Positions 1 through 46,504 of a stretch of DNA of 46,504 nt are shown one piece after another. Within the stretch, counting starts at the first letter, position 1. Every line of letters starts with the position of its first letter. Both the position numbers and the translations under genes were made by a program. The stretch lies in assembly GCA_012517875.1 (NCBI GenBank), contig JAAYUB010000101.1, positions 1-46,504 of the forward strand, written 5' to 3'. Origin of the DNA: Acidobacteriota bacterium. Lineage in GTDB: Bacteria > Acidobacteriota > JAAYUB01. The notes under the pieces were generated by a model. That model had not been told where the DNA came from. It did no database searches and saw only the letters and a program-made list of their open reading frames with translations.

Positions 1-2
1 GA

Positions 3-2150
3 GCGACCGACGATCTGACGACTTTTGTGGACCGCATCCCGGCCGAGGCGCCGCCGCTGGCGCTGGTGGATCACCTGGAGTGGGCTGACGCACCGCTCCT
101 GGGTGGCTCCGGATTCGAAATCGTAGCCAGCTCGAAAGAAGGCGCCGCGACCACTCTCGTCAGCCCGGATGTGGCGACCTGCGCCGACTGCCTGCGGGAA
201 CTGATGGACCCCGGCGATCGGCGACACCGCTTCCCCTTCATCAACTGTACGAACTGCGGTCCCCGCTACACGATCATCCACCGGCTGCCGTATGACCGGC
301 CGGCCACCACCATGGACCGTTTCACCATGTGTCCGGCGTGCGAGGCCGAGTACCGGGACCCGACCAACCGGCGGTTTCACGCCCAGCCCAACGCCTGCTG
401 GAGCTGCGGACCGCGCGTCGAGCTCTGGGACAACCAGGGGCTGTTCATCCCCTGCCACGACCCCATCGAGTTGGCCGGTCGGCAGCTCAGCGACGGCCGC
501 ATCGTCGCCGTCAAGGGAATCGGCGGCTTTCACCTGGCCGTGGATGCACGCAACGAAGAGGCGGTGCAGACGCTCCGGCGGCGCAAGCGGCGCGACGAAA
601 AGCCGTTTGCCCTGATGGGTGCCTCGCTGGCGGCGCTGCGCGAGATCGTGGAGCTGACACCGGATGCGGAGGTGCTGCTCCGCTCCCCGCAGCGCCCCGT
701 CCTGCTGTTGCCCAAGCGTCCCGGCGGCCCGCTGGCGACTGCGATCGCACCCGGCAACCGCGATCTCGGGGTGATGCTACCCTATACGCCCATCCACCAC
801 CTGTTGTTCGCCGATAGCGACGCGCCCTGGCTGGTCATGACCAGCGGGAACTTTTCCGAGGAACCGATCATCATCGAAAATCGTCACGCGGCTGAGATCC
901 TGGCGCCGATCGCCGATTATTTCCTGGTGCACAACCGGGACATCCTCGTTCGCAACGACGACTCGGTCTGCCGCAGCTTTCGGAACCGGATCTATTTCAT
1001 CCGACGCTCCCGTGGCTATGCGCCGGCACCGATCAAGCTGCTCACCAGTTATCCCAGCGTGCTGGCGGTGGGCGCCGAGCTCAAAAACACCATCGCCGTC
1101 AATCGCGGGGAACACGTGTTCCTGAGCCAGCACATCGGCGACCTGGAGAATGCGGAGGTCAGCGCCAGTTTCGAGCAGGCCATCCAGCGGATGCAGGAGC
1201 TGTTCGATATCACCCCCGCGCTCATGGCCTATGACCTGCATCCCGAGTACCTGTCCACCAAGTATGCCAAGAACCGGCGGGGTGAACTGCCGCTCTACGG
1301 CATCCAGCATCATCACGCCCACATCGCCGCCTGCCTGGCGGAGAACGGCGAGCGCGGACCGGTAATCGGCCTGGCACTCGACGGCACCGGCTACGGTCCC
1401 GACGGTCGAATCTGGGGCGGTGAGGTGCTGGTGGCCGACCTGCGCGATTACGAACGTGTCGGTCATTTCCGCGAAGTCGCCATGCCCGGCGGAAGCCGGG
1501 CCATCCGGGAACCGTGGCGGATGGCCGTCAGCTACTTGCATCATGCGCTGGGCCCCGGTTTCAGCGAGCTTCCGCTCCCCTTCCTTTCCGATATCGCGCC
1601 GGACAATCTGCGGCTGGTGGTCCAGATGCTCGAACGGCGGATGAATTCCCCGGAGACATCGAGCTGTGGACGTCTCTTCGACGGATTCGCCGCGCTGTCC
1701 GGTGCCCGACAGCGCGTGACTTTCGAAGGCCAGGCGGCCATGGAGTTCGAGATGCTCTGCGACGAAGCGGATGACGGGCCGCCGTACCCGTTCCCGTGCG
1801 CCGACGGCGTCATTGAAATCGCGCCGGCGGTGCGCGCCGCCACGGACGACGTGTGCGCCGGGGTCTCCGCCGGCAGAATCAGTGCGCGTTTCCACCACGG
1901 CCTCGTCCGGCTGTTCACCGACCTGTGCCGCCGGTTGTCCGCCGAACGCGGGATCGCCACGGTTGCTCTCTCCGGGGGTGTCTTCCAGAATCTGTGGCTC
2001 CTCAGCCGGCTCAGCACCGAATTGCAGGACGCCGGACTCCGTGTCCTCCTGCACCACCTCGTGCCCTGCAATGACGGCGGCATCGCCCTGGGGCAGCTGG
2101 CGGTTGCCGCGGAGCGCCATGTGACCGGGTGGGAGGAACCATGTGTGTAG
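3..2150 (+). CDS. hypF: Carbamoyltransferase HypF, 5'-truncated by window edge
   Basis: HypF makes the thiocarbamate/cyanide precursor from carbamoyl phosphate and ATP, for the CN ligands of the [NiFe]-hydrogenase active site, and passes it to HypE. The frame is open through base 3 with no start, and the first residues look like the end of the acylphosphatase domain, so the N-terminus lies outside the window. Visible next are two Cys4 zinc-finger units (CADC...CTNCGPRYT and CPAC...CWSCGP), a YrdC-like region, and a Kae1-like C-terminal region with the HHHAHIAACLAEN metal-binding motif. A GTG at 27 is in frame but would remove the acylphosphatase domain, so I do not take it as the start. The stop overlaps the hypC start by 10 nt, which indicates translational coupling. 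Confidence 0.95.
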   Translation, partial: ATDDLTTFVDRIPAEAPPLALVDHLEWADAPLLGGSGFEIVASSKEGAATTLVSPDVATCADCLRELMDPGDRRHRFPFINCTNCGPRYTIIHRLPYDRPATTMDRFTMCPACEAEYRDPTNRRFHAQPNACWSCGPRVELWDNQGLFIPCHDPIELAGRQLSDGRIVAVKGIGGFHLAVDARNEEAVQTLRRRKRRDEKPFALMGASLAALREIVELTPDAEVLLRSPQRPVLLLPKRPGGPLATAIAPGNRDLGVMLPYTPIHHLLFADSDAPWLVMTSGNFSEEPIIIENRHAAEILAPIADYFLVHNRDILVRNDDSVCRSFRNRIYFIRRSRGYAPAPIKLLTSYPSVLAVGAELKNTIAVNRGEHVFLSQHIGDLENAEVSASFEQAIQRMQELFDITPALMAYDLHPEYLSTKYAKNRRGELPLYGIQHHHAHIAACLAENGERGPVIGLALDGTGYGPDGRIWGGEVLVADLRDYERVGHFREVAMPGGSRAIREPWRMAVSYLHHALGPGFSELPLPFLSDIAPDNLRLVVQMLERRMNSPETSSCGRLFDGFAALSGARQRVTFEGQAAMEFEMLCDEADDGPPYPFPCADGVIEIAPAVRAATDDVCAGVSAGRISARFHHGLVRLFTDLCRRLSAERGIATVALSGGVFQNLWLLSRLSTELQDAGLRVLLHHLVPCNDGGIALGQLAVAAERHVTGWEEPCV

Positions 2151-2386
2151 CAGTCCCGATGCAGATCGTCTCGATCCCGGCAGCCGACCGCTGCATCGCC
2201 GAGATCGGCGGGATCAGCCGGGAAGTCAGCCTGATGCTGCTGCCCGACGCCGCCGTGGGCGATTACGTGATCGTCCATGCCGGCTTCGCCATCGAACGGC
2301 TGGACGAGGAGGAAGCCATGCGCACCCTCGAATTGTTCCGGCAACTGGGTGACATCCTCGCGGATGAGCCGACCGGCCATGAATGA
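2141..2386 (+). CDS. hypC: Hydrogenase maturation chaperone HypC
   Basis: This is a small chaperone (81 aa) of the HypC/HupF family. With HypD it carries the Fe(CN)2CO unit to the hydrogenase large subunit. The start at 2141 is fixed by the family N-terminus MCVAVPMQI, where Cys2 is the essential iron-binding residue once Met is removed, and by a GGAGG-type ribosome binding site just upstream. An in-frame ATG four codons earlier would bury that Cys, so I reject it. The gene overlaps the hypF stop and its own stop overlaps the hypE start. HypD, its usual partner, is not encoded between hypC and hypE and must lie elsewhere. Confidence 0.95.
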   Translation: MCVAVPMQIVSIPAADRCIAEIGGISREVSLMLLPDAAVGDYVIVHAGFAIERLDEEEAMRTLELFRQLGDILADEPTGHE

Positions 2387-3404
2387 CCAGTCACCCACCG
2401 ACATCGTGCTGCTGGCACACGGCAGCGGCGGCCAGATGTCGCACCGCCTGGTGACGGAGTATTTCCTGCCGGCTTTCGCCAATCCCGCCCTAAATCTGCT
2501 GGAGGACAGCGCACCCGTTGACGCGGACGGTGCCCGACTGGCGCTGACTACCGATTCGTACGTCGTGGACCCGCTGTTCTTTCCCGGCGGGGATATCGGC
2601 CGGCTCGCGGTGTGTGGCACCGTCAACGACCTCGCGGTGAGCGGCGCGCGGCCTCTGGCCCTGACCGCCGGCTTCATCCTCGAAGAAGGCCTGCCGCTCG
2701 CCGATCTGCGCCGCATTCTGGAATCCATGCGGGCGGCGGCGCTCGAGGCCGGCGTCCCCGTCGTGGCGGGGGACACCAAAGTGGTGCCACGGGGCAAGGG
2801 CGACAAAGTGTTCATCAACACCGCCGGTGTTGGTCTCCTGCCGCCGGGGCGAGAGGTCGGCGCCCGGCGCGCCCGCCCCGGCGACGCCGTGTTGATCAAT
2901 GGGCCTGTGGGCGACCACGGCATCGCCGTCATGCTGGCTCGCGAAGGTTTCCAGGTATCGGAGGAAGTCCGGTCGGACTGCGCACCGTTGTTCACCCTGA
3001 TCGATCCGCTGTTCCAGGCCGGTCTGCCCGTGCATGCGATGCGCGATCCCACCCGCGGCGGTCTGGCCACGGTCTTGAACGAAATCGCGTCGGCAGCGTC
3101 CGTCCGCATCGAGGTCGACGAAGAGTCGGTGCCCGTTCGACCGGCGGTGTTCGGAGCGGCGGAGATCTTCGGCTTCGATCCGCTCTATCTCGCCAACGAA
3201 GGCAAGGTGGTATTCTGCCTGCCCGAGGAATGTGCCGGACCGGCGCTTGCACTGCTCCGAAGCCACCCGCTGGGGACCGCCGCCGCCATGATCGGCCGCG
3301 TGCTCGACTGCCCGGACCGACCCACCGTCACTCTTCGGACAGCGATCGGCGGCGGGCGGGTGCTTGACATGCTCGTCGGTGAGCAGCTGCCCCGCATCTG
3401 CTGA
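2379..3404 (+). CDS. hypE: Carbamoyl dehydratase HypE
   Basis: HypE (341 aa) is an AIR-synthase/PurM-fold enzyme. It accepts the carbamoyl group from HypF on its C-terminal Cys and dehydrates it with ATP to a thiocyanate, the donor of CN to the hydrogenase iron. The protein ends in PRIC, the hallmark acceptor cysteine. The N-terminal part has the usual LLAHGSGG motif and the nucleotide-binding TTDSYVVDPLFFPGGDIG stretch. I chose the ATG at 2379, which overlaps the hypC stop by 8 nt, because upstream in-frame codons read as hypC in another frame. No hydrogenase structural gene is visible downstream, so this is the end of the hyp operon. Confidence 0.95.
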   Translation: MNDQSPTDIVLLAHGSGGQMSHRLVTEYFLPAFANPALNLLEDSAPVDADGARLALTTDSYVVDPLFFPGGDIGRLAVCGTVNDLAVSGARPLALTAGFILEEGLPLADLRRILESMRAAALEAGVPVVAGDTKVVPRGKGDKVFINTAGVGLLPPGREVGARRARPGDAVLINGPVGDHGIAVMLAREGFQVSEEVRSDCAPLFTLIDPLFQAGLPVHAMRDPTRGGLATVLNEIASAASVRIEVDEESVPVRPAVFGAAEIFGFDPLYLANEGKVVFCLPEECAGPALALLRSHPLGTAAAMIGRVLDCPDRPTVTLRTAIGGGRVLDMLVGEQLPRIC

Positions 3405-3405
3405 A

Positions 3406-3433
3406 TTGCGAAACGCGGTAGTTCTGGTAGAAT
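3406..3433 (+). promoter_or_regulatory. Putative sigma70-type promoter for acyl-CoA synthetase gene
   Basis: TTGCGA (3406-3411), a 16-bp spacer and TAGAAT (3428-3433) lie directly after the hypE stop and 17 bp before the chosen ATG at 3451. The interval is AT-richer than its surroundings. The assignment is by pattern only. Confidence 0.4.
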
Positions 3434-3450
3434 ATAGAAAACTCGGCCCG

Positions 3451-5196
3451 ATGAGGTTCAAGGTGCGCAAACTGGAAGACAAGTTCTATCCCGTCGAGCC
3501 GTTCAAAGATTTCCGGGAAATGCTCCTCAACAGCCGCCAAAAGTGGGGCACGCATCCCGCTTTCATGGAGAAGGTGGACAACGAATGGCGGCCCACGACG
3601 TTCAACAAACTTTTCTATTCCGTGATGTCACTGGGCTGCGGCCTGCGAAGCCTGGGCATGAATCGGCAGATGAATGTGGCATTCGCTTCGGAGAACCGCA
3701 TCAATTGGTGCATCACTTATCTTGCGGTCGCATGCGGCAACGCCGTCTGCGTCCCCATCGACAAGGAGTTGAAGAGTCAGGAATTTTTCCACATCCTCTA
3801 CACCACCCAGACGGAGATTTTCGTCGGCTCCCAGAAGTACGTGGACATGGTGCTGGAGATGACCGGCTCTCTGCCCCACCTGCGCCATATCATCAACATG
3901 GACGACCGGGCGGAAAACTCCATGGTGCTGAAATTCACGGACATTCTTCATGACGGCAGTCGCCTGTTCGACAAGGATGCCTCCGATTATCCCTACACCG
4001 TGATCGAACCCGACCTGCCCACCTGCATCCTCTTCACATCCGGCACCACCGGCACGTCCAAGGGTGTGATGCTCAGCCAGAGCAACATCATCGCCGACCT
4101 CCGCGCCATGCTCCAGGTCATTCCCATCCGCCATCCCGAAGTCTTCCTCAGCGTCCTGCCCCTGCACCACACCTATGAATGCACTTGCGGATTTCTGGGC
4201 CCGGTTTCCCACGGCATGACCGTGGCGTTCGCTGAAAACCTCAAGCGCATTCCGGATAACCTGCAGGAGGTCCACGCCACCATCCTGCTGGGCGTGCCCC
4301 TGCTCTACGACGCCATCTACCGCAGGATCATGGAGCGGATCGCCGAGAAGGGCATGACCAAGTTCCGCATCGGCAAGGGCATCGCTTCATTCACCGAGCG
4401 GCTGTTCCACAAGAACATCCGCCGCCAGGTGTTCAAGGCGCTGCACGAGCGGTTCGGCGGCCGCCTGAAACTGCTCATCAGCGGCGGCGCCGCGATCTCC
4501 CCCGAGATCACCCGGGGGTTGCGGGAGCTCGGCCTCACCGTCATCCAGGGTTACGGCCTGACGGAGACGTCACCCGTCATCACCCTCAATCGTGTCCATA
4601 ACTTCAAGGATGATTCCGCCGGCCTGCCTTTGCCGGGCGCAGAATTCAAGATCGACAACGGCGAGATCTGTGTTCGCGGCCCCATGGTGATGCTCGGTTA
4701 CTACAACAATCCTGAAGCCACGGCCGAGGTGATCGTCGACGGGTGGTTCCATACCGGTGACCTCGGATTCATCGACGCGGACGGATTCCTGTTCATTCAA
4801 GGGCGCAAGAAGGCGGTCATCGTCACCGCCAACGGCAAGAATGTCTATCCGGAGGAGATCGAGTACCAGCTCAACCGCAGTCCGTTCATCCTGGAATCAC
4901 TGGTCTGGGAGGGACCTGACGCTCATAAGTACTGTGAGGAGGTCCACGCCATCATCGTGCCGGACATCGCCTACTTCGACCAGTACCTGACGAAGCAGGG
5001 CAAGAAAATCAGCGAGCACGAGGTTGAGGAGATCCTCAAGCAGGAAGTCCAAAAACAGTGCAGCCGCCTGGCCAACTACAAGCGGGTTCAGCGCTTCACC
5101 GTCCAGTGGGAGGAGTTCGAGAAGACGACCACCCGCAAGATCAAGCGCTACCTGTACACCAGCAAGATCCGACCGGTCAGCGGCAAGCACGAATAG
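3451..5196 (+). CDS. Long-chain fatty acid-CoA ligase (AMP-forming)
   Basis: This 581-aa ANL-superfamily adenylating enzyme would activate long-chain fatty acids to acyl-AMP and then acyl-CoA at the inner face of the membrane. Family motifs are clear: the P-loop-like FTSGTTGTSKG near residue 195, YGLTETSP near 368, GWFHTGDLG near 431, and a C-terminal Lys in TTRKIKR that should be the adenylation lysine. Length fits the FadD/FACS group. The ATG at 3451 begins MRFKVRKLEDKFYP; upstream in-frame codons run into the hypE coding region and look unlike protein. The ribosome binding site is weak. No beta-oxidation genes are adjacent, so the role (degradation or lipid remodelling) cannot be decided here. 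Confidence 0.88.
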   Translation: MRFKVRKLEDKFYPVEPFKDFREMLLNSRQKWGTHPAFMEKVDNEWRPTTFNKLFYSVMSLGCGLRSLGMNRQMNVAFASENRINWCITYLAVACGNAVCVPIDKELKSQEFFHILYTTQTEIFVGSQKYVDMVLEMTGSLPHLRHIINMDDRAENSMVLKFTDILHDGSRLFDKDASDYPYTVIEPDLPTCILFTSGTTGTSKGVMLSQSNIIADLRAMLQVIPIRHPEVFLSVLPLHHTYECTCGFLGPVSHGMTVAFAENLKRIPDNLQEVHATILLGVPLLYDAIYRRIMERIAEKGMTKFRIGKGIASFTERLFHKNIRRQVFKALHERFGGRLKLLISGGAAISPEITRGLRELGLTVIQGYGLTETSPVITLNRVHNFKDDSAGLPLPGAEFKIDNGEICVRGPMVMLGYYNNPEATAEVIVDGWFHTGDLGFIDADGFLFIQGRKKAVIVTANGKNVYPEEIEYQLNRSPFILESLVWEGPDAHKYCEEVHAIIVPDIAYFDQYLTKQGKKISEHEVEEILKQEVQKQCSRLANYKRVQRFTVQWEEFEKTTTRKIKRYLYTSKIRPVSGKHE

Positions 5197-5224
5197 TCAG
5201 CGCCGCTTGTACCACTCCACGTAA

Positions 5225-5263
5225 ACCACAACGCGGGACGGATGATCCGTCCCGCGTTGTGGT
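5225..5263. terminator. Perfect 18-bp hairpin between convergent genes
   Basis: Left arm ACCACAACGCGGGACGGA (5225-5242), loop TGA, right arm 5246-5263: all 18 pairs match. It sits between the convergent acyl-CoA ligase and protease genes, so it can serve both directions. There is no clear T-tract on either side, so termination is inferred from stem stability and position. Confidence 0.75.
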
Positions 5264-5290
5264 GTGGAAACCGCTCGAGGCGATGATGGT

Positions 5291-7147
5291 TCAGTAGTCG
5301 TCGCAGGTCTCGGCGTTGGCGGCCGTGTCGTAGGTCCAGCCGGTCAGGGACACGGTGTTCACGCAGAAACCGAAACCGCCGATTCCGGTTTTCGACGCGC
5401 TCGAGATGACGGCGACTCCGGAGGAGTTGGTCACGGCGCTGGCGCTGGTGGTGAACCAGTCGGAGAAGGCTCCGGCGACTGTGGCGCCGGCAACCGGGCT
5501 GCCGCTGGCGTCGACGATGGTCACCGTGGCCACGCCCGTGTACTTGGAGCCCTTCTTCTTGGTTGTCAGGACGATGGACTGGACATGCATCTTGGAACCG
5601 TTGCCCGATGATGCATTGAGCCACTGAGACACGCTGTTGAAATAGGAGGCGAAAGCACCGTCCACGGTGGCGTTGTTGATCTCGTCGCAGACATCGTTCA
5701 GGTTGGTGCCGCACGCGCCGGAGAGTTGCCCCACCACCTGGCCGCTGGCATTGAGCACCGGCGAGCCGCTGCTGCCGCCTTCGGTGGCGCCGATCACGTC
5801 GCGGCTGTAGATCCAGCTCCCACGGGGCCAGCTGCGGCAGGTGCCGGCGCTGGTGTTCACCGTGTGGGTGGAAAACGCCTGAGGCGCTCCCTGCGGATGA
5901 GAGATCCGGTACAGGGCCGCACCGTTGGTATTCGCTATCGGCGTGCTGTTCCAGCCGAGGAACACGCTGCCGGCCGGAGGATTCTGGCTCAACTGCATCA
6001 GGGTGTAATCGCCGGTTTTGTTTGTGCTGAGGATGGACGCACCCAGGGTGCGAGGCACTTCACCCACCGGATCGTAGCAGGCGCTCCGGCAGGTAGACGT
6101 CCGGAACTGCCAATAGCATTCCAGGCTGGCGGCTTCACTGGAACGGCTGATGCAGTGGTTGGCGGTGAGGAAATAGGGAATCTGGGTGGAGGGGTCGGTG
6201 TCAGCCAGCAAACCGCCGGAGCACATATACATGTATGCCCCGGACACAAACAGCATATGAGCCACGGCATCGCGGGCTTCCTCGATGTGCGCATAGTCGC
6301 TTGAGCTGTAGCACGTCGCATCCTGCACGCAGGCGGCATTGAACGAGCAGAAGCTCTTGTCCGGGAACGTGTCCAGCCGCTGCAGGAACGGGAGGAGGAA
6401 TTTATGGCCCAGGTGGGCGACGTCGGCAACGGTGAAATTGACGGCCTGGATATCCTCCATCGAGATGCGGCCGTACAGGCGGAGTTGCAGGAAGGCGGCG
6501 GAGCCGCTCACCGAATTGGTCCAGAAATCGCCGGTGTCGGAGGGACCGCGTCCGGTGTACGGTCCGAAGGCTTCGCCATCCATATTATAGATGTACAGCT
6601 CGGCGCCCTCGGGCAGTGAGAAGTCGGACAGATGAATGCGCAGGGCGACCGCGCCATCTGACACGACCTGGGCGGTCCAGACGAATCCGCCGTCCGTCAT
6701 CCAGCGGACGGCACCGTTGGCGCCGATGCCGCCGTTGCGGGAGACGGCCCGCGGGGAGAAGCGGGAAAAGTCCGCTCGAACGCCCGTCGGTTTCACGACG
6801 CCCACCCGCTCCTTGCGGGACGCGTTGGTGTCGTCGCCTGCGCATGTCTCACAGATGTAATTGTCAACGGCCTGAAGTTCCTCGTCGGTCACCAGCACCC
6901 GGATGATGGCGCCCAGGCGGATGGCGGCCTGTTCAGCCACCAGACGGTCGTAGCGCTCGGCCTGTTCGAGAAAGTACTTGTCCACATCCAGGTGTCCCGG
7001 AGACCGCTCGCTGAATGTTTCAACGTGGACCGGCTGCTCCGCCTGTCTCGTCATCGGCTCCCGGTGGATGACGGTCCCGGCGAAGACAGCCATCGTGAAG
7101 GCCACCAGTGCCACACAGAGGCAAACGGAACGAAGCGAATGGTTCAT
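5291..7147 (-). CDS. Secreted trypsin-fold serine protease (lysyl-endopeptidase-like)
   Basis: The protein (618 aa) is exported by a Sec signal peptide (about residues 5-24). A prodomain-like N-terminal half of about 260 residues is followed by an S1-family protease domain. The triad can be read as His331 in FLTANHC, Asp380 in KTGDYTLMQL and Ser460 in EGGSSGSP, in the right order and spacing. The GGSSGSP form and several Cys pairs resemble Achromobacter lysyl endopeptidase (S1/S5-type). After about residue 518 comes an Ig-like or carboxypeptidase-regulatory-like beta domain (VVDASGSPVAGATV-type pattern). The start at ATG 7147 has GAGGTTA upstream. It is a single gene, convergent with the ligase and divergent from aroA. 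Substrate specificity is not provable here. Confidence 0.88.
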   Translation of the reverse strand: MNHSLRSVCLCVALVAFTMAVFAGTVIHREPMTRQAEQPVHVETFSERSPGHLDVDKYFLEQAERYDRLVAEQAAIRLGAIIRVLVTDEELQAVDNYICETCAGDDTNASRKERVGVVKPTGVRADFSRFSPRAVSRNGGIGANGAVRWMTDGGFVWTAQVVSDGAVALRIHLSDFSLPEGAELYIYNMDGEAFGPYTGRGPSDTGDFWTNSVSGSAAFLQLRLYGRISMEDIQAVNFTVADVAHLGHKFLLPFLQRLDTFPDKSFCSFNAACVQDATCYSSSDYAHIEEARDAVAHMLFVSGAYMYMCSGGLLADTDPSTQIPYFLTANHCISRSSEAASLECYWQFRTSTCRSACYDPVGEVPRTLGASILSTNKTGDYTLMQLSQNPPAGSVFLGWNSTPIANTNGAALYRISHPQGAPQAFSTHTVNTSAGTCRSWPRGSWIYSRDVIGATEGGSSGSPVLNASGQVVGQLSGACGTNLNDVCDEINNATVDGAFASYFNSVSQWLNASSGNGSKMHVQSIVLTTKKKGSKYTGVATVTIVDASGSPVAGATVAGAFSDWFTTSASAVTNSSGVAVISSASKTGIGGFGFCVNTVSLTGWTYDTAANAETCDDY

Positions 7148-7170
7148 GGGCTAACCTCGACAAAATAGAA

Positions 7171-7186
7171 TGTGACAAAGATCACA
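7171..7186. promoter_or_regulatory. CRP/FNR-class operator, TGTGA-N6-TCACA
   Basis: TGTGACAAAGATCACA is a perfect dyad matching the E. coli CRP consensus core. It lies 24 bp upstream of the protease ATG and about 224 bp before aroA. Such a close position suggests repression of the protease or a site overlapping its promoter. Which CRP-family regulator binds is unknown. Confidence 0.5.
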
Positions 7187-7260
7187 ACGCATCTGTGCAT
7201 GGAGTATGGTATTAATCCAGCCGTACGAAATTTTATTATTTCAATTCTGTTACATGTGTA

Positions 7261-7273
7261 GTGATTTCATCAC
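7261..7273. promoter_or_regulatory. Short dyad GTGAT-TTC-ATCAC
   Basis: This perfect 5-bp inverted repeat with a 3-bp centre lies in the AT-rich divergent interval between the protease and aroA. Its half-site GTGA resembles that of the dyad at 7171. It may be a second, degenerate operator; by itself a short dyad is weak evidence. Confidence 0.25.
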
Positions 7274-7300
7274 GGAACCGAATGCGACGTGACTCTTCAT

Positions 7301-7316
7301 TTCGGACCCGTCCGAA
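7301..7316. promoter_or_regulatory. Inverted repeat TTCGGAC-CC-GTCCGAA upstream of aroA promoter
   Basis: Seven-bp perfect arms with a 2-bp centre end 6 bp before the proposed -35 of aroA. The size and position suit a dimeric repressor or activator. No regulator gene is adjacent, so the binding protein is unknown. Confidence 0.35.
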
Positions 7317-7321
7317 TATTG

Positions 7322-7350
7322 TTGCAATTACAGATACTTGGACGTAGATT
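7322..7350 (+). promoter_or_regulatory. Putative sigma70-type promoter for aroA-aroC
   Basis: TTGCAA (7322-7327), a 17-bp spacer and TAGATT (7345-7350) lie about 60 bp before the aroA ATG. This is the best -35/-10 pair in the interval and is preceded by an inverted repeat. Confidence 0.45.
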
Positions 7351-7409
7351 GGCTCCAACACTCCGGCGCAATGGGATGATCCGGCCGGCAGAATTTGGAA
7401 ACTTAATTA

Positions 7410-8717
7410 ATGCGCGTCATCACCGGGATCAAGCAGCCTTTCGTAGGCGAGGTGTTCGCACCACCCGACAAATCGGTCACGCACCGCGCGCTGCTGCTGG
7501 CCGCCGAAGCCGATGGGACGTCCCTCATCCGATCTCCTTCGCGAAGCGCCGATTGCCAGGCGACCATAGAGTGTCTGCGTGCGCTGGGAGTCGGGATCCA
7601 GCTGCGTCATGGTCACCTGAGGATTGATGGACTCGGCCTGGGGGCTCTCCGGGCGCCGGCCCGGAGCCTTTATGCCGCCAACTCCGGAACCACCATGCGC
7701 CTGTTGGCGGGTATCCTGGCCCGACAGCCGTTCGATTCGATTCTCGACGGCGACGCCTCACTGCGACGCCGTCCCATGGAGCGGGTGGCGGAACCGTTGA
7801 ACGCCTTGGGGGCCTGCGTGAGCACCACGCGAGGTTTCCCGCCCGTCCACATCGCCGGGCGTTCGCTCCGCGGCGGCCGCGTGGTGCTTCAGACGCCCAG
7901 CGCCCAGGTCAAATCAGCGGTGCTCCTGGCCGGGCTGGGTGCGGCGGGGGTCACGCGCTGCCGCGTGCCCGTCCTCTCCCGTGACCATACCGAAAGGCTG
8001 TTCTTCCGGCTGGGCCTGCCGCTAAAGAGCAACAACCTAGAGCTGCACGTGCGTCCCGTTGACCGAATCCCAGCGTTCGAGATGCGGATCCCCGGCGACC
8101 CGTCCGGGGCGGCGTTCCTGGCGGGAGCCGCCGCTGTGATCCCCGGTGCGACGGTGCGGATCCACCGGGTGGGGCTCAACCCCACGCGTACCCTCTTCTT
8201 CCGCTACCTGGAACGAATGGGAGCCGAGATCGCCTGGTCGCCGGATGCACCGGACCCCTGGGAGCCCGGCGGCACGCTGACCGTACGCGGCGCGGATCTT
8301 CGGGCTGTCCGGGTCGACCCGGCGGACGTTCCTCTGCTCATCGACGAATTGCCGCTCCTGGCTGCGTTGGCCGCCGTGGCCCAGGGAGAGACATCGGTTC
8401 GCGGCGCCGCTGAGCTGCGGGTCAAGGAGTCCGACCGGATCGCCGCCATGGCAACCGGGTTGCGGCGCCTCGGAGCCGGTGTCGAGGAGCATCCGGACGG
8501 TTTTTCCATCGAGGGCGGCTCTCCGCTTCACGGCGCCGACGTGGACGCGGCCGGCGATCACCGCGTGGCCATGGCGTTCGCCGTGGCGGCGCTGGCCGCC
8601 GTCGGCATCACCCGCATCCGCGGCGCCGAGTCAGCCGCCGTGTCGTATCCAGGTTTTTTTGATGTCCTGGACCGGCTCACGGCCGGATTTTCCCCCCACC
8701 GAGGTGAGATCACATGA
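7410..8717 (+). CDS. aroA: 3-phosphoshikimate 1-carboxyvinyltransferase (EPSP synthase)
   Basis: This 435-aa cytoplasmic enzyme transfers the enolpyruvyl group of PEP to shikimate-3-phosphate, the sixth step of the shikimate pathway. The diagnostic PEP/shikimate contacts are visible: DKSVTHRALLLAA with Lys21, the NSGTTMRLL signature from Asn91, and RVKESDRI near residues 336-345. Two similar alpha/beta halves give the family's usual length. The ATG at 7410 starts just before the conserved N-terminal motif; the ribosome binding site is poor (GGAAAC). The stop overlaps the aroC start (ATGA), so two consecutive shikimate-pathway steps are coupled. Confidence 0.95.
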   Translation: MRVITGIKQPFVGEVFAPPDKSVTHRALLLAAEADGTSLIRSPSRSADCQATIECLRALGVGIQLRHGHLRIDGLGLGALRAPARSLYAANSGTTMRLLAGILARQPFDSILDGDASLRRRPMERVAEPLNALGACVSTTRGFPPVHIAGRSLRGGRVVLQTPSAQVKSAVLLAGLGAAGVTRCRVPVLSRDHTERLFFRLGLPLKSNNLELHVRPVDRIPAFEMRIPGDPSGAAFLAGAAAVIPGATVRIHRVGLNPTRTLFFRYLERMGAEIAWSPDAPDPWEPGGTLTVRGADLRAVRVDPADVPLLIDELPLLAALAAVAQGETSVRGAAELRVKESDRIAAMATGLRRLGAGVEEHPDGFSIEGGSPLHGADVDAAGDHRVAMAFAVAALAAVGITRIRGAESAAVSYPGFFDVLDRLTAGFSPHRGEIT

Positions 8718-9796
8718 GCAGCTCGTTCGGCCGGATTTTCCGGGTCACCACGTTCGGCGAATCACACGGCCCGGCCATGGGCTGCGTCGTGGACGGCTGC
8801 CCGTCTCGTCTGCCCATCACGGCCGAGGAGATACAGGTGGAGCTTTCACGCCGCCGTCCCGGCCTGCCCCACACGTCTCCCCGCCCGGAACCAGACGCGG
8901 TGGAGATCCTGTCCGGCGTCCACGACGGCTTGACCCTGGGTACGCCGATCCTGCTGCTGGTGCGCAACCGGGCGGCCCGAAGCGAGGACTATGCTGAGCT
9001 CCAGCACATCCTGCGCCCGTCCCACGCGGATTACACCTACCTGGCCCGCTACGGTATCCGCGATCCGCGCGGAAGCGGCCGCGCCTCGGGCCGTGAAACG
9101 GTGGGTCGGGTCGCCGCCGGCGCCGTGGCCGGCAAGCTGCTGCGCCGGGCGGGCGGGATTGAAGTGGTGGCCAGTGTCCGGTCGGTGGAAACGATCGAAG
9201 CGGCGATTGATCCGAACACCGTCTCCGAGACCGACGTGTATGCGAGCCCCGTCTTCTGCGCCGATCCCCGGGCGTCGGCGGCCATCGCCGAGCGGATCGA
9301 GGCGGTGCGCGCCGAGGGGGACTCCGTGGGCGGCCGGATCGTCGTGGCGGTCCGCGGCGTCCCGGCCGGACTGGGCGACCCGGTATTCGACAAGCTGACC
9401 GCCGATCTGGCCAAGGCGATGCTCAGCATCCCCGCCTGCCGCGGGGTCGAGTTCGGGACAGGCTTCGCCGCATCCCGCATGCGCGGCTCGGAGCACAACG
9501 ACCCATTCATCATGCGGGACGGCCGGGTGCGCACGACGACCAACCATTCGGGCGGCATCCAGGGCGGCATTTCCAACGGCGAGACGATCGTGTTCCAGGT
9601 GGCCTTCAAACCCACCAGCAGCATCGCCCGTCCGCAGGCGAGCATCACCGTCACCGGCGAGCCGGCCACCGTGACGGTGAAGGGCCGCCACGATCCCTGC
9701 ATTGCGCTCCGGGTAGTCCCGGTTGTGGCGGCGATGACGCGGCTGGTCCTGGCCGACCACTGGCTGGAGCGGCGCGCCTTCCACGTTGATCTTTAA
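8714..9796 (+). CDS. aroC: Chorismate synthase
   Basis: The enzyme (360 aa) converts EPSP to chorismate by a reduced-FMN-dependent 1,4-anti-elimination, the last shikimate step. Family signatures are present: FGESHGPAMGCVVDGCPS near the N-terminus, GSGRASGRETVGRVAAGAVA in the middle, GVEFGTGFAASRMRGSEHND, and the C-terminal NHSGGIQGGISNGETI. Length is normal. Translation is coupled to aroA through an ATGA overlap, and a good GAGGTGAG ribosome binding site lies inside the end of aroA. No flavin reductase gene is adjacent. Confidence 0.97.
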   Translation: MSSSFGRIFRVTTFGESHGPAMGCVVDGCPSRLPITAEEIQVELSRRRPGLPHTSPRPEPDAVEILSGVHDGLTLGTPILLLVRNRAARSEDYAELQHILRPSHADYTYLARYGIRDPRGSGRASGRETVGRVAAGAVAGKLLRRAGGIEVVASVRSVETIEAAIDPNTVSETDVYASPVFCADPRASAAIAERIEAVRAEGDSVGGRIVVAVRGVPAGLGDPVFDKLTADLAKAMLSIPACRGVEFGTGFAASRMRGSEHNDPFIMRDGRVRTTTNHSGGIQGGISNGETIVFQVAFKPTSSIARPQASITVTGEPATVTVKGRHDPCIALRVVPVVAAMTRLVLADHWLERRAFHVDL

Positions 9797-9851
9797 GTGG
9801 CGTCTTGATACACTTGACATTCATCTCAGGCGAAGCTGTCGAGGGTTGGCC

Positions 9852-12215
9852 ATGAAACGGATGGCGGCAGGTTTGGTTCTGATGATCGCGCTGGCGGTGA
9901 CGGTGGCCGCGGCGGATTCGTTCCGTATCACCGCAGTGGATCTGCTGGACACGCTGAAGCTGGACATCAACGGCGCCGGGCCGCTCCTGCTGTGCGCCGA
10001 TCCGCCGCGTAACCGGATCGTGCTGGCCAATACGCTCACCGCGTCGGTGTCCGTCATCGACGGTGCGACCCACGCCGTCCGCAACCTGCCCATCGGCAAC
10101 CGCGTGCCCCAGTGGCTGAAGAGCGAGGCGCTCGCCGTCAATCCCCGCGACGGAGCCATCTATGTGATCGGCGAGCGGTCGCTGCATGTGCTGCCGCCGG
10201 GACGGGCATCCGCTGTCACCCTGAACACCGGCGAGCAATATGAGTCGCTGGCCGTCGACGCGACCTCCGGTCGCGCCTTGCTGGCCAGCCGGGCCAGCGA
10301 GGACCTGGTGCTGGCCGATCCAGCCGACGGCAGCGTCCGCCGGATCCGCTGGGCTTCGGGCATCGAGCCGTTCGGCAACCTGAACATGACCCCGCCCCCG
10401 CCCGTCCGCAAGGTTGTGGCCGATCCGCAGCTCGGCCGCTTCGTCGCCGTGGACGGCGCCGCCGCGGCGATGTACCTGGTGGACCCGCAGAGCGGTCAGT
10501 TGGGTCCTCGGCGCGACCTGCCGCTGACCGCCGGCGGACGCTGGCACCTGGGCGGATACGATCCTGCGGCTCACACCCTCTACCTGGTGACGGAAACTGC
10601 CCAGCGCAAGGTCATGCAGGCCGCTCGGATCCGGACCGATGCCGCCGGCGAGCAGGTCGTGCCCCTCCCGGGTCTGGCCGAAGGAGTAGGCATCACCTGC
10701 AGTCCCGGCCGCGACGAATTGTACATCGCCTACGACAATGACCCGGTACTGCACGTGATCGACTTCAAGGCGGCCGGCACGGTCACGGAAGTGCCTCTGC
10801 CCGCTTTCGGCAACGACGCCGTCGCCCTGGACGCCGAGGGCGGCAAGCTGTACGTGGCCAGCTGGGCCTACGGCGAGGTGGACCGGATCGACCTTGTGGA
10901 ACGCCGGTTGGAACGCCGGTACAAGGACATGGGCGTCATCCCCCACATGTTTGGCCTGGCTTGGAATCCGGTGAGCCGGCGCCTCTATATCCCCATCGGG
11001 GCGACCGCGGTGAACGGCTCATTCGGAGCGGCGCTCACCGTCCTGGATCCCGACACCGGCACCGTCGCCAAGGTGCGGACAGGCTGGGCACCGGTGGATC
11101 TGACCTGGTCCGAAGCGCGCGGCGCCATGCTGGTGGTGAACTCCGAGGATGAGCTTGCCGAGGTCTTCCCCGACGGCAGCTACTGCCTGCACGCTCTGCC
11201 CTGCACCTACCCCACCAGCGCCGGTCCGGCTCCCGGCGGCGACGTCTACGTGGCCTACGGTCCCCACCAGTCATACTGGCCGGTGGTGTACATCTGGGGC
11301 GCTAAAAACGGCCTGCTGCGCATCCGCACCGAAGACATGACGTTCGACGACCGCCGCCTGCCCCGTCAGGTCCATGAGATGGCGCTGGACCGGAACGGGG
11401 CCGTCCACCTGCTGCAGAACTGCTGGGGCAAGGAGAAGCAGTTCATCACCGTCCTGCCCGATACGGTACGCGAGTTTTCTCCCCAGTTCCGGGTGGAACT
11501 GGAGGGCGAATACGAACGAGAAAACACGCCCCGGTTCCTGCGCCACGACCCGGCGCGGGACTGGCTGTATGTGGCTCGCGATGCGGAAACCGACGACGGA
11601 CACGGCTCGTTCTACATCGTGGAGGCCCGGTCCGGCAAGACGCTCCATCGCCTGCACACCGGTCCGACTCCCGCCGACTGCGCCTTCGACGACCGCCGCA
11701 TCTACGTGGCCGATTTCGGCGACCGGGCGGTCCACGTCATCGACAAGGACGGATTCGCCGGCCGTCGCATCGCCGCCGGCGAACAGCCGCTCCGGCTGGC
11801 CATCACCGGCGACTGGCTCCTGGTCCTGAATCACGCCGGTCGGTCGTTGAGCCTCGTGAACCGGCACACCCTGGCCGCCACGGAGATCGCGGTGCCCGTC
11901 GACGGGCGACCCGACAACCTGGCCGGCTTCGGCGACACCGCCATCCTGACCGCGCACGGGCCGGACGCGCTGGATATCCTCGCGTTCGATCCGGCGACCC
12001 GTTCGTTCCAAACGATTTACCGTTTCCAGTACCCGTTCGGTGACGCCCGCATGGATTCACGCAACGTGGCGTTCTACCTGGACGGCCGTTTCGGCGACGC
12101 CATCTTCGATATCAGCCGGATCCGGACCGACCCCCGCGGTCGAGTCTGGGTCAGCGATTTCCTGTCCGGCCACGTGTTCATCCTGGAGCGGGCTCCCGTT
12201 GCCGGCGCCCGCTGA
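9852..12215 (+). CDS. Secreted beta-propeller (YVTN/NHL-like) protein of unknown function
   Basis: This 787-aa protein has a signal peptide (MKRMAAGLVLMIALAVTVAA) followed almost wholly by repeating beta-strand units with patterns such as NRIVLANTLTASVSVIDGAT, AVNPRDGAIYVIGE and RIYVADFGDRAVHVIDKDG. These are typical of YVTN or NHL-type propellers, and the length allows two seven-bladed propellers. I chose the ATG at 9852 because it begins the signal peptide and has GAGGG upstream; the open frame also runs to 9786 but overlaps aroC. It probably acts outside the cytoplasmic membrane, as a binding or scaffold protein. No catalytic motif was recognised. Confidence 0.8.
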   Translation: MKRMAAGLVLMIALAVTVAAADSFRITAVDLLDTLKLDINGAGPLLLCADPPRNRIVLANTLTASVSVIDGATHAVRNLPIGNRVPQWLKSEALAVNPRDGAIYVIGERSLHVLPPGRASAVTLNTGEQYESLAVDATSGRALLASRASEDLVLADPADGSVRRIRWASGIEPFGNLNMTPPPPVRKVVADPQLGRFVAVDGAAAAMYLVDPQSGQLGPRRDLPLTAGGRWHLGGYDPAAHTLYLVTETAQRKVMQAARIRTDAAGEQVVPLPGLAEGVGITCSPGRDELYIAYDNDPVLHVIDFKAAGTVTEVPLPAFGNDAVALDAEGGKLYVASWAYGEVDRIDLVERRLERRYKDMGVIPHMFGLAWNPVSRRLYIPIGATAVNGSFGAALTVLDPDTGTVAKVRTGWAPVDLTWSEARGAMLVVNSEDELAEVFPDGSYCLHALPCTYPTSAGPAPGGDVYVAYGPHQSYWPVVYIWGAKNGLLRIRTEDMTFDDRRLPRQVHEMALDRNGAVHLLQNCWGKEKQFITVLPDTVREFSPQFRVELEGEYERENTPRFLRHDPARDWLYVARDAETDDGHGSFYIVEARSGKTLHRLHTGPTPADCAFDDRRIYVADFGDRAVHVIDKDGFAGRRIAAGEQPLRLAITGDWLLVLNHAGRSLSLVNRHTLAATEIAVPVDGRPDNLAGFGDTAILTAHGPDALDILAFDPATRSFQTIYRFQYPFGDARMDSRNVAFYLDGRFGDAIFDISRIRTDPRGRVWVSDFLSGHVFILERAPVAGAR

Positions 12216-12275
12216 CGGCATGCACAAGGCCTGGGCAGAGGATTTCACAAATCTTCACACAACGGGTTTGATCGT

Positions 12276-14426
12276 ATGAAAGCACGCATTGTGGACTACC
12301 TGATCGCCGAGTTCGACCAGCTGAAGCCCTTCCAGATTGAAAACACCATCCAGCTCCTCAACGAAGGGTGCACTATTCCGTTCATCGCCCGGTATCGCAA
12401 GGAAAAAACCGGCGAGATGGACGAGGTTCAGATTCAGTCGGTGCGCGACCGCCACCAGTATCTGACCGAACTCGAAGAGCGGAAAAAAACGATTCTCGAA
12501 ACCATTGACAAGGCCGGCAAACTCACCCCGGAGCTTCAGGACAAGATCCTCAAGTGCATGAAGAAGCAGGAGCTCGAGGACCTTTACCTCCCCTACCGGC
12601 CCAAGCGGCGCACCCGCGCCACTATCGCCCGGGAGAAAGGGCTGGAGCCCCTGGCGGCGTTCATCCGGGTCTACCGCGATCCGGAGGCCGACATCGCCAC
12701 CATTTGCGCGCCCTACCTGTGCGAGGCGCGCGGCGTGACCAATATTCAGGACGCGTTGCAGGGCGCCCAGGACATCCTGGCTGAAGACATCTCGGAAAAC
12801 GCCGACTACCGCAAGTTCATCCGCCGGATCTACGCCGCCGAGGGTCTGATCGCCTCCCGGCTCAAGAAGGACGCCCCCGAGGAGCGCACCAAGTTCGAGA
12901 TGTATTACGACCACAGTGAACCGCTTCGCACGGTGCCATCGCATCGCTTTCTGGCCATGCGACGAGGCGAGAAGGAGGGCGTGCTCAGCATCGAACTGTC
13001 AGGTCCCGATGAACGCATCCTCGAAGTGCTGGGGAAATTTTGGATCACCGACCCGCAATCCTACTTCGCGCCCCTGCTGACCGAGGCGCTGGTGGACGCC
13101 TACAGCCGGCTGATGCTCCCGTCCATCGCCCTCGAACTGCTGCTCGAGATCAAGGGCAAGGCGGATGACGAGGCCATCCTCGTGTTCGAAAAGAACCTGC
13201 GCAACTTGCTGATGCTGCCGCCCGGCGGCGACAAGGTGGTGATGGGCATGGATCCAGGCTTCCGCACGGGCTGCAAGGTCGCGGTCGTGGACCGGACCGG
13301 CAAGTTCCTGGAGGAAACGACCGTCCACCCGGTGGAACCCCATCATCGGGTTCAGGAAGCGGAAGCGGCGCTTCTGCCCCTCATCAAGACCCACGCGGTC
13401 GAGGTCATCGCCATCGGTAACGGGACCGCGTCACGCGAGACGTTCCTGTTCGTGCGGGAGATGCTTAAAAAATACGAGTTGGAAGGGACTGTCAAGATCG
13501 TCGTGGTCAACGAATCCGGGGCATCCGTCTACTCGGCTTCCGAAGCGGCCCGAACGGAATTCCCCGACCTCGACGTGACGGTCCGCGGCGCGATCTCCAT
13601 CGCCCGGCGCTTCCAGGACCCCTTGGCCGAGCTGGTCAAGGTGGATCCCAAGTCCATCGGTGTCGGCCAGTACCAACACGACGTGAACCAGCGCAAACTA
13701 CGGAACAAGCTGGCCGAAGTGATCCAGTTCGTGGTCAACCAGGTGGGCGTGGAGCTCAACAGCGCCTCCACGTCGCTGCTGGCGTACGTCTCGGGCGTCA
13801 CGCCGGCCCTGGCTAAGGCCATTGTGGAACGCCGCTTTCAGGAAGGCCCGTTCACGTCGCGGGACGAGCTGCGGCAGATCCCCCGCCTCGGCGAGAAGAC
13901 GTTCCAGCAGGCGGCAGGTTTCCTGCGCATCCGCGGCGCCGCCAACCCTCTCGACGCCTCCGCGGTCCACCCCGAAAGCTACGCCATCGTGGAGCGGATG
14001 GCCGCGGATTTGGGCGTTTCCGTCAGCGCGCTCATTGGCAGCGACGAGCTCGTCCAGCGGATCGATTTGGAGCGCTACTGTTCCGACGAGGTCGGACTGC
14101 CCACCCTGCGGGACATCGTCGCCGAACTTCGCAAACCGGGGCGCGATCCCCGGTGCGAGGCCGCCAGCTTCGAGTTCGAGACCGACTACCGGGACATCAC
14201 CGATCTCAAGGAAGGTCTCGTTCTGTCCGGCATCGTTACCAACGTCACCGATTTCGGGGCGTTCGTGGACATTGGCGTTCATCACGACGGTCTCGTCCAT
14301 GTTTCGCGGATGGGCCGCAAGGTCAAGAACCCGTACGACGTGTGTGCAGTGGGTCAACGGATCACGGTGAAGGTGGTCGGAGTGGACACCGAGCGGAAGC
14401 GGATCAGCCTGAGCTTGGCACAGTAG
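12276..14426 (+). CDS. tex: Tex-family RNA-binding transcription accessory protein
   Basis: The product (716 aa) has the full Tex layout: an N-terminal helix-turn-helix region (FIARYRKEKTGEMDE), a YqgF/RNase H-like domain around residues 320-450 (MGMDPGFRTGCKVAVVDRTG), helix-hairpin-helix elements (FTSRDELRQIPRLGEKTFQQ) and a C-terminal S1 domain near 645-715 (GIVTNVTDFGAFVDIGVHHD). Tex proteins bind RNA/DNA and act with the transcription machinery. The ribosome binding site is weak. The 3' end overlaps the convergent downstream gene by 23 bp. Confidence 0.95.
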   Translation: MKARIVDYLIAEFDQLKPFQIENTIQLLNEGCTIPFIARYRKEKTGEMDEVQIQSVRDRHQYLTELEERKKTILETIDKAGKLTPELQDKILKCMKKQELEDLYLPYRPKRRTRATIAREKGLEPLAAFIRVYRDPEADIATICAPYLCEARGVTNIQDALQGAQDILAEDISENADYRKFIRRIYAAEGLIASRLKKDAPEERTKFEMYYDHSEPLRTVPSHRFLAMRRGEKEGVLSIELSGPDERILEVLGKFWITDPQSYFAPLLTEALVDAYSRLMLPSIALELLLEIKGKADDEAILVFEKNLRNLLMLPPGGDKVVMGMDPGFRTGCKVAVVDRTGKFLEETTVHPVEPHHRVQEAEAALLPLIKTHAVEVIAIGNGTASRETFLFVREMLKKYELEGTVKIVVVNESGASVYSASEAARTEFPDLDVTVRGAISIARRFQDPLAELVKVDPKSIGVGQYQHDVNQRKLRNKLAEVIQFVVNQVGVELNSASTSLLAYVSGVTPALAKAIVERRFQEGPFTSRDELRQIPRLGEKTFQQAAGFLRIRGAANPLDASAVHPESYAIVERMAADLGVSVSALIGSDELVQRIDLERYCSDEVGLPTLRDIVAELRKPGRDPRCEAASFEFETDYRDITDLKEGLVLSGIVTNVTDFGAFVDIGVHHDGLVHVSRMGRKVKNPYDVCAVGQRITVKVVGVDTERKRISLSLAQ

Positions 14427-14970
14427 CCGGCGCCGCCGCCACAACCGCCCATGCCTTGAGCCGACCGCGGCTCAGCACCTTGTCACCGGTGGGCACTGCG
14501 TGGTTCCCGCCGCCCACGAGGCAAAGGTAGAACACCAACTGGCTGTCCTGACGCAGGTGATCCAACAGGTCACGGCGTTTGAGATACCGGGGGATCCCCA
14601 CGGCGGCATAGAACGAGTCCATCTTACTGGTGCGCTCCACCCCGGCCGGATCCGTGACGTACTGGGTCGGGGTGACGAAGAACACCGGATGGCCTGCGGA
14701 TTGCTCCTCCAGCACGCTCCAGATCCGGAACCGGGTGCGCTGCAGGTGGTAGACACAGCGGGCCAAGGCCACCGCCTCGCCCACTTGGATGTCGAAGGGG
14801 TGGGTTTCGAGCGTCAGCTCCTCGGCGTCGTCAGGCAGGGGCTCCGCCGGATTTGGGTTGCCGACGTAACCTTTCTTATAGGCGTAGACGGCGCCGCCCA
14901 CGGCCAGACCCCCGACACCGGACCAGATCGCCAGCGACTTCCAGTTTTTTTTCAGGAACTGCTTGATCAT
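14404..14970 (-). CDS. Membrane-anchored protein of unknown function (188 aa)
   Basis: I do not recognise this protein. It has a basic N-terminus and a Gly/Ala-rich transmembrane segment at about residues 12-32 (WSGVGGLAVGGAVYAYKKG), then a soluble domain of about 150 residues with mixed alpha/beta character. A short N-in anchor with the domain outside is likely. It lies 23 bp before the next minus-strand gene and is probably co-transcribed with it; its 3' end overlaps tex. Codon use matches the neighbours, so it is likely a real gene. Confidence 0.6.
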   Translation of the reverse strand: MIKQFLKKNWKSLAIWSGVGGLAVGGAVYAYKKGYVGNPNPAEPLPDDAEELTLETHPFDIQVGEAVALARCVYHLQRTRFRIWSVLEEQSAGHPVFFVTPTQYVTDPAGVERTSKMDSFYAAVGIPRYLKRRDLLDHLRQDSQLVFYLCLVGGGNHAVPTGDKVLSRGRLKAWAVVAAAPATVPSSG

Positions 14971-14993
14971 GGATCACCTCGTGGTCCGGTGGT

Positions 14994-15347
14994 TCACTGG
15001 ACTTCGCCCGGCAGGTGGAACGATCCGGGCAGCAACTCGGCAACGGCATTACCCAGCCTGGCCATCAGGGCGTCGCGGATGGATGCGACACTACGGGTGC
15101 CTTCGTCCAGAGCGATTTTCTCCACCCGGTGCATCGGGAAGAAGGTGGTGGTCAGGAGCGGCAGGGGGTCATCCGCCGGCCCGCCCCGATCCAGCCAGTC
15201 CTGCACAGTGCTCAAGTCGGTTCCGGTCAGCCAGATTCCCACGGATGTGTTCCGGTAGAGAATGCCCCAGTATTTCTCCCGAGGACCGTTCAAATAGACG
15301 ACGGCGAACACCAGGTTGGGATCATCGAACAGATTCATGGGGCGCAT
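14994..15347 (-). CDS. Hypothetical protein (117 aa)
   Basis: No family is recognised. The protein begins MRPMNLFDDPNLVFAVVYLN and is predicted soluble, with beta-rich segments (KYWGILYRNTSVGIWLTGTD). Two starts nine bases apart (15347 and 15338) are possible and neither has a clear ribosome binding site. It is the first gene of a two-gene minus-strand unit with the 188-aa membrane protein and is divergent from the TPR-dsbD pair. The content resembles a small cytoplasmic accessory protein, but nothing more can be said. Confidence 0.5.
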   Translation of the reverse strand: MRPMNLFDDPNLVFAVVYLNGPREKYWGILYRNTSVGIWLTGTDLSTVQDWLDRGGPADDPLPLLTTTFFPMHRVEKIALDEGTRSVASIRDALMARLGNAVAELLPGSFHLPGEVQ

Positions 15348-15385
15348 TGTACCACAAAAATGGCAGTGCGCCTTGTCTTCCCTAC

Positions 15386-15413
15386 TTGCGCCGGAGGCCG
15401 GGTTTCGTTAAAC
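15386..15413 (+). promoter_or_regulatory. Putative sigma70-type promoter for the TPR-dsbD pair
   Basis: TTGCGC (15386-15391), a 16-bp spacer and TTAAAC (15408-15413) lie in the divergent interval 44 bp before the ATG at 15457. The -10 is weak, but the spacing and -35 core match other candidate promoters in this window. Confidence 0.3.
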
Positions 15414-15456
15414 TCTGGACGGTTTTCGGCATCCCAACCGGGTAGAAGGTGCGGCG

Positions 15457-15939
15457 ATGACGGTCCAAGTTAGAATATTCGCGTTGCTGATGTTTGCCGC
15501 CGGACTTTGTCTCCCGCTGCCGGCCGATCCGCAGGCCGGCCAGGACGACAAGTCGCGCAAACCCGCACCCGTGCTTATTCGAGACGATCAGACGCAGCAG
15601 CCGGATATGGAAATCCCCGCGGATGAGACGGTCGAACCCGATCCCATCAAGGCGGAACGGGCGTTTGAGGTGGCCTGCTACTACGTCAAGCGGAAGCAGT
15701 ACGACGCCGCGATCATGCGCTTTCGCGAAGCGGTCAAATACAAGCCTGATTTTGCCGAGGCCAAGTGGCGCTTCGTGGACACTCTGATCCGGAAGAAAGA
15801 CTGGCGCAATGCCGTCGAGTTCGCCAAGGGTTACCTCGCGGATCCGAACATGAAAGACTTCGTCCAACGGCTGTCCGCCCTGAAGACCGAGGCGGAGAAA
15901 CATCTGGCCGCCACCCCAGCCCCTAAGGAGAACGAATGA
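15457..15939 (+). CDS. Secreted TPR-containing protein
   Basis: This 160-aa protein has an N-terminal signal peptide (hydrophobic about residues 6-21), a charged linker, and from about residue 65 one to two tetratricopeptide units (CYYVKRKQYDAAIMRFREAV then WRFVDTLIRKKDWRNAVEFA). In the BamD/YbgF-like manner it probably mediates protein contacts in the periplasm; its partner is unknown. Its stop overlaps the dsbD start (ATGA), so the two are co-translated, suggesting that the TPR protein works with DsbD or its clients. Confidence 0.75.
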   Translation: MTVQVRIFALLMFAAGLCLPLPADPQAGQDDKSRKPAPVLIRDDQTQQPDMEIPADETVEPDPIKAERAFEVACYYVKRKQYDAAIMRFREAVKYKPDFAEAKWRFVDTLIRKKDWRNAVEFAKGYLADPNMKDFVQRLSALKTEAEKHLAATPAPKENE

Positions 15940-17831
15940 TCGCCCGCTGTCTCATCACCGGTGCCATGCTCCTCGTCGCGTCCGGCCTGTACAGCCCGGC
16001 GCAAGCCGAAAACTATTTTCATTTCAAACTCATTCCGGAAATACTATCGCTGAGCCGGGGCGCCGACGCCCAGCTGGTTCTCGAGATCCGGACTGATGAC
16101 GGTTATTATCTTTACAAAGACATGTTGGCGATCAAGGCCGCCGGGCCGGCCGGCGTGGAACTGGGCGCGGCGGTCTTTCCACCGCCCCACATCAAATTCG
16201 ACCCGGCGAGCGACATGGAACGGGAGATTTACGAGGGCACCAATCGGTTCCCCATCTCCCTGACCGCCGGCGACAGATCGCCGGCGCGCGGCCTGATCAC
16301 GGTCACCGTGGACTACCAGGGCTGTTCCAAGCTGATCTGCTATCTGCCCGCCACGACCAAGCTGGAAGCCGAAATCGTGGTTACAGTCGGCCCGGCGTCA
16401 AACCGGGCGCAAGCACCCCCGGCAACCCAGCCGGTGCCGTCCCGTGAACCCGACCCTTCGGTTGCGGTGGCGTCGCCGGCCAGCCCCGCCATTCAGGAGA
16501 CGGATCTGCCGAAGCCGGCTCCCGCGCCGACCTCGCCATCCCCTGAGACCACCGCGCCGTCCGAGGCCGACACCATCCGGGACATGATCGGCCAGAGCCA
16601 TCTGCTGGCGTTCCTGTTCATCTTCGTCTACGGGATCGGCCTGAGCTTCACCCCGTGCGTCTACCCCGTCATTCCAATCACGGTAAGCGTGTTCGGCGCC
16701 CGCGGCGCCGAGACCAAGTTGAAGGGCTTCCTGCTGTCGCTGGTGTACGTGCAGGGGATTGCCATGATCTACTCGGTGCTCGGCGTCGCCGCGGCCTTGT
16801 CAGGTGCCGTGTTCGGCCAGCACATGAGCAATCCGTGGATCGTGGGCGCCATCGTGGCCCTGTTCTTCGTCCTGGGCCTGTTCATGGCGGGCGTGTTCCA
16901 GTTCAACCTCCCCTCGTCGGTACAGACGAGGGCCGCGCAGGTGGGCGGCAAGGGTTTCGTGGGTGCCTTCACCATGGGGCTCGTGTCCGGCGTGATCGCG
17001 GCGCCCTGCACAGGACCGGCGCTGGCGGGCGTGCTGGCCTACGTGGCCACCACGCGCGACGCGCTGCTTGGCTTCCTGCTCTTGTACACGTACTCCATCG
17101 GATTCGGTTTGATCTTCATGGTGCTGGGCACCTTCTCCACCCTCATCCAGAAGATCCCCAAATCCGGCGCCTGGATGGAGATCGTCAAGGGTATCTTCGG
17201 GGCGGCGATGTTCACCGTGGGCCTCTATTTCCTCAAAGACATCGTGCCGTCTCTGCAGCTCAATTTCCTCAGCCGCGACGCCCTCCTGCTGGCCGGCCCG
17301 CTGCTCGTAGTCATCGGGTTCCTGTCACGCGGGCTGCGGCATGACCTGCACGGGGCCAGTTGGCGCCAGATTCTGCACAAGAGCTTCGCCATCGCCGCCC
17401 TGACGGTGGGCGCGTTCGCCTTCGTTATGGGCGCCATCCGCCCGGCTGAACCGCCCCGCACGGGCGGTGTCGGCAACGAAGCCGGCGTGGCCTGGCTGCA
17501 CGACCTCGACACGGCCCTGGCGGCCGCCCAAGAGTCGGGGAAACCGGTGATGGTTGACTTTTACGCCGACTGGTGCGCCGCCTGCAAGGAACTGGATCTG
17601 TACACCTGGTCCGATCCGAAGGTTCAGGCCGAGCTCCGTCGGTTCGTCGTGGTAAAAGTGGACATGACCCGGCCCTCCCCCCACGATGCCCACTACAAAT
17701 CCACCTATGGAATTGTCGGATTGCCGGTGGTGGCGTTCCATGATTCACAGGGCCGGCTCCTCGCCGCGCCCCGTGTCACCGGCTTCGTGGCGGCGGAACC
17801 TTTCCTGAAACTCATTCAGGATGTCCGCTGA
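15936..17831 (+). CDS. dsbD: Thiol:disulfide interchange protein DsbD
   Basis: This inner-membrane reductant conduit (631 aa) moves electrons from cytoplasmic thioredoxin to periplasmic proteins. All three DsbD modules are visible. After a signal peptide (1-24) comes the periplasmic alpha domain with Cys130 and Cys135 (GCSKLIC). A Pro/Ala-rich linker (about 155-210) leads to the membrane domain (about 222-480) with Cys241 in TPCVYP and Cys358 in APCTGP. The C-terminal thioredoxin domain has Cys547/Cys550 in DWCAACKELD. In this window, clients could be the many c-type cytochrome and SCO proteins. It converges with the 139-aa gene downstream. Confidence 0.93.
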   Translation: MIARCLITGAMLLVASGLYSPAQAENYFHFKLIPEILSLSRGADAQLVLEIRTDDGYYLYKDMLAIKAAGPAGVELGAAVFPPPHIKFDPASDMEREIYEGTNRFPISLTAGDRSPARGLITVTVDYQGCSKLICYLPATTKLEAEIVVTVGPASNRAQAPPATQPVPSREPDPSVAVASPASPAIQETDLPKPAPAPTSPSPETTAPSEADTIRDMIGQSHLLAFLFIFVYGIGLSFTPCVYPVIPITVSVFGARGAETKLKGFLLSLVYVQGIAMIYSVLGVAAALSGAVFGQHMSNPWIVGAIVALFFVLGLFMAGVFQFNLPSSVQTRAAQVGGKGFVGAFTMGLVSGVIAAPCTGPALAGVLAYVATTRDALLGFLLLYTYSIGFGLIFMVLGTFSTLIQKIPKSGAWMEIVKGIFGAAMFTVGLYFLKDIVPSLQLNFLSRDALLLAGPLLVVIGFLSRGLRHDLHGASWRQILHKSFAIAALTVGAFAFVMGAIRPAEPPRTGGVGNEAGVAWLHDLDTALAAAQESGKPVMVDFYADWCAACKELDLYTWSDPKVQAELRRFVVVKVDMTRPSPHDAHYKSTYGIVGLPVVAFHDSQGRLLAAPRVTGFVAAEPFLKLIQDVR

Positions 17832-17924
17832 GCGGAACCAATGCCTGCAGCGATCCCGGACAGCCGTTCGGAGGTCGGCAGCCGTTCCGAAATATTCGCC
17901 CGTGGAAGCGGAGTCGCGCCCGCC

Positions 17925-18344
17925 TCAAGCCTTGGACGCAGCAGGGCGCTCAGCCTTGCGGCGCCCCTGCTTCGCCTGCTTGGGTACCAGCTGGTAGCGC
18001 AGTTCCATTTCACTGGAGATCTTGTAGATGTGGGGGAAGCGTTCCCCTTTCTCCGCCCGCTGCAGGATTTCGGCCTTCTTGATCATGACCGGCTTGCCGG
18101 CCGTGTCGATCACCAGATACACGTCTTCTTTCACCACGCGTAACACCTCCAGATAGAATTGTCGCTCGTACCGCCCCGGATGCCGGATCAGGTAGGCGTC
18201 GAGCCGCGCCGTGAATGCGTCGGCGTTGGCGCGCAGAAAATCCTGGAACACGCGGCAGCGGCGAGCCGACGGACAGTTCAGCCGGCAGACCAGCGTGTCC
18301 TTGAAATGCTTGAACTTGGGACAGTAAACGGTCTTGTGGTCCAT
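17925..18344 (-). CDS. Small cysteine-cluster protein of unknown function (139 aa)
   Basis: The N-terminal 30 residues hold four Cys (positions 8, 20, 24 and 30; pattern C-x11-C-x3-C-x5-C), which could bind zinc or an Fe-S cluster. A mixed alpha/beta middle with DVYLVIDTAGKPVMIKKAEI follows, and the tail is Lys/Ala-rich and basic. I do not recognise the family. It is the last gene of the minus-strand Amr/LarA/GlcD run, 7 bp after the glcD stop, so it is probably in the same transcript. No strong ribosome binding site is seen. Confidence 0.6.
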   Translation of the reverse strand: MDHKTVYCPKFKHFKDTLVCRLNCPSARRCRVFQDFLRANADAFTARLDAYLIRHPGRYERQFYLEVLRVVKEDVYLVIDTAGKPVMIKKAEILQRAEKGERFPHIYKISSEMELRYQLVPKQAKQGRRKAERPAASKA

Positions 18345-18351
18345 GTGCCGG

Positions 18352-19746
18352 TCAGGACTCGTCGGGGAATATTTTGCCGGGATTGAGGATGCCGGCGGGA
18401 TCGAAGGCCTGCTTGATCCGCCGGGTCAGCGCCAGAACGTCCGGCGCCAGATTGTAGCGGATGTACCGTTTTTTTGCCAGTCCGATGCCGTGCTCGCCGC
18501 TGATGGCGCCGCCCAGCGCCACGCTGGCTTTGAAAATTTCCTCGACGGCTTCCAGCGCCCGTTTCACCTCGTCGCGGTCCTGCCGCTCGGCCAGCAGGTT
18601 CACGTGGAGATTGCCGTCGCCGGCGTGCCCGTAGCAAACGATGGTCACCTGGAACCGCGCGGCAATCTCCTCAATCCGGCGCAGGATGCGTGGCATCTCG
18701 CTTCGCGGGACGACGATGTCCTCGTTGATCTTGAGGCTCTTGAGGCGGGTGATAGCGGGCGAGATGGTGCGACGGAATTCCCAGATGCGCTCCCGCTGGG
18801 CGGCGTCGGTCGCCTCCAGCGCAATTTGCCCGCCGTGCGCCTTGACCTGGTCCAGCAGCCGGATGAAATCCGCCTCGACGTCACCAGGTTTGCCGTCGAT
18901 CTCCACGAGGAGCAGCGCCTCGGCGTCGGTGGGTATGCCGTAGTGCAGGACGGCCTCCACCGCCCGGATGGATGGCCGGTCCATCAGCTCCAGCGCCGTG
19001 GGGATGATCCGCGCGCGGATGATGCCGGCCACGGCGGCGCCCGCGTCCTCCACCGATGCGAAGGCGATGAGAAGGGTCCGGCGCACCTCGGGGAGCGGCA
19101 GCAGTTTGAGGGTGAGCTGGGTGATGACCGCCAGCGTTCCCTCCGAACCCACCAACAGCCCCAGGAGGTCGTACCCCACCACGTTCTTGACCATCTTGCC
19201 GCCGGCGGAACAGACAGTCCCGTCCGGGAGGACGAAGCGCGCACCGAGCACGTAGTGTTTGGTGACACCGTATTTCACCGCGCTCAGACCGCCTGCGCAT
19301 TCGGCCACATTGCCGCCCAGCGTCGAGGTGTTGGCGCTGGCCGGATCGGGTGGATAGAACAGACCGAAAGGCTTGACGGCGTCCTGAAGGTGCTGAGTGA
19401 CGACGCCCGGTTCGACGACGGCCACCAGATTGTCGGTGTCGATTTCCAGGATCCGGTTCAGCCGGGTCATGGCCATCACGATGCCGCCGCAGGCGGGAAC
19501 GCAGCCGCCGGTCATCCCGACACCGGCGCCGCGCGGCGTCACCGGTATCCGATGGTGCTGACACAGCGCCATGACGCCGGCCACTGCCGATTCGTCCGGC
19601 GGGAACACCACCAGCTCCGGTCCTTCGGGCGCCGGCTCGTTCATGGCGTCCAGCGAGTAACAGATCAGCGTCTCGGGGGCGTCGGCCACGTGCTCGGAAC
19701 CCAGCAGGTGGCGCAACGCGTGAGTGAACGGTCTGGGCAGGGTCAT
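18352..19746 (-). CDS. glcD: FAD-linked oxidase, glycolate/D-lactate dehydrogenase GlcD type
   Basis: This 464-aa VAO/PCMH-family flavoprotein oxidises a 2-hydroxy acid such as glycolate or D-lactate. The FAD-binding PCMH half has TPRGAGVGMTGGCVP and DPASANTSTLGGNVAECAGG. The C-terminal cap has CYGHAGDGNLHVN, SGEHGIGLAKKRY and FDPAGILNPGKIF, which are signatures of the GlcD/D-LDH group. Partner subunits GlcE and GlcF (Fe-S) are not in the window. It overlaps the LarA-family gene by 4 nt, so a racemase and a D-specific dehydrogenase appear coupled; a lactate-utilisation role is plausible but inferred. The ATG at 19746 lies within this overlap. Confidence 0.88.
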   Translation of the reverse strand: MTLPRPFTHALRHLLGSEHVADAPETLICYSLDAMNEPAPEGPELVVFPPDESAVAGVMALCQHHRIPVTPRGAGVGMTGGCVPACGGIVMAMTRLNRILEIDTDNLVAVVEPGVVTQHLQDAVKPFGLFYPPDPASANTSTLGGNVAECAGGLSAVKYGVTKHYVLGARFVLPDGTVCSAGGKMVKNVVGYDLLGLLVGSEGTLAVITQLTLKLLPLPEVRRTLLIAFASVEDAGAAVAGIIRARIIPTALELMDRPSIRAVEAVLHYGIPTDAEALLLVEIDGKPGDVEADFIRLLDQVKAHGGQIALEATDAAQRERIWEFRRTISPAITRLKSLKINEDIVVPRSEMPRILRRIEEIAARFQVTIVCYGHAGDGNLHVNLLAERQDRDEVKRALEAVEEIFKASVALGGAISGEHGIGLAKKRYIRYNLAPDVLALTRRIKQAFDPAGILNPGKIFPDES

Positions 19747-21029
19747 GCGCGCGCTCCGGCGGCGAAAAACGTCAGGGCGCCTTCGGGCACCACCAGTCCA
19801 CGATACCCCTCGGGCAGTCCGTGCAGCGCGGTTTTCAAGGCTGCCGCCAGCGAAGCCGCCGGTACGAGACCCGTCGCCGACACCTGCTCTGTCGGCAGCT
19901 CCGAGATCAGGTGGATGTGATACCGCCTGGCCTTTTCGAACAGGGCCAGAGCGGTCTGGCCGTTGATGACGTAGTTGCGGATGAGTTCCTCGCGGAATTC
20001 CCGCTCGCTCCGAAATCGGAACCAGGGGAAGAAGGTGGGGTGCCCCATCCCTTCCGGACAGGCGGCAAGGACCACCATGGTTCCGCCCGGTCGGAGCGCA
20101 TGCCGTGCCATCTCAATGGCCTTGTGAGACTGGATGAGGTTGATATCGCGCGGGTGGCCGCCGGCGCTCACGATGACCACGTCCGCCGGTTCGTCCAGCG
20201 GGATAGTGTGCCGCGCCAGGTAGCGTCGGCACGCTTCTTCGTGCGAGGCGATGGCGTGGCCGCAAACGCACTGGGCCACGGCGCCGGCGGCGGTGGTCAG
20301 GGCGTTGATCGCAAACACGCGCTCCAAGCCCACCAGCCGCAGCGCCGCCACCATGTCCTCGTGGACCGGGTTGCCGTTCAGGACGGCGGTGCCGACGCCG
20401 GGGTGACGTCCGGAGCCGTCGGGTTTGAAAACCAGGTTGTGGTTGAATGTGATGGTGGTCTTGGCGGCCAGGCCGGGCAGCAGGCTTTTTCTTCCCCCGG
20501 TGAAACCGGCAAAGTAGTGAAAACCGATTCCGCCGATCACCACGATCGCGTCGGCCTCCGCCACCGCCCGGTTCAACCGGATGGTGTTGCCGGAGGGAGT
20601 GCGTCCGAAATCCGCCAGTTGTTCGTCGTCCTCGGCGTCGTGCACGAGGATATTCGCCCCTGGGAATGCCGTGGTCGGCACCAGCCGCCGGATCTCCCCC
20701 GGCGTCGGTGGACGATGGATGCCAGTCGCGATGATTATCCTTATTTCTTCGTATTTTATATTGTAGTATTTAAAGTATTTTGACAGAGCATCCAGGATGA
20801 TTTCCGAGCCTGTCCTACGGGTAGCGTCGGAGACCACGAGCAGTGGGCGGCGGCGGCCGGCGAGAAACGCGGCGAGGGACGGACTATCCATCGGACGGTC
20901 GCAGGCCTCGACGAAGTGTCCCGCCAGATTGGGTGCCGTTTCCATGGGGGGAAGCGCCGCCACTTGGAAGCGCCGGTCCGGCAGCTTGCCGGTGACCGTG
21001 TGGCGGTGATATTTTAACGTGACGATCAT
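19743..21029 (-). CDS. larA: LarA-family nickel-pincer racemase (DUF2088)
   Basis: LarA enzymes racemise or epimerise 2-hydroxy acids using a nickel-pincer nucleotide (NPN) bound to a lysine. In this 428-aa protein the residues corresponding to Lactiplantibacillus LarA His108, His174, Lys184 and His200 are found at 105 (IATGIH), 171 (GFHYF), 181 (GGRKSLL) and 197 (FNH), with identical spacing, so the protein is likely an active NPN enzyme. The substrate may be lactate or a related hydroxy acid. I chose the ATG at 21029, which overlaps the stop of the upstream radical SAM gene (ATGA). Cofactor genes larB, larC and larE are not in the window. Confidence 0.85.
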   Translation of the reverse strand: MIVTLKYHRHTVTGKLPDRRFQVAALPPMETAPNLAGHFVEACDRPMDSPSLAAFLAGRRRPLLVVSDATRRTGSEIILDALSKYFKYYNIKYEEIRIIIATGIHRPPTPGEIRRLVPTTAFPGANILVHDAEDDEQLADFGRTPSGNTIRLNRAVAEADAIVVIGGIGFHYFAGFTGGRKSLLPGLAAKTTITFNHNLVFKPDGSGRHPGVGTAVLNGNPVHEDMVAALRLVGLERVFAINALTTAAGAVAQCVCGHAIASHEEACRRYLARHTIPLDEPADVVIVSAGGHPRDINLIQSHKAIEMARHALRPGGTMVVLAACPEGMGHPTFFPWFRFRSEREFREELIRNYVINGQTALALFEKARRYHIHLISELPTEQVSATGLVPAASLAAALKTALHGLPEGYRGLVVPEGALTFFAAGARA

Positions 21030-22180
21030 CGGCTGAACACTCCCGGCAGGCGCGTCTGGCACGAGGGGCAGCGCCCGTCCTTCAATGCGTTCTGGACGAT
21101 CTCGAAGCCCACCCGCTGGATGAGCATCCGGTTGCAGGAGGGGCAGCGCGTGCTCTCCTCGGGATGGCCGTAGACATTGCCCACGTAAACGAACTTCAGG
21201 CCGACCTGACGTGCTTCGGCACTGAGCTTTTCCAGCGTGGCCACCGGCGTGGGCGGCAGATTCTGGAGCTTGTACATGGGGTGAAAACGCGTCAAATGCA
21301 GCGGGACCTGGTCGCCGAGATTCTGGCGGATCCAGCGGAACATCTTGCGGTTTTCCTCCAAGTTGTCATTGAGCGTCGGGATCACCAGCGTCACCAGTTC
21401 CAGCCAGATGCCGGCTGCGGCGATCGCCGCCAGGGCGTCGAGGACCGGCTTGAGATGTCCGCGGCACACCTTGGCGTAGAAGTTCTCGGAGAAGCCCTTG
21501 AAATCCACCTTGATGGCCGAGAGCACCGGGATGAGCTTGCGCAGCGGCTCGATCTGGATGTATCCGTTGGAGATCATGACACTGCCGATCCCGAGCTTGC
21601 GGGCTTCCGCGGCCACGTCGTACATATACTCATAGAACACCACCGGTTCGGAGTACGTGTAGGCGACGGTGGGACTGGCGTACTGGCGCGCCAGCGCCGC
21701 CACGCGCGTCGGCGGCAGATCCACGCTAGGCACCTGCTCCGGCCGGAACTGGGAGATCTGCCAGTTCTGGCAGTACTGGCATTCCATATTGCAGCCGGAG
21801 GTGGCAATGGACAGCGCCGAGGTGCCCGGCAGGTAGTGGAACAGGGGCTTCTTCTCAATGGGATCGATGTGGGTGGAGCAGACCTGGCCATAAGCCAGCG
21901 TGTAGTACTTCCCGCCCCGGTTCTCACGCACGCCGCAGGTGCCGCGCTCCTGGTCGGCCACCACGCACTCGTGGGGACAGAGCTTGCAGCGCACTTTCCG
22001 GTCGCCCAGCGGCTCCCAGAAGCGGGCCTCCCGCACCTGCGGCACCGCCCCGCTCCTGAACTTCAATCCGTCCAGGTTCACGGCCGGATGCCCTTCACCG
22101 GCCCGGTCCTGGCCCATGGCGCAGCCGCAGGCGGCGAGCGTGAACAGCTTGGCCATGTCCCGTCGGCTCCAGCGCGTCAT
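21026..22180 (-). CDS. amrS: AmmeMemoRadiSam system radical SAM enzyme (AmrS)
   Basis: The protein (384 aa) has an unusual layout. An N-terminal twin-arginine-like leader (SRRDMAKLFTLAACGCAMG) is followed by a Cys cluster (65, 68, 72, 82), the radical SAM motif CNMECQYC (Cys130, 134, 137), and a C-terminal CxxC pair-of-pairs zinc ribbon. AmrS enzymes accompany Memo and AMMECR1 proteins; the reaction is unknown. The ATG at 22180 has GAGGAG seven bases upstream; the internal Met22, which would remove the leader, has no ribosome binding site. The gene follows DUF362 by 43 bp and overlaps the LarA gene. Confidence 0.88.
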   Translation of the reverse strand: MTRWSRRDMAKLFTLAACGCAMGQDRAGEGHPAVNLDGLKFRSGAVPQVREARFWEPLGDRKVRCKLCPHECVVADQERGTCGVRENRGGKYYTLAYGQVCSTHIDPIEKKPLFHYLPGTSALSIATSGCNMECQYCQNWQISQFRPEQVPSVDLPPTRVAALARQYASPTVAYTYSEPVVFYEYMYDVAAEARKLGIGSVMISNGYIQIEPLRKLIPVLSAIKVDFKGFSENFYAKVCRGHLKPVLDALAAIAAAGIWLELVTLVIPTLNDNLEENRKMFRWIRQNLGDQVPLHLTRFHPMYKLQNLPPTPVATLEKLSAEARQVGLKFVYVGNVYGHPEESTRCPSCNRMLIQRVGFEIVQNALKDGRCPSCQTRLPGVFSR

Positions 22181-22223
22181 GACCATCTCCTCGATCCGGG
22201 CGACGCGGGCGGCGCCGCTCGAT

Positions 22224-23222
22224 TCAGATCTCCAGCCAGCGGATGGCATCCAGGCATGCCTCTCCGAGGCCCAATCGCCCGGCCTCCGCAAGGTAAGCCG
22301 GCTCACGATGCTCGGCGGCCAGCGTGGACATCCCCGCCTCCCGGCGCCGGCGCTCGATGATCTCCTGTGCCACCCGGTCGGCGGCCACCCCGTCCGTGGC
22401 GACAATGAGCCCGTGAAAGGGCCAGGTGTACGCCGAATGGAAGGCCGGCCCACCGTGATACTGGGCCAGGTGGGCATCGGCGATGTGCAGGCGGACTTTG
22501 CGGCGGATGCTGTCGTGGGTCCAGAGGTGGGCGACGGACGGGGAGCAGTTGTCGTTGTGGTACTTGTTCGGGTTGTGGATGACACCGTAGAAATTCTTCA
22601 ACATCACCGCCACGCCGGCCAGGTCGTGGTCCTTGAGCACGCCCAGGTTGATCGCCGCGGTGCAGTGCCGCGTGAGGATGCGGGCGAAGCAGGAACCCAC
22701 CGTCATGGCATGGCTGAGCTGAGGCTCGTAACCGTCCACCAGCGCGTCGGTGCCGAAGATCTTCAGTCCACGACCTGTGGTATTCAGGGTGTAGCCGGCC
22801 CGTTGGAGTTCCCGGTCGGAGCGGTCCCAGACGATGATTCGCTCGTCCGGGATTCCGGCCCCGTTGAGCCGCATGGCGATCGCCCGGACCAGTTCGTACC
22901 GTGGGACCAGCGGCCGGCCGGCCATGGCGTTCACCTTGATGGCCACCACGTCATCGGGCCGGAACAGACGCTTCCAGGCGGCTGTGGCGGTCTCTTCCTC
23001 CATCAACCGGGCCATGGCGCGATCGAGCAGCGCGCCCGGCGTCGCCGGAGTGGTGCTCCCCTTGGCTGCTCGGGCAACAACCACCCGGCCCCGCCACCGG
23101 TCCGTCGGAACGATTTCGCCGAATGCATTGTGGAACCATTGGGTCGATGCGCCGATAAGCAGGGGGCCGGCTGCGACGGTCTTGAGGCTGTCGGTCAGAA
23201 ACTCGCGCCTACTCCTTCTCAT
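22224..23222 (-). CDS. Tat-exported DUF362 protein
   Basis: The 332-aa product has a textbook Tat leader (MRRSRREFLTDSLKTVAAG), predicting export of a folded, possibly cofactor-bearing protein. The remainder fits the DUF362 family, with stretches such as DDVVAIKVNAMAGRPLVPRY, CTAAINLGVLKDHDLAGVAV and the downstream MLKNFYGVIHNP. No CxxCxxC ferredoxin domain is present, unlike many DUF362 proteins. It sits between the Memo-AMMECR1 fusion (14-nt overlap) and the radical SAM gene, so it probably belongs to the same Amr system. The function is unknown. Confidence 0.8.
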   Translation of the reverse strand: MRRSRREFLTDSLKTVAAGPLLIGASTQWFHNAFGEIVPTDRWRGRVVVARAAKGSTTPATPGALLDRAMARLMEEETATAAWKRLFRPDDVVAIKVNAMAGRPLVPRYELVRAIAMRLNGAGIPDERIIVWDRSDRELQRAGYTLNTTGRGLKIFGTDALVDGYEPQLSHAMTVGSCFARILTRHCTAAINLGVLKDHDLAGVAVMLKNFYGVIHNPNKYHNDNCSPSVAHLWTHDSIRRKVRLHIADAHLAQYHGGPAFHSAYTWPFHGLIVATDGVAADRVAQEIIERRRREAGMSTLAAEHREPAYLAEAGRLGLGEACLDAIRWLEI

Positions 23223-24747
23223 TAAAGACCACCGCCGTGAAGGTCATCAGGACGGCGTCCGGCTCGCGGTAGGCGCCGGCGGGCAAGCCGGCCTTGCGGC
23301 AGACCTGCTCCAGGAACTGCCGTCGGTCCCAGCCCCACTCCACGGGCACCTGGGGCAGGAGCAGCCCGGACCGGCCGCTCTTCTGGATGACAAGGCCGTG
23401 CTTCCCCACCTGCACGGTCTGCGGATCAGGACACGGCGCCAGGGGGGAGAGAACGGAGATTTCAATCCGGAGTTTCCGGAGCTCGTCCCGGGTCACCGGC
23501 GGGAATCGTGGGTCTCGCACCGCTGCGTTGACGGCCATGTCGGCGACCGCCTGGTACAGCGGCACCTGCGGAGTGACGTACCCGATGCAGCCCCGCAGCT
23601 CGCCGCCACGGGTGAGTGTGACGAACGCACCGCGGAGCTCCTTGAGCCGAGGGGTGAGCGTATACGCGCCGACGTCCACCGCCGGCTGCCTGCCATCGCG
23701 CATGTAGGCATCCAGCGTCCGTCTGGCAATGCTCAGCAGGGTGTTTTTTTCCGCCGGGCTCAGTGTGTATTCGGACGCAGCCGGGGTCTCCTGCGCGCCG
23801 CCGGCGACCTGCGGATCGGCAAACAGAATGGAAACATAGCTGACGGATTTCGTGAAGTCACGGGTGATCTCCCCGGAGGTGGTGTATTCCAGCACCCGGC
23901 CCTTGATCACTTTTTTCTTCGCCAGCTGCTGCAACGCGCGGATGGCGATGCTGATGCCGTTGCGGCCGCAAATCGTGTCGCGGGTGGTCCGAATGTGTTC
24001 CATGAATCCGTCGTAATCCAGGGCCGCGATCTGGCCCGCCGCCTTCAGGTTCCATTTTTTGAGATTGCCCGCCGGATCATCGCGGAACGGCACGAAGCCG
24101 TAGTTGGGGCCGTAATGCGTGAAGTCGGAGGAGACCACGAGCAACGTCTGCTCGTCGAGGAGCGGTTCGAGAAGTCCGGCCAGCGTCCGCACATCCTCCG
24201 ATTTCAGGTCGCCCACCAGGATGGGGATGATCCGGACCTTGGGCAGGGTCACCTGGAGGAACGGCAACTGGCATTCCAAGGCGTGCTCCCGGACGTGTGC
24301 GTCGGGCGCGTCCACGAACAGGGCATGGGTTTGCAGCCGCCGGCAGGTTTCCAGATCGAGATACACCGGCCCCAGCGGCGTGTCGTAGGCGGCGGCAGGC
24401 GTGATGGATGCGCCCCGGAAGGCACCGTAATGGGCCGGGGCCAGCAGCACCACGCGCTCCCACTTGCCGCCGCGCAGGTGCACGTAGCCGGCGGCGGCGG
24501 TGGAGCCGGAATACACGTAGCCGGCGTGGGGCACCACCAGCGCCACCGGCGGCTCGTCCGGTTTGCGCACCGCGTTACGGGCCGCCCGGTCAAGGAGGGA
24601 CTGCACCTGGGTGCGAAGGCCGTCGGCCGACGCCTCATACCACAAGCCGGCCACCGCCGCCTCGCGGTGGGGTAGATCGCCTGCCGCCGCCGGCATGACC
24701 ATCACCGCCATCAACAGAACCGCCAGGAGACAATATTGGGCTCTCAT
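23209..24747 (-). CDS. amrB: AmmeMemoRadiSam fusion: Memo (AmrB) plus AMMECR1 (AmrA)
   Basis: One 512-aa chain joins two Amr components. Residues 1-23 form a Sec signal peptide. About 25-310 is a Memo domain with the metal/active-site set at His74 (PHAGYVYSG), His106 (APAHYG), His211 (SSDFTHYG) and Cys260 (DTICGRNG). About 325-512 is an AMMECR1 domain with LRGCIG at 384-389 and the usual RDPRFPPV. Memo homologues bind metal (copper or iron), but the bacterial function is not settled. TGAGGACGCA precedes the ATG at 24747. It is the first gene of the minus-strand run of DUF362, amrS, larA and glcD. Export would place the system outside the cytoplasm. Confidence 0.87.
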   Translation of the reverse strand: MRAQYCLLAVLLMAVMVMPAAAGDLPHREAAVAGLWYEASADGLRTQVQSLLDRAARNAVRKPDEPPVALVVPHAGYVYSGSTAAAGYVHLRGGKWERVVLLAPAHYGAFRGASITPAAAYDTPLGPVYLDLETCRRLQTHALFVDAPDAHVREHALECQLPFLQVTLPKVRIIPILVGDLKSEDVRTLAGLLEPLLDEQTLLVVSSDFTHYGPNYGFVPFRDDPAGNLKKWNLKAAGQIAALDYDGFMEHIRTTRDTICGRNGISIAIRALQQLAKKKVIKGRVLEYTTSGEITRDFTKSVSYVSILFADPQVAGGAQETPAASEYTLSPAEKNTLLSIARRTLDAYMRDGRQPAVDVGAYTLTPRLKELRGAFVTLTRGGELRGCIGYVTPQVPLYQAVADMAVNAAVRDPRFPPVTRDELRKLRIEISVLSPLAPCPDPQTVQVGKHGLVIQKSGRSGLLLPQVPVEWGWDRRQFLEQVCRKAGLPAGAYREPDAVLMTFTAVVFNEKE

Positions 24748-24798
24748 TGCGTCCTCATTTATCGTGTGTGGCGGAACGCGCCGGGTCGCATGGCCCGG

Positions 24799-25818
24799 TC
24801 ATTTCTCCACCGCTTTGTAGCTTTCCTTGTGGCTCACCTTCAGCTTGTCGGGCTTGCCGTCACGATTGATGTCCGCTTCCGCTTCGACACGAATCTTCCG
24901 ATTCTTGTTGTCCAGCTTCTGGTTCGTGGGCGTGTAGGCCATGGTGTACTGGTAACGCAGGTACATATTCAGATTGCGAAAGACGCTGGGATATTCCGAA
25001 CTGAACCGCGGGAAGAAGGCTGTGCCACCGGTCTTTTTGGTGATGGACTTGAGACGCAGATCGGCCATCAGCAGGTCGGATCGGGTAGCCGACGAGTAGA
25101 GCGGCTCGTTGATCGTCCGCTCGAGCTGGCCCATGCTGACGGCGTAGATCACCGTATCCGAGGTCGCCGCGGCCTTAAGGGCGTCGTCATAGGTCTTCTT
25201 GCTGAAGGTGTCCAGACCCGTGCTCAGCAAGATGACGGCTTTCTTTCCCTGGACATCCTTCATCCGGTCGATGGTGAAAATGACCACATCGGCCAGCGCG
25301 CTCTCATTGAATCCCTTGTAGTACAGGCTGATGTTCGCCTCGCGGATGATCTTCTGTTTGTCGAGGGTGAAATCCACGGCGATATGGGGCTTGATATCGT
25401 AAGTGATCAACGCGCAGTAATCGTCCGGGCGCAGGTTTTTGACGAAATCCAGAACGGCATACCAGAAGTCGTATTCCAGACCGGAGATGACCCCGCTGGA
25501 TTCAAGAACCAGCACCACGTTGATGGGCGAGAGATCCGGAAAGAAATTGGTCAGCTCCTGCAACTGACCGTCCTCATATACCTTGAAGTAGCTCTTGTCC
25601 AGTCCCGTGATGAGGTTACCGTCCTTGTCGGTGACCACCACGTTGAGGGTGACCGCCGGGATGTTGACGCTGACGGACGTGTAGCCTTCGATCTTCTCGT
25701 CCTTGCCCTTCTGCCCCTTGCGGGTCTGGCCCGCGTCGTCCTGGGCGACACCGAACCCGACGACGGCACCGAGCAGCGCGACGGCCGCAAGCAACGTCAG
25801 AGATCGTCTCCGAATCAT
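24799..25818 (-). CDS. Secreted VWFA-domain protein, acidobacterial type
   Basis: The chain (339 aa) has a signal peptide (hydrophobic about 8-24), an N-terminal beta domain (VTLNVVVTDKDGNLITGLDK) and a von Willebrand A domain from about residue 100, the layout of the VWFA-related family common in Acidobacteriota. The canonical MIDAS DxSxS reads here as LESSGV, with Glu in place of Asp, so metal binding may be altered. The C-terminus has a DINRDGKPDK element resembling a calcium loop. It has its own strong promoter and lies downstream of moxR-DUF58, with which VWA proteins usually act. It is probably a periplasmic adhesion or assembly factor. Confidence 0.82.
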   Translation of the reverse strand: MIRRRSLTLLAAVALLGAVVGFGVAQDDAGQTRKGQKGKDEKIEGYTSVSVNIPAVTLNVVVTDKDGNLITGLDKSYFKVYEDGQLQELTNFFPDLSPINVVLVLESSGVISGLEYDFWYAVLDFVKNLRPDDYCALITYDIKPHIAVDFTLDKQKIIREANISLYYKGFNESALADVVIFTIDRMKDVQGKKAVILLSTGLDTFSKKTYDDALKAAATSDTVIYAVSMGQLERTINEPLYSSATRSDLLMADLRLKSITKKTGGTAFFPRFSSEYPSVFRNLNMYLRYQYTMAYTPTNQKLDNKNRKIRVEAEADINRDGKPDKLKVSHKESYKAVEK

Positions 25819-25837
25819 GAGATCTCACCTCCGGACC

Positions 25838-25865
25838 ATTATACACAAACCATGGCCGCACGCAA
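25838..25865 (-). promoter_or_regulatory. Strong sigma70-type promoter for the VWFA gene
   Basis: On the minus strand, TTGCGT (25860-25865), a 16-bp spacer and the consensus TATAAT (25838-25843) lie upstream of the VWFA ATG at 25818. A GGAGGTGA ribosome binding site lies between -10 and start. The short leader implies transcription starts about 10 bp before that site. Confidence 0.6.
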
Positions 25866-25921
25866 CGGGCATGTGCCGCTACATCAACAGATTCCCAAAG
25901 CAGCGGGTGGTTTCGGACGGC

Positions 25922-26809
25922 TCAGACGCGGGTCTGGATCTGTAGCCGCCGGTGGAAGAGTTGCTGCAGCTCCGTCTCGTACGCGGAGTCGGTTTTCAGA
26001 AGCAGGAAATCGGCCCCCGCCTTCTGGAAAATGGCCGCGACTTCCTCCAGGCGGCGCCTGACTCCGGCGGTGTAGCGCTCACGGGTCCGCCGGTTGACCG
26101 CGACCACGCGGTTGCGGGACGCGACGCCGTCGAAGACGAACACCCCACCGGGCGGCCCGTCCACCTCGGTGGGATCCAGAATCCCCAATGCGATCACGTC
26201 ATGGCGGCGGCACGCCATCTCCAACTGCTCGGGGATCCATCGGGAGTAGATGAAATCCCCCACCAGGAAGACGACGCTCCTTTTTTTTAGCCCGTGGGTG
26301 AGGAACTTGAGGAGTTCGTCCAGGTCGCCGCGGTGGCCGACGAGGCGTGCGGCCAGAATCCGTTTCAGGAGCAGGAAGCCCTGCTGGTTGCCCTTCTGCG
26401 GGGGGACGAACTCCATGGGGGCGTCGCCGCCGTACACGATCAGACCAGGACGGTCACCGGTGTGCAGCGCCGAGAAGATCAGCAGCGCGGCGATCTCAGC
26501 CGCCGCGTGGAATTTCGTCCGGGTGGTGGTTCCGTAATCCATGGTGCGGGAGCCCTGCAGGGCGGTGATGATGTTGAGTTCCCGCTCCTCCATGAGCTGC
26601 TTGACGTATAGGTTGCGGTGGCGCGCCGACACGTTCCAGTCGATGAGCCGGATATCGTCTCCCTCCACGTACTCGCGCACCTCGGAAAATTCGAGCCCCT
26701 GCCCCCGGAAGACATTCCGGTAGGACGAGGCCAACCCGCCCTGCATCTTCTTGCGGGTGCGGATCTGGATCAGGTGCAGGTTGCGAAGCAGGTCCTTGAG
26801 TTCCAGCAC
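25922..26809 (-). CDS. DUF58 family protein
   Basis: This 295-aa soluble protein has the DUF58 core EYVEGDDIRLIDWNVSARHR followed by LYVKQLMEEREL, found next to MoxR-type ATPases across bacteria. It carries a VWA-like fold in the second half (VVFLVGDFIYS, residues about 185-195). It probably works as the partner of the MoxR ATPase just upstream in a chaperone-like system. The ATG at 26809 gives the usual DUF58 length. The 45-bp gap to moxR supports an operon; the VWFA gene follows after about 100 bp. Confidence 0.88.
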   Translation of the reverse strand: MLELKDLLRNLHLIQIRTRKKMQGGLASSYRNVFRGQGLEFSEVREYVEGDDIRLIDWNVSARHRNLYVKQLMEERELNIITALQGSRTMDYGTTTRTKFHAAAEIAALLIFSALHTGDRPGLIVYGGDAPMEFVPPQKGNQQGFLLLKRILAARLVGHRGDLDELLKFLTHGLKKRSVVFLVGDFIYSRWIPEQLEMACRRHDVIALGILDPTEVDGPPGGVFVFDGVASRNRVVAVNRRTRERYTAGVRRRLEEVAAIFQKAGADFLLLKTDSAYETELQQLFHRRLQIQTRV

Positions 26810-26854
26810 GACTCTATCCCATGCCTCCCGGCGGGTCGGATCCCGCCGGTCCGG

Positions 26855-27874
26855 TTACGGAACGTTGACCGTGTTCAGGATCGTCTTGATGATTTCGTCC
26901 GCCGTGATGCCCTGGGCCTCGGCCTCGAACGACAGCAGGATGCGGTGGCGCAGCACGTCGGCGCAGACTTCCTTGATGTCCTCGGGCACGACGAAATTGC
27001 GGCCCATCAGGAACGCATGGGCCCGGGCGCCCACCTTCAGGGCGATGGTGCCGCGCGGCGACGAGCCGAATCGGATGAACCGCGCCACGTCGAGTCCGTA
27101 GTCCGCGGGGCAGCGCGTGGCGAACACGATGTCGAGGATGTAGTCCACCACCCGGTCGTCGATGTACACCTTATTGGCCATGATCCGCAGCTTCTGAATG
27201 CGTTCCGGCACGATCACCTTCTGGAGCTGGATCTGCCGGCCCCGCGCCAGGTCCATGGCCACGCCTTCCCCTTCGGTCATCCGCTGCAGGATCTTCTTCT
27301 CGGCATTCTTGTCCGGATATGAGATGAGGATTTTCATCAGGAAGCGGTCCACCTGCGCTTCGGGCAGCGGGTAGGTGCCCTCCTGCTCGATGGGGTTCTG
27401 CGTGGCCAGCACGAGGAACGGATCGGTGAGTGGAAACGTCTCCTTGCCGATGGTCACCTGCTTCTCCTGCATGGCTTCAAGTAAGGCCGACTGCACCTTG
27501 GCGGGCGCCCGGTTGATTTCATCGGCCAGGAGCACATTGGTGAAGATGGGCCCCTTGCGGGGCTCGAAGGCGGTGGTCTGGGAGTTGAAGATCATGGTCC
27601 CGATCAGGTCGGCGGGAAGCAGATCCGGCGTGAATTGGATCCGCTTGAAATCCAGGTTCAGCACCTCGGCCAGAGAGCTCACCGCCATGCTCTTGGCCAG
27701 GCCGGGCACGCCCTCGACGAGGATGTGCCCGCCGGTGAGCAGTCCGATGAGGAGACGATTGAGCAGCTTCTCCTGCCCGACGATCCGCTTCTTCAGCTCG
27801 CCCAGGATGCGCTGAACGTGAAACAGCTCGTTCTGGACATCTTCCCGGCTGATGGTGAACTTGGTGGAGGTCAT
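26855..27874 (-). CDS. MoxR-family AAA+ ATPase
   Basis: This 339-aa AAA+ ATPase has Walker A GVPGLAKS at residues 55-62, Walker B LLADEINRAP near 108-118, sensor and arginine-finger segments (LATQNPIEQEGTYPLPEAQV) and the C-terminal lid. MoxR proteins are chaperones that help assemble metal or multi-protein complexes and normally pair with VWA or DUF58 proteins, as here. I chose the ATG at 27874 (MTSTKFTISREDV); a TTG at 27892 would add six residues. It is divergent from the SCO1-oxidase operon across a 155-bp interval holding promoters for both directions. Confidence 0.9.
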   Translation of the reverse strand: MTSTKFTISREDVQNELFHVQRILGELKKRIVGQEKLLNRLLIGLLTGGHILVEGVPGLAKSMAVSSLAEVLNLDFKRIQFTPDLLPADLIGTMIFNSQTTAFEPRKGPIFTNVLLADEINRAPAKVQSALLEAMQEKQVTIGKETFPLTDPFLVLATQNPIEQEGTYPLPEAQVDRFLMKILISYPDKNAEKKILQRMTEGEGVAMDLARGRQIQLQKVIVPERIQKLRIMANKVYIDDRVVDYILDIVFATRCPADYGLDVARFIRFGSSPRGTIALKVGARAHAFLMGRNFVVPEDIKEVCADVLRHRILLSFEAEAQGITADEIIKTILNTVNVP

Positions 27875-27917
27875 GGTGGAACGCTCCCGCAAAAACTATG
27901 TCGGATGAAAGAGTCAC

Positions 27918-27947
27918 ATGGTACCATAGCTCGCGCATCTCAGCCAA
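27918..27947 (-). promoter_or_regulatory. Putative moxR promoter
   Basis: On the minus strand, TTGGCT (27942-27947), an 18-bp spacer and TACCAT (27918-27923) lie about 44 bp before the moxR ATG at 27874. Weak but well placed; pattern evidence only. Confidence 0.3.
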
Positions 27948-27977
27948 GTCACGAAGTCGGAGCCGAATGTTTTTCGG

Positions 27978-28005
27978 TTGGTTTTCTGTATTCTTTTGTT
28001 AAGAT
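27978..28005 (+). promoter_or_regulatory. Putative promoter of the respiratory operon
   Basis: TTGGTT (27978-27983), a 16-bp spacer and TAAGAT (28000-28005) in a T-rich stretch lie 24 bp before the SCO1 ATG, with an AGGAGGG ribosome binding site between. No other obvious promoter precedes the roughly 12.5-kb SCO1-actF run. Confidence 0.45.
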
Positions 28006-28029
28006 ATTTCAAACACTCAGGAGGGTTTC

Positions 28030-28816
28030 ATGACGCGTCCCATGACCGCCATGATCTGTTTGTTGCTGGCGACCACCCTGTCGGCACAGACCCCACCCCC
28101 ATCCTCCACCGGTGACGAGATCGGCGTGGAGGAGCATCTCGGCGAGACAATTCCCCTGGACCTTGTGTTCAAGGATGAGGACGGCCGCAATGTCCGCCTG
28201 GGCGACCTGGTGGACAAGCCCACCCTGCTGATCCTGGTCTACTACCGCTGCCCCAGCATCTGCAATCCGCTCATGAACGGCGTCGCCGAAGGTCTGGACC
28301 GGCTGGACCTCGTGGCCGGCCGGGATTACACCATGCTGACCATCTCGTTCGACGACCGGGAAGGCCCCGACCTGGCGAAGGAGAAGAAGGCCAACTATTT
28401 GAAAACCTTCCGTCGTCCGTTCCCCCCCGAGGGTTGGCGCTTCCTCACCGGCGACACGGCCGCGATTCAGGCGCTGACCCGGTCGGTGGGCTTCAAATAC
28501 AAGCGCGACGGCGAGGATTACCTGCACCCGGTCACCATGATGGCAATCTCGCCGCAAGGGAAGATTGTCCGCTATCTGTACGGGATGACCTTTTTGCCGT
28601 TCGACCTGAAGATGGCCGTCTTCGAAGCCGCCGAGGGGCGCGTGGGGCCGACCATCAGCAAGGTGATGCTCTACTGCTTCAGTTACGACCCCGACGGCAA
28701 GACCTATGTGTTCAACATTCTCAAAGTGACCGGGACGCTGCTCCTGATCCTCATCGGCTGCTTTCTGCTGGTCCTGGTCATCACCTCGAAAAAACGCCAG
28801 AAGGAGAAGTCGCGCG

Positions 28817-28830
<14 letters not shown>
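28030..28830 (+). CDS. SCO1/SenC copper chaperone for cytochrome c oxidase
   Basis: The chain (266 aa) is a periplasmic thioredoxin-fold protein that delivers copper to the CuA site of subunit II. After a signal peptide (about residues 5-20) it has the copper ligands Cys74 and Cys78 (YYRCPSIC) and His166 (DYLHPVTM). A C-terminal transmembrane helix (VTGTLLLILIGCFLLVLVI, about 238-256) tethers it to the membrane, which is unusual in position, since most SCO proteins are N-terminally anchored. It leads the oxidase operon and its stop overlaps the ctaD start by 14 nt. Strong ribosome binding site AGGAGGG. Confidence 0.92.
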
Positions 28831-30441
<1,611 letters not shown>

Positions 30442-30445
<4 letters not shown>

Positions 30446-31200
30446 GCACCGCGACGCTTCACGAACCTCACGTCCACGTGGACGCCACCGGCGCTAAAAT
30501 CGCCATGTGGCTGTTCCTGTTCACGGAGCTGCTCCTCTTCGGCGGGCTGTTCCTGGCCTATGCCGTCTTCCGGACGTACTACCCGGCCGACTTCCACTAC
30601 GCCACCACGACGCTGTCGGTTTCCATCGGCGCCCTCAACACCGCGCTCCTGCTCACTTCCAGCCTGACTATGGTGCTGTCGGTGGCCGCCCTGGAGCGGC
30701 TCAACCGGCGGCTGAGCGTCATCCTGCTGGGGGTGACCGCGCTGCTGGGGATCCTGTTCCTGGTCAACAAGTACTTCGAGTGGTCGGCCAAGTTCCACCA
30801 TGGGCTCTACCCCGGCTCCCAGGACCTGGCCCTCCACCCGGACGGCGAGAAGGTCTTCTACGGCCTCTACTTCACCATGACCGGCCTGCACGGCGTGCAC
30901 GTGCTGGTGGGGGTGGGGGTGCTGGTGGTGATTCTGGCGATGATCGCCCGCCGTCCGCGCCGGACAGTGAGCGTGCCCATCGCGGCGCCCACCGCCCTCG
31001 CCCTCCAGGGGGACGGCGGACCGCTCTGGAACCAGGCGGCGGACGTCCAATTGGACGCGGTCGACGTCACTCTCGTGTACCGCGAGAACCAAGCGGTTGC
31101 TCACCGGCAGCTCATCAAGCTGGAGAACGCCGGCCTCTACTGGCATCTGGTGGACGTGATCTGGATCTTCCTTTTCCCCCTGCTCTACCTGATCTCATGA
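30442..31200 (+). CDS. ctaE: Cytochrome c oxidase subunit III
   Basis: The 252-aa membrane protein has a short His-rich N-terminal segment and the family helices (MWLFLFTELLLFGGLFLAYA, TGLHGVHVLVGVGVLVVIL), ending with the subunit III signature LENAGLYWHLVDVIWIFLF. Between the last helices is an extra soluble stretch of about 50 residues (about 178-226, with PLWNQAADVQLDAVDVTL) not found in typical subunit III. It is not enzymatic itself but stabilises proton uptake by subunit I. The start at 30442 overlaps the ctaD stop (ATGA), preceded by GGGGAGGGGGACG. The upstream open frame is a shadow of ctaD. Confidence 0.93.
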
Positions 31201-31211
31201 GGAGGCCGACC

Positions 31212-31490
31212 ATGGAAAAGAAAGAACTCATGCCATACGGCACCTACATCATGATCTGGTTCGGCCTGCTGGTGCTCACCGGCGTGACCATCATCGCCGC
31301 CAGCCTGCATTTCGGCCAGTGGAGCATCATGACGGCCATCGCCATCGCCACGGTGAAAGGCGCGCTGGTCCTGTTCATCTTCATGAACCTGAAGCGGGAG
31401 GAGCGGTTGTTCAAGATCATGCTCTCCCTCGCCCTCGTCACCATGACCGTGATCATGGTGCTGACGTTCGCCGACATCTCCTTCCGCTGA
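31212..31490 (+). CDS. Cytochrome c oxidase subunit IV (prokaryotic type)
   Basis: This 92-aa protein has three hydrophobic segments (IMIWFGLLVLTGVTIIAASL, IAIATVKGALVLFIFMNL, ISLALVTMTVIMVLTFAD-like), as in the bacterial oxidase subunit IV/CtaF family, which stabilises the oxidase. I chose the ATG at 31212, because AGGAGG at 31200-31205 lies six bases before it; an in-frame ATG at 31197 would add MRRPT. It sits between subunits III and II with short gaps, as in caa3-type operons. Confidence 0.85.
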   Translation: MEKKELMPYGTYIMIWFGLLVLTGVTIIAASLHFGQWSIMTAIAIATVKGALVLFIFMNLKREERLFKIMLSLALVTMTVIMVLTFADISFR

Positions 31491-31498
31491 GGTGACCG

Positions 31499-32413
31499 AT
31501 GAACACCCCCACTTCCACATTCACCTCGGGTGTCGATCAGGTGTTCCTGCTCATCGTCGGCATCTCGGTGGTGATGCTCGCCCTGGTGACCGTGCTCATG
31601 ATCTACTTCGTGATCCGCTATCACCGCCGCCGCCACCCCATGTCGGAAAAAGTCAGGCAGCGCACCTGGCTGGAGATCACCTGGACGGTCATTCCCACCA
31701 TCCTGGTGCTGATCATGTTCTGGTTCAGCTTCTCCGAATTCCGCAAGATGCGCGACGTCCCGGCGGACGCTCTCACCGTCCAGGTCATCGGGCGGATGTG
31801 GGACTGGGCGTTCGAGTATCCCAACGGCAAGAAGACCGATAAGCTCTACGTCCCGCTGGACCGCGCCGTCCGGCTGGAACTCAAGTCGGTGGACGTCAAT
31901 CACAGCTTCTACATCCCGGCCTTCCGGGTGAAAGAGGACGTGGTTCCCGGTCGGCAGAATTTCCTCTGGTTCCGCCCCCAGTCAATGGGTCCCGCAGACA
32001 TCTACTGCGCCGAGTACTGCGGGCAGAACCACGCCTACATGATGTCCAAGGTGATCGTCATGAGTCAGTCGGAATTTGAGACCTGGTATCACGAAACCGC
32101 CGCCGAACCGAAGTCGGGGGCGCCGGCCGCGCTGGCGCTCATGGATGACCAAGGCTGCCTCACGTGCCACAGCGTCGACGGCTCGCCCGGCGCCGGCCCC
32201 ACCTTCAAGGGAATCTTCAATCGGCGCACGGTGGTCCTTGTAAACGGCCGCGAGCGCGAAATTGACGCCGACGCGGCGTATCTGCGGCGGGCGATTCTGG
32301 AACCGAACGCCGAAATCGTCAAAGGTGCCGCCATGGAAATGCCGGCATCGCCGGATCCGCTGAGCGCCGAAGATGTGGACGCGATCATCGCGTATCTGAA
32401 GAATCTGAAATGA
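31499..32413 (+). CDS. coxB: Cytochrome c oxidase subunit II with C-terminal cytochrome c domain
   Basis: The 304-aa protein has two N-terminal TM helices, then a periplasmic cupredoxin CuA domain with Cys170, Cys174, His178 and Met181 (CAEYCGQNHAYM) and the upstream VNHSFYIPAFRVKED. From about 215 comes a class-I cytochrome c (Cys220/Cys223/His224, CLTCH; distal Met in MEMPAS). This caa3-type fusion lets the oxidase accept electrons directly from a donor complex, which fits alternative complex III in the same operon. GAGGTGA precedes the ATG. The stop overlaps ctaB (ATGA). Confidence 0.96.
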   Translation: MNTPTSTFTSGVDQVFLLIVGISVVMLALVTVLMIYFVIRYHRRRHPMSEKVRQRTWLEITWTVIPTILVLIMFWFSFSEFRKMRDVPADALTVQVIGRMWDWAFEYPNGKKTDKLYVPLDRAVRLELKSVDVNHSFYIPAFRVKEDVVPGRQNFLWFRPQSMGPADIYCAEYCGQNHAYMMSKVIVMSQSEFETWYHETAAEPKSGAPAALALMDDQGCLTCHSVDGSPGAGPTFKGIFNRRTVVLVNGREREIDADAAYLRRAILEPNAEIVKGAAMEMPASPDPLSAEDVDAIIAYLKNLK

Positions 32414-33273
32414 TGGCGTTGCTCGAGTTGTTCAAACCGCGGATCGCCCTGTTGGCCGCCCTGACGGCGGCCGTGGGCGCAGTCTTGACGCCGCCGGGCC
32501 CGGCCGCGTCGATCCTGCCCCCGGCGGCGGCGGTGTTCGCGCTGGCTGCGGGGGCCTGCGCCTTGAACCAGTACCAGGAGCGCCGCGCCGACGCCGCCAT
32601 GCCCCGCACCGCCCGCCGGCCCATCCCCTCGGGGCGTCTGCGGCCCGCGGTCGCACTCGGGGCCGCCGGTGTCGCCATCGCCGCCGGAACGGGCGCGCTG
32701 GCCGTGTTCGGCGGCATGCCGTCGGCCGCCTTGGGCCTGCTGGCGGTGCTCTGGTACAACGGTCTGTACACGCCGCTCAAGGGCCACAGTGCCTGGGCCG
32801 CCATTCCGGGCGCCCTGGTGGGCGCCGTGCCGCCGCTCATCGGCGGGTGGGCGGCCGCCGGCGGGCCGCCGCCGCCGGCGGTGTGGGCCCTGGCCGGATT
32901 CATGGTCCTGTGGCAGGTGCCCCACTTCTGGCTGCTCCTCCTGGCTCACGCGGACGAGTACCGGCGCGCCGGTTTTCCCGTGCTGACGGAGCGTTTCCAG
33001 CCCGGCCGGCTGGTCCGCGTGACGGCCGCCTGGACGCTGGCCGCGGCGGTGAGCAGCCTGGTGCTGCCGCTCTATCTGGATCCCGGGCGGAGCTGGATCG
33101 CCTGTTTGATCCTGCTGCCGGCCGCGGGATTGTCACTGGCCGCAGTTCGGTTGCTGCCGTCGTCGTTGGACCGTCCGGACGGGCTCTATCGGCGGGTGTT
33201 CGGAACCATCAACGGGTTTGCCGTGATGACGCTGGCCCTGCTGCTTCTGGATCGAGCTCTGGTCTTGCGCTGA
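32410..33273 (+). CDS. ctaB: Protoheme IX farnesyltransferase (heme O synthase)
   Basis: This 287-aa UbiA-superfamily membrane enzyme farnesylates heme b to heme o for the oxidase. The first motif is NQYQERRADAAMPRTARRP, with Glu where the canonical first Asp of NxxxDxxxD stands. The second region has LYTPLK and GAVPPLIGGW; the third has WQVPHFWLLLLAHADEYRR. These and about eight or nine TM helices support CtaB rather than a quinone prenyltransferase. It overlaps coxB by ATGA. CtaA (heme a synthase) is absent from the operon, so the oxidase might use heme o or CtaA may be elsewhere. Confidence 0.9.
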   Translation: MMALLELFKPRIALLAALTAAVGAVLTPPGPAASILPPAAAVFALAAGACALNQYQERRADAAMPRTARRPIPSGRLRPAVALGAAGVAIAAGTGALAVFGGMPSAALGLLAVLWYNGLYTPLKGHSAWAAIPGALVGAVPPLIGGWAAAGGPPPPAVWALAGFMVLWQVPHFWLLLLAHADEYRRAGFPVLTERFQPGRLVRVTAAWTLAAAVSSLVLPLYLDPGRSWIACLILLPAAGLSLAAVRLLPSSLDRPDGLYRRVFGTINGFAVMTLALLLLDRALVLR

Positions 33274-33303
33274 GACGGAATCACATCAAAGGGGTTCATC
33301 GGG

Positions 33304-34551
33304 ATGGACATCTTGAATAACATGCTGCTGCCGCCGGGTGTGGAACACCTCCAGATGCTGCCGGTGCTGGTCGTCTTCATGCTCTATGTGCACCTGCCCT
33401 TCGCCGGCATCGCCTGGATCAGCAACCTGCTGTCGCTGGTGTTCTGGCGGCGGGATCCCGCGGCCGCCAGGGACCTAGGCCGGGTGGCACCCCTCACGTG
33501 GAGCACCATCAGCATCTTCGTCGTGCTGCCTCTGGCCAGCCTGCTGTTCCTCTTCCAGCATTACCTGTACGGCGAACCAGTGCCCGTGGGCAGTTATATC
33601 CTGCGGTTGACGTCGCCCATCATTCTCGGTTTTTTGCTGCTGGCATTGGGCCAGCGCCGCCGGCAGGCGGCCCTCGTCGCCGCCGGTTCGGTGCTGCTGG
33701 CAGGCGGTTACTTTTTCTTCTCCAGCGTCATGAACCTGGCCTTCACCCCCGAAAAATGGCCGTTCATCCGGCGCCCCCTGCCGGACGTCTTCTCGGTGAC
33801 CGTGGTGGTCCATTTCAAGGTGTTCTGCCTGGTTTCTGTTTTGCTGGCTGGCGCCGCCATCCTCTTCTTCCTGTTCCGCTGGCCGGAGAAGCGGCTGCCT
33901 GCCGACGCACCTCACGCCGAAACGTTCCGGCGCATGGCGCTGGCCATGGTGGCCGGCGGTAGTCTGCTCCTGCCCGTCTTCATGATCTGGGAGCTGTACG
34001 TGGCACCCGAACCCGCGCTGTCTCTGAACACCTTCTGGCTCAGCGCCGCGGTACTGGTCCTGCTGGCCGTTTTGGCGATCTGGTCGATCACCATGCTGGG
34101 GCGACCGGCGTCCCGGTGGATCGCCGCGGCGTTCGTGGGCGCCCTGGCCGCCAGCGGCTTGCTCATCCTCAAAGACTACTCGCTCCAGGCCGCCGCCAAC
34201 CAAGAGCACTGGGTGCTCCTCAACGAGAGCAGCGCCCGGGCGCTGGCCGAGTGGCAGGGGAAGCGCGCCGCGGAGCTGGCCAAGAACATGGTGGCCGACG
34301 ACAAGCTGGGTGAAAAGATTTACAACGACCGATGCACCGCCTGCCACCGCTTCGATCAGAAGGTGGTGGGCCCGCCGTACAACCAGGTCCTGCCCAAGTA
34401 CGCCGGCGACGTGGAAAAGCTCAAGACATTCCTCCGCAATCCCGTTAAGGTGGATCCCGCTTATCCGGCGATGCCCAACCAGGGTCTGACGGAGCTTGAG
34501 GTTGCCTCGGTGGCCGCCTTCCTGCTGAAGCAGATGGAACAAGAGAAGTGA
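33304..34551 (+). CDS. Multi-TM protein with C-terminal cytochrome c domain
   Basis: The 415-aa product has about eight TM helices (about residues 15-300) and then a periplasmic monoheme cytochrome c with Cys344/Cys347/His348 (CTACH) and a distal Met in YPAMPNQG. Several His residues near the membrane segments (for example in YVHLPFAG, FQHYLYG, VVHFKV) could hold b-type heme, but this is inference. I do not recognise the membrane domain as a named family. It lies between ctaB and actA, so it may carry electrons between alternative complex III and the oxidase, or replace ActE. The ATG at 33304 has only a distant GGGG site. Confidence 0.85.
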   Translation: MDILNNMLLPPGVEHLQMLPVLVVFMLYVHLPFAGIAWISNLLSLVFWRRDPAAARDLGRVAPLTWSTISIFVVLPLASLLFLFQHYLYGEPVPVGSYILRLTSPIILGFLLLALGQRRRQAALVAAGSVLLAGGYFFFSSVMNLAFTPEKWPFIRRPLPDVFSVTVVVHFKVFCLVSVLLAGAAILFFLFRWPEKRLPADAPHAETFRRMALAMVAGGSLLLPVFMIWELYVAPEPALSLNTFWLSAAVLVLLAVLAIWSITMLGRPASRWIAAAFVGALAASGLLILKDYSLQAAANQEHWVLLNESSARALAEWQGKRAAELAKNMVADDKLGEKIYNDRCTACHRFDQKVVGPPYNQVLPKYAGDVEKLKTFLRNPVKVDPAYPAMPNQGLTELEVASVAAFLLKQMEQEK

Positions 34552-34561
34552 GGGAATGGCC

Positions 34562-35074
34562 ATGAAAACCCGCAAGCTGATGCCGTTCCTAGTCGGTTAT
34601 TTCCTCGTGTGCCTCTTGGCCGTAGGCGCGCTTGGCTGGTACTGGCTGAAGTACCAGCAGGCGCCGGTACAACCCATCAATTTCAGCCATCAGATCCACT
34701 CCAACAAGCTGGGTTTGGAGTGCACCTTCTGCCACACCACCGTAGCCGTGTCCGCCCGGGCGTCGGTCCCGCCCCTCCAGCGCTGCATGGAGTGCCACCA
34801 GAACGCAGCCACCGACCGGCCGGAGATCATTAAACTGGCCGGCTACTGGAAAGCCCGGCAACCCCTGGAATGGGTCAAGGTGCATGACTTGCCGTGGCAC
34901 GTGCGCTTCACTCACAAGCGCCACGTCGCGGCCGGCGTCGATTGCACCGTCTGCCATGGCCAGGTCAAGGCCGAGAGCCGGGTCCGCCGGGTCCGCTCCC
35001 TGATGATGGGCTGGTGTGTGGACTGCCACCGCGCCAAGCAGGTCTCGGTGGACTGCTGGGTTTGCCACCACTGA
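34562..35074 (+). CDS. actA: Alternative complex III pentaheme cytochrome subunit ActA
   Basis: This 170-aa protein has an N-terminal TM anchor (about 8-28) and five CxxCH heme sites (CTFCH, CMECH, CTVCH, CVDCH, CWVCH) plus extra His residues for bis-His ligation, as in the ActA subunit of Rhodothermus alternative complex III. Together the hemes form an electron wire on the periplasmic side. The start at 34562 has GAGGG eight bases upstream; an ATG six bases earlier is possible. ActB follows after 21 bp. Confidence 0.93.
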   Translation: MKTRKLMPFLVGYFLVCLLAVGALGWYWLKYQQAPVQPINFSHQIHSNKLGLECTFCHTTVAVSARASVPPLQRCMECHQNAATDRPEIIKLAGYWKARQPLEWVKVHDLPWHVRFTHKRHVAAGVDCTVCHGQVKAESRVRRVRSLMMGWCVDCHRAKQVSVDCWVCHH

Positions 35075-35095
35075 TTGGAACGACAGGAGTTCATG

Positions 35096-37810
35096 ATGGA
35101 ACGCAGAGACTTCCTCAAGGTGCTGGGCATCGCGTCGGGCGGCGTGGCCGCGTCCTGGTCGTCCGGCTTCGGCCAGGACAAGCTGGTTTCCCGCATCCTG
35201 CCCCCACCGGAGGGACACGTCCCCGGCGAGCCGGTCCAGGTCCACTCGGTCTGCACCGAATGCCCCGCCGCGTGCGGCCTGACGGTCACGGTGCGCGACG
35301 GGCTGCCGGTCAAGCTGGAAGGTAATCCGCATCATGCCGTCGGGGGCGGCACGCTCTGCGTCCGCGGCCAGGCGTCGCTGGTGCGCGTGTACCATCCGGA
35401 GCGGGTACGCCGTCCGCTCTATCGTGAGCCCGGCGGCGAGCTGAAACCCATCGGCTGGGACGAGGCGCTGGGACGCGTCCGCACCGAGCTTGCAGCCGCC
35501 GCCGGCGCGGGCCGGACGAACGCATTCTGGGGCGGCCGGAGCACCGCCTCACTGCACCGACTGATCGGCGAAACGTGCGCAGCGCTCGGCCTGGAGCGCC
35601 TGCCCGAGTTCGAGATTTACCACTATGGCGCCCTGCGCGGAGCGTACGGCCGGCTCTTCGGCCGCCGCACCGTACCGGCCTATCACATTGACCGGGCTGA
35701 CGCCCTGCTCACCGTCGGCGCCGACATCGTGGACACGTTCCTCTCCCCCGTGGAATTCGCCCGGCGGGTCGCCCCGAAGCTCGAGACCGGCTGGCCCTGG
35801 TTCCACGCCGAGCCGGCGCTCAGTCTCACCGGCGCCAGGGCCGCGCATCGGCTGGTCATCGCCGCGGGGAGCGAGCGGTTTCTGCTGGCCTGGCTGCTGC
35901 GGACCGTGCCGGCGCGGCAGCCGCTTCCGGCCGACGTGTCGGCCGCAATCCCGAACGTGACCCGCGAAGAAGCGGCCAGCAAAACCGGTGTTCCGATCGC
36001 GGACCTGGACGCTCTCGCCCGCGCGCTGGCCGCCGCCCGGCACCCCCTGGTGGTCGCCGGCGGCGTGTCGACGGCCCACGCGGACGGACACGCCGTGGCC
36101 CTGCTCGCCGGCCTGCTGCAGTGGAGTCTCGGCGCCATCCCCGAGCTGGTGGATTTCTCTGCGGACCATACCTTCGACGCGGTGGGCACCCTGGCCGATG
36201 CCCAAAAGGTCGTCCGCCGGCTGAAGGAGCGTCGCGTGGGCGTGCTCATCCTGAGCCGTCTCCACGGCCTGGAACTCCTCGACGGCGCCCTCGAAGCGTT
36301 GCCGGATGCCGCGTTCAGCGTGGGCATCACCGATTTCCTCTCGCCCGCCTTCGCCGGGTGCCGTCTGATTCTCCCCGTGTCCCACGCCCTGGAGTCATGG
36401 GGCGACGCCGAACCGCGACGCGGTCGTCTCGGGCAGATCCGGCCGGTGTTCCGCCCCCTGCATGGCACCCGCTCCGAGGGCGACATGCTGCTGGGGCTGG
36501 CCGGGACATCCATCTCCTACAAAGACTACCTGTTCAAAGCGTGGAAGCCGTACCCCGCCGCCTGGTGGACACAAGGGTATGTGGAACGCCCGGTTCGGGC
36601 GGAGACGATCAAGTTGGCTGACGGAGCTGCCGCCGCGCTGGCCGCGATGGGCCGGGCGCCGGAACTGGCGACGCCGGTTCTGGTGGTGGCGCCGTCGCTC
36701 CGCACCTTCGACGGCCGCAGCCGGGTGATCCCGCTGCTCCACGAGATCCCCGATCCGCTGTCCACCGTCACGTACGGCCCGTGGGTGAACGTACCCCCCG
36801 GTCTGGCCCGCTCCATGGGGCTGGCCGACGGTGACGAGCTGCGGCTGGGCGGTGCCGCTCTGCCTGTCCGCGTGTTGCCTGGCCTGCCCGACGGCGTCCT
36901 GCTCGCCGCCGTGGACGCCGCCGCCGGACTCGGTCTGAAGGCGGATCCGGCCACCGGCGAGCTGCTGGTGTGCCAGAGCGGCGTAGCGGTGACCAAGACC
37001 GGCCACCGGGTGCCCCTCCCCTTCCTGTCCGGCGGCATGGACGCAACGAACCGCGGCATCGTCCCCGGCGATGTGGGGGTCCACCACCACCACGAGAAGC
37101 ATACGCTCTACGAGCCCCACGAGCATGTGGACTACCGCTGGGCCATGGCCGTGGACCTGGACCGCTGCATCGGCTGCTCCGCCTGCGTGGCCGCCTGCTA
37201 CATGGAAAACAACATCCCCGTCGCCGGCCCCGAGGAGCACCTCCGCGGCCGCGAGATGTCGTGGCTCCGGGTGCAGCCGTACGTTCGCGACGGTGAAGCG
37301 CCCGTCTTCATCCCGGTCATGTGCCAGCACTGCGACGCCGCCCCCTGCGAGACCGTCTGCCCTGTCTACGCCACCTACCACAACGAGGAGGGCCTCAACG
37401 TCCAGGTCTACAACCGCTGCGTGGGCACCCGCTACTGCAATAACAACTGCCCCTACAAGGCGCGCCGCTTCAACTGGTTCGAGTATGACGCGCCCGCGCC
37501 GCTGGACCGGCTGAAGAACCCCGACGTGTCGGTGCGGCCCAAGGGGATCATGGAGAAATGCACGTTCTGCATCCAGCGCATCACCCGCGCCAAGGACAAG
37601 GCCAAGGACGACGGCCGCCGCAAGGTGCGCGACGGCGAGATCGTGCCCGCCTGCGCCCAGACCTGCCCGGCGGGCGCCATCACGTTCGGCAACATCCTGG
37701 ACGAGACATCCCGGGTCTACCAGTTGGCCCATTCCGGCCGGGCCTACCGCCTGCTGGAAATGCTGGGCACCGAACCGGCCGTCTACTACCTGAGTAAAAA
37801 GGTGAAGTGA
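35096..37810 (+). CDS. actB: Alternative complex III subunit ActB (molybdopterin-oxidoreductase-like plus Fe-S domain)
   Basis: This is the 904-aa large peripheral subunit. It begins with a Tat leader (ERRDFLKVLGIASGG) and has an N-terminal CxxCxxxC (Cys53, 56, 60; VCTECPAACG) and LCVRG, then a long molybdopterin-oxidoreductase-like region which in ActB proteins binds no cofactor. The C-terminal ferredoxin-like part has many Cys groups (CIGCSACVAACY, CQHCDAAPCETVCP, CVGTRYCNNNCP, CTFC, CAQTCP) for several Fe-S clusters. I chose the ATG at 35096 (AGGAG six bases before). It is joined to ActC by a single-base gap. It fuses what some lineages encode separately. Confidence 0.94.
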   Translation: MERRDFLKVLGIASGGVAASWSSGFGQDKLVSRILPPPEGHVPGEPVQVHSVCTECPAACGLTVTVRDGLPVKLEGNPHHAVGGGTLCVRGQASLVRVYHPERVRRPLYREPGGELKPIGWDEALGRVRTELAAAAGAGRTNAFWGGRSTASLHRLIGETCAALGLERLPEFEIYHYGALRGAYGRLFGRRTVPAYHIDRADALLTVGADIVDTFLSPVEFARRVAPKLETGWPWFHAEPALSLTGARAAHRLVIAAGSERFLLAWLLRTVPARQPLPADVSAAIPNVTREEAASKTGVPIADLDALARALAAARHPLVVAGGVSTAHADGHAVALLAGLLQWSLGAIPELVDFSADHTFDAVGTLADAQKVVRRLKERRVGVLILSRLHGLELLDGALEALPDAAFSVGITDFLSPAFAGCRLILPVSHALESWGDAEPRRGRLGQIRPVFRPLHGTRSEGDMLLGLAGTSISYKDYLFKAWKPYPAAWWTQGYVERPVRAETIKLADGAAAALAAMGRAPELATPVLVVAPSLRTFDGRSRVIPLLHEIPDPLSTVTYGPWVNVPPGLARSMGLADGDELRLGGAALPVRVLPGLPDGVLLAAVDAAAGLGLKADPATGELLVCQSGVAVTKTGHRVPLPFLSGGMDATNRGIVPGDVGVHHHHEKHTLYEPHEHVDYRWAMAVDLDRCIGCSACVAACYMENNIPVAGPEEHLRGREMSWLRVQPYVRDGEAPVFIPVMCQHCDAAPCETVCPVYATYHNEEGLNVQVYNRCVGTRYCNNNCPYKARRFNWFEYDAPAPLDRLKNPDVSVRPKGIMEKCTFCIQRITRAKDKAKDDGRRKVRDGEIVPACAQTCPAGAITFGNILDETSRVYQLAHSGRAYRLLEMLGTEPAVYYLSKKVK

Positions 37811-37811
37811 C

Positions 37812-39110
37812 ATGAGCCTCGGCACCTACTTCGACCAGTTGGAACACGACGTCCTCGCCGCCATGCGGAAGCCATCGAAGCTCTACTGGACCGCCCTGGC
37901 CGTCTCGGCCGCCGCCTTCGCCCTGGGCCTGGGCTGCTGGGGATGGCAGATCTTCGAGGGACTGGGCGTGGCCGGCATCCGCTCGCCGGTGGGCTGGGGG
38001 GTGTACATCACCGACTTCGTCTTCTGGGTGGGCATCGCCCACTCCGGCACTCTCATCTCCGCCGTGCTGTTTCTGTTCCGGGCCAAGTTCCGCTGCAGCT
38101 TCAACCGCTCGGCCGAGGCCATGACCGTGATCGCGGTGATGACCGCCGGGCTGTTCCCGCTCATCCACCTCGGCCGGTGCTGGTTCTTCTACTGGCTCAT
38201 GCCCTACCCCAACCAGCGCCACCTCTGGGTGAACTTCCGCTCGCCGCTCATCTGGGATGTGTTCGCCGTGAGCACCTACTTCACCATCAGCGCGGTGTTC
38301 TTCTTCGTCGGCCTGATCCCCGACCTGGCCATCGCCCGGCGGCGCTTCACCGGCTGGCGGCACTGGGTGTTCCGGATCCTGTCGCTGGGCTGGCAGGGGA
38401 CGGCCGAACAGTGGAAGCATTACGCCTGGCTGTACATGTTCCTCGCCGCGTTCGCCACGCCGCTGGTGATCTCGGTCCACTCGGTGGTCTCGTGGGACTT
38501 CGCCATGAGCGTGATCCCCGGCTGGCACACCACCATCTTTGCCCCGTACTTCGTCGCCGGGGCCATCTTCTCGGGCACCGCCATGGTGATCACCCTGGTG
38601 GTGCCCATGCGCCGCATCCTCGGCCTGGACAACTACATCACCGTGGACCATTTCGAAGCCATCGCCAAGATCCTGCTCTTCACTTCGCTCATCGTGTCCT
38701 ACTCCTACATCGTGGAGTTCGTCCTGGCCTGGTACAGCGGCAATCCCTTCGAGATCGCCCACTTCTCCTTCCGCGCCGTTGGCGACTACAAGTACCTGTA
38801 CTGGCTGATGCTCTTCTGCAACGGGCTCCTGCCCCTCACTCTGTTCGTGAAGCGGCTGCGCCGGAACCTGAAATACCTGTTCGTGCTGTCGCTGTTCGTG
38901 AACGTCGGCATGTGGCTGGAGCGTTTCGTCATCATCGTCACCTCGCTGGCCCGCGATTTCGACCCGTACAACTGGGGCAACTACGCCCCCCGGTTCGTCG
39001 AGATCGGCGTCACCATCGGCAGCTTCGGCATGTTCTTCATGCTGTTCCTGATCTTCACCAAGATGCTGCCGGTGCTGGCCATCGCCGAAGTCAAGGAGCA
39101 TGCGTCATGA
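37812..39110 (+). CDS. actC: Alternative complex III membrane subunit ActC (NrfD/PsrC family)
   Basis: This 432-aa integral membrane protein of the NrfD/PsrC family has about ten TM helices, from KLYWTALAVSAAAFALGLG to the C-terminal GSFGMFFMLFLIFTKMLPVL. It binds quinol and transfers electrons towards ActB; the family's conserved H and D residues are seen in the HSGTLISAVLFLFRAKFR segment. It follows actB by one base and its stop overlaps the actD start. It lacks heme motifs, as expected. Confidence 0.94.
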   Translation: MSLGTYFDQLEHDVLAAMRKPSKLYWTALAVSAAAFALGLGCWGWQIFEGLGVAGIRSPVGWGVYITDFVFWVGIAHSGTLISAVLFLFRAKFRCSFNRSAEAMTVIAVMTAGLFPLIHLGRCWFFYWLMPYPNQRHLWVNFRSPLIWDVFAVSTYFTISAVFFFVGLIPDLAIARRRFTGWRHWVFRILSLGWQGTAEQWKHYAWLYMFLAAFATPLVISVHSVVSWDFAMSVIPGWHTTIFAPYFVAGAIFSGTAMVITLVVPMRRILGLDNYITVDHFEAIAKILLFTSLIVSYSYIVEFVLAWYSGNPFEIAHFSFRAVGDYKYLYWLMLFCNGLLPLTLFVKRLRRNLKYLFVLSLFVNVGMWLERFVIIVTSLARDFDPYNWGNYAPRFVEIGVTIGSFGMFFMLFLIFTKMLPVLAIAEVKEHAS

Positions 39111-39544
39111 TCCGCGAATACAAGTTCGACGACAAGGCGGCGTTCCTCCACAAGCTCGAAGAGCTGGTCCGCTCCGGCGTGCACCCCCGTCGGCTGACCG
39201 TGACCACGCCGTTTCACGTCCACGAGGTGGAGCACATCCTCCACCTTCGGCCGAGCCGGCTCAAGCTGTTCACGCTGATCGGCGCGGCGGCCGGTCTCAC
39301 CGCCGGATTCGCCTTCACCATCGGCACCGCGCTCGACTGGCCCCTGCGCACGGGCGGCAAGCCCATTGTGGCCCTGCCCACCTACATCATCGTGGCGTTC
39401 GAGCTCACCATCCTGTTCGGCGGCGTGATCTCGTTCCTCGGCTTCCTGTTCCTGAGCCGGTTCCCGGACATCCCCGCCATCGTCGCCGGCACCGAGTGCG
39501 GGCCGGAGTTCATCATCCGCGAGGACACCGGGGAGGCCGTATGA
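39107..39544 (+). CDS. actD: Alternative complex III subunit ActD (DUF3341)
   Basis: The chain (145 aa) is a DUF3341 protein with an N-terminal soluble part (KLEELVRSGVHPRRLTVTTP) and two hydrophobic helices (LFTLIGAAAGLTAGFAFTIG and IIVAFELTILFGGVISFLGF). ActD binds the membrane face of complex III as a structural subunit. The ATG at 39107 overlaps the actC stop, with AAGGAG upstream, and its stop overlaps actF. Longer upstream open frame is a shadow of actC. Confidence 0.9.
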   Translation: MIREYKFDDKAAFLHKLEELVRSGVHPRRLTVTTPFHVHEVEHILHLRPSRLKLFTLIGAAAGLTAGFAFTIGTALDWPLRTGGKPIVALPTYIIVAFELTILFGGVISFLGFLFLSRFPDIPAIVAGTECGPEFIIREDTGEAV

Positions 39545-40551
39545 GCAAACGCGTCACTACCCTCGCGGCGGCCGCCGTGATCCTGATCCTGGTTGTAGAG
39601 TGGGCGTTCCATGGCGCGTCGGGCATGGCGCTCGTCGTGGCTGTGCTCTTCTGGGCCGCGATCTGTCAGGGGATGGTCGCTCTGGCCGCGGCGGCCGACC
39701 TGTCCGGCGCCAAGTGGTTCCTCCCCATGCGCGAGCACCTGATGGGCGTCTACCCGCTGCTGTTCGCTTTCCCGGCGCTGTTCCTCGTGTTTTCGGCCAA
39801 CCTGTCCGTTTACCCGTGGCTGGAGCACCCCACCCGCTGGCTGGAACCGAACTTCTTCGTCATTCGCAACACTGCGATGCTGCTCCTGACCGCGGTGGCC
39901 GCCCACCTGTGGATCGGCGCCGACCGCCGCGGCGGCCGGTCGGCCAGGGTGTTCTGCATCCTGTACCTTCTCGGTTTCGTCGTCACCCAGTCGCTCATGG
40001 CGTTCGACTGGGTCATGTCGCTGGAGGCACCCTGGATCAACACCCTGTTCGGGGCGTATTTCTTCATCGAAGCGCTTTACCTCGGCATCGCCGCCACCGC
40101 CCTGGTCGCGCTGCGGCGCGCCCGTCGCGAGCCTGCCCGCTACCGGCCGGTGCTCGTGGACGCGGCCAAGCTCATCTTCGGCTTCGCCCTGCTCTGGGCC
40201 GGCCAGATCTTCGCCCAATACCTGACCATCTGGTATGGCAACATCCCCGAGGAGGTGGGCTACGTCTACCGGCGCGTGGCGGTCCAGCCGTACGGCGCCA
40301 TGGCCGTGTTCGTGCTGCTGGCGATGTTCGTGCTGCCGTTCGGGATCCTTGTGGCCCGGGCGGCCAAGACTCACCCGGTCCCGGTGATCGCCGCCGCGGG
40401 CCTCGTGATGGCCGGCTACGTGGTGGAAAAGCTCGTCTTCATCCTGCCCGCCGCCCCGGTGCACCCGGTGGCGCTGGCGCTGGAATTCGTCATCCTCGGC
40501 GCCCCGGTGGCCGGCTACCTGTTCGCCCGACCGGACGTGCCGCCGTCCTGA
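39541..40551 (+). CDS. actF: Alternative complex III quinone-binding membrane subunit ActF
   Basis: This 336-aa membrane protein has about ten TM helices and resembles ActC/ActF-type NrfD subunits (LMGVYPLLFAFPALFLVFSA, VMSLEAPWINTLFGAYFFIE, LLWAGQIFAQYLTIWYGNIP). In characterised complexes ActF is the second NrfD-like subunit. It is the last gene of the operon. No ActE or ActG gene follows. The ATG overlaps the actD stop. Confidence 0.9.
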   Translation: MSKRVTTLAAAAVILILVVEWAFHGASGMALVVAVLFWAAICQGMVALAAAADLSGAKWFLPMREHLMGVYPLLFAFPALFLVFSANLSVYPWLEHPTRWLEPNFFVIRNTAMLLLTAVAAHLWIGADRRGGRSARVFCILYLLGFVVTQSLMAFDWVMSLEAPWINTLFGAYFFIEALYLGIAATALVALRRARREPARYRPVLVDAAKLIFGFALLWAGQIFAQYLTIWYGNIPEEVGYVYRRVAVQPYGAMAVFVLLAMFVLPFGILVARAAKTHPVPVIAAAGLVMAGYVVEKLVFILPAAPVHPVALALEFVILGAPVAGYLFARPDVPPS

Positions 40552-40602
40552 CCGCCATTTTTCCACAGGCGGCGAGGCTCATGATGGCTGAACGACCATG
40601 CA

Positions 40603-40645
40603 TCCCGAATGCCGATCGGGACGGGTTGCCATCAACCTTTTCTTT
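40603..40645 (+). terminator. Weak tandem hairpins after the respiratory operon
   Basis: TCCCGA (40603-40608) pairs with TCGGGA (40616-40621), then GGTTG/CAACC (40624-40637, loop CCAT) is followed by TTTTCTTT. The position 51 bp after the actF stop and the T-tract suggest a rho-independent terminator, but the stems are short. Confidence 0.4.
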
Positions 40646-40793
40646 AAGAACTTTTCGCTATGATACCTCATCTATATCGGACAGATAGGGCGTGAGACTT
40701 AATGTGCACATTTTCTGTGGAAATCTTGTGAAAAACGCCCGGAGCGAATGACAGAAAAACGTAGAAATCCCATGCTGTCAGCGAGGTGATCCG

Positions 40794-42458
40794 GTGAAGG
40801 GACGGCTTGTGCTCCTCCTCTGCGGTTGTGCCCTCCTCCTGGGTGTGGCGGCGGGGCCCGCCCGGCCGGCTCACGCCGAAAACGCCCTGGAACCCCTTCC
40901 TTTCCCCGTGGGGGAAACCATCACCTTTCGGTTCAGGTGGAAGGCGTCACCCCTGCTGCCCGCGATCGATGCCGGCGATTTCACCTTCCGCTTCGCCGGC
41001 GAGGGACGTTTCGAGGGCCGGCCGGTCTGGGTGGCCGAGGGGATGGCGGAATCGGTGCCCGGTTTCCGTTTCCCGGTGAAGGACTACTTCAAGAGCTACT
41101 TCCAGCCCGGCGACTTCCAGGGACTGCACGTCTGGGGCGTCCGGAGCGAGGGGCCGGATTACCTCCAGCAGATGATGTTCTTCTACCCCGACACGCGCCA
41201 CATGTGGCTCAAGGAGTATTCCCGCGCGGACGATGGCGTCCGCGTCACCCGCAATGAGCTGCACTACGGCTTCCCCTCCCCCATGCCGGACGCCCTGGCC
41301 ATGATGCCGGCCCTGCGGACGCTGGGCCGGGCGATGCGCTTCCCGGCCGACCTGAACGGCTCCTACCTCGGCCGGGTCAAGAAGATCACGGTCACCTACG
41401 AGGGGAAAGAGACGCTGGACACGGTGATCGGCCGCCTCCCCGCCTACCGGTACAACATCCTGAACCTGTTCGGCACCATGATGGATCCCGACGATTACTT
41501 TTACGTCTGGTCCTCCGCCGACGGCCGCTACATCCCGCTGAAGATCAAGGCCAAGGTCCGCTTCGGCAATGTGGACGGCAAGCTCACCCGGCACGGGATC
41601 CGGTCCGAACCGCTGATCCCGGCAAAATTGGACCTGCTGGCGCCGCTCCCCGACGCCCGGCCCGACGTGTCGGGCACCCTGAACCTGCCCGCCGGCGAAC
41701 CGCCCGCCACGGACATGGTCCGCGTGCCCGGCGGCGCCTTCCGCCTCGGCGATCGGCGCGGCGCGGCCGGAATCCCGGTCAGGGTGAGCCCGTTCCTCAT
41801 GGACCGCTTCGAGGTGACCAACGCCCAGTACCTGAAGTTCATCCAAGCCACCGGCCGGCCGGCCCCGGCTGTCCAGCCGCTCGAGTACTACGAGCGCAAG
41901 TTCAAGTGGAAACCCGACGGCTACGAGGAGTTCCTCCGCCTGGCTGAGCCGTACCGGTGGCGAAACGGCCGCTGCCCCGCCGGCCGCGATCACCACCCGG
42001 TGGTGCTGGTGACGTGGGATGACGCCGCGGCCTACGCCCGCTGGGCCGGCAAGCGCCTGCCCACCGATGCCGAATGGGAGTGCGCCGCCCGCGCCGGTCT
42101 GGCCGCCGGCGACGCGTATCCGTGGGGCGGCCCGGCCGACCCGTCGCGCGCCAACACGAGCGAGGGGGACCGCCTGGGCACCGTCCCCGTCACCGCCATG
42201 CCCGGTGGGCGGAATGCGCTGGGCCTGGCCCACCTGTCGGGTAACGTCGCCGAGTGGGTCCAGGACTACTACGACGAGAAACCTTTCGGGGACGGTGCGG
42301 TGAATCCGACGGGTCCGTCGGGCGGCCGTTTCCGCGTCATGCGCGGCGGCGACTGGCGCCACCCGCTGACCGCCGCTGCGGTCTGGTCCCGCGGCCGTGA
42401 CTGGCCCGGCACCGCCTACATCAACGTGGGCTTTCGCTGCGCCCGCGACCTCAAGTAG
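40794..42458 (+). CDS. Secreted DUF3108 and formylglycine-generating-enzyme (SUMF1-like) fusion protein
   Basis: The 554-aa protein has a signal peptide (about 1-28). An N-terminal DUF3108-like beta domain spans about 33-270 (ITFRFRWKASPLLPAIDAGD; AYRYNILNLFGTMMDPDDYF). A C-terminal FGE-sulfatase domain (about 305-553) has the usual DRFEVTNAQYLKFIQATGRP, HHPVVLVTWDDAAAYARWAG, RLPTDAEWECAARAG, LSGNVAEWVQDYYD and MRGGDW motifs. The Cys pair that true formylglycine-generating enzymes use was not clearly seen, so a binding or other role is as likely as catalysis. It starts at GTG with GAGGTG upstream. The two domains are an unusual fusion. Confidence 0.83.
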   Translation: MKGRLVLLLCGCALLLGVAAGPARPAHAENALEPLPFPVGETITFRFRWKASPLLPAIDAGDFTFRFAGEGRFEGRPVWVAEGMAESVPGFRFPVKDYFKSYFQPGDFQGLHVWGVRSEGPDYLQQMMFFYPDTRHMWLKEYSRADDGVRVTRNELHYGFPSPMPDALAMMPALRTLGRAMRFPADLNGSYLGRVKKITVTYEGKETLDTVIGRLPAYRYNILNLFGTMMDPDDYFYVWSSADGRYIPLKIKAKVRFGNVDGKLTRHGIRSEPLIPAKLDLLAPLPDARPDVSGTLNLPAGEPPATDMVRVPGGAFRLGDRRGAAGIPVRVSPFLMDRFEVTNAQYLKFIQATGRPAPAVQPLEYYERKFKWKPDGYEEFLRLAEPYRWRNGRCPAGRDHHPVVLVTWDDAAAYARWAGKRLPTDAEWECAARAGLAAGDAYPWGGPADPSRANTSEGDRLGTVPVTAMPGGRNALGLAHLSGNVAEWVQDYYDEKPFGDGAVNPTGPSGGRFRVMRGGDWRHPLTAAAVWSRGRDWPGTAYINVGFRCARDLK

Positions 42459-42480
42459 CTCCGGCGCCTGGGAAAGCAAA

Positions 42481-42508
42481 TGGTGAACGGTGAATGGTGA
42501 ATAGTGAG
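42481..42508. repeat. Four heptad units of type YRGTGAR
   Basis: Four adjacent 7-bp units (TGGTGAA, CGGTGAA, TGGTGAA, TAGTGAG) begin 22 bp after the FGE-fusion stop. They are imperfect and short, and lie next to a second tandem array. Function unknown. Confidence 0.7.
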
Positions 42509-42530
42509 GAGTCCATGCCTCCTCGTGAGT

Positions 42531-42581
42531 CGTAATCGTAATTCGTAATCGTGATCGTAATTCGTAATCGTGATTCGTGAT
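42531..42581. repeat. Tandem array of CGTRAT(T) units
   Basis: Eight units alternate between 6 and 7 bp: CGTAAT, CGTAATT, CGTAAT, CGTGAT, CGTAATT, CGTAAT, CGTGATT, CGTGAT. A related CGTGAGT unit precedes the array. There is no spacer, so it is not a CRISPR; the phase slips rule out a coding repeat. Confidence 0.8.
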
Positions 42582-42664
42582 CGAGGCTCGTTCCCGCAGG
42601 CGGACATCGGACTTCGGACATCGGCCGCGCCGTGCGCGCAGCGTTCTGGATAGCACGCAGTGCT

Positions 42665-42700
42665 CTGGAGTGCGGCGGCTTGACGCTGCTTTGGATTCCG
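42665..42700 (-). repeat. 36-bp interspersed repeat, copy 1
   Basis: Its reverse complement matches the copy at 43535-43570 in 33 of 36 positions. Both contain AATCCAAAGC and CCGCCGCACTCCAG. Read in the repeat's forward sense both give IQSxVxPPHSRA-like translations, which probably explains spurious short proteins in annotations. Confidence 0.75.
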
Positions 42701-42717
42701 GAACAAAAGTGCCTCGC

Positions 42718-42761
42718 GCTACTGCCGTGTGCGAGTTCGACCACGGCAAAATCATCCGGTA
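42718..42761 (+). repeat. 44-bp direct repeat, copy A
   Basis: It begins GCTACTGCCGTG and matches 43046-43089 at 36 of 44 positions. Internally TGCCGTG and CACGGCA pair, so each copy can form a hairpin. Confidence 0.65.
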
Positions 42762-42881
42762 TCATGTGATGCTGCCGGGCTGCAGCAAAATCCGATCGCT
42801 GCGGCACGCGTCCGGCCCGGAGGGACGGTGGTCAATAGCCAGGGCCGCAGGCCCAGGTGGGCGTTGTTTAGTGATATGGCA

Positions 42882-42904
42882 CGCGCCCTGACGGGTCGCG
42901 GGGA
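42882..42904 (+). repeat. 23-bp direct repeat, copy A
   Basis: It begins CGCGCCCTGACGGG and matches 43864-43886 except at two positions. Confidence 0.6.
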
Positions 42905-42953
42905 CCATGCGGGGCGGCCGATTGTTCGCAAACCATCCACACATGTTCGTCAG

Positions 42954-43009
42954 CGCGCGTTCATCGAACGCGCGGTACGACGGAAGTACGCCGCGTTCGC
43001 CGAACGCGG
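42954..43009. repeat. Two adjacent GC-rich hairpins
   Basis: CGCGCGTTC-ATC-GAACGCGCG (42954-42974) and CCGCGTTCG-C-CGAACGCGG (42991-43009) are both perfect with 9-bp arms. They share the GCGTTC/GAACGC core, and look like REP-type palindromes. Confidence 0.7.
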
Positions 43010-43045
43010 CCTGATGTACCTCGCGGCCTCCGACCAGCACCTCAC

Positions 43046-43089
43046 GCTACTGCCGTGCGCGAGTTCGGGCACGGCACGATCGTGCAGTA
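43046..43089 (+). repeat. 44-bp direct repeat, copy B
   Basis: Partner of 42718-42761, in the same orientation and about 330 bp away, with the same internal TGCCGTG/CACGGCA dyad. Confidence 0.65.
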
Positions 43090-43141
43090 CTCGCGCCACT
43101 GCCCCAGGCCACATTCGCCGAACGCGGCCCGCGGCACAATC

Positions 43142-43189
43142 CCGCCGCGTCAGCGGCGGCGGCGTGTAGCCCGGACCGACAGGTCCGGG
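43142..43189. repeat. Two more hairpins
   Basis: CCGCCGC-GTCA-GCGGCGG (43142-43159) and CCCGGACC-GACA-GGTCCGGG (43170-43189) are perfect, with 7- and 8-bp arms and four-base loops. Confidence 0.65.
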
Positions 43190-43402
43190 TGCGCCGCGGG
43201 TCCGTGCGGCCGAGCTCCGCAGGAGCGACGGGGAAGCAGCTGACGTTTGGGGGCCCCATGTTCGGCCCCAATTCAGGGTTGTGCCGAACGCCGACGGGGG
43301 ACAGCCATTCTCCCTAGGGGCATTGGCTCTGTCGCGTGTCCTTGGCTCTGCCCCGTTTCCCCCGCCGCTGCGCGGCTCTGCCCAGCCCTTTGTTTCCCGC
43401 CA

Positions 43403-43422
43403 CCCGGGCCTCGCGGCCCGGG
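43403..43422. repeat. Hairpin CCCGGGCC-TCGC-GGCCCGGG
   Basis: Perfect 8-bp arms and a 4-base loop within the repeat-rich stretch; no gene nearby needs a terminator. Confidence 0.6.
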
Positions 43423-43506
43423 CTACACGCCGCGGCCGCCGCCGCGGCCGGACTACGGGATCGAACGATCCGATCCTCCGATCCCATGGATCGTGCGGTT
43501 TCAGTG

Positions 43507-43529
43507 GGCCGCGTCCGGCGGACGCGGCC
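43507..43529. repeat. Hairpin GGCCGCGTCC-GGC-GGACGCGGCC
   Basis: Perfect 10-bp arms and a 3-base loop; it ends 5 bp before copy 2 of the 36-bp repeat. Confidence 0.65.
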
Positions 43530-43534
43530 TACGG

Positions 43535-43570
43535 CCGAATCCAAAGCGGCGTCGAGCCGCCGCACTCCAG
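43535..43570 (+). repeat. 36-bp interspersed repeat, copy 2
   Basis: This is the second, inverted copy (33 of 36 matches to 42665-42700), immediately downstream of a 10-bp-arm hairpin at 43507-43529. The pairing of repeat and hairpin suggests a larger dispersed element. Confidence 0.75.
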
Positions 43571-43863
43571 GGCGCGGGCCGCGCAGGGCGCCACCGCGGC
43601 GTGCGGTTAGTCGCGGAAAGCCAACTCCCGGCGCCTGCTCCGCAGGGAACCAGAGCGCAGACGTGTCTGCGCACTCCAAACCAGGTGTCCCGGCGCTTAC
43701 GATCGTCCACCACCGCCCCGAGTCTGTTTCGCACGATTCTACCCACCGAATTCGCGCGCCACGACCCGCCTCCCGGAGGGAGGCGAAGATATTAGCCAGG
43801 GGCAAGGCCGCGCCCGGCAGGGCGGGCCGCAGCCCCTGGAAAGCCGATCATTCCTCGCGGATC

Positions 43864-43886
43864 CGCGCCCTGACGGGGCGCGAGGA
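43864..43886 (+). repeat. 23-bp direct repeat, copy B
   Basis: Second copy of the 42882 unit; here it lies within a larger palindrome (GCGCCC/GGGCGC and TCCTCGCG/CGCGAGGA arms) just upstream of the RAYT remnant. Confidence 0.6.
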
Positions 43887-43928
43887 GAAGGCGCGGAGGT
43901 CGGTCGCGCCGCGAATGGCAGAGGCGGT

Positions 43929-44072
43929 GCGTCATGGTGGAGTTGGCGGGAGGCGGTCCGGCACTACATTGAACATCAGGAAGAACACCATCGGAAGGAG
44001 ACCTTTCAGGAAGAATATCGTCGCTTCCTGGATGCTGCCGGCACGCCGTATGATGACCGCTATCTGTGGTGA
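43929..44072 (+). pseudogene. 3' remnant of REP-associated tyrosine transposase (RAYT, IS200-like)
   Basis: The plus-strand frame ending in TGA at 44070-44072 encodes WREAVRHYIEHQEEHHRK and QEEYRRFLDAAGTPYDDRYL, which matches the conserved C-terminus of RAYT/Y1 transposases (YIxxQEEHHRxxTFQEE...YDERYxW). The catalytic HUH and Tyr region is missing: upstream the frame turns into low-complexity GC-rich sequence. The element is thus a dead fragment. It is directly followed by a strong imperfect hairpin and abuts the orphan Rhs fragment on the other strand. Confidence 0.75.
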
Positions 44073-44108
44073 CGGCTCCCCGCGCCCGCTCCGGGGCGCG
44101 GAGAGCCG
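44073..44108. repeat. REP-like hairpin following the RAYT remnant
   Basis: CGGCTCCCCGCGCCC (44073-44087) pairs with 44094-44108 at 14 of 15 positions. It starts immediately after the transposase stop, where RAYT genes usually carry their cognate palindrome. Confidence 0.65.
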
Positions 44109-44735
44109 GTTTGGGGTACGTCTTTCCGGTGGCCGCGCCGCCGGCGGTCTTCACCTTGATGCGGCGCTTCCCGTCCGCGTCGTAGTAGTATTTCCAGACC
44201 ACGCCGGCCGCGTCGGTGAGCGTCCCGATGTGCCCCTGATCGAGGTAGGACATGAACAGCGAGTCCTGACTGTCGGGCGCCGGTATCTGCACCAGGTTCC
44301 CCAGCACGTCGTAGCCATACCCGGCGCCGCCCAGCCGGTTGGAGCCCCGGTCCACCACCAGCGCCAGCGAGCTCGGCAGGTCGCCGCCGCCTCCCGCGGT
44401 CCGCGTGCGCGCGGTGATGTTCCCGAACTCGTCCATGGCATAAGTATACACCGCATCCGCCACGGCGCAGCCCGTCAGGCGGTTCAGCCGGTCGTAGCTG
44501 TAGCCGAAATCCATGGTGTACGGGGTCCCGTTGGCGGCCAGGCGCAGGGTCCGCGTCACCGCGGCGATGTTGCCGTTGGCTTCGTAGCCGGCGTAGTCCA
44601 GCCCGAAAAGCACGGCGCTGCTGGTGGTGGCGGTGGTGGCGGTCACCGCGGTGGTCCCCGCCACGATCCGCACCGGCCAGAGCCGCGCCGCGTCGAACGC
44701 CTGCCCCCAGCCCGCCTGGCCCGTGGCCGCGTGGC
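44109..44735 (-). pseudogene. Orphan Rhs/YD-repeat fragment
   Basis: The minus-strand frame has repeated YD-type motifs (YDRLNRLTGC, MDEFGNITARTRT, YGYDVLGNLVQI, YYYDADGKRRIKVKTAGG), typical of the shell region of Rhs proteins, upstream of the C-terminal core. There is an in-frame stop at its 5' edge, where AT-rich sequence begins (about 44737), and no start, so it is not expressed alone. It lies downstream of the immunity gene, the usual place for displaced Rhs pieces. The 3' end runs into the RAYT remnant. Confidence 0.8.
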
Positions 44736-44767
44736 CGTTTCAAATTATCAGAGTCTTTGCCCTTTTG

Positions 44768-45508
44768 TTAATCATGCTCGTCATGTTGGACATAGCGTCC
44801 TTGCGAGAACTCGAAATACTCAAAAATCCCCTCATCATTTATTCTGAGCAGTAATTGATCACTTTCTTTTACAGTTATTCCAATCTGTTCCAGAATTGGA
44901 TGTACAAGATCCTGATTTATATAGCTTTCATTAAAATCTCGGGAGAAAACAACTTTATAGTCATTATCAATATATTTAAGAATTCTAATTGTAGACTTGT
45001 TTCTAAATATGAGATTGGCACTTTTAATCACAATCTCATCCAACCGTTCAGAACCAGTCGGCATATCAAGATCGATGTAATGAATTCGAGTCATAAACGT
45101 TTGACATGAAGGAGATGAAATTTTTCCCACTAATTTGCCCTCTATGCTCAAGATGAGAATGCCTTCATCTGTTTGGAGACACAATTCTTTGCCTGCAATT
45201 GGATGAATATTGTTAAAACTAAAAGAACTAGAAAAATTCGTTGAATATATACTACACTTCCCTTTAATCCCATAAATATAGCGCCGGAGCCACTCCTGAC
45301 CATCTTTTTCGTATGAATTATGCAATTTCAGATATAACATTGATTTATTTTTGTGTAAAAACTTAGAAATATACTTCTCTGCCAAAACTTGGTCGGTCAT
45401 AGTGAGCAATTTGCACATCGATGCTTCTTTGCAATACGTGCTTACAACACACCAAGAAAAAAAGATTGCTGTAACGACAAATGCTCTGCCGGTTTTTATG
45501 TTCATCAT
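44768..45508 (-). CDS. Putative immunity protein for the Rhs toxin tip
   Basis: This 246-aa protein begins with a basic then hydrophobic segment (RAFVVTAIFFSWCVVSTY, residues about 8-25), a likely signal peptide or anchor, followed by a beta-rich region. No known family was recognised. The gene is AT-rich, as is the toxin domain just upstream, and unlike the rest of the window. It begins 14 bp after the rhs stop with an AAGGG site. Position, size and composition fit a cognate immunity protein; an envelope location would suggest the toxin acts in the periplasm. This role is inferred from context. Confidence 0.6.
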   Translation of the reverse strand: MMNIKTGRAFVVTAIFFSWCVVSTYCKEASMCKLLTMTDQVLAEKYISKFLHKNKSMLYLKLHNSYEKDGQEWLRRYIYGIKGKCSIYSTNFSSSFSFNNIHPIAGKELCLQTDEGILILSIEGKLVGKISSPSCQTFMTRIHYIDLDMPTGSERLDEIVIKSANLIFRNKSTIRILKYIDNDYKVVFSRDFNESYINQDLVHPILEQIGITVKESDQLLLRINDEGIFEYFEFSQGRYVQHDEHD

Positions 45509-45522
45509 TTTGCCCTTATTTG

Positions 45523-46504
45523 TTATCTGGATTTTTTGAAATTTTCCTTATCTGACAGGCTCATCGCTTTCGGATCGGGTTGAGTTTTCCTAAAATATGT
45601 AACTTTACAAGCACCGAATGATTCATATTTCTTCAACTCTTCTTGAGGTGTTGTTTTGTATGCTTCAGGAATGGTACCACCAAGACCAATTATTGTAGAT
45701 GCGGATCCATCACTTCCAACAGCACTTACTGTCATTGAATGTAAAATAGTACCATTATTATCAGAAAAAATTGCAACATCCCCTTCTTGTACACTTTGAT
45801 TATTGTCACGATCAATCTTTGTGTACTCATCATCGAGTATTGTTTGAACATCATTCGGGTTGCCGATTGTGTACTGTCCATCAGCAAAAGTGAGTCCGTG
45901 ACAATTTGTGTTATAGCCTGAAGCTTTCTGGCTGAATTGATTTTCATGCGCAAGGATTCTATTCCCTTTCTCGGTAAATAAATAAAATGGCCGTCCCCTT
46001 GTACTCGACTTAGCTGTAGGTATTTTGACCTCTTGAGAATGAATCATACTTCCATTATTATCGAGGACAACGTTACGTTTAAACTTCCCATTCTTTTCTC
46101 TTGCTAAAAATCCATCCTCATCAATGAAACGGATAGGATTGTTACGAACATGGGAGTAAAGATTCCAACTTTGAGGCAGATGAAGATGATTATCTTGCAT
46201 TGGTTTGTCCGGACTAAGCCATCTGCACAGTGTATTGTTATAGTATCTCCCTCCAAAATAATCCGTCTCTGATTCACAATCTCTCTGTTTGCCGGTGAAC
46301 ATCACGCTCTCCTGCGTCGTCGGTGGGTCGATGACTTCGCCGTAGGGCATCAGGTCGTAGTATTCCTGGATGACCGGGGAGAAGACGCCGCCCGATTCGG
46401 TGAACACCAGCTCCGCGCGCGTCGAGCCCAGGTGGTCCAGCAGGAGGAATTTCGGCTCGTAGATGGATTCGTCGATGTCGTCGGTGCCCGGGATGCGGTG
46501 CACC
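45523..46504 (-). CDS. Rhs protein C-terminus with papain-like toxin tip, 5'-truncated by window edge
   Basis: The frame is open at the right edge, so only the last 326 or so residues are visible. Numbering from the first visible codon, the Rhs core shows LLDHLGSTRAE (21-31), YDLMPYGE (49-56), FTGKQRD (69-75), YFGGRYY (82-88), RWLSPD (94-99) and the end marker NNPIRFIDEDG (121-131). Then comes a variable tip: TNCHG with Cys201, GDVAIFSDNNGTILHSM with His255, and VTYFRK near the end. This order resembles NlpC/P60 or DUF7689 papain-like folds and predicts a cysteine hydrolase acting as a toxin. The target is unknown. Sequence turns AT-rich near residue 71. Confidence 0.8.
   Translation of the reverse strand, partial: VHRIPGTDDIDESIYEPKFLLLDHLGSTRAELVFTESGGVFSPVIQEYYDLMPYGEVIDPPTTQESVMFTGKQRDCESETDYFGGRYYNNTLCRWLSPDKPMQDNHLHLPQSWNLYSHVRNNPIRFIDEDGFLAREKNGKFKRNVVLDNNGSMIHSQEVKIPTAKSSTRGRPFYLFTEKGNRILAHENQFSQKASGYNTNCHGLTFADGQYTIGNPNDVQTILDDEYTKIDRDNNQSVQEGDVAIFSDNNGTILHSMTVSAVGSDGSASTIIGLGGTIPEAYKTTPQEELKKYESFGACKVTYFRKTQPDPKAMSLSDKENFKKSR

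Follow-up and report, generated by a model that had tools for sequence, protein, structure and literature searches.

A minus-strand Memo–AMMECR1, DUF362 and AmrS gene cluster with predicted export leaders in an Acidobacteriota bacterium: a probable exported paralogue of the Amr system

Organisation of the locus

The window analysed here, a stretch of 46,504 nucleotides from an Acidobacteriota bacterium (contig JAAYUB010000101.1 of assembly GCA_012517875.1), carries a tight run of six minus-strand genes, reading from 24747 to 17925, that encode in order a Memo–AMMECR1 fusion, a DUF362 protein, AmrS, a LarA-like protein, a GlcD-like protein and a small protein. The first two genes overlap by 14 nt, a gap of 43 nt separates the DUF362 gene from amrS, amrS overlaps the LarA-like gene by 37 nt and the latter overlaps the GlcD-like gene by 4 nt, in line with the initial annotation, which had described the genes as overlapping or nearly touching.

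The fusion protein (AmrB plus AmrA; 512 residues, 23209–24747) matches PF01875 (6e-60) and PF01871 (3.6e-55), as well as TIGR04336 and TIGR04335; its Memo part scores 229.7 bits against a curated cut-off of 26, and its AMMECR1 part 179.5 bits against 99. The AMMECR1 motif LRGCIG (residues 384–389; 23581–23598) is conserved in the collected set. The DUF362 protein (332 residues, 22224–23222; PF04015, 6e-13) has a predicted LarA-like fold, and AmrS (384 residues, 21026–22180) is the AmmeMemoRadiSam radical SAM enzyme (TIGR04337, 4.6e-110; 367.8 bits, cut-off 220). The interval 18352–24747 additionally holds two leaderless proteins of the same operon, a LarA-like racemase (19743–21062; PF09861 and PF21113, under the NCBIfam LarAH cut-offs) and a GlcD-like FAD oxidase (18352–19746; TIGR00387, 2.7e-145, under the cut-off), whose link to Amr function is uncertain. 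A GlcD-like gene also lies near AmrS in locus L042 and in Scalindua (L189). On the opposite strand of the window, some 3–4 kb from amrS, a DsbD with a thioredoxin domain is encoded (15936–17831, plus strand), which could supply periplasmic reductant.

Predicted leaders

Leaders were called from motifs and a hydropathy script, followed by reading of the sequences. The N-terminus of Memo–AMMECR1, MRAQYCLLAVLLMAVMVMPAAAG, is of the Sec type, with an AxA site (residues 1–23; 24679–24747), and fused homologues are leadered too. That of DUF362, MRRSRREFLTDSLKTVAAGPLLIGAS, is of the Tat type (about residues 1–38; 23109–23222), with RRSRREF followed by a hydrophobic stretch, and homologues in window-type loci bear a Tat leader as well. 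AmrS begins with MTRWSRRDMAKLFTLAACGCAMG, again of the Tat type (residues 1–24; 22109–22180), from an ATG that lies shortly 3′ of a GAGGAG site. All three leaders had been proposed in the initial annotation and were found as described. Its statement that all the proteins carry leaders holds for the three of the window and fails as a general rule, since DUF362 is leaderless in a large related branch and three loci have a leadered Memo next to an AmrS lacking a leader.

Conservation of the AmrS leader

The TIGR04337 match to the window's AmrS begins at residue 52, so that residues 1–51 are extra to the family model. This could be taken to mean that the leader is an artefact, either because the true start lies downstream, at Met22 or later, or because the twin arginine arose by chance; we regard this as extremely improbable. 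Position 22 is Met in the window and Leu in both of two congeners, and against these congeners pN/pS is 0 and 0.15 for codons 1–20 and 0.12 and 0.10 for codons 52–384, compared with 2.9 and 1.4 for the in-frame stretch 5′ of the ATG. The non-conserved Met22, together with selection on codons 1–20, disposes of a misplaced start, and the leader is under purifying selection, starting at the ATG. Chance is excluded as the source of the arginine pair by its invariance in our AmrS alignment A1 and by the presence of an RR leader in 80/80 best AmrS matches from a search of 396 acidobacterial genomes. Conservation of the leader, a point raised in the initial annotation, thus extends over these 80 matches and many other phyla; among homologues with the same gene arrangement as the window, none was seen that starts at Met22 or beyond.

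The hydrophobic stretch of the window's leader is short, and TatC is encoded in the same genome. With a twin arginine followed by a hydrophobic stretch, both conserved in homologues, AmrS has the sequence features of a Tat substrate, and export is predicted. A LAAC lipobox in the window's AmrS was considered and rejected, as it is not conserved outside the genus.

Leadered and leaderless Amr sets

The genome of the window encodes a second AmrS, which is leaderless and adjoins a selB-like gene (contig C40), and a standalone, leaderless Memo (contig C2), implying that cytosolic and exported sets coexist. AmrS was found in 239 of the 396 acidobacterial genomes, many of which have two copies, and typical second matches begin directly at the enzyme domain, with no leader; the occurrence of both forms together is common in Acidobacteriota. 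Most genomes are metagenome assemblies and the loci were gathered by similarity, and leader frequencies are to be read as those of such a set and not as unbiased. In a quick AmrS tree, in which one long leaderless branch is placed uncertainly, the leadered proteins cluster and nearly all leaderless ones fall apart from them, so that few changes of state are needed. Tandem AmrS genes, both Tat-leadered, occur in one acidobacterial genome with four AmrS matches (G343; locus L120, 4554–6800).

The form of Memo follows that of AmrS. A fused Memo–AMMECR1 gene, of about 480–620 residues and present even where it does not adjoin AmrS, was found in 23 of 24 acidobacterial genomes with an exported-type AmrS, the locus of the 24th being cut by a contig end, as against 2 of 24 with leaderless AmrS only. 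Fisher's test, for which the first group was entered as 24/24 and the genomes are not independent, gave p = 2e-11 when counted by genome and p = 1e-6 when counted by family code. In genomes with exported-type AmrS the fused proteins that were read are leadered, and the standalone Memo proteins read (about 275 residues) have no leader; in several genomes with leaderless AmrS only, Memo, AMMECR1 and AmrS lie close together and are all leaderless. Fusion does not in itself entail export, because Ideonella has a fused, leaderless Memo–AMMECR1 adjoining a leaderless AmrS, and fusion as the sole cause of Memo leaders is thereby ruled out.

There are exceptions to the pairing. A leaderless AmrS stands beside a leadered Memo in loci L179, L204 and, in Segatella, L271, and genomes G007 and G046 have a fused, leadered Memo–AMMECR1 with only leaderless AmrS. 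These five cases suggest, from their sequences, that an exported Memo–AMMECR1 may work without an exported AmrS in some lineages. The Segatella locus (2411–4828) lies on a plasmid of the human gut species Segatella hominis, and its AmrS is short (295 residues). Two further observations concern Memo: a third, divergent protein of about 390 residues with its own Sec leader is encoded at locus L007 (genome G000, contig C31), with similar weak homologues of 350–430 residues in many acidobacterial genomes; and four near-complete acidobacterial genomes (G196, G142, G085 and G075; loci L290, L291, L292 and L296) have a leaderless AmrS, with no Memo found in them.

Exported-type AmrS occurs under about 20 phylum labels, archaea included, in some cases with a Sec-type leader. 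Labels with a Tat-leadered AmrS in a named scan were Acidobacteria, Deltaproteobacteria, KSB1, Latescibacterota, Chloroflexi, Planctomycetes, Poribacteria, Stahlbacteria, Bacteroidales, Altiarchaeota, Aenigmatarchaeota and others. The AmrS proteins of Omnitrophota and WOR-3 have Sec-type N-termini, and Memo–AMMECR1 is leadered wherever it lies alongside. Since the route changes between Tat and Sec with the same predicted outcome, this suggests that it is the location, and not the RR motif, that is kept.

AmrS and Memo chemistry

Besides the radical SAM motif CX3CX2C, AmrS retains a second site of four cysteines and, at its C-terminus, a CxxC pair. In the window the motif reads CNMECQYC (C130, C134 and C137; 21770–21793; PF04055, 5e-17) and the second cluster comprises C65, C68, C72 and C82 (21935–21988); all Fe–S cysteines are invariant in alignments A1 and A3. 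The nearest solved relatives of the AmrS core, both in sequence and in fold, are pyruvate formate-lyase activating enzymes (PFL-AE), which abstract hydrogen from a protein glycine. AmrS has the superfamily motif and, as judged from the fold of a relative, the SAM-binding barrel, and is predicted to cleave SAM. In Memo, the metal ligands of MEMO1, which are H49, H81 and C244 (PMC11081632), are conserved. Given this conservation and the proximity of AmrS to PFL-AE, we favour, by analogy, the abstraction of an H atom from an envelope substrate, or from AMMECR1 or DUF362 themselves. No glycyl radical enzyme was seen among the neighbours of the Amr cluster.

A haem c motif in one AmrS branch

In one branch of the AmrS tree (SH-aLRT 100) the Tat leader is followed by a linker that carries CxxCH, usually with a later His, in 21/21 loci (19 distinct sequences). 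Cytochrome c assembly genes are present in all 11 haem-branch acidobacterial genomes tested. The window's AmrS lacks CxxCH and lies outside this branch. Covalent haem attachment occurs only outside the cytoplasm; if haem does bind, the motif is therefore independent evidence for export, and the haem would be a possible point of electron entry into AmrS. An AlphaFold model of one such protein has a core of high confidence (mean pLDDT 88.6), but around the CxxCH linker it is too weak to place the motif relative to the clusters. None of the 19 haem-branch AmrS counted has a DUF362 neighbour, and for this reason haem and DUF362 may replace each other.

Does AmrS still act on SAM at all? No SAM is known outside the cytoplasm, and together with the CxxCH of this branch this invites the proposal that exported AmrS has become an Fe–S (plus haem) electron-transfer protein and is no longer a SAM enzyme. 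Against this, every exported AmrS in the alignment retains CX3CX2C and the TYxEP region, and the low pN/pS of codons 52–384 points the same way, making the proposal distinctly unlikely.

DUF362 as a candidate nickel-pincer protein

The AlphaFold model of DUF362 (pLDDT 85.7) finds LarA-family enzymes as its best Foldseek matches (probability 1.0, E 3.5e-5), and DUF362 and LarA belong to one Pfam clan (PMC11770544). A K-x-H-x9-K-x12-H pattern, in the window K197, H199, K209 and H222 (22557–22634), is invariant in 82/84 full-length DUF362 proteins. Alignment with hhalign pairs H199 and K209 with His174 and Lys184 of LarA, and H222 is placed at His200 by spacing, not by the aligner; in LarA, H174 is catalytic, and K184 and H200 hold the nickel-pincer nucleotide, His200 being the Ni ligand (PMC11770544). 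In the region of the second catalytic histidine, LarA H108, there is no invariant His in alignment A2, a position that was not aligned rigorously. No PDB sequence match for DUF362 was found, and the lack of conserved cysteines rules it out as an Fe–S protein. DUF362 is thus predicted, from sequence and model, to carry a LarA-type nickel-pincer nucleotide. A Tat leader is consistent with this, since a protein to which a cytoplasmically made cofactor is covalently bound would require the Tat route. LarC (PF01969) occurs in 22/22 DUF362-type genomes compared with 6/11 haem-type genomes, a comparison that other LarA genes confound.

In about 33 related loci a leaderless DUF362 stands directly beside a Tat-leadered AmrS, an arrangement compatible with Tat hitchhiking or with a cytosolic role. 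Some 20 loci (L089, 9110–10024, and relatives) have an upstream gene for a DUF6599 exported-type protein, in most cases on the other strand; these loci mostly combine a leaderless DUF362 with a Tat-leadered AmrS. Hitchhiking would fit a scheme in which AmrS performs its radical chemistry a single time, in the cytoplasm, on DUF362 or another partner, after which Tat exports the completed complex; the leader would then serve the product and not mark where the enzyme works. Tat does export folded complexes, and the scheme removes the problem of SAM and reductant. In window-type loci, however, DUF362 has its own Tat leader; the haem-branch AmrS is leadered even though DUF362 is absent from its neighbourhood; and the Sec-leadered Memo–AMMECR1 would be unfolded in the cytoplasm and could not take part. 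We consider cytoplasmic action unlikely.

Neighbouring membrane proteins

Clustering of neighbours revealed a membrane protein of 650–790 residues with a spermidine-synthase domain near AmrS, its gene frequently overlapping the end of amrS by about 40 nt. It accompanies 88/154 exported-AmrS loci and 3/48 leaderless loci, some of the latter having shorter flanks. It shows conservation of a glycine-rich nucleotide site and of acidic residues. The N-terminal helices can be counted as six or seven, and the catalytic domain may accordingly lie on either side of the membrane. This protein was not found in the window's genome and is therefore excluded as a universal partner; no paper tying a protein of this type (NF037959) to Amr was found among the open-access papers searched.

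The frequency of this membrane partner, and the possibility that some leaders remain uncleaved, might suggest that the AmrS leader is a membrane tether, with the catalytic domain held in the cytoplasm, close to a substrate in the membrane. Tat and Sec signals nevertheless place the following domain outward, the Memo–AMMECR1 leader is of a cleavable type and the CxxCH haem site needs periplasmic attachment. A tether therefore seems very unlikely.

In Omnitrophota-type loci, NosR/RnfG-like and DsbD/CcdA-like proteins adjoin AmrS. A membrane protein with FMN_bind and Fer4_5 domains (NosR/RnfG-like), a possible electron donor, is encoded directly upstream of AmrS in L193 (7413–8741) and also in L154, L164, L194 and L159; in L193 and L159 AmrS itself appears leaderless.

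A putative extracytoplasmic Amr system

We consider it probable that the cluster is an exported paralogue of the Amr system, in which the Fe–S and cofactor proteins are exported folded and modify an envelope substrate outside. AmrS, with its [4Fe-4S] clusters, and DUF362, with its predicted nickel-pincer nucleotide, would fold with their cofactors in the cytoplasm and cross the membrane by Tat, and the Memo–AMMECR1 fusion would cross by Sec and could therefore meet AmrS only outside. There, an envelope substrate would be modified by PFL-activase-like radical chemistry through H-atom abstraction, with electrons reaching AmrS via membrane or periplasmic redox proteins: the built-in haem c in one branch, and NosR/RnfG-like or DsbD/CcdA-like neighbours in others. 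At the level of sequence this reading is supported by the leaders, which are conserved, by a leaderless set of paralogues in the same genome, by the way in which AmrS and Memo–AMMECR1 covary in export type and by the conserved catalytic residues. The initial annotation had proposed an extracytoplasmic modification system, a view strengthened by the leaderless set and by the match of fused, leadered Memo–AMMECR1 with exported AmrS. What we infer beyond this is that the proteins do cross the membrane and co-localise, that radical SAM turnover takes place on the outside with SAM and reductants available there, and also the nickel cofactor, the substrate and the reaction.

Catalysis by radical SAM enzymes depends on SAM and on a low-potential electron donor, and we know of neither outside the cytoplasm; the supply of SAM there is the main weak point of the exported-Amr reading. 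Among the open-access papers searched, none was found that deals with the export of radical SAM enzymes or with where Amr proteins are located. We would advance only tentatively the wider proposal of a radical SAM enzyme, widespread among prokaryotes, that is active outside the cytoplasm and is supplied by haem c or by membrane redox proteins. Its partners would be an exported Memo–AMMECR1, an exported DUF362 of the nickel-pincer type and, in many lineages, a spermidine-synthase-like membrane protein acting on a SAM-type co-substrate.

The conservation of Memo and AMMECR1 extends from archaea to humans. In the search for their reaction, the exported branch restricts the candidates to substrates accessible outside the membrane, and the presence of both paralogues in one genome permits a direct comparison. 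Should AmrS indeed act outside, the expectation that radical SAM chemistry stays within compartments containing SAM would be broken, which raises the question of how SAM and electrons of low potential reach the enzyme. One purified protein each would suffice to test the haem branch and the cofactor predicted for DUF362.

Comparison with known systems

LarA itself is cytosolic. DUF362 shares the fold of the LarA and LarAH nickel-pincer racemases (PDB 7s91, 9q3k) and has H199, K209 and H222 at the positions of H174, K184 and H200, but the similarity is weak (the Foldseek E-value given above), a counterpart of His108 was not seen and DUF362 has a Tat leader. The AmrS core finds its best match, in sequence and in fold, in the PFL activating enzyme (PDB 3c8f, 3cb8), which is cytosolic, smaller (245 residues) and has neither the extra cysteine cluster nor the C-terminal CxxC pair. 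The metal ligands of MEMO1 and the LigB-type dioxygenases are conserved in Memo (PMC11081632), which here is leadered, with export predicted, and fused to AMMECR1. The fused MFS/spermidine synthase model NF037959 is matched by the neighbour protein of many exported-AmrS loci, the window's genome being an exception. With AmmeMemoRadiSam (TIGR04335/TIGR04336/TIGR04337) the cluster shares all three components, above curated cut-offs, adjacent genes and conserved active-site residues. Its cytosolic form, as in G065, G027, G395 and Ideonella, is leaderless throughout, whereas in the window all parts bear Sec or Tat leaders, Memo and AMMECR1 are fused and DUF362 is added.
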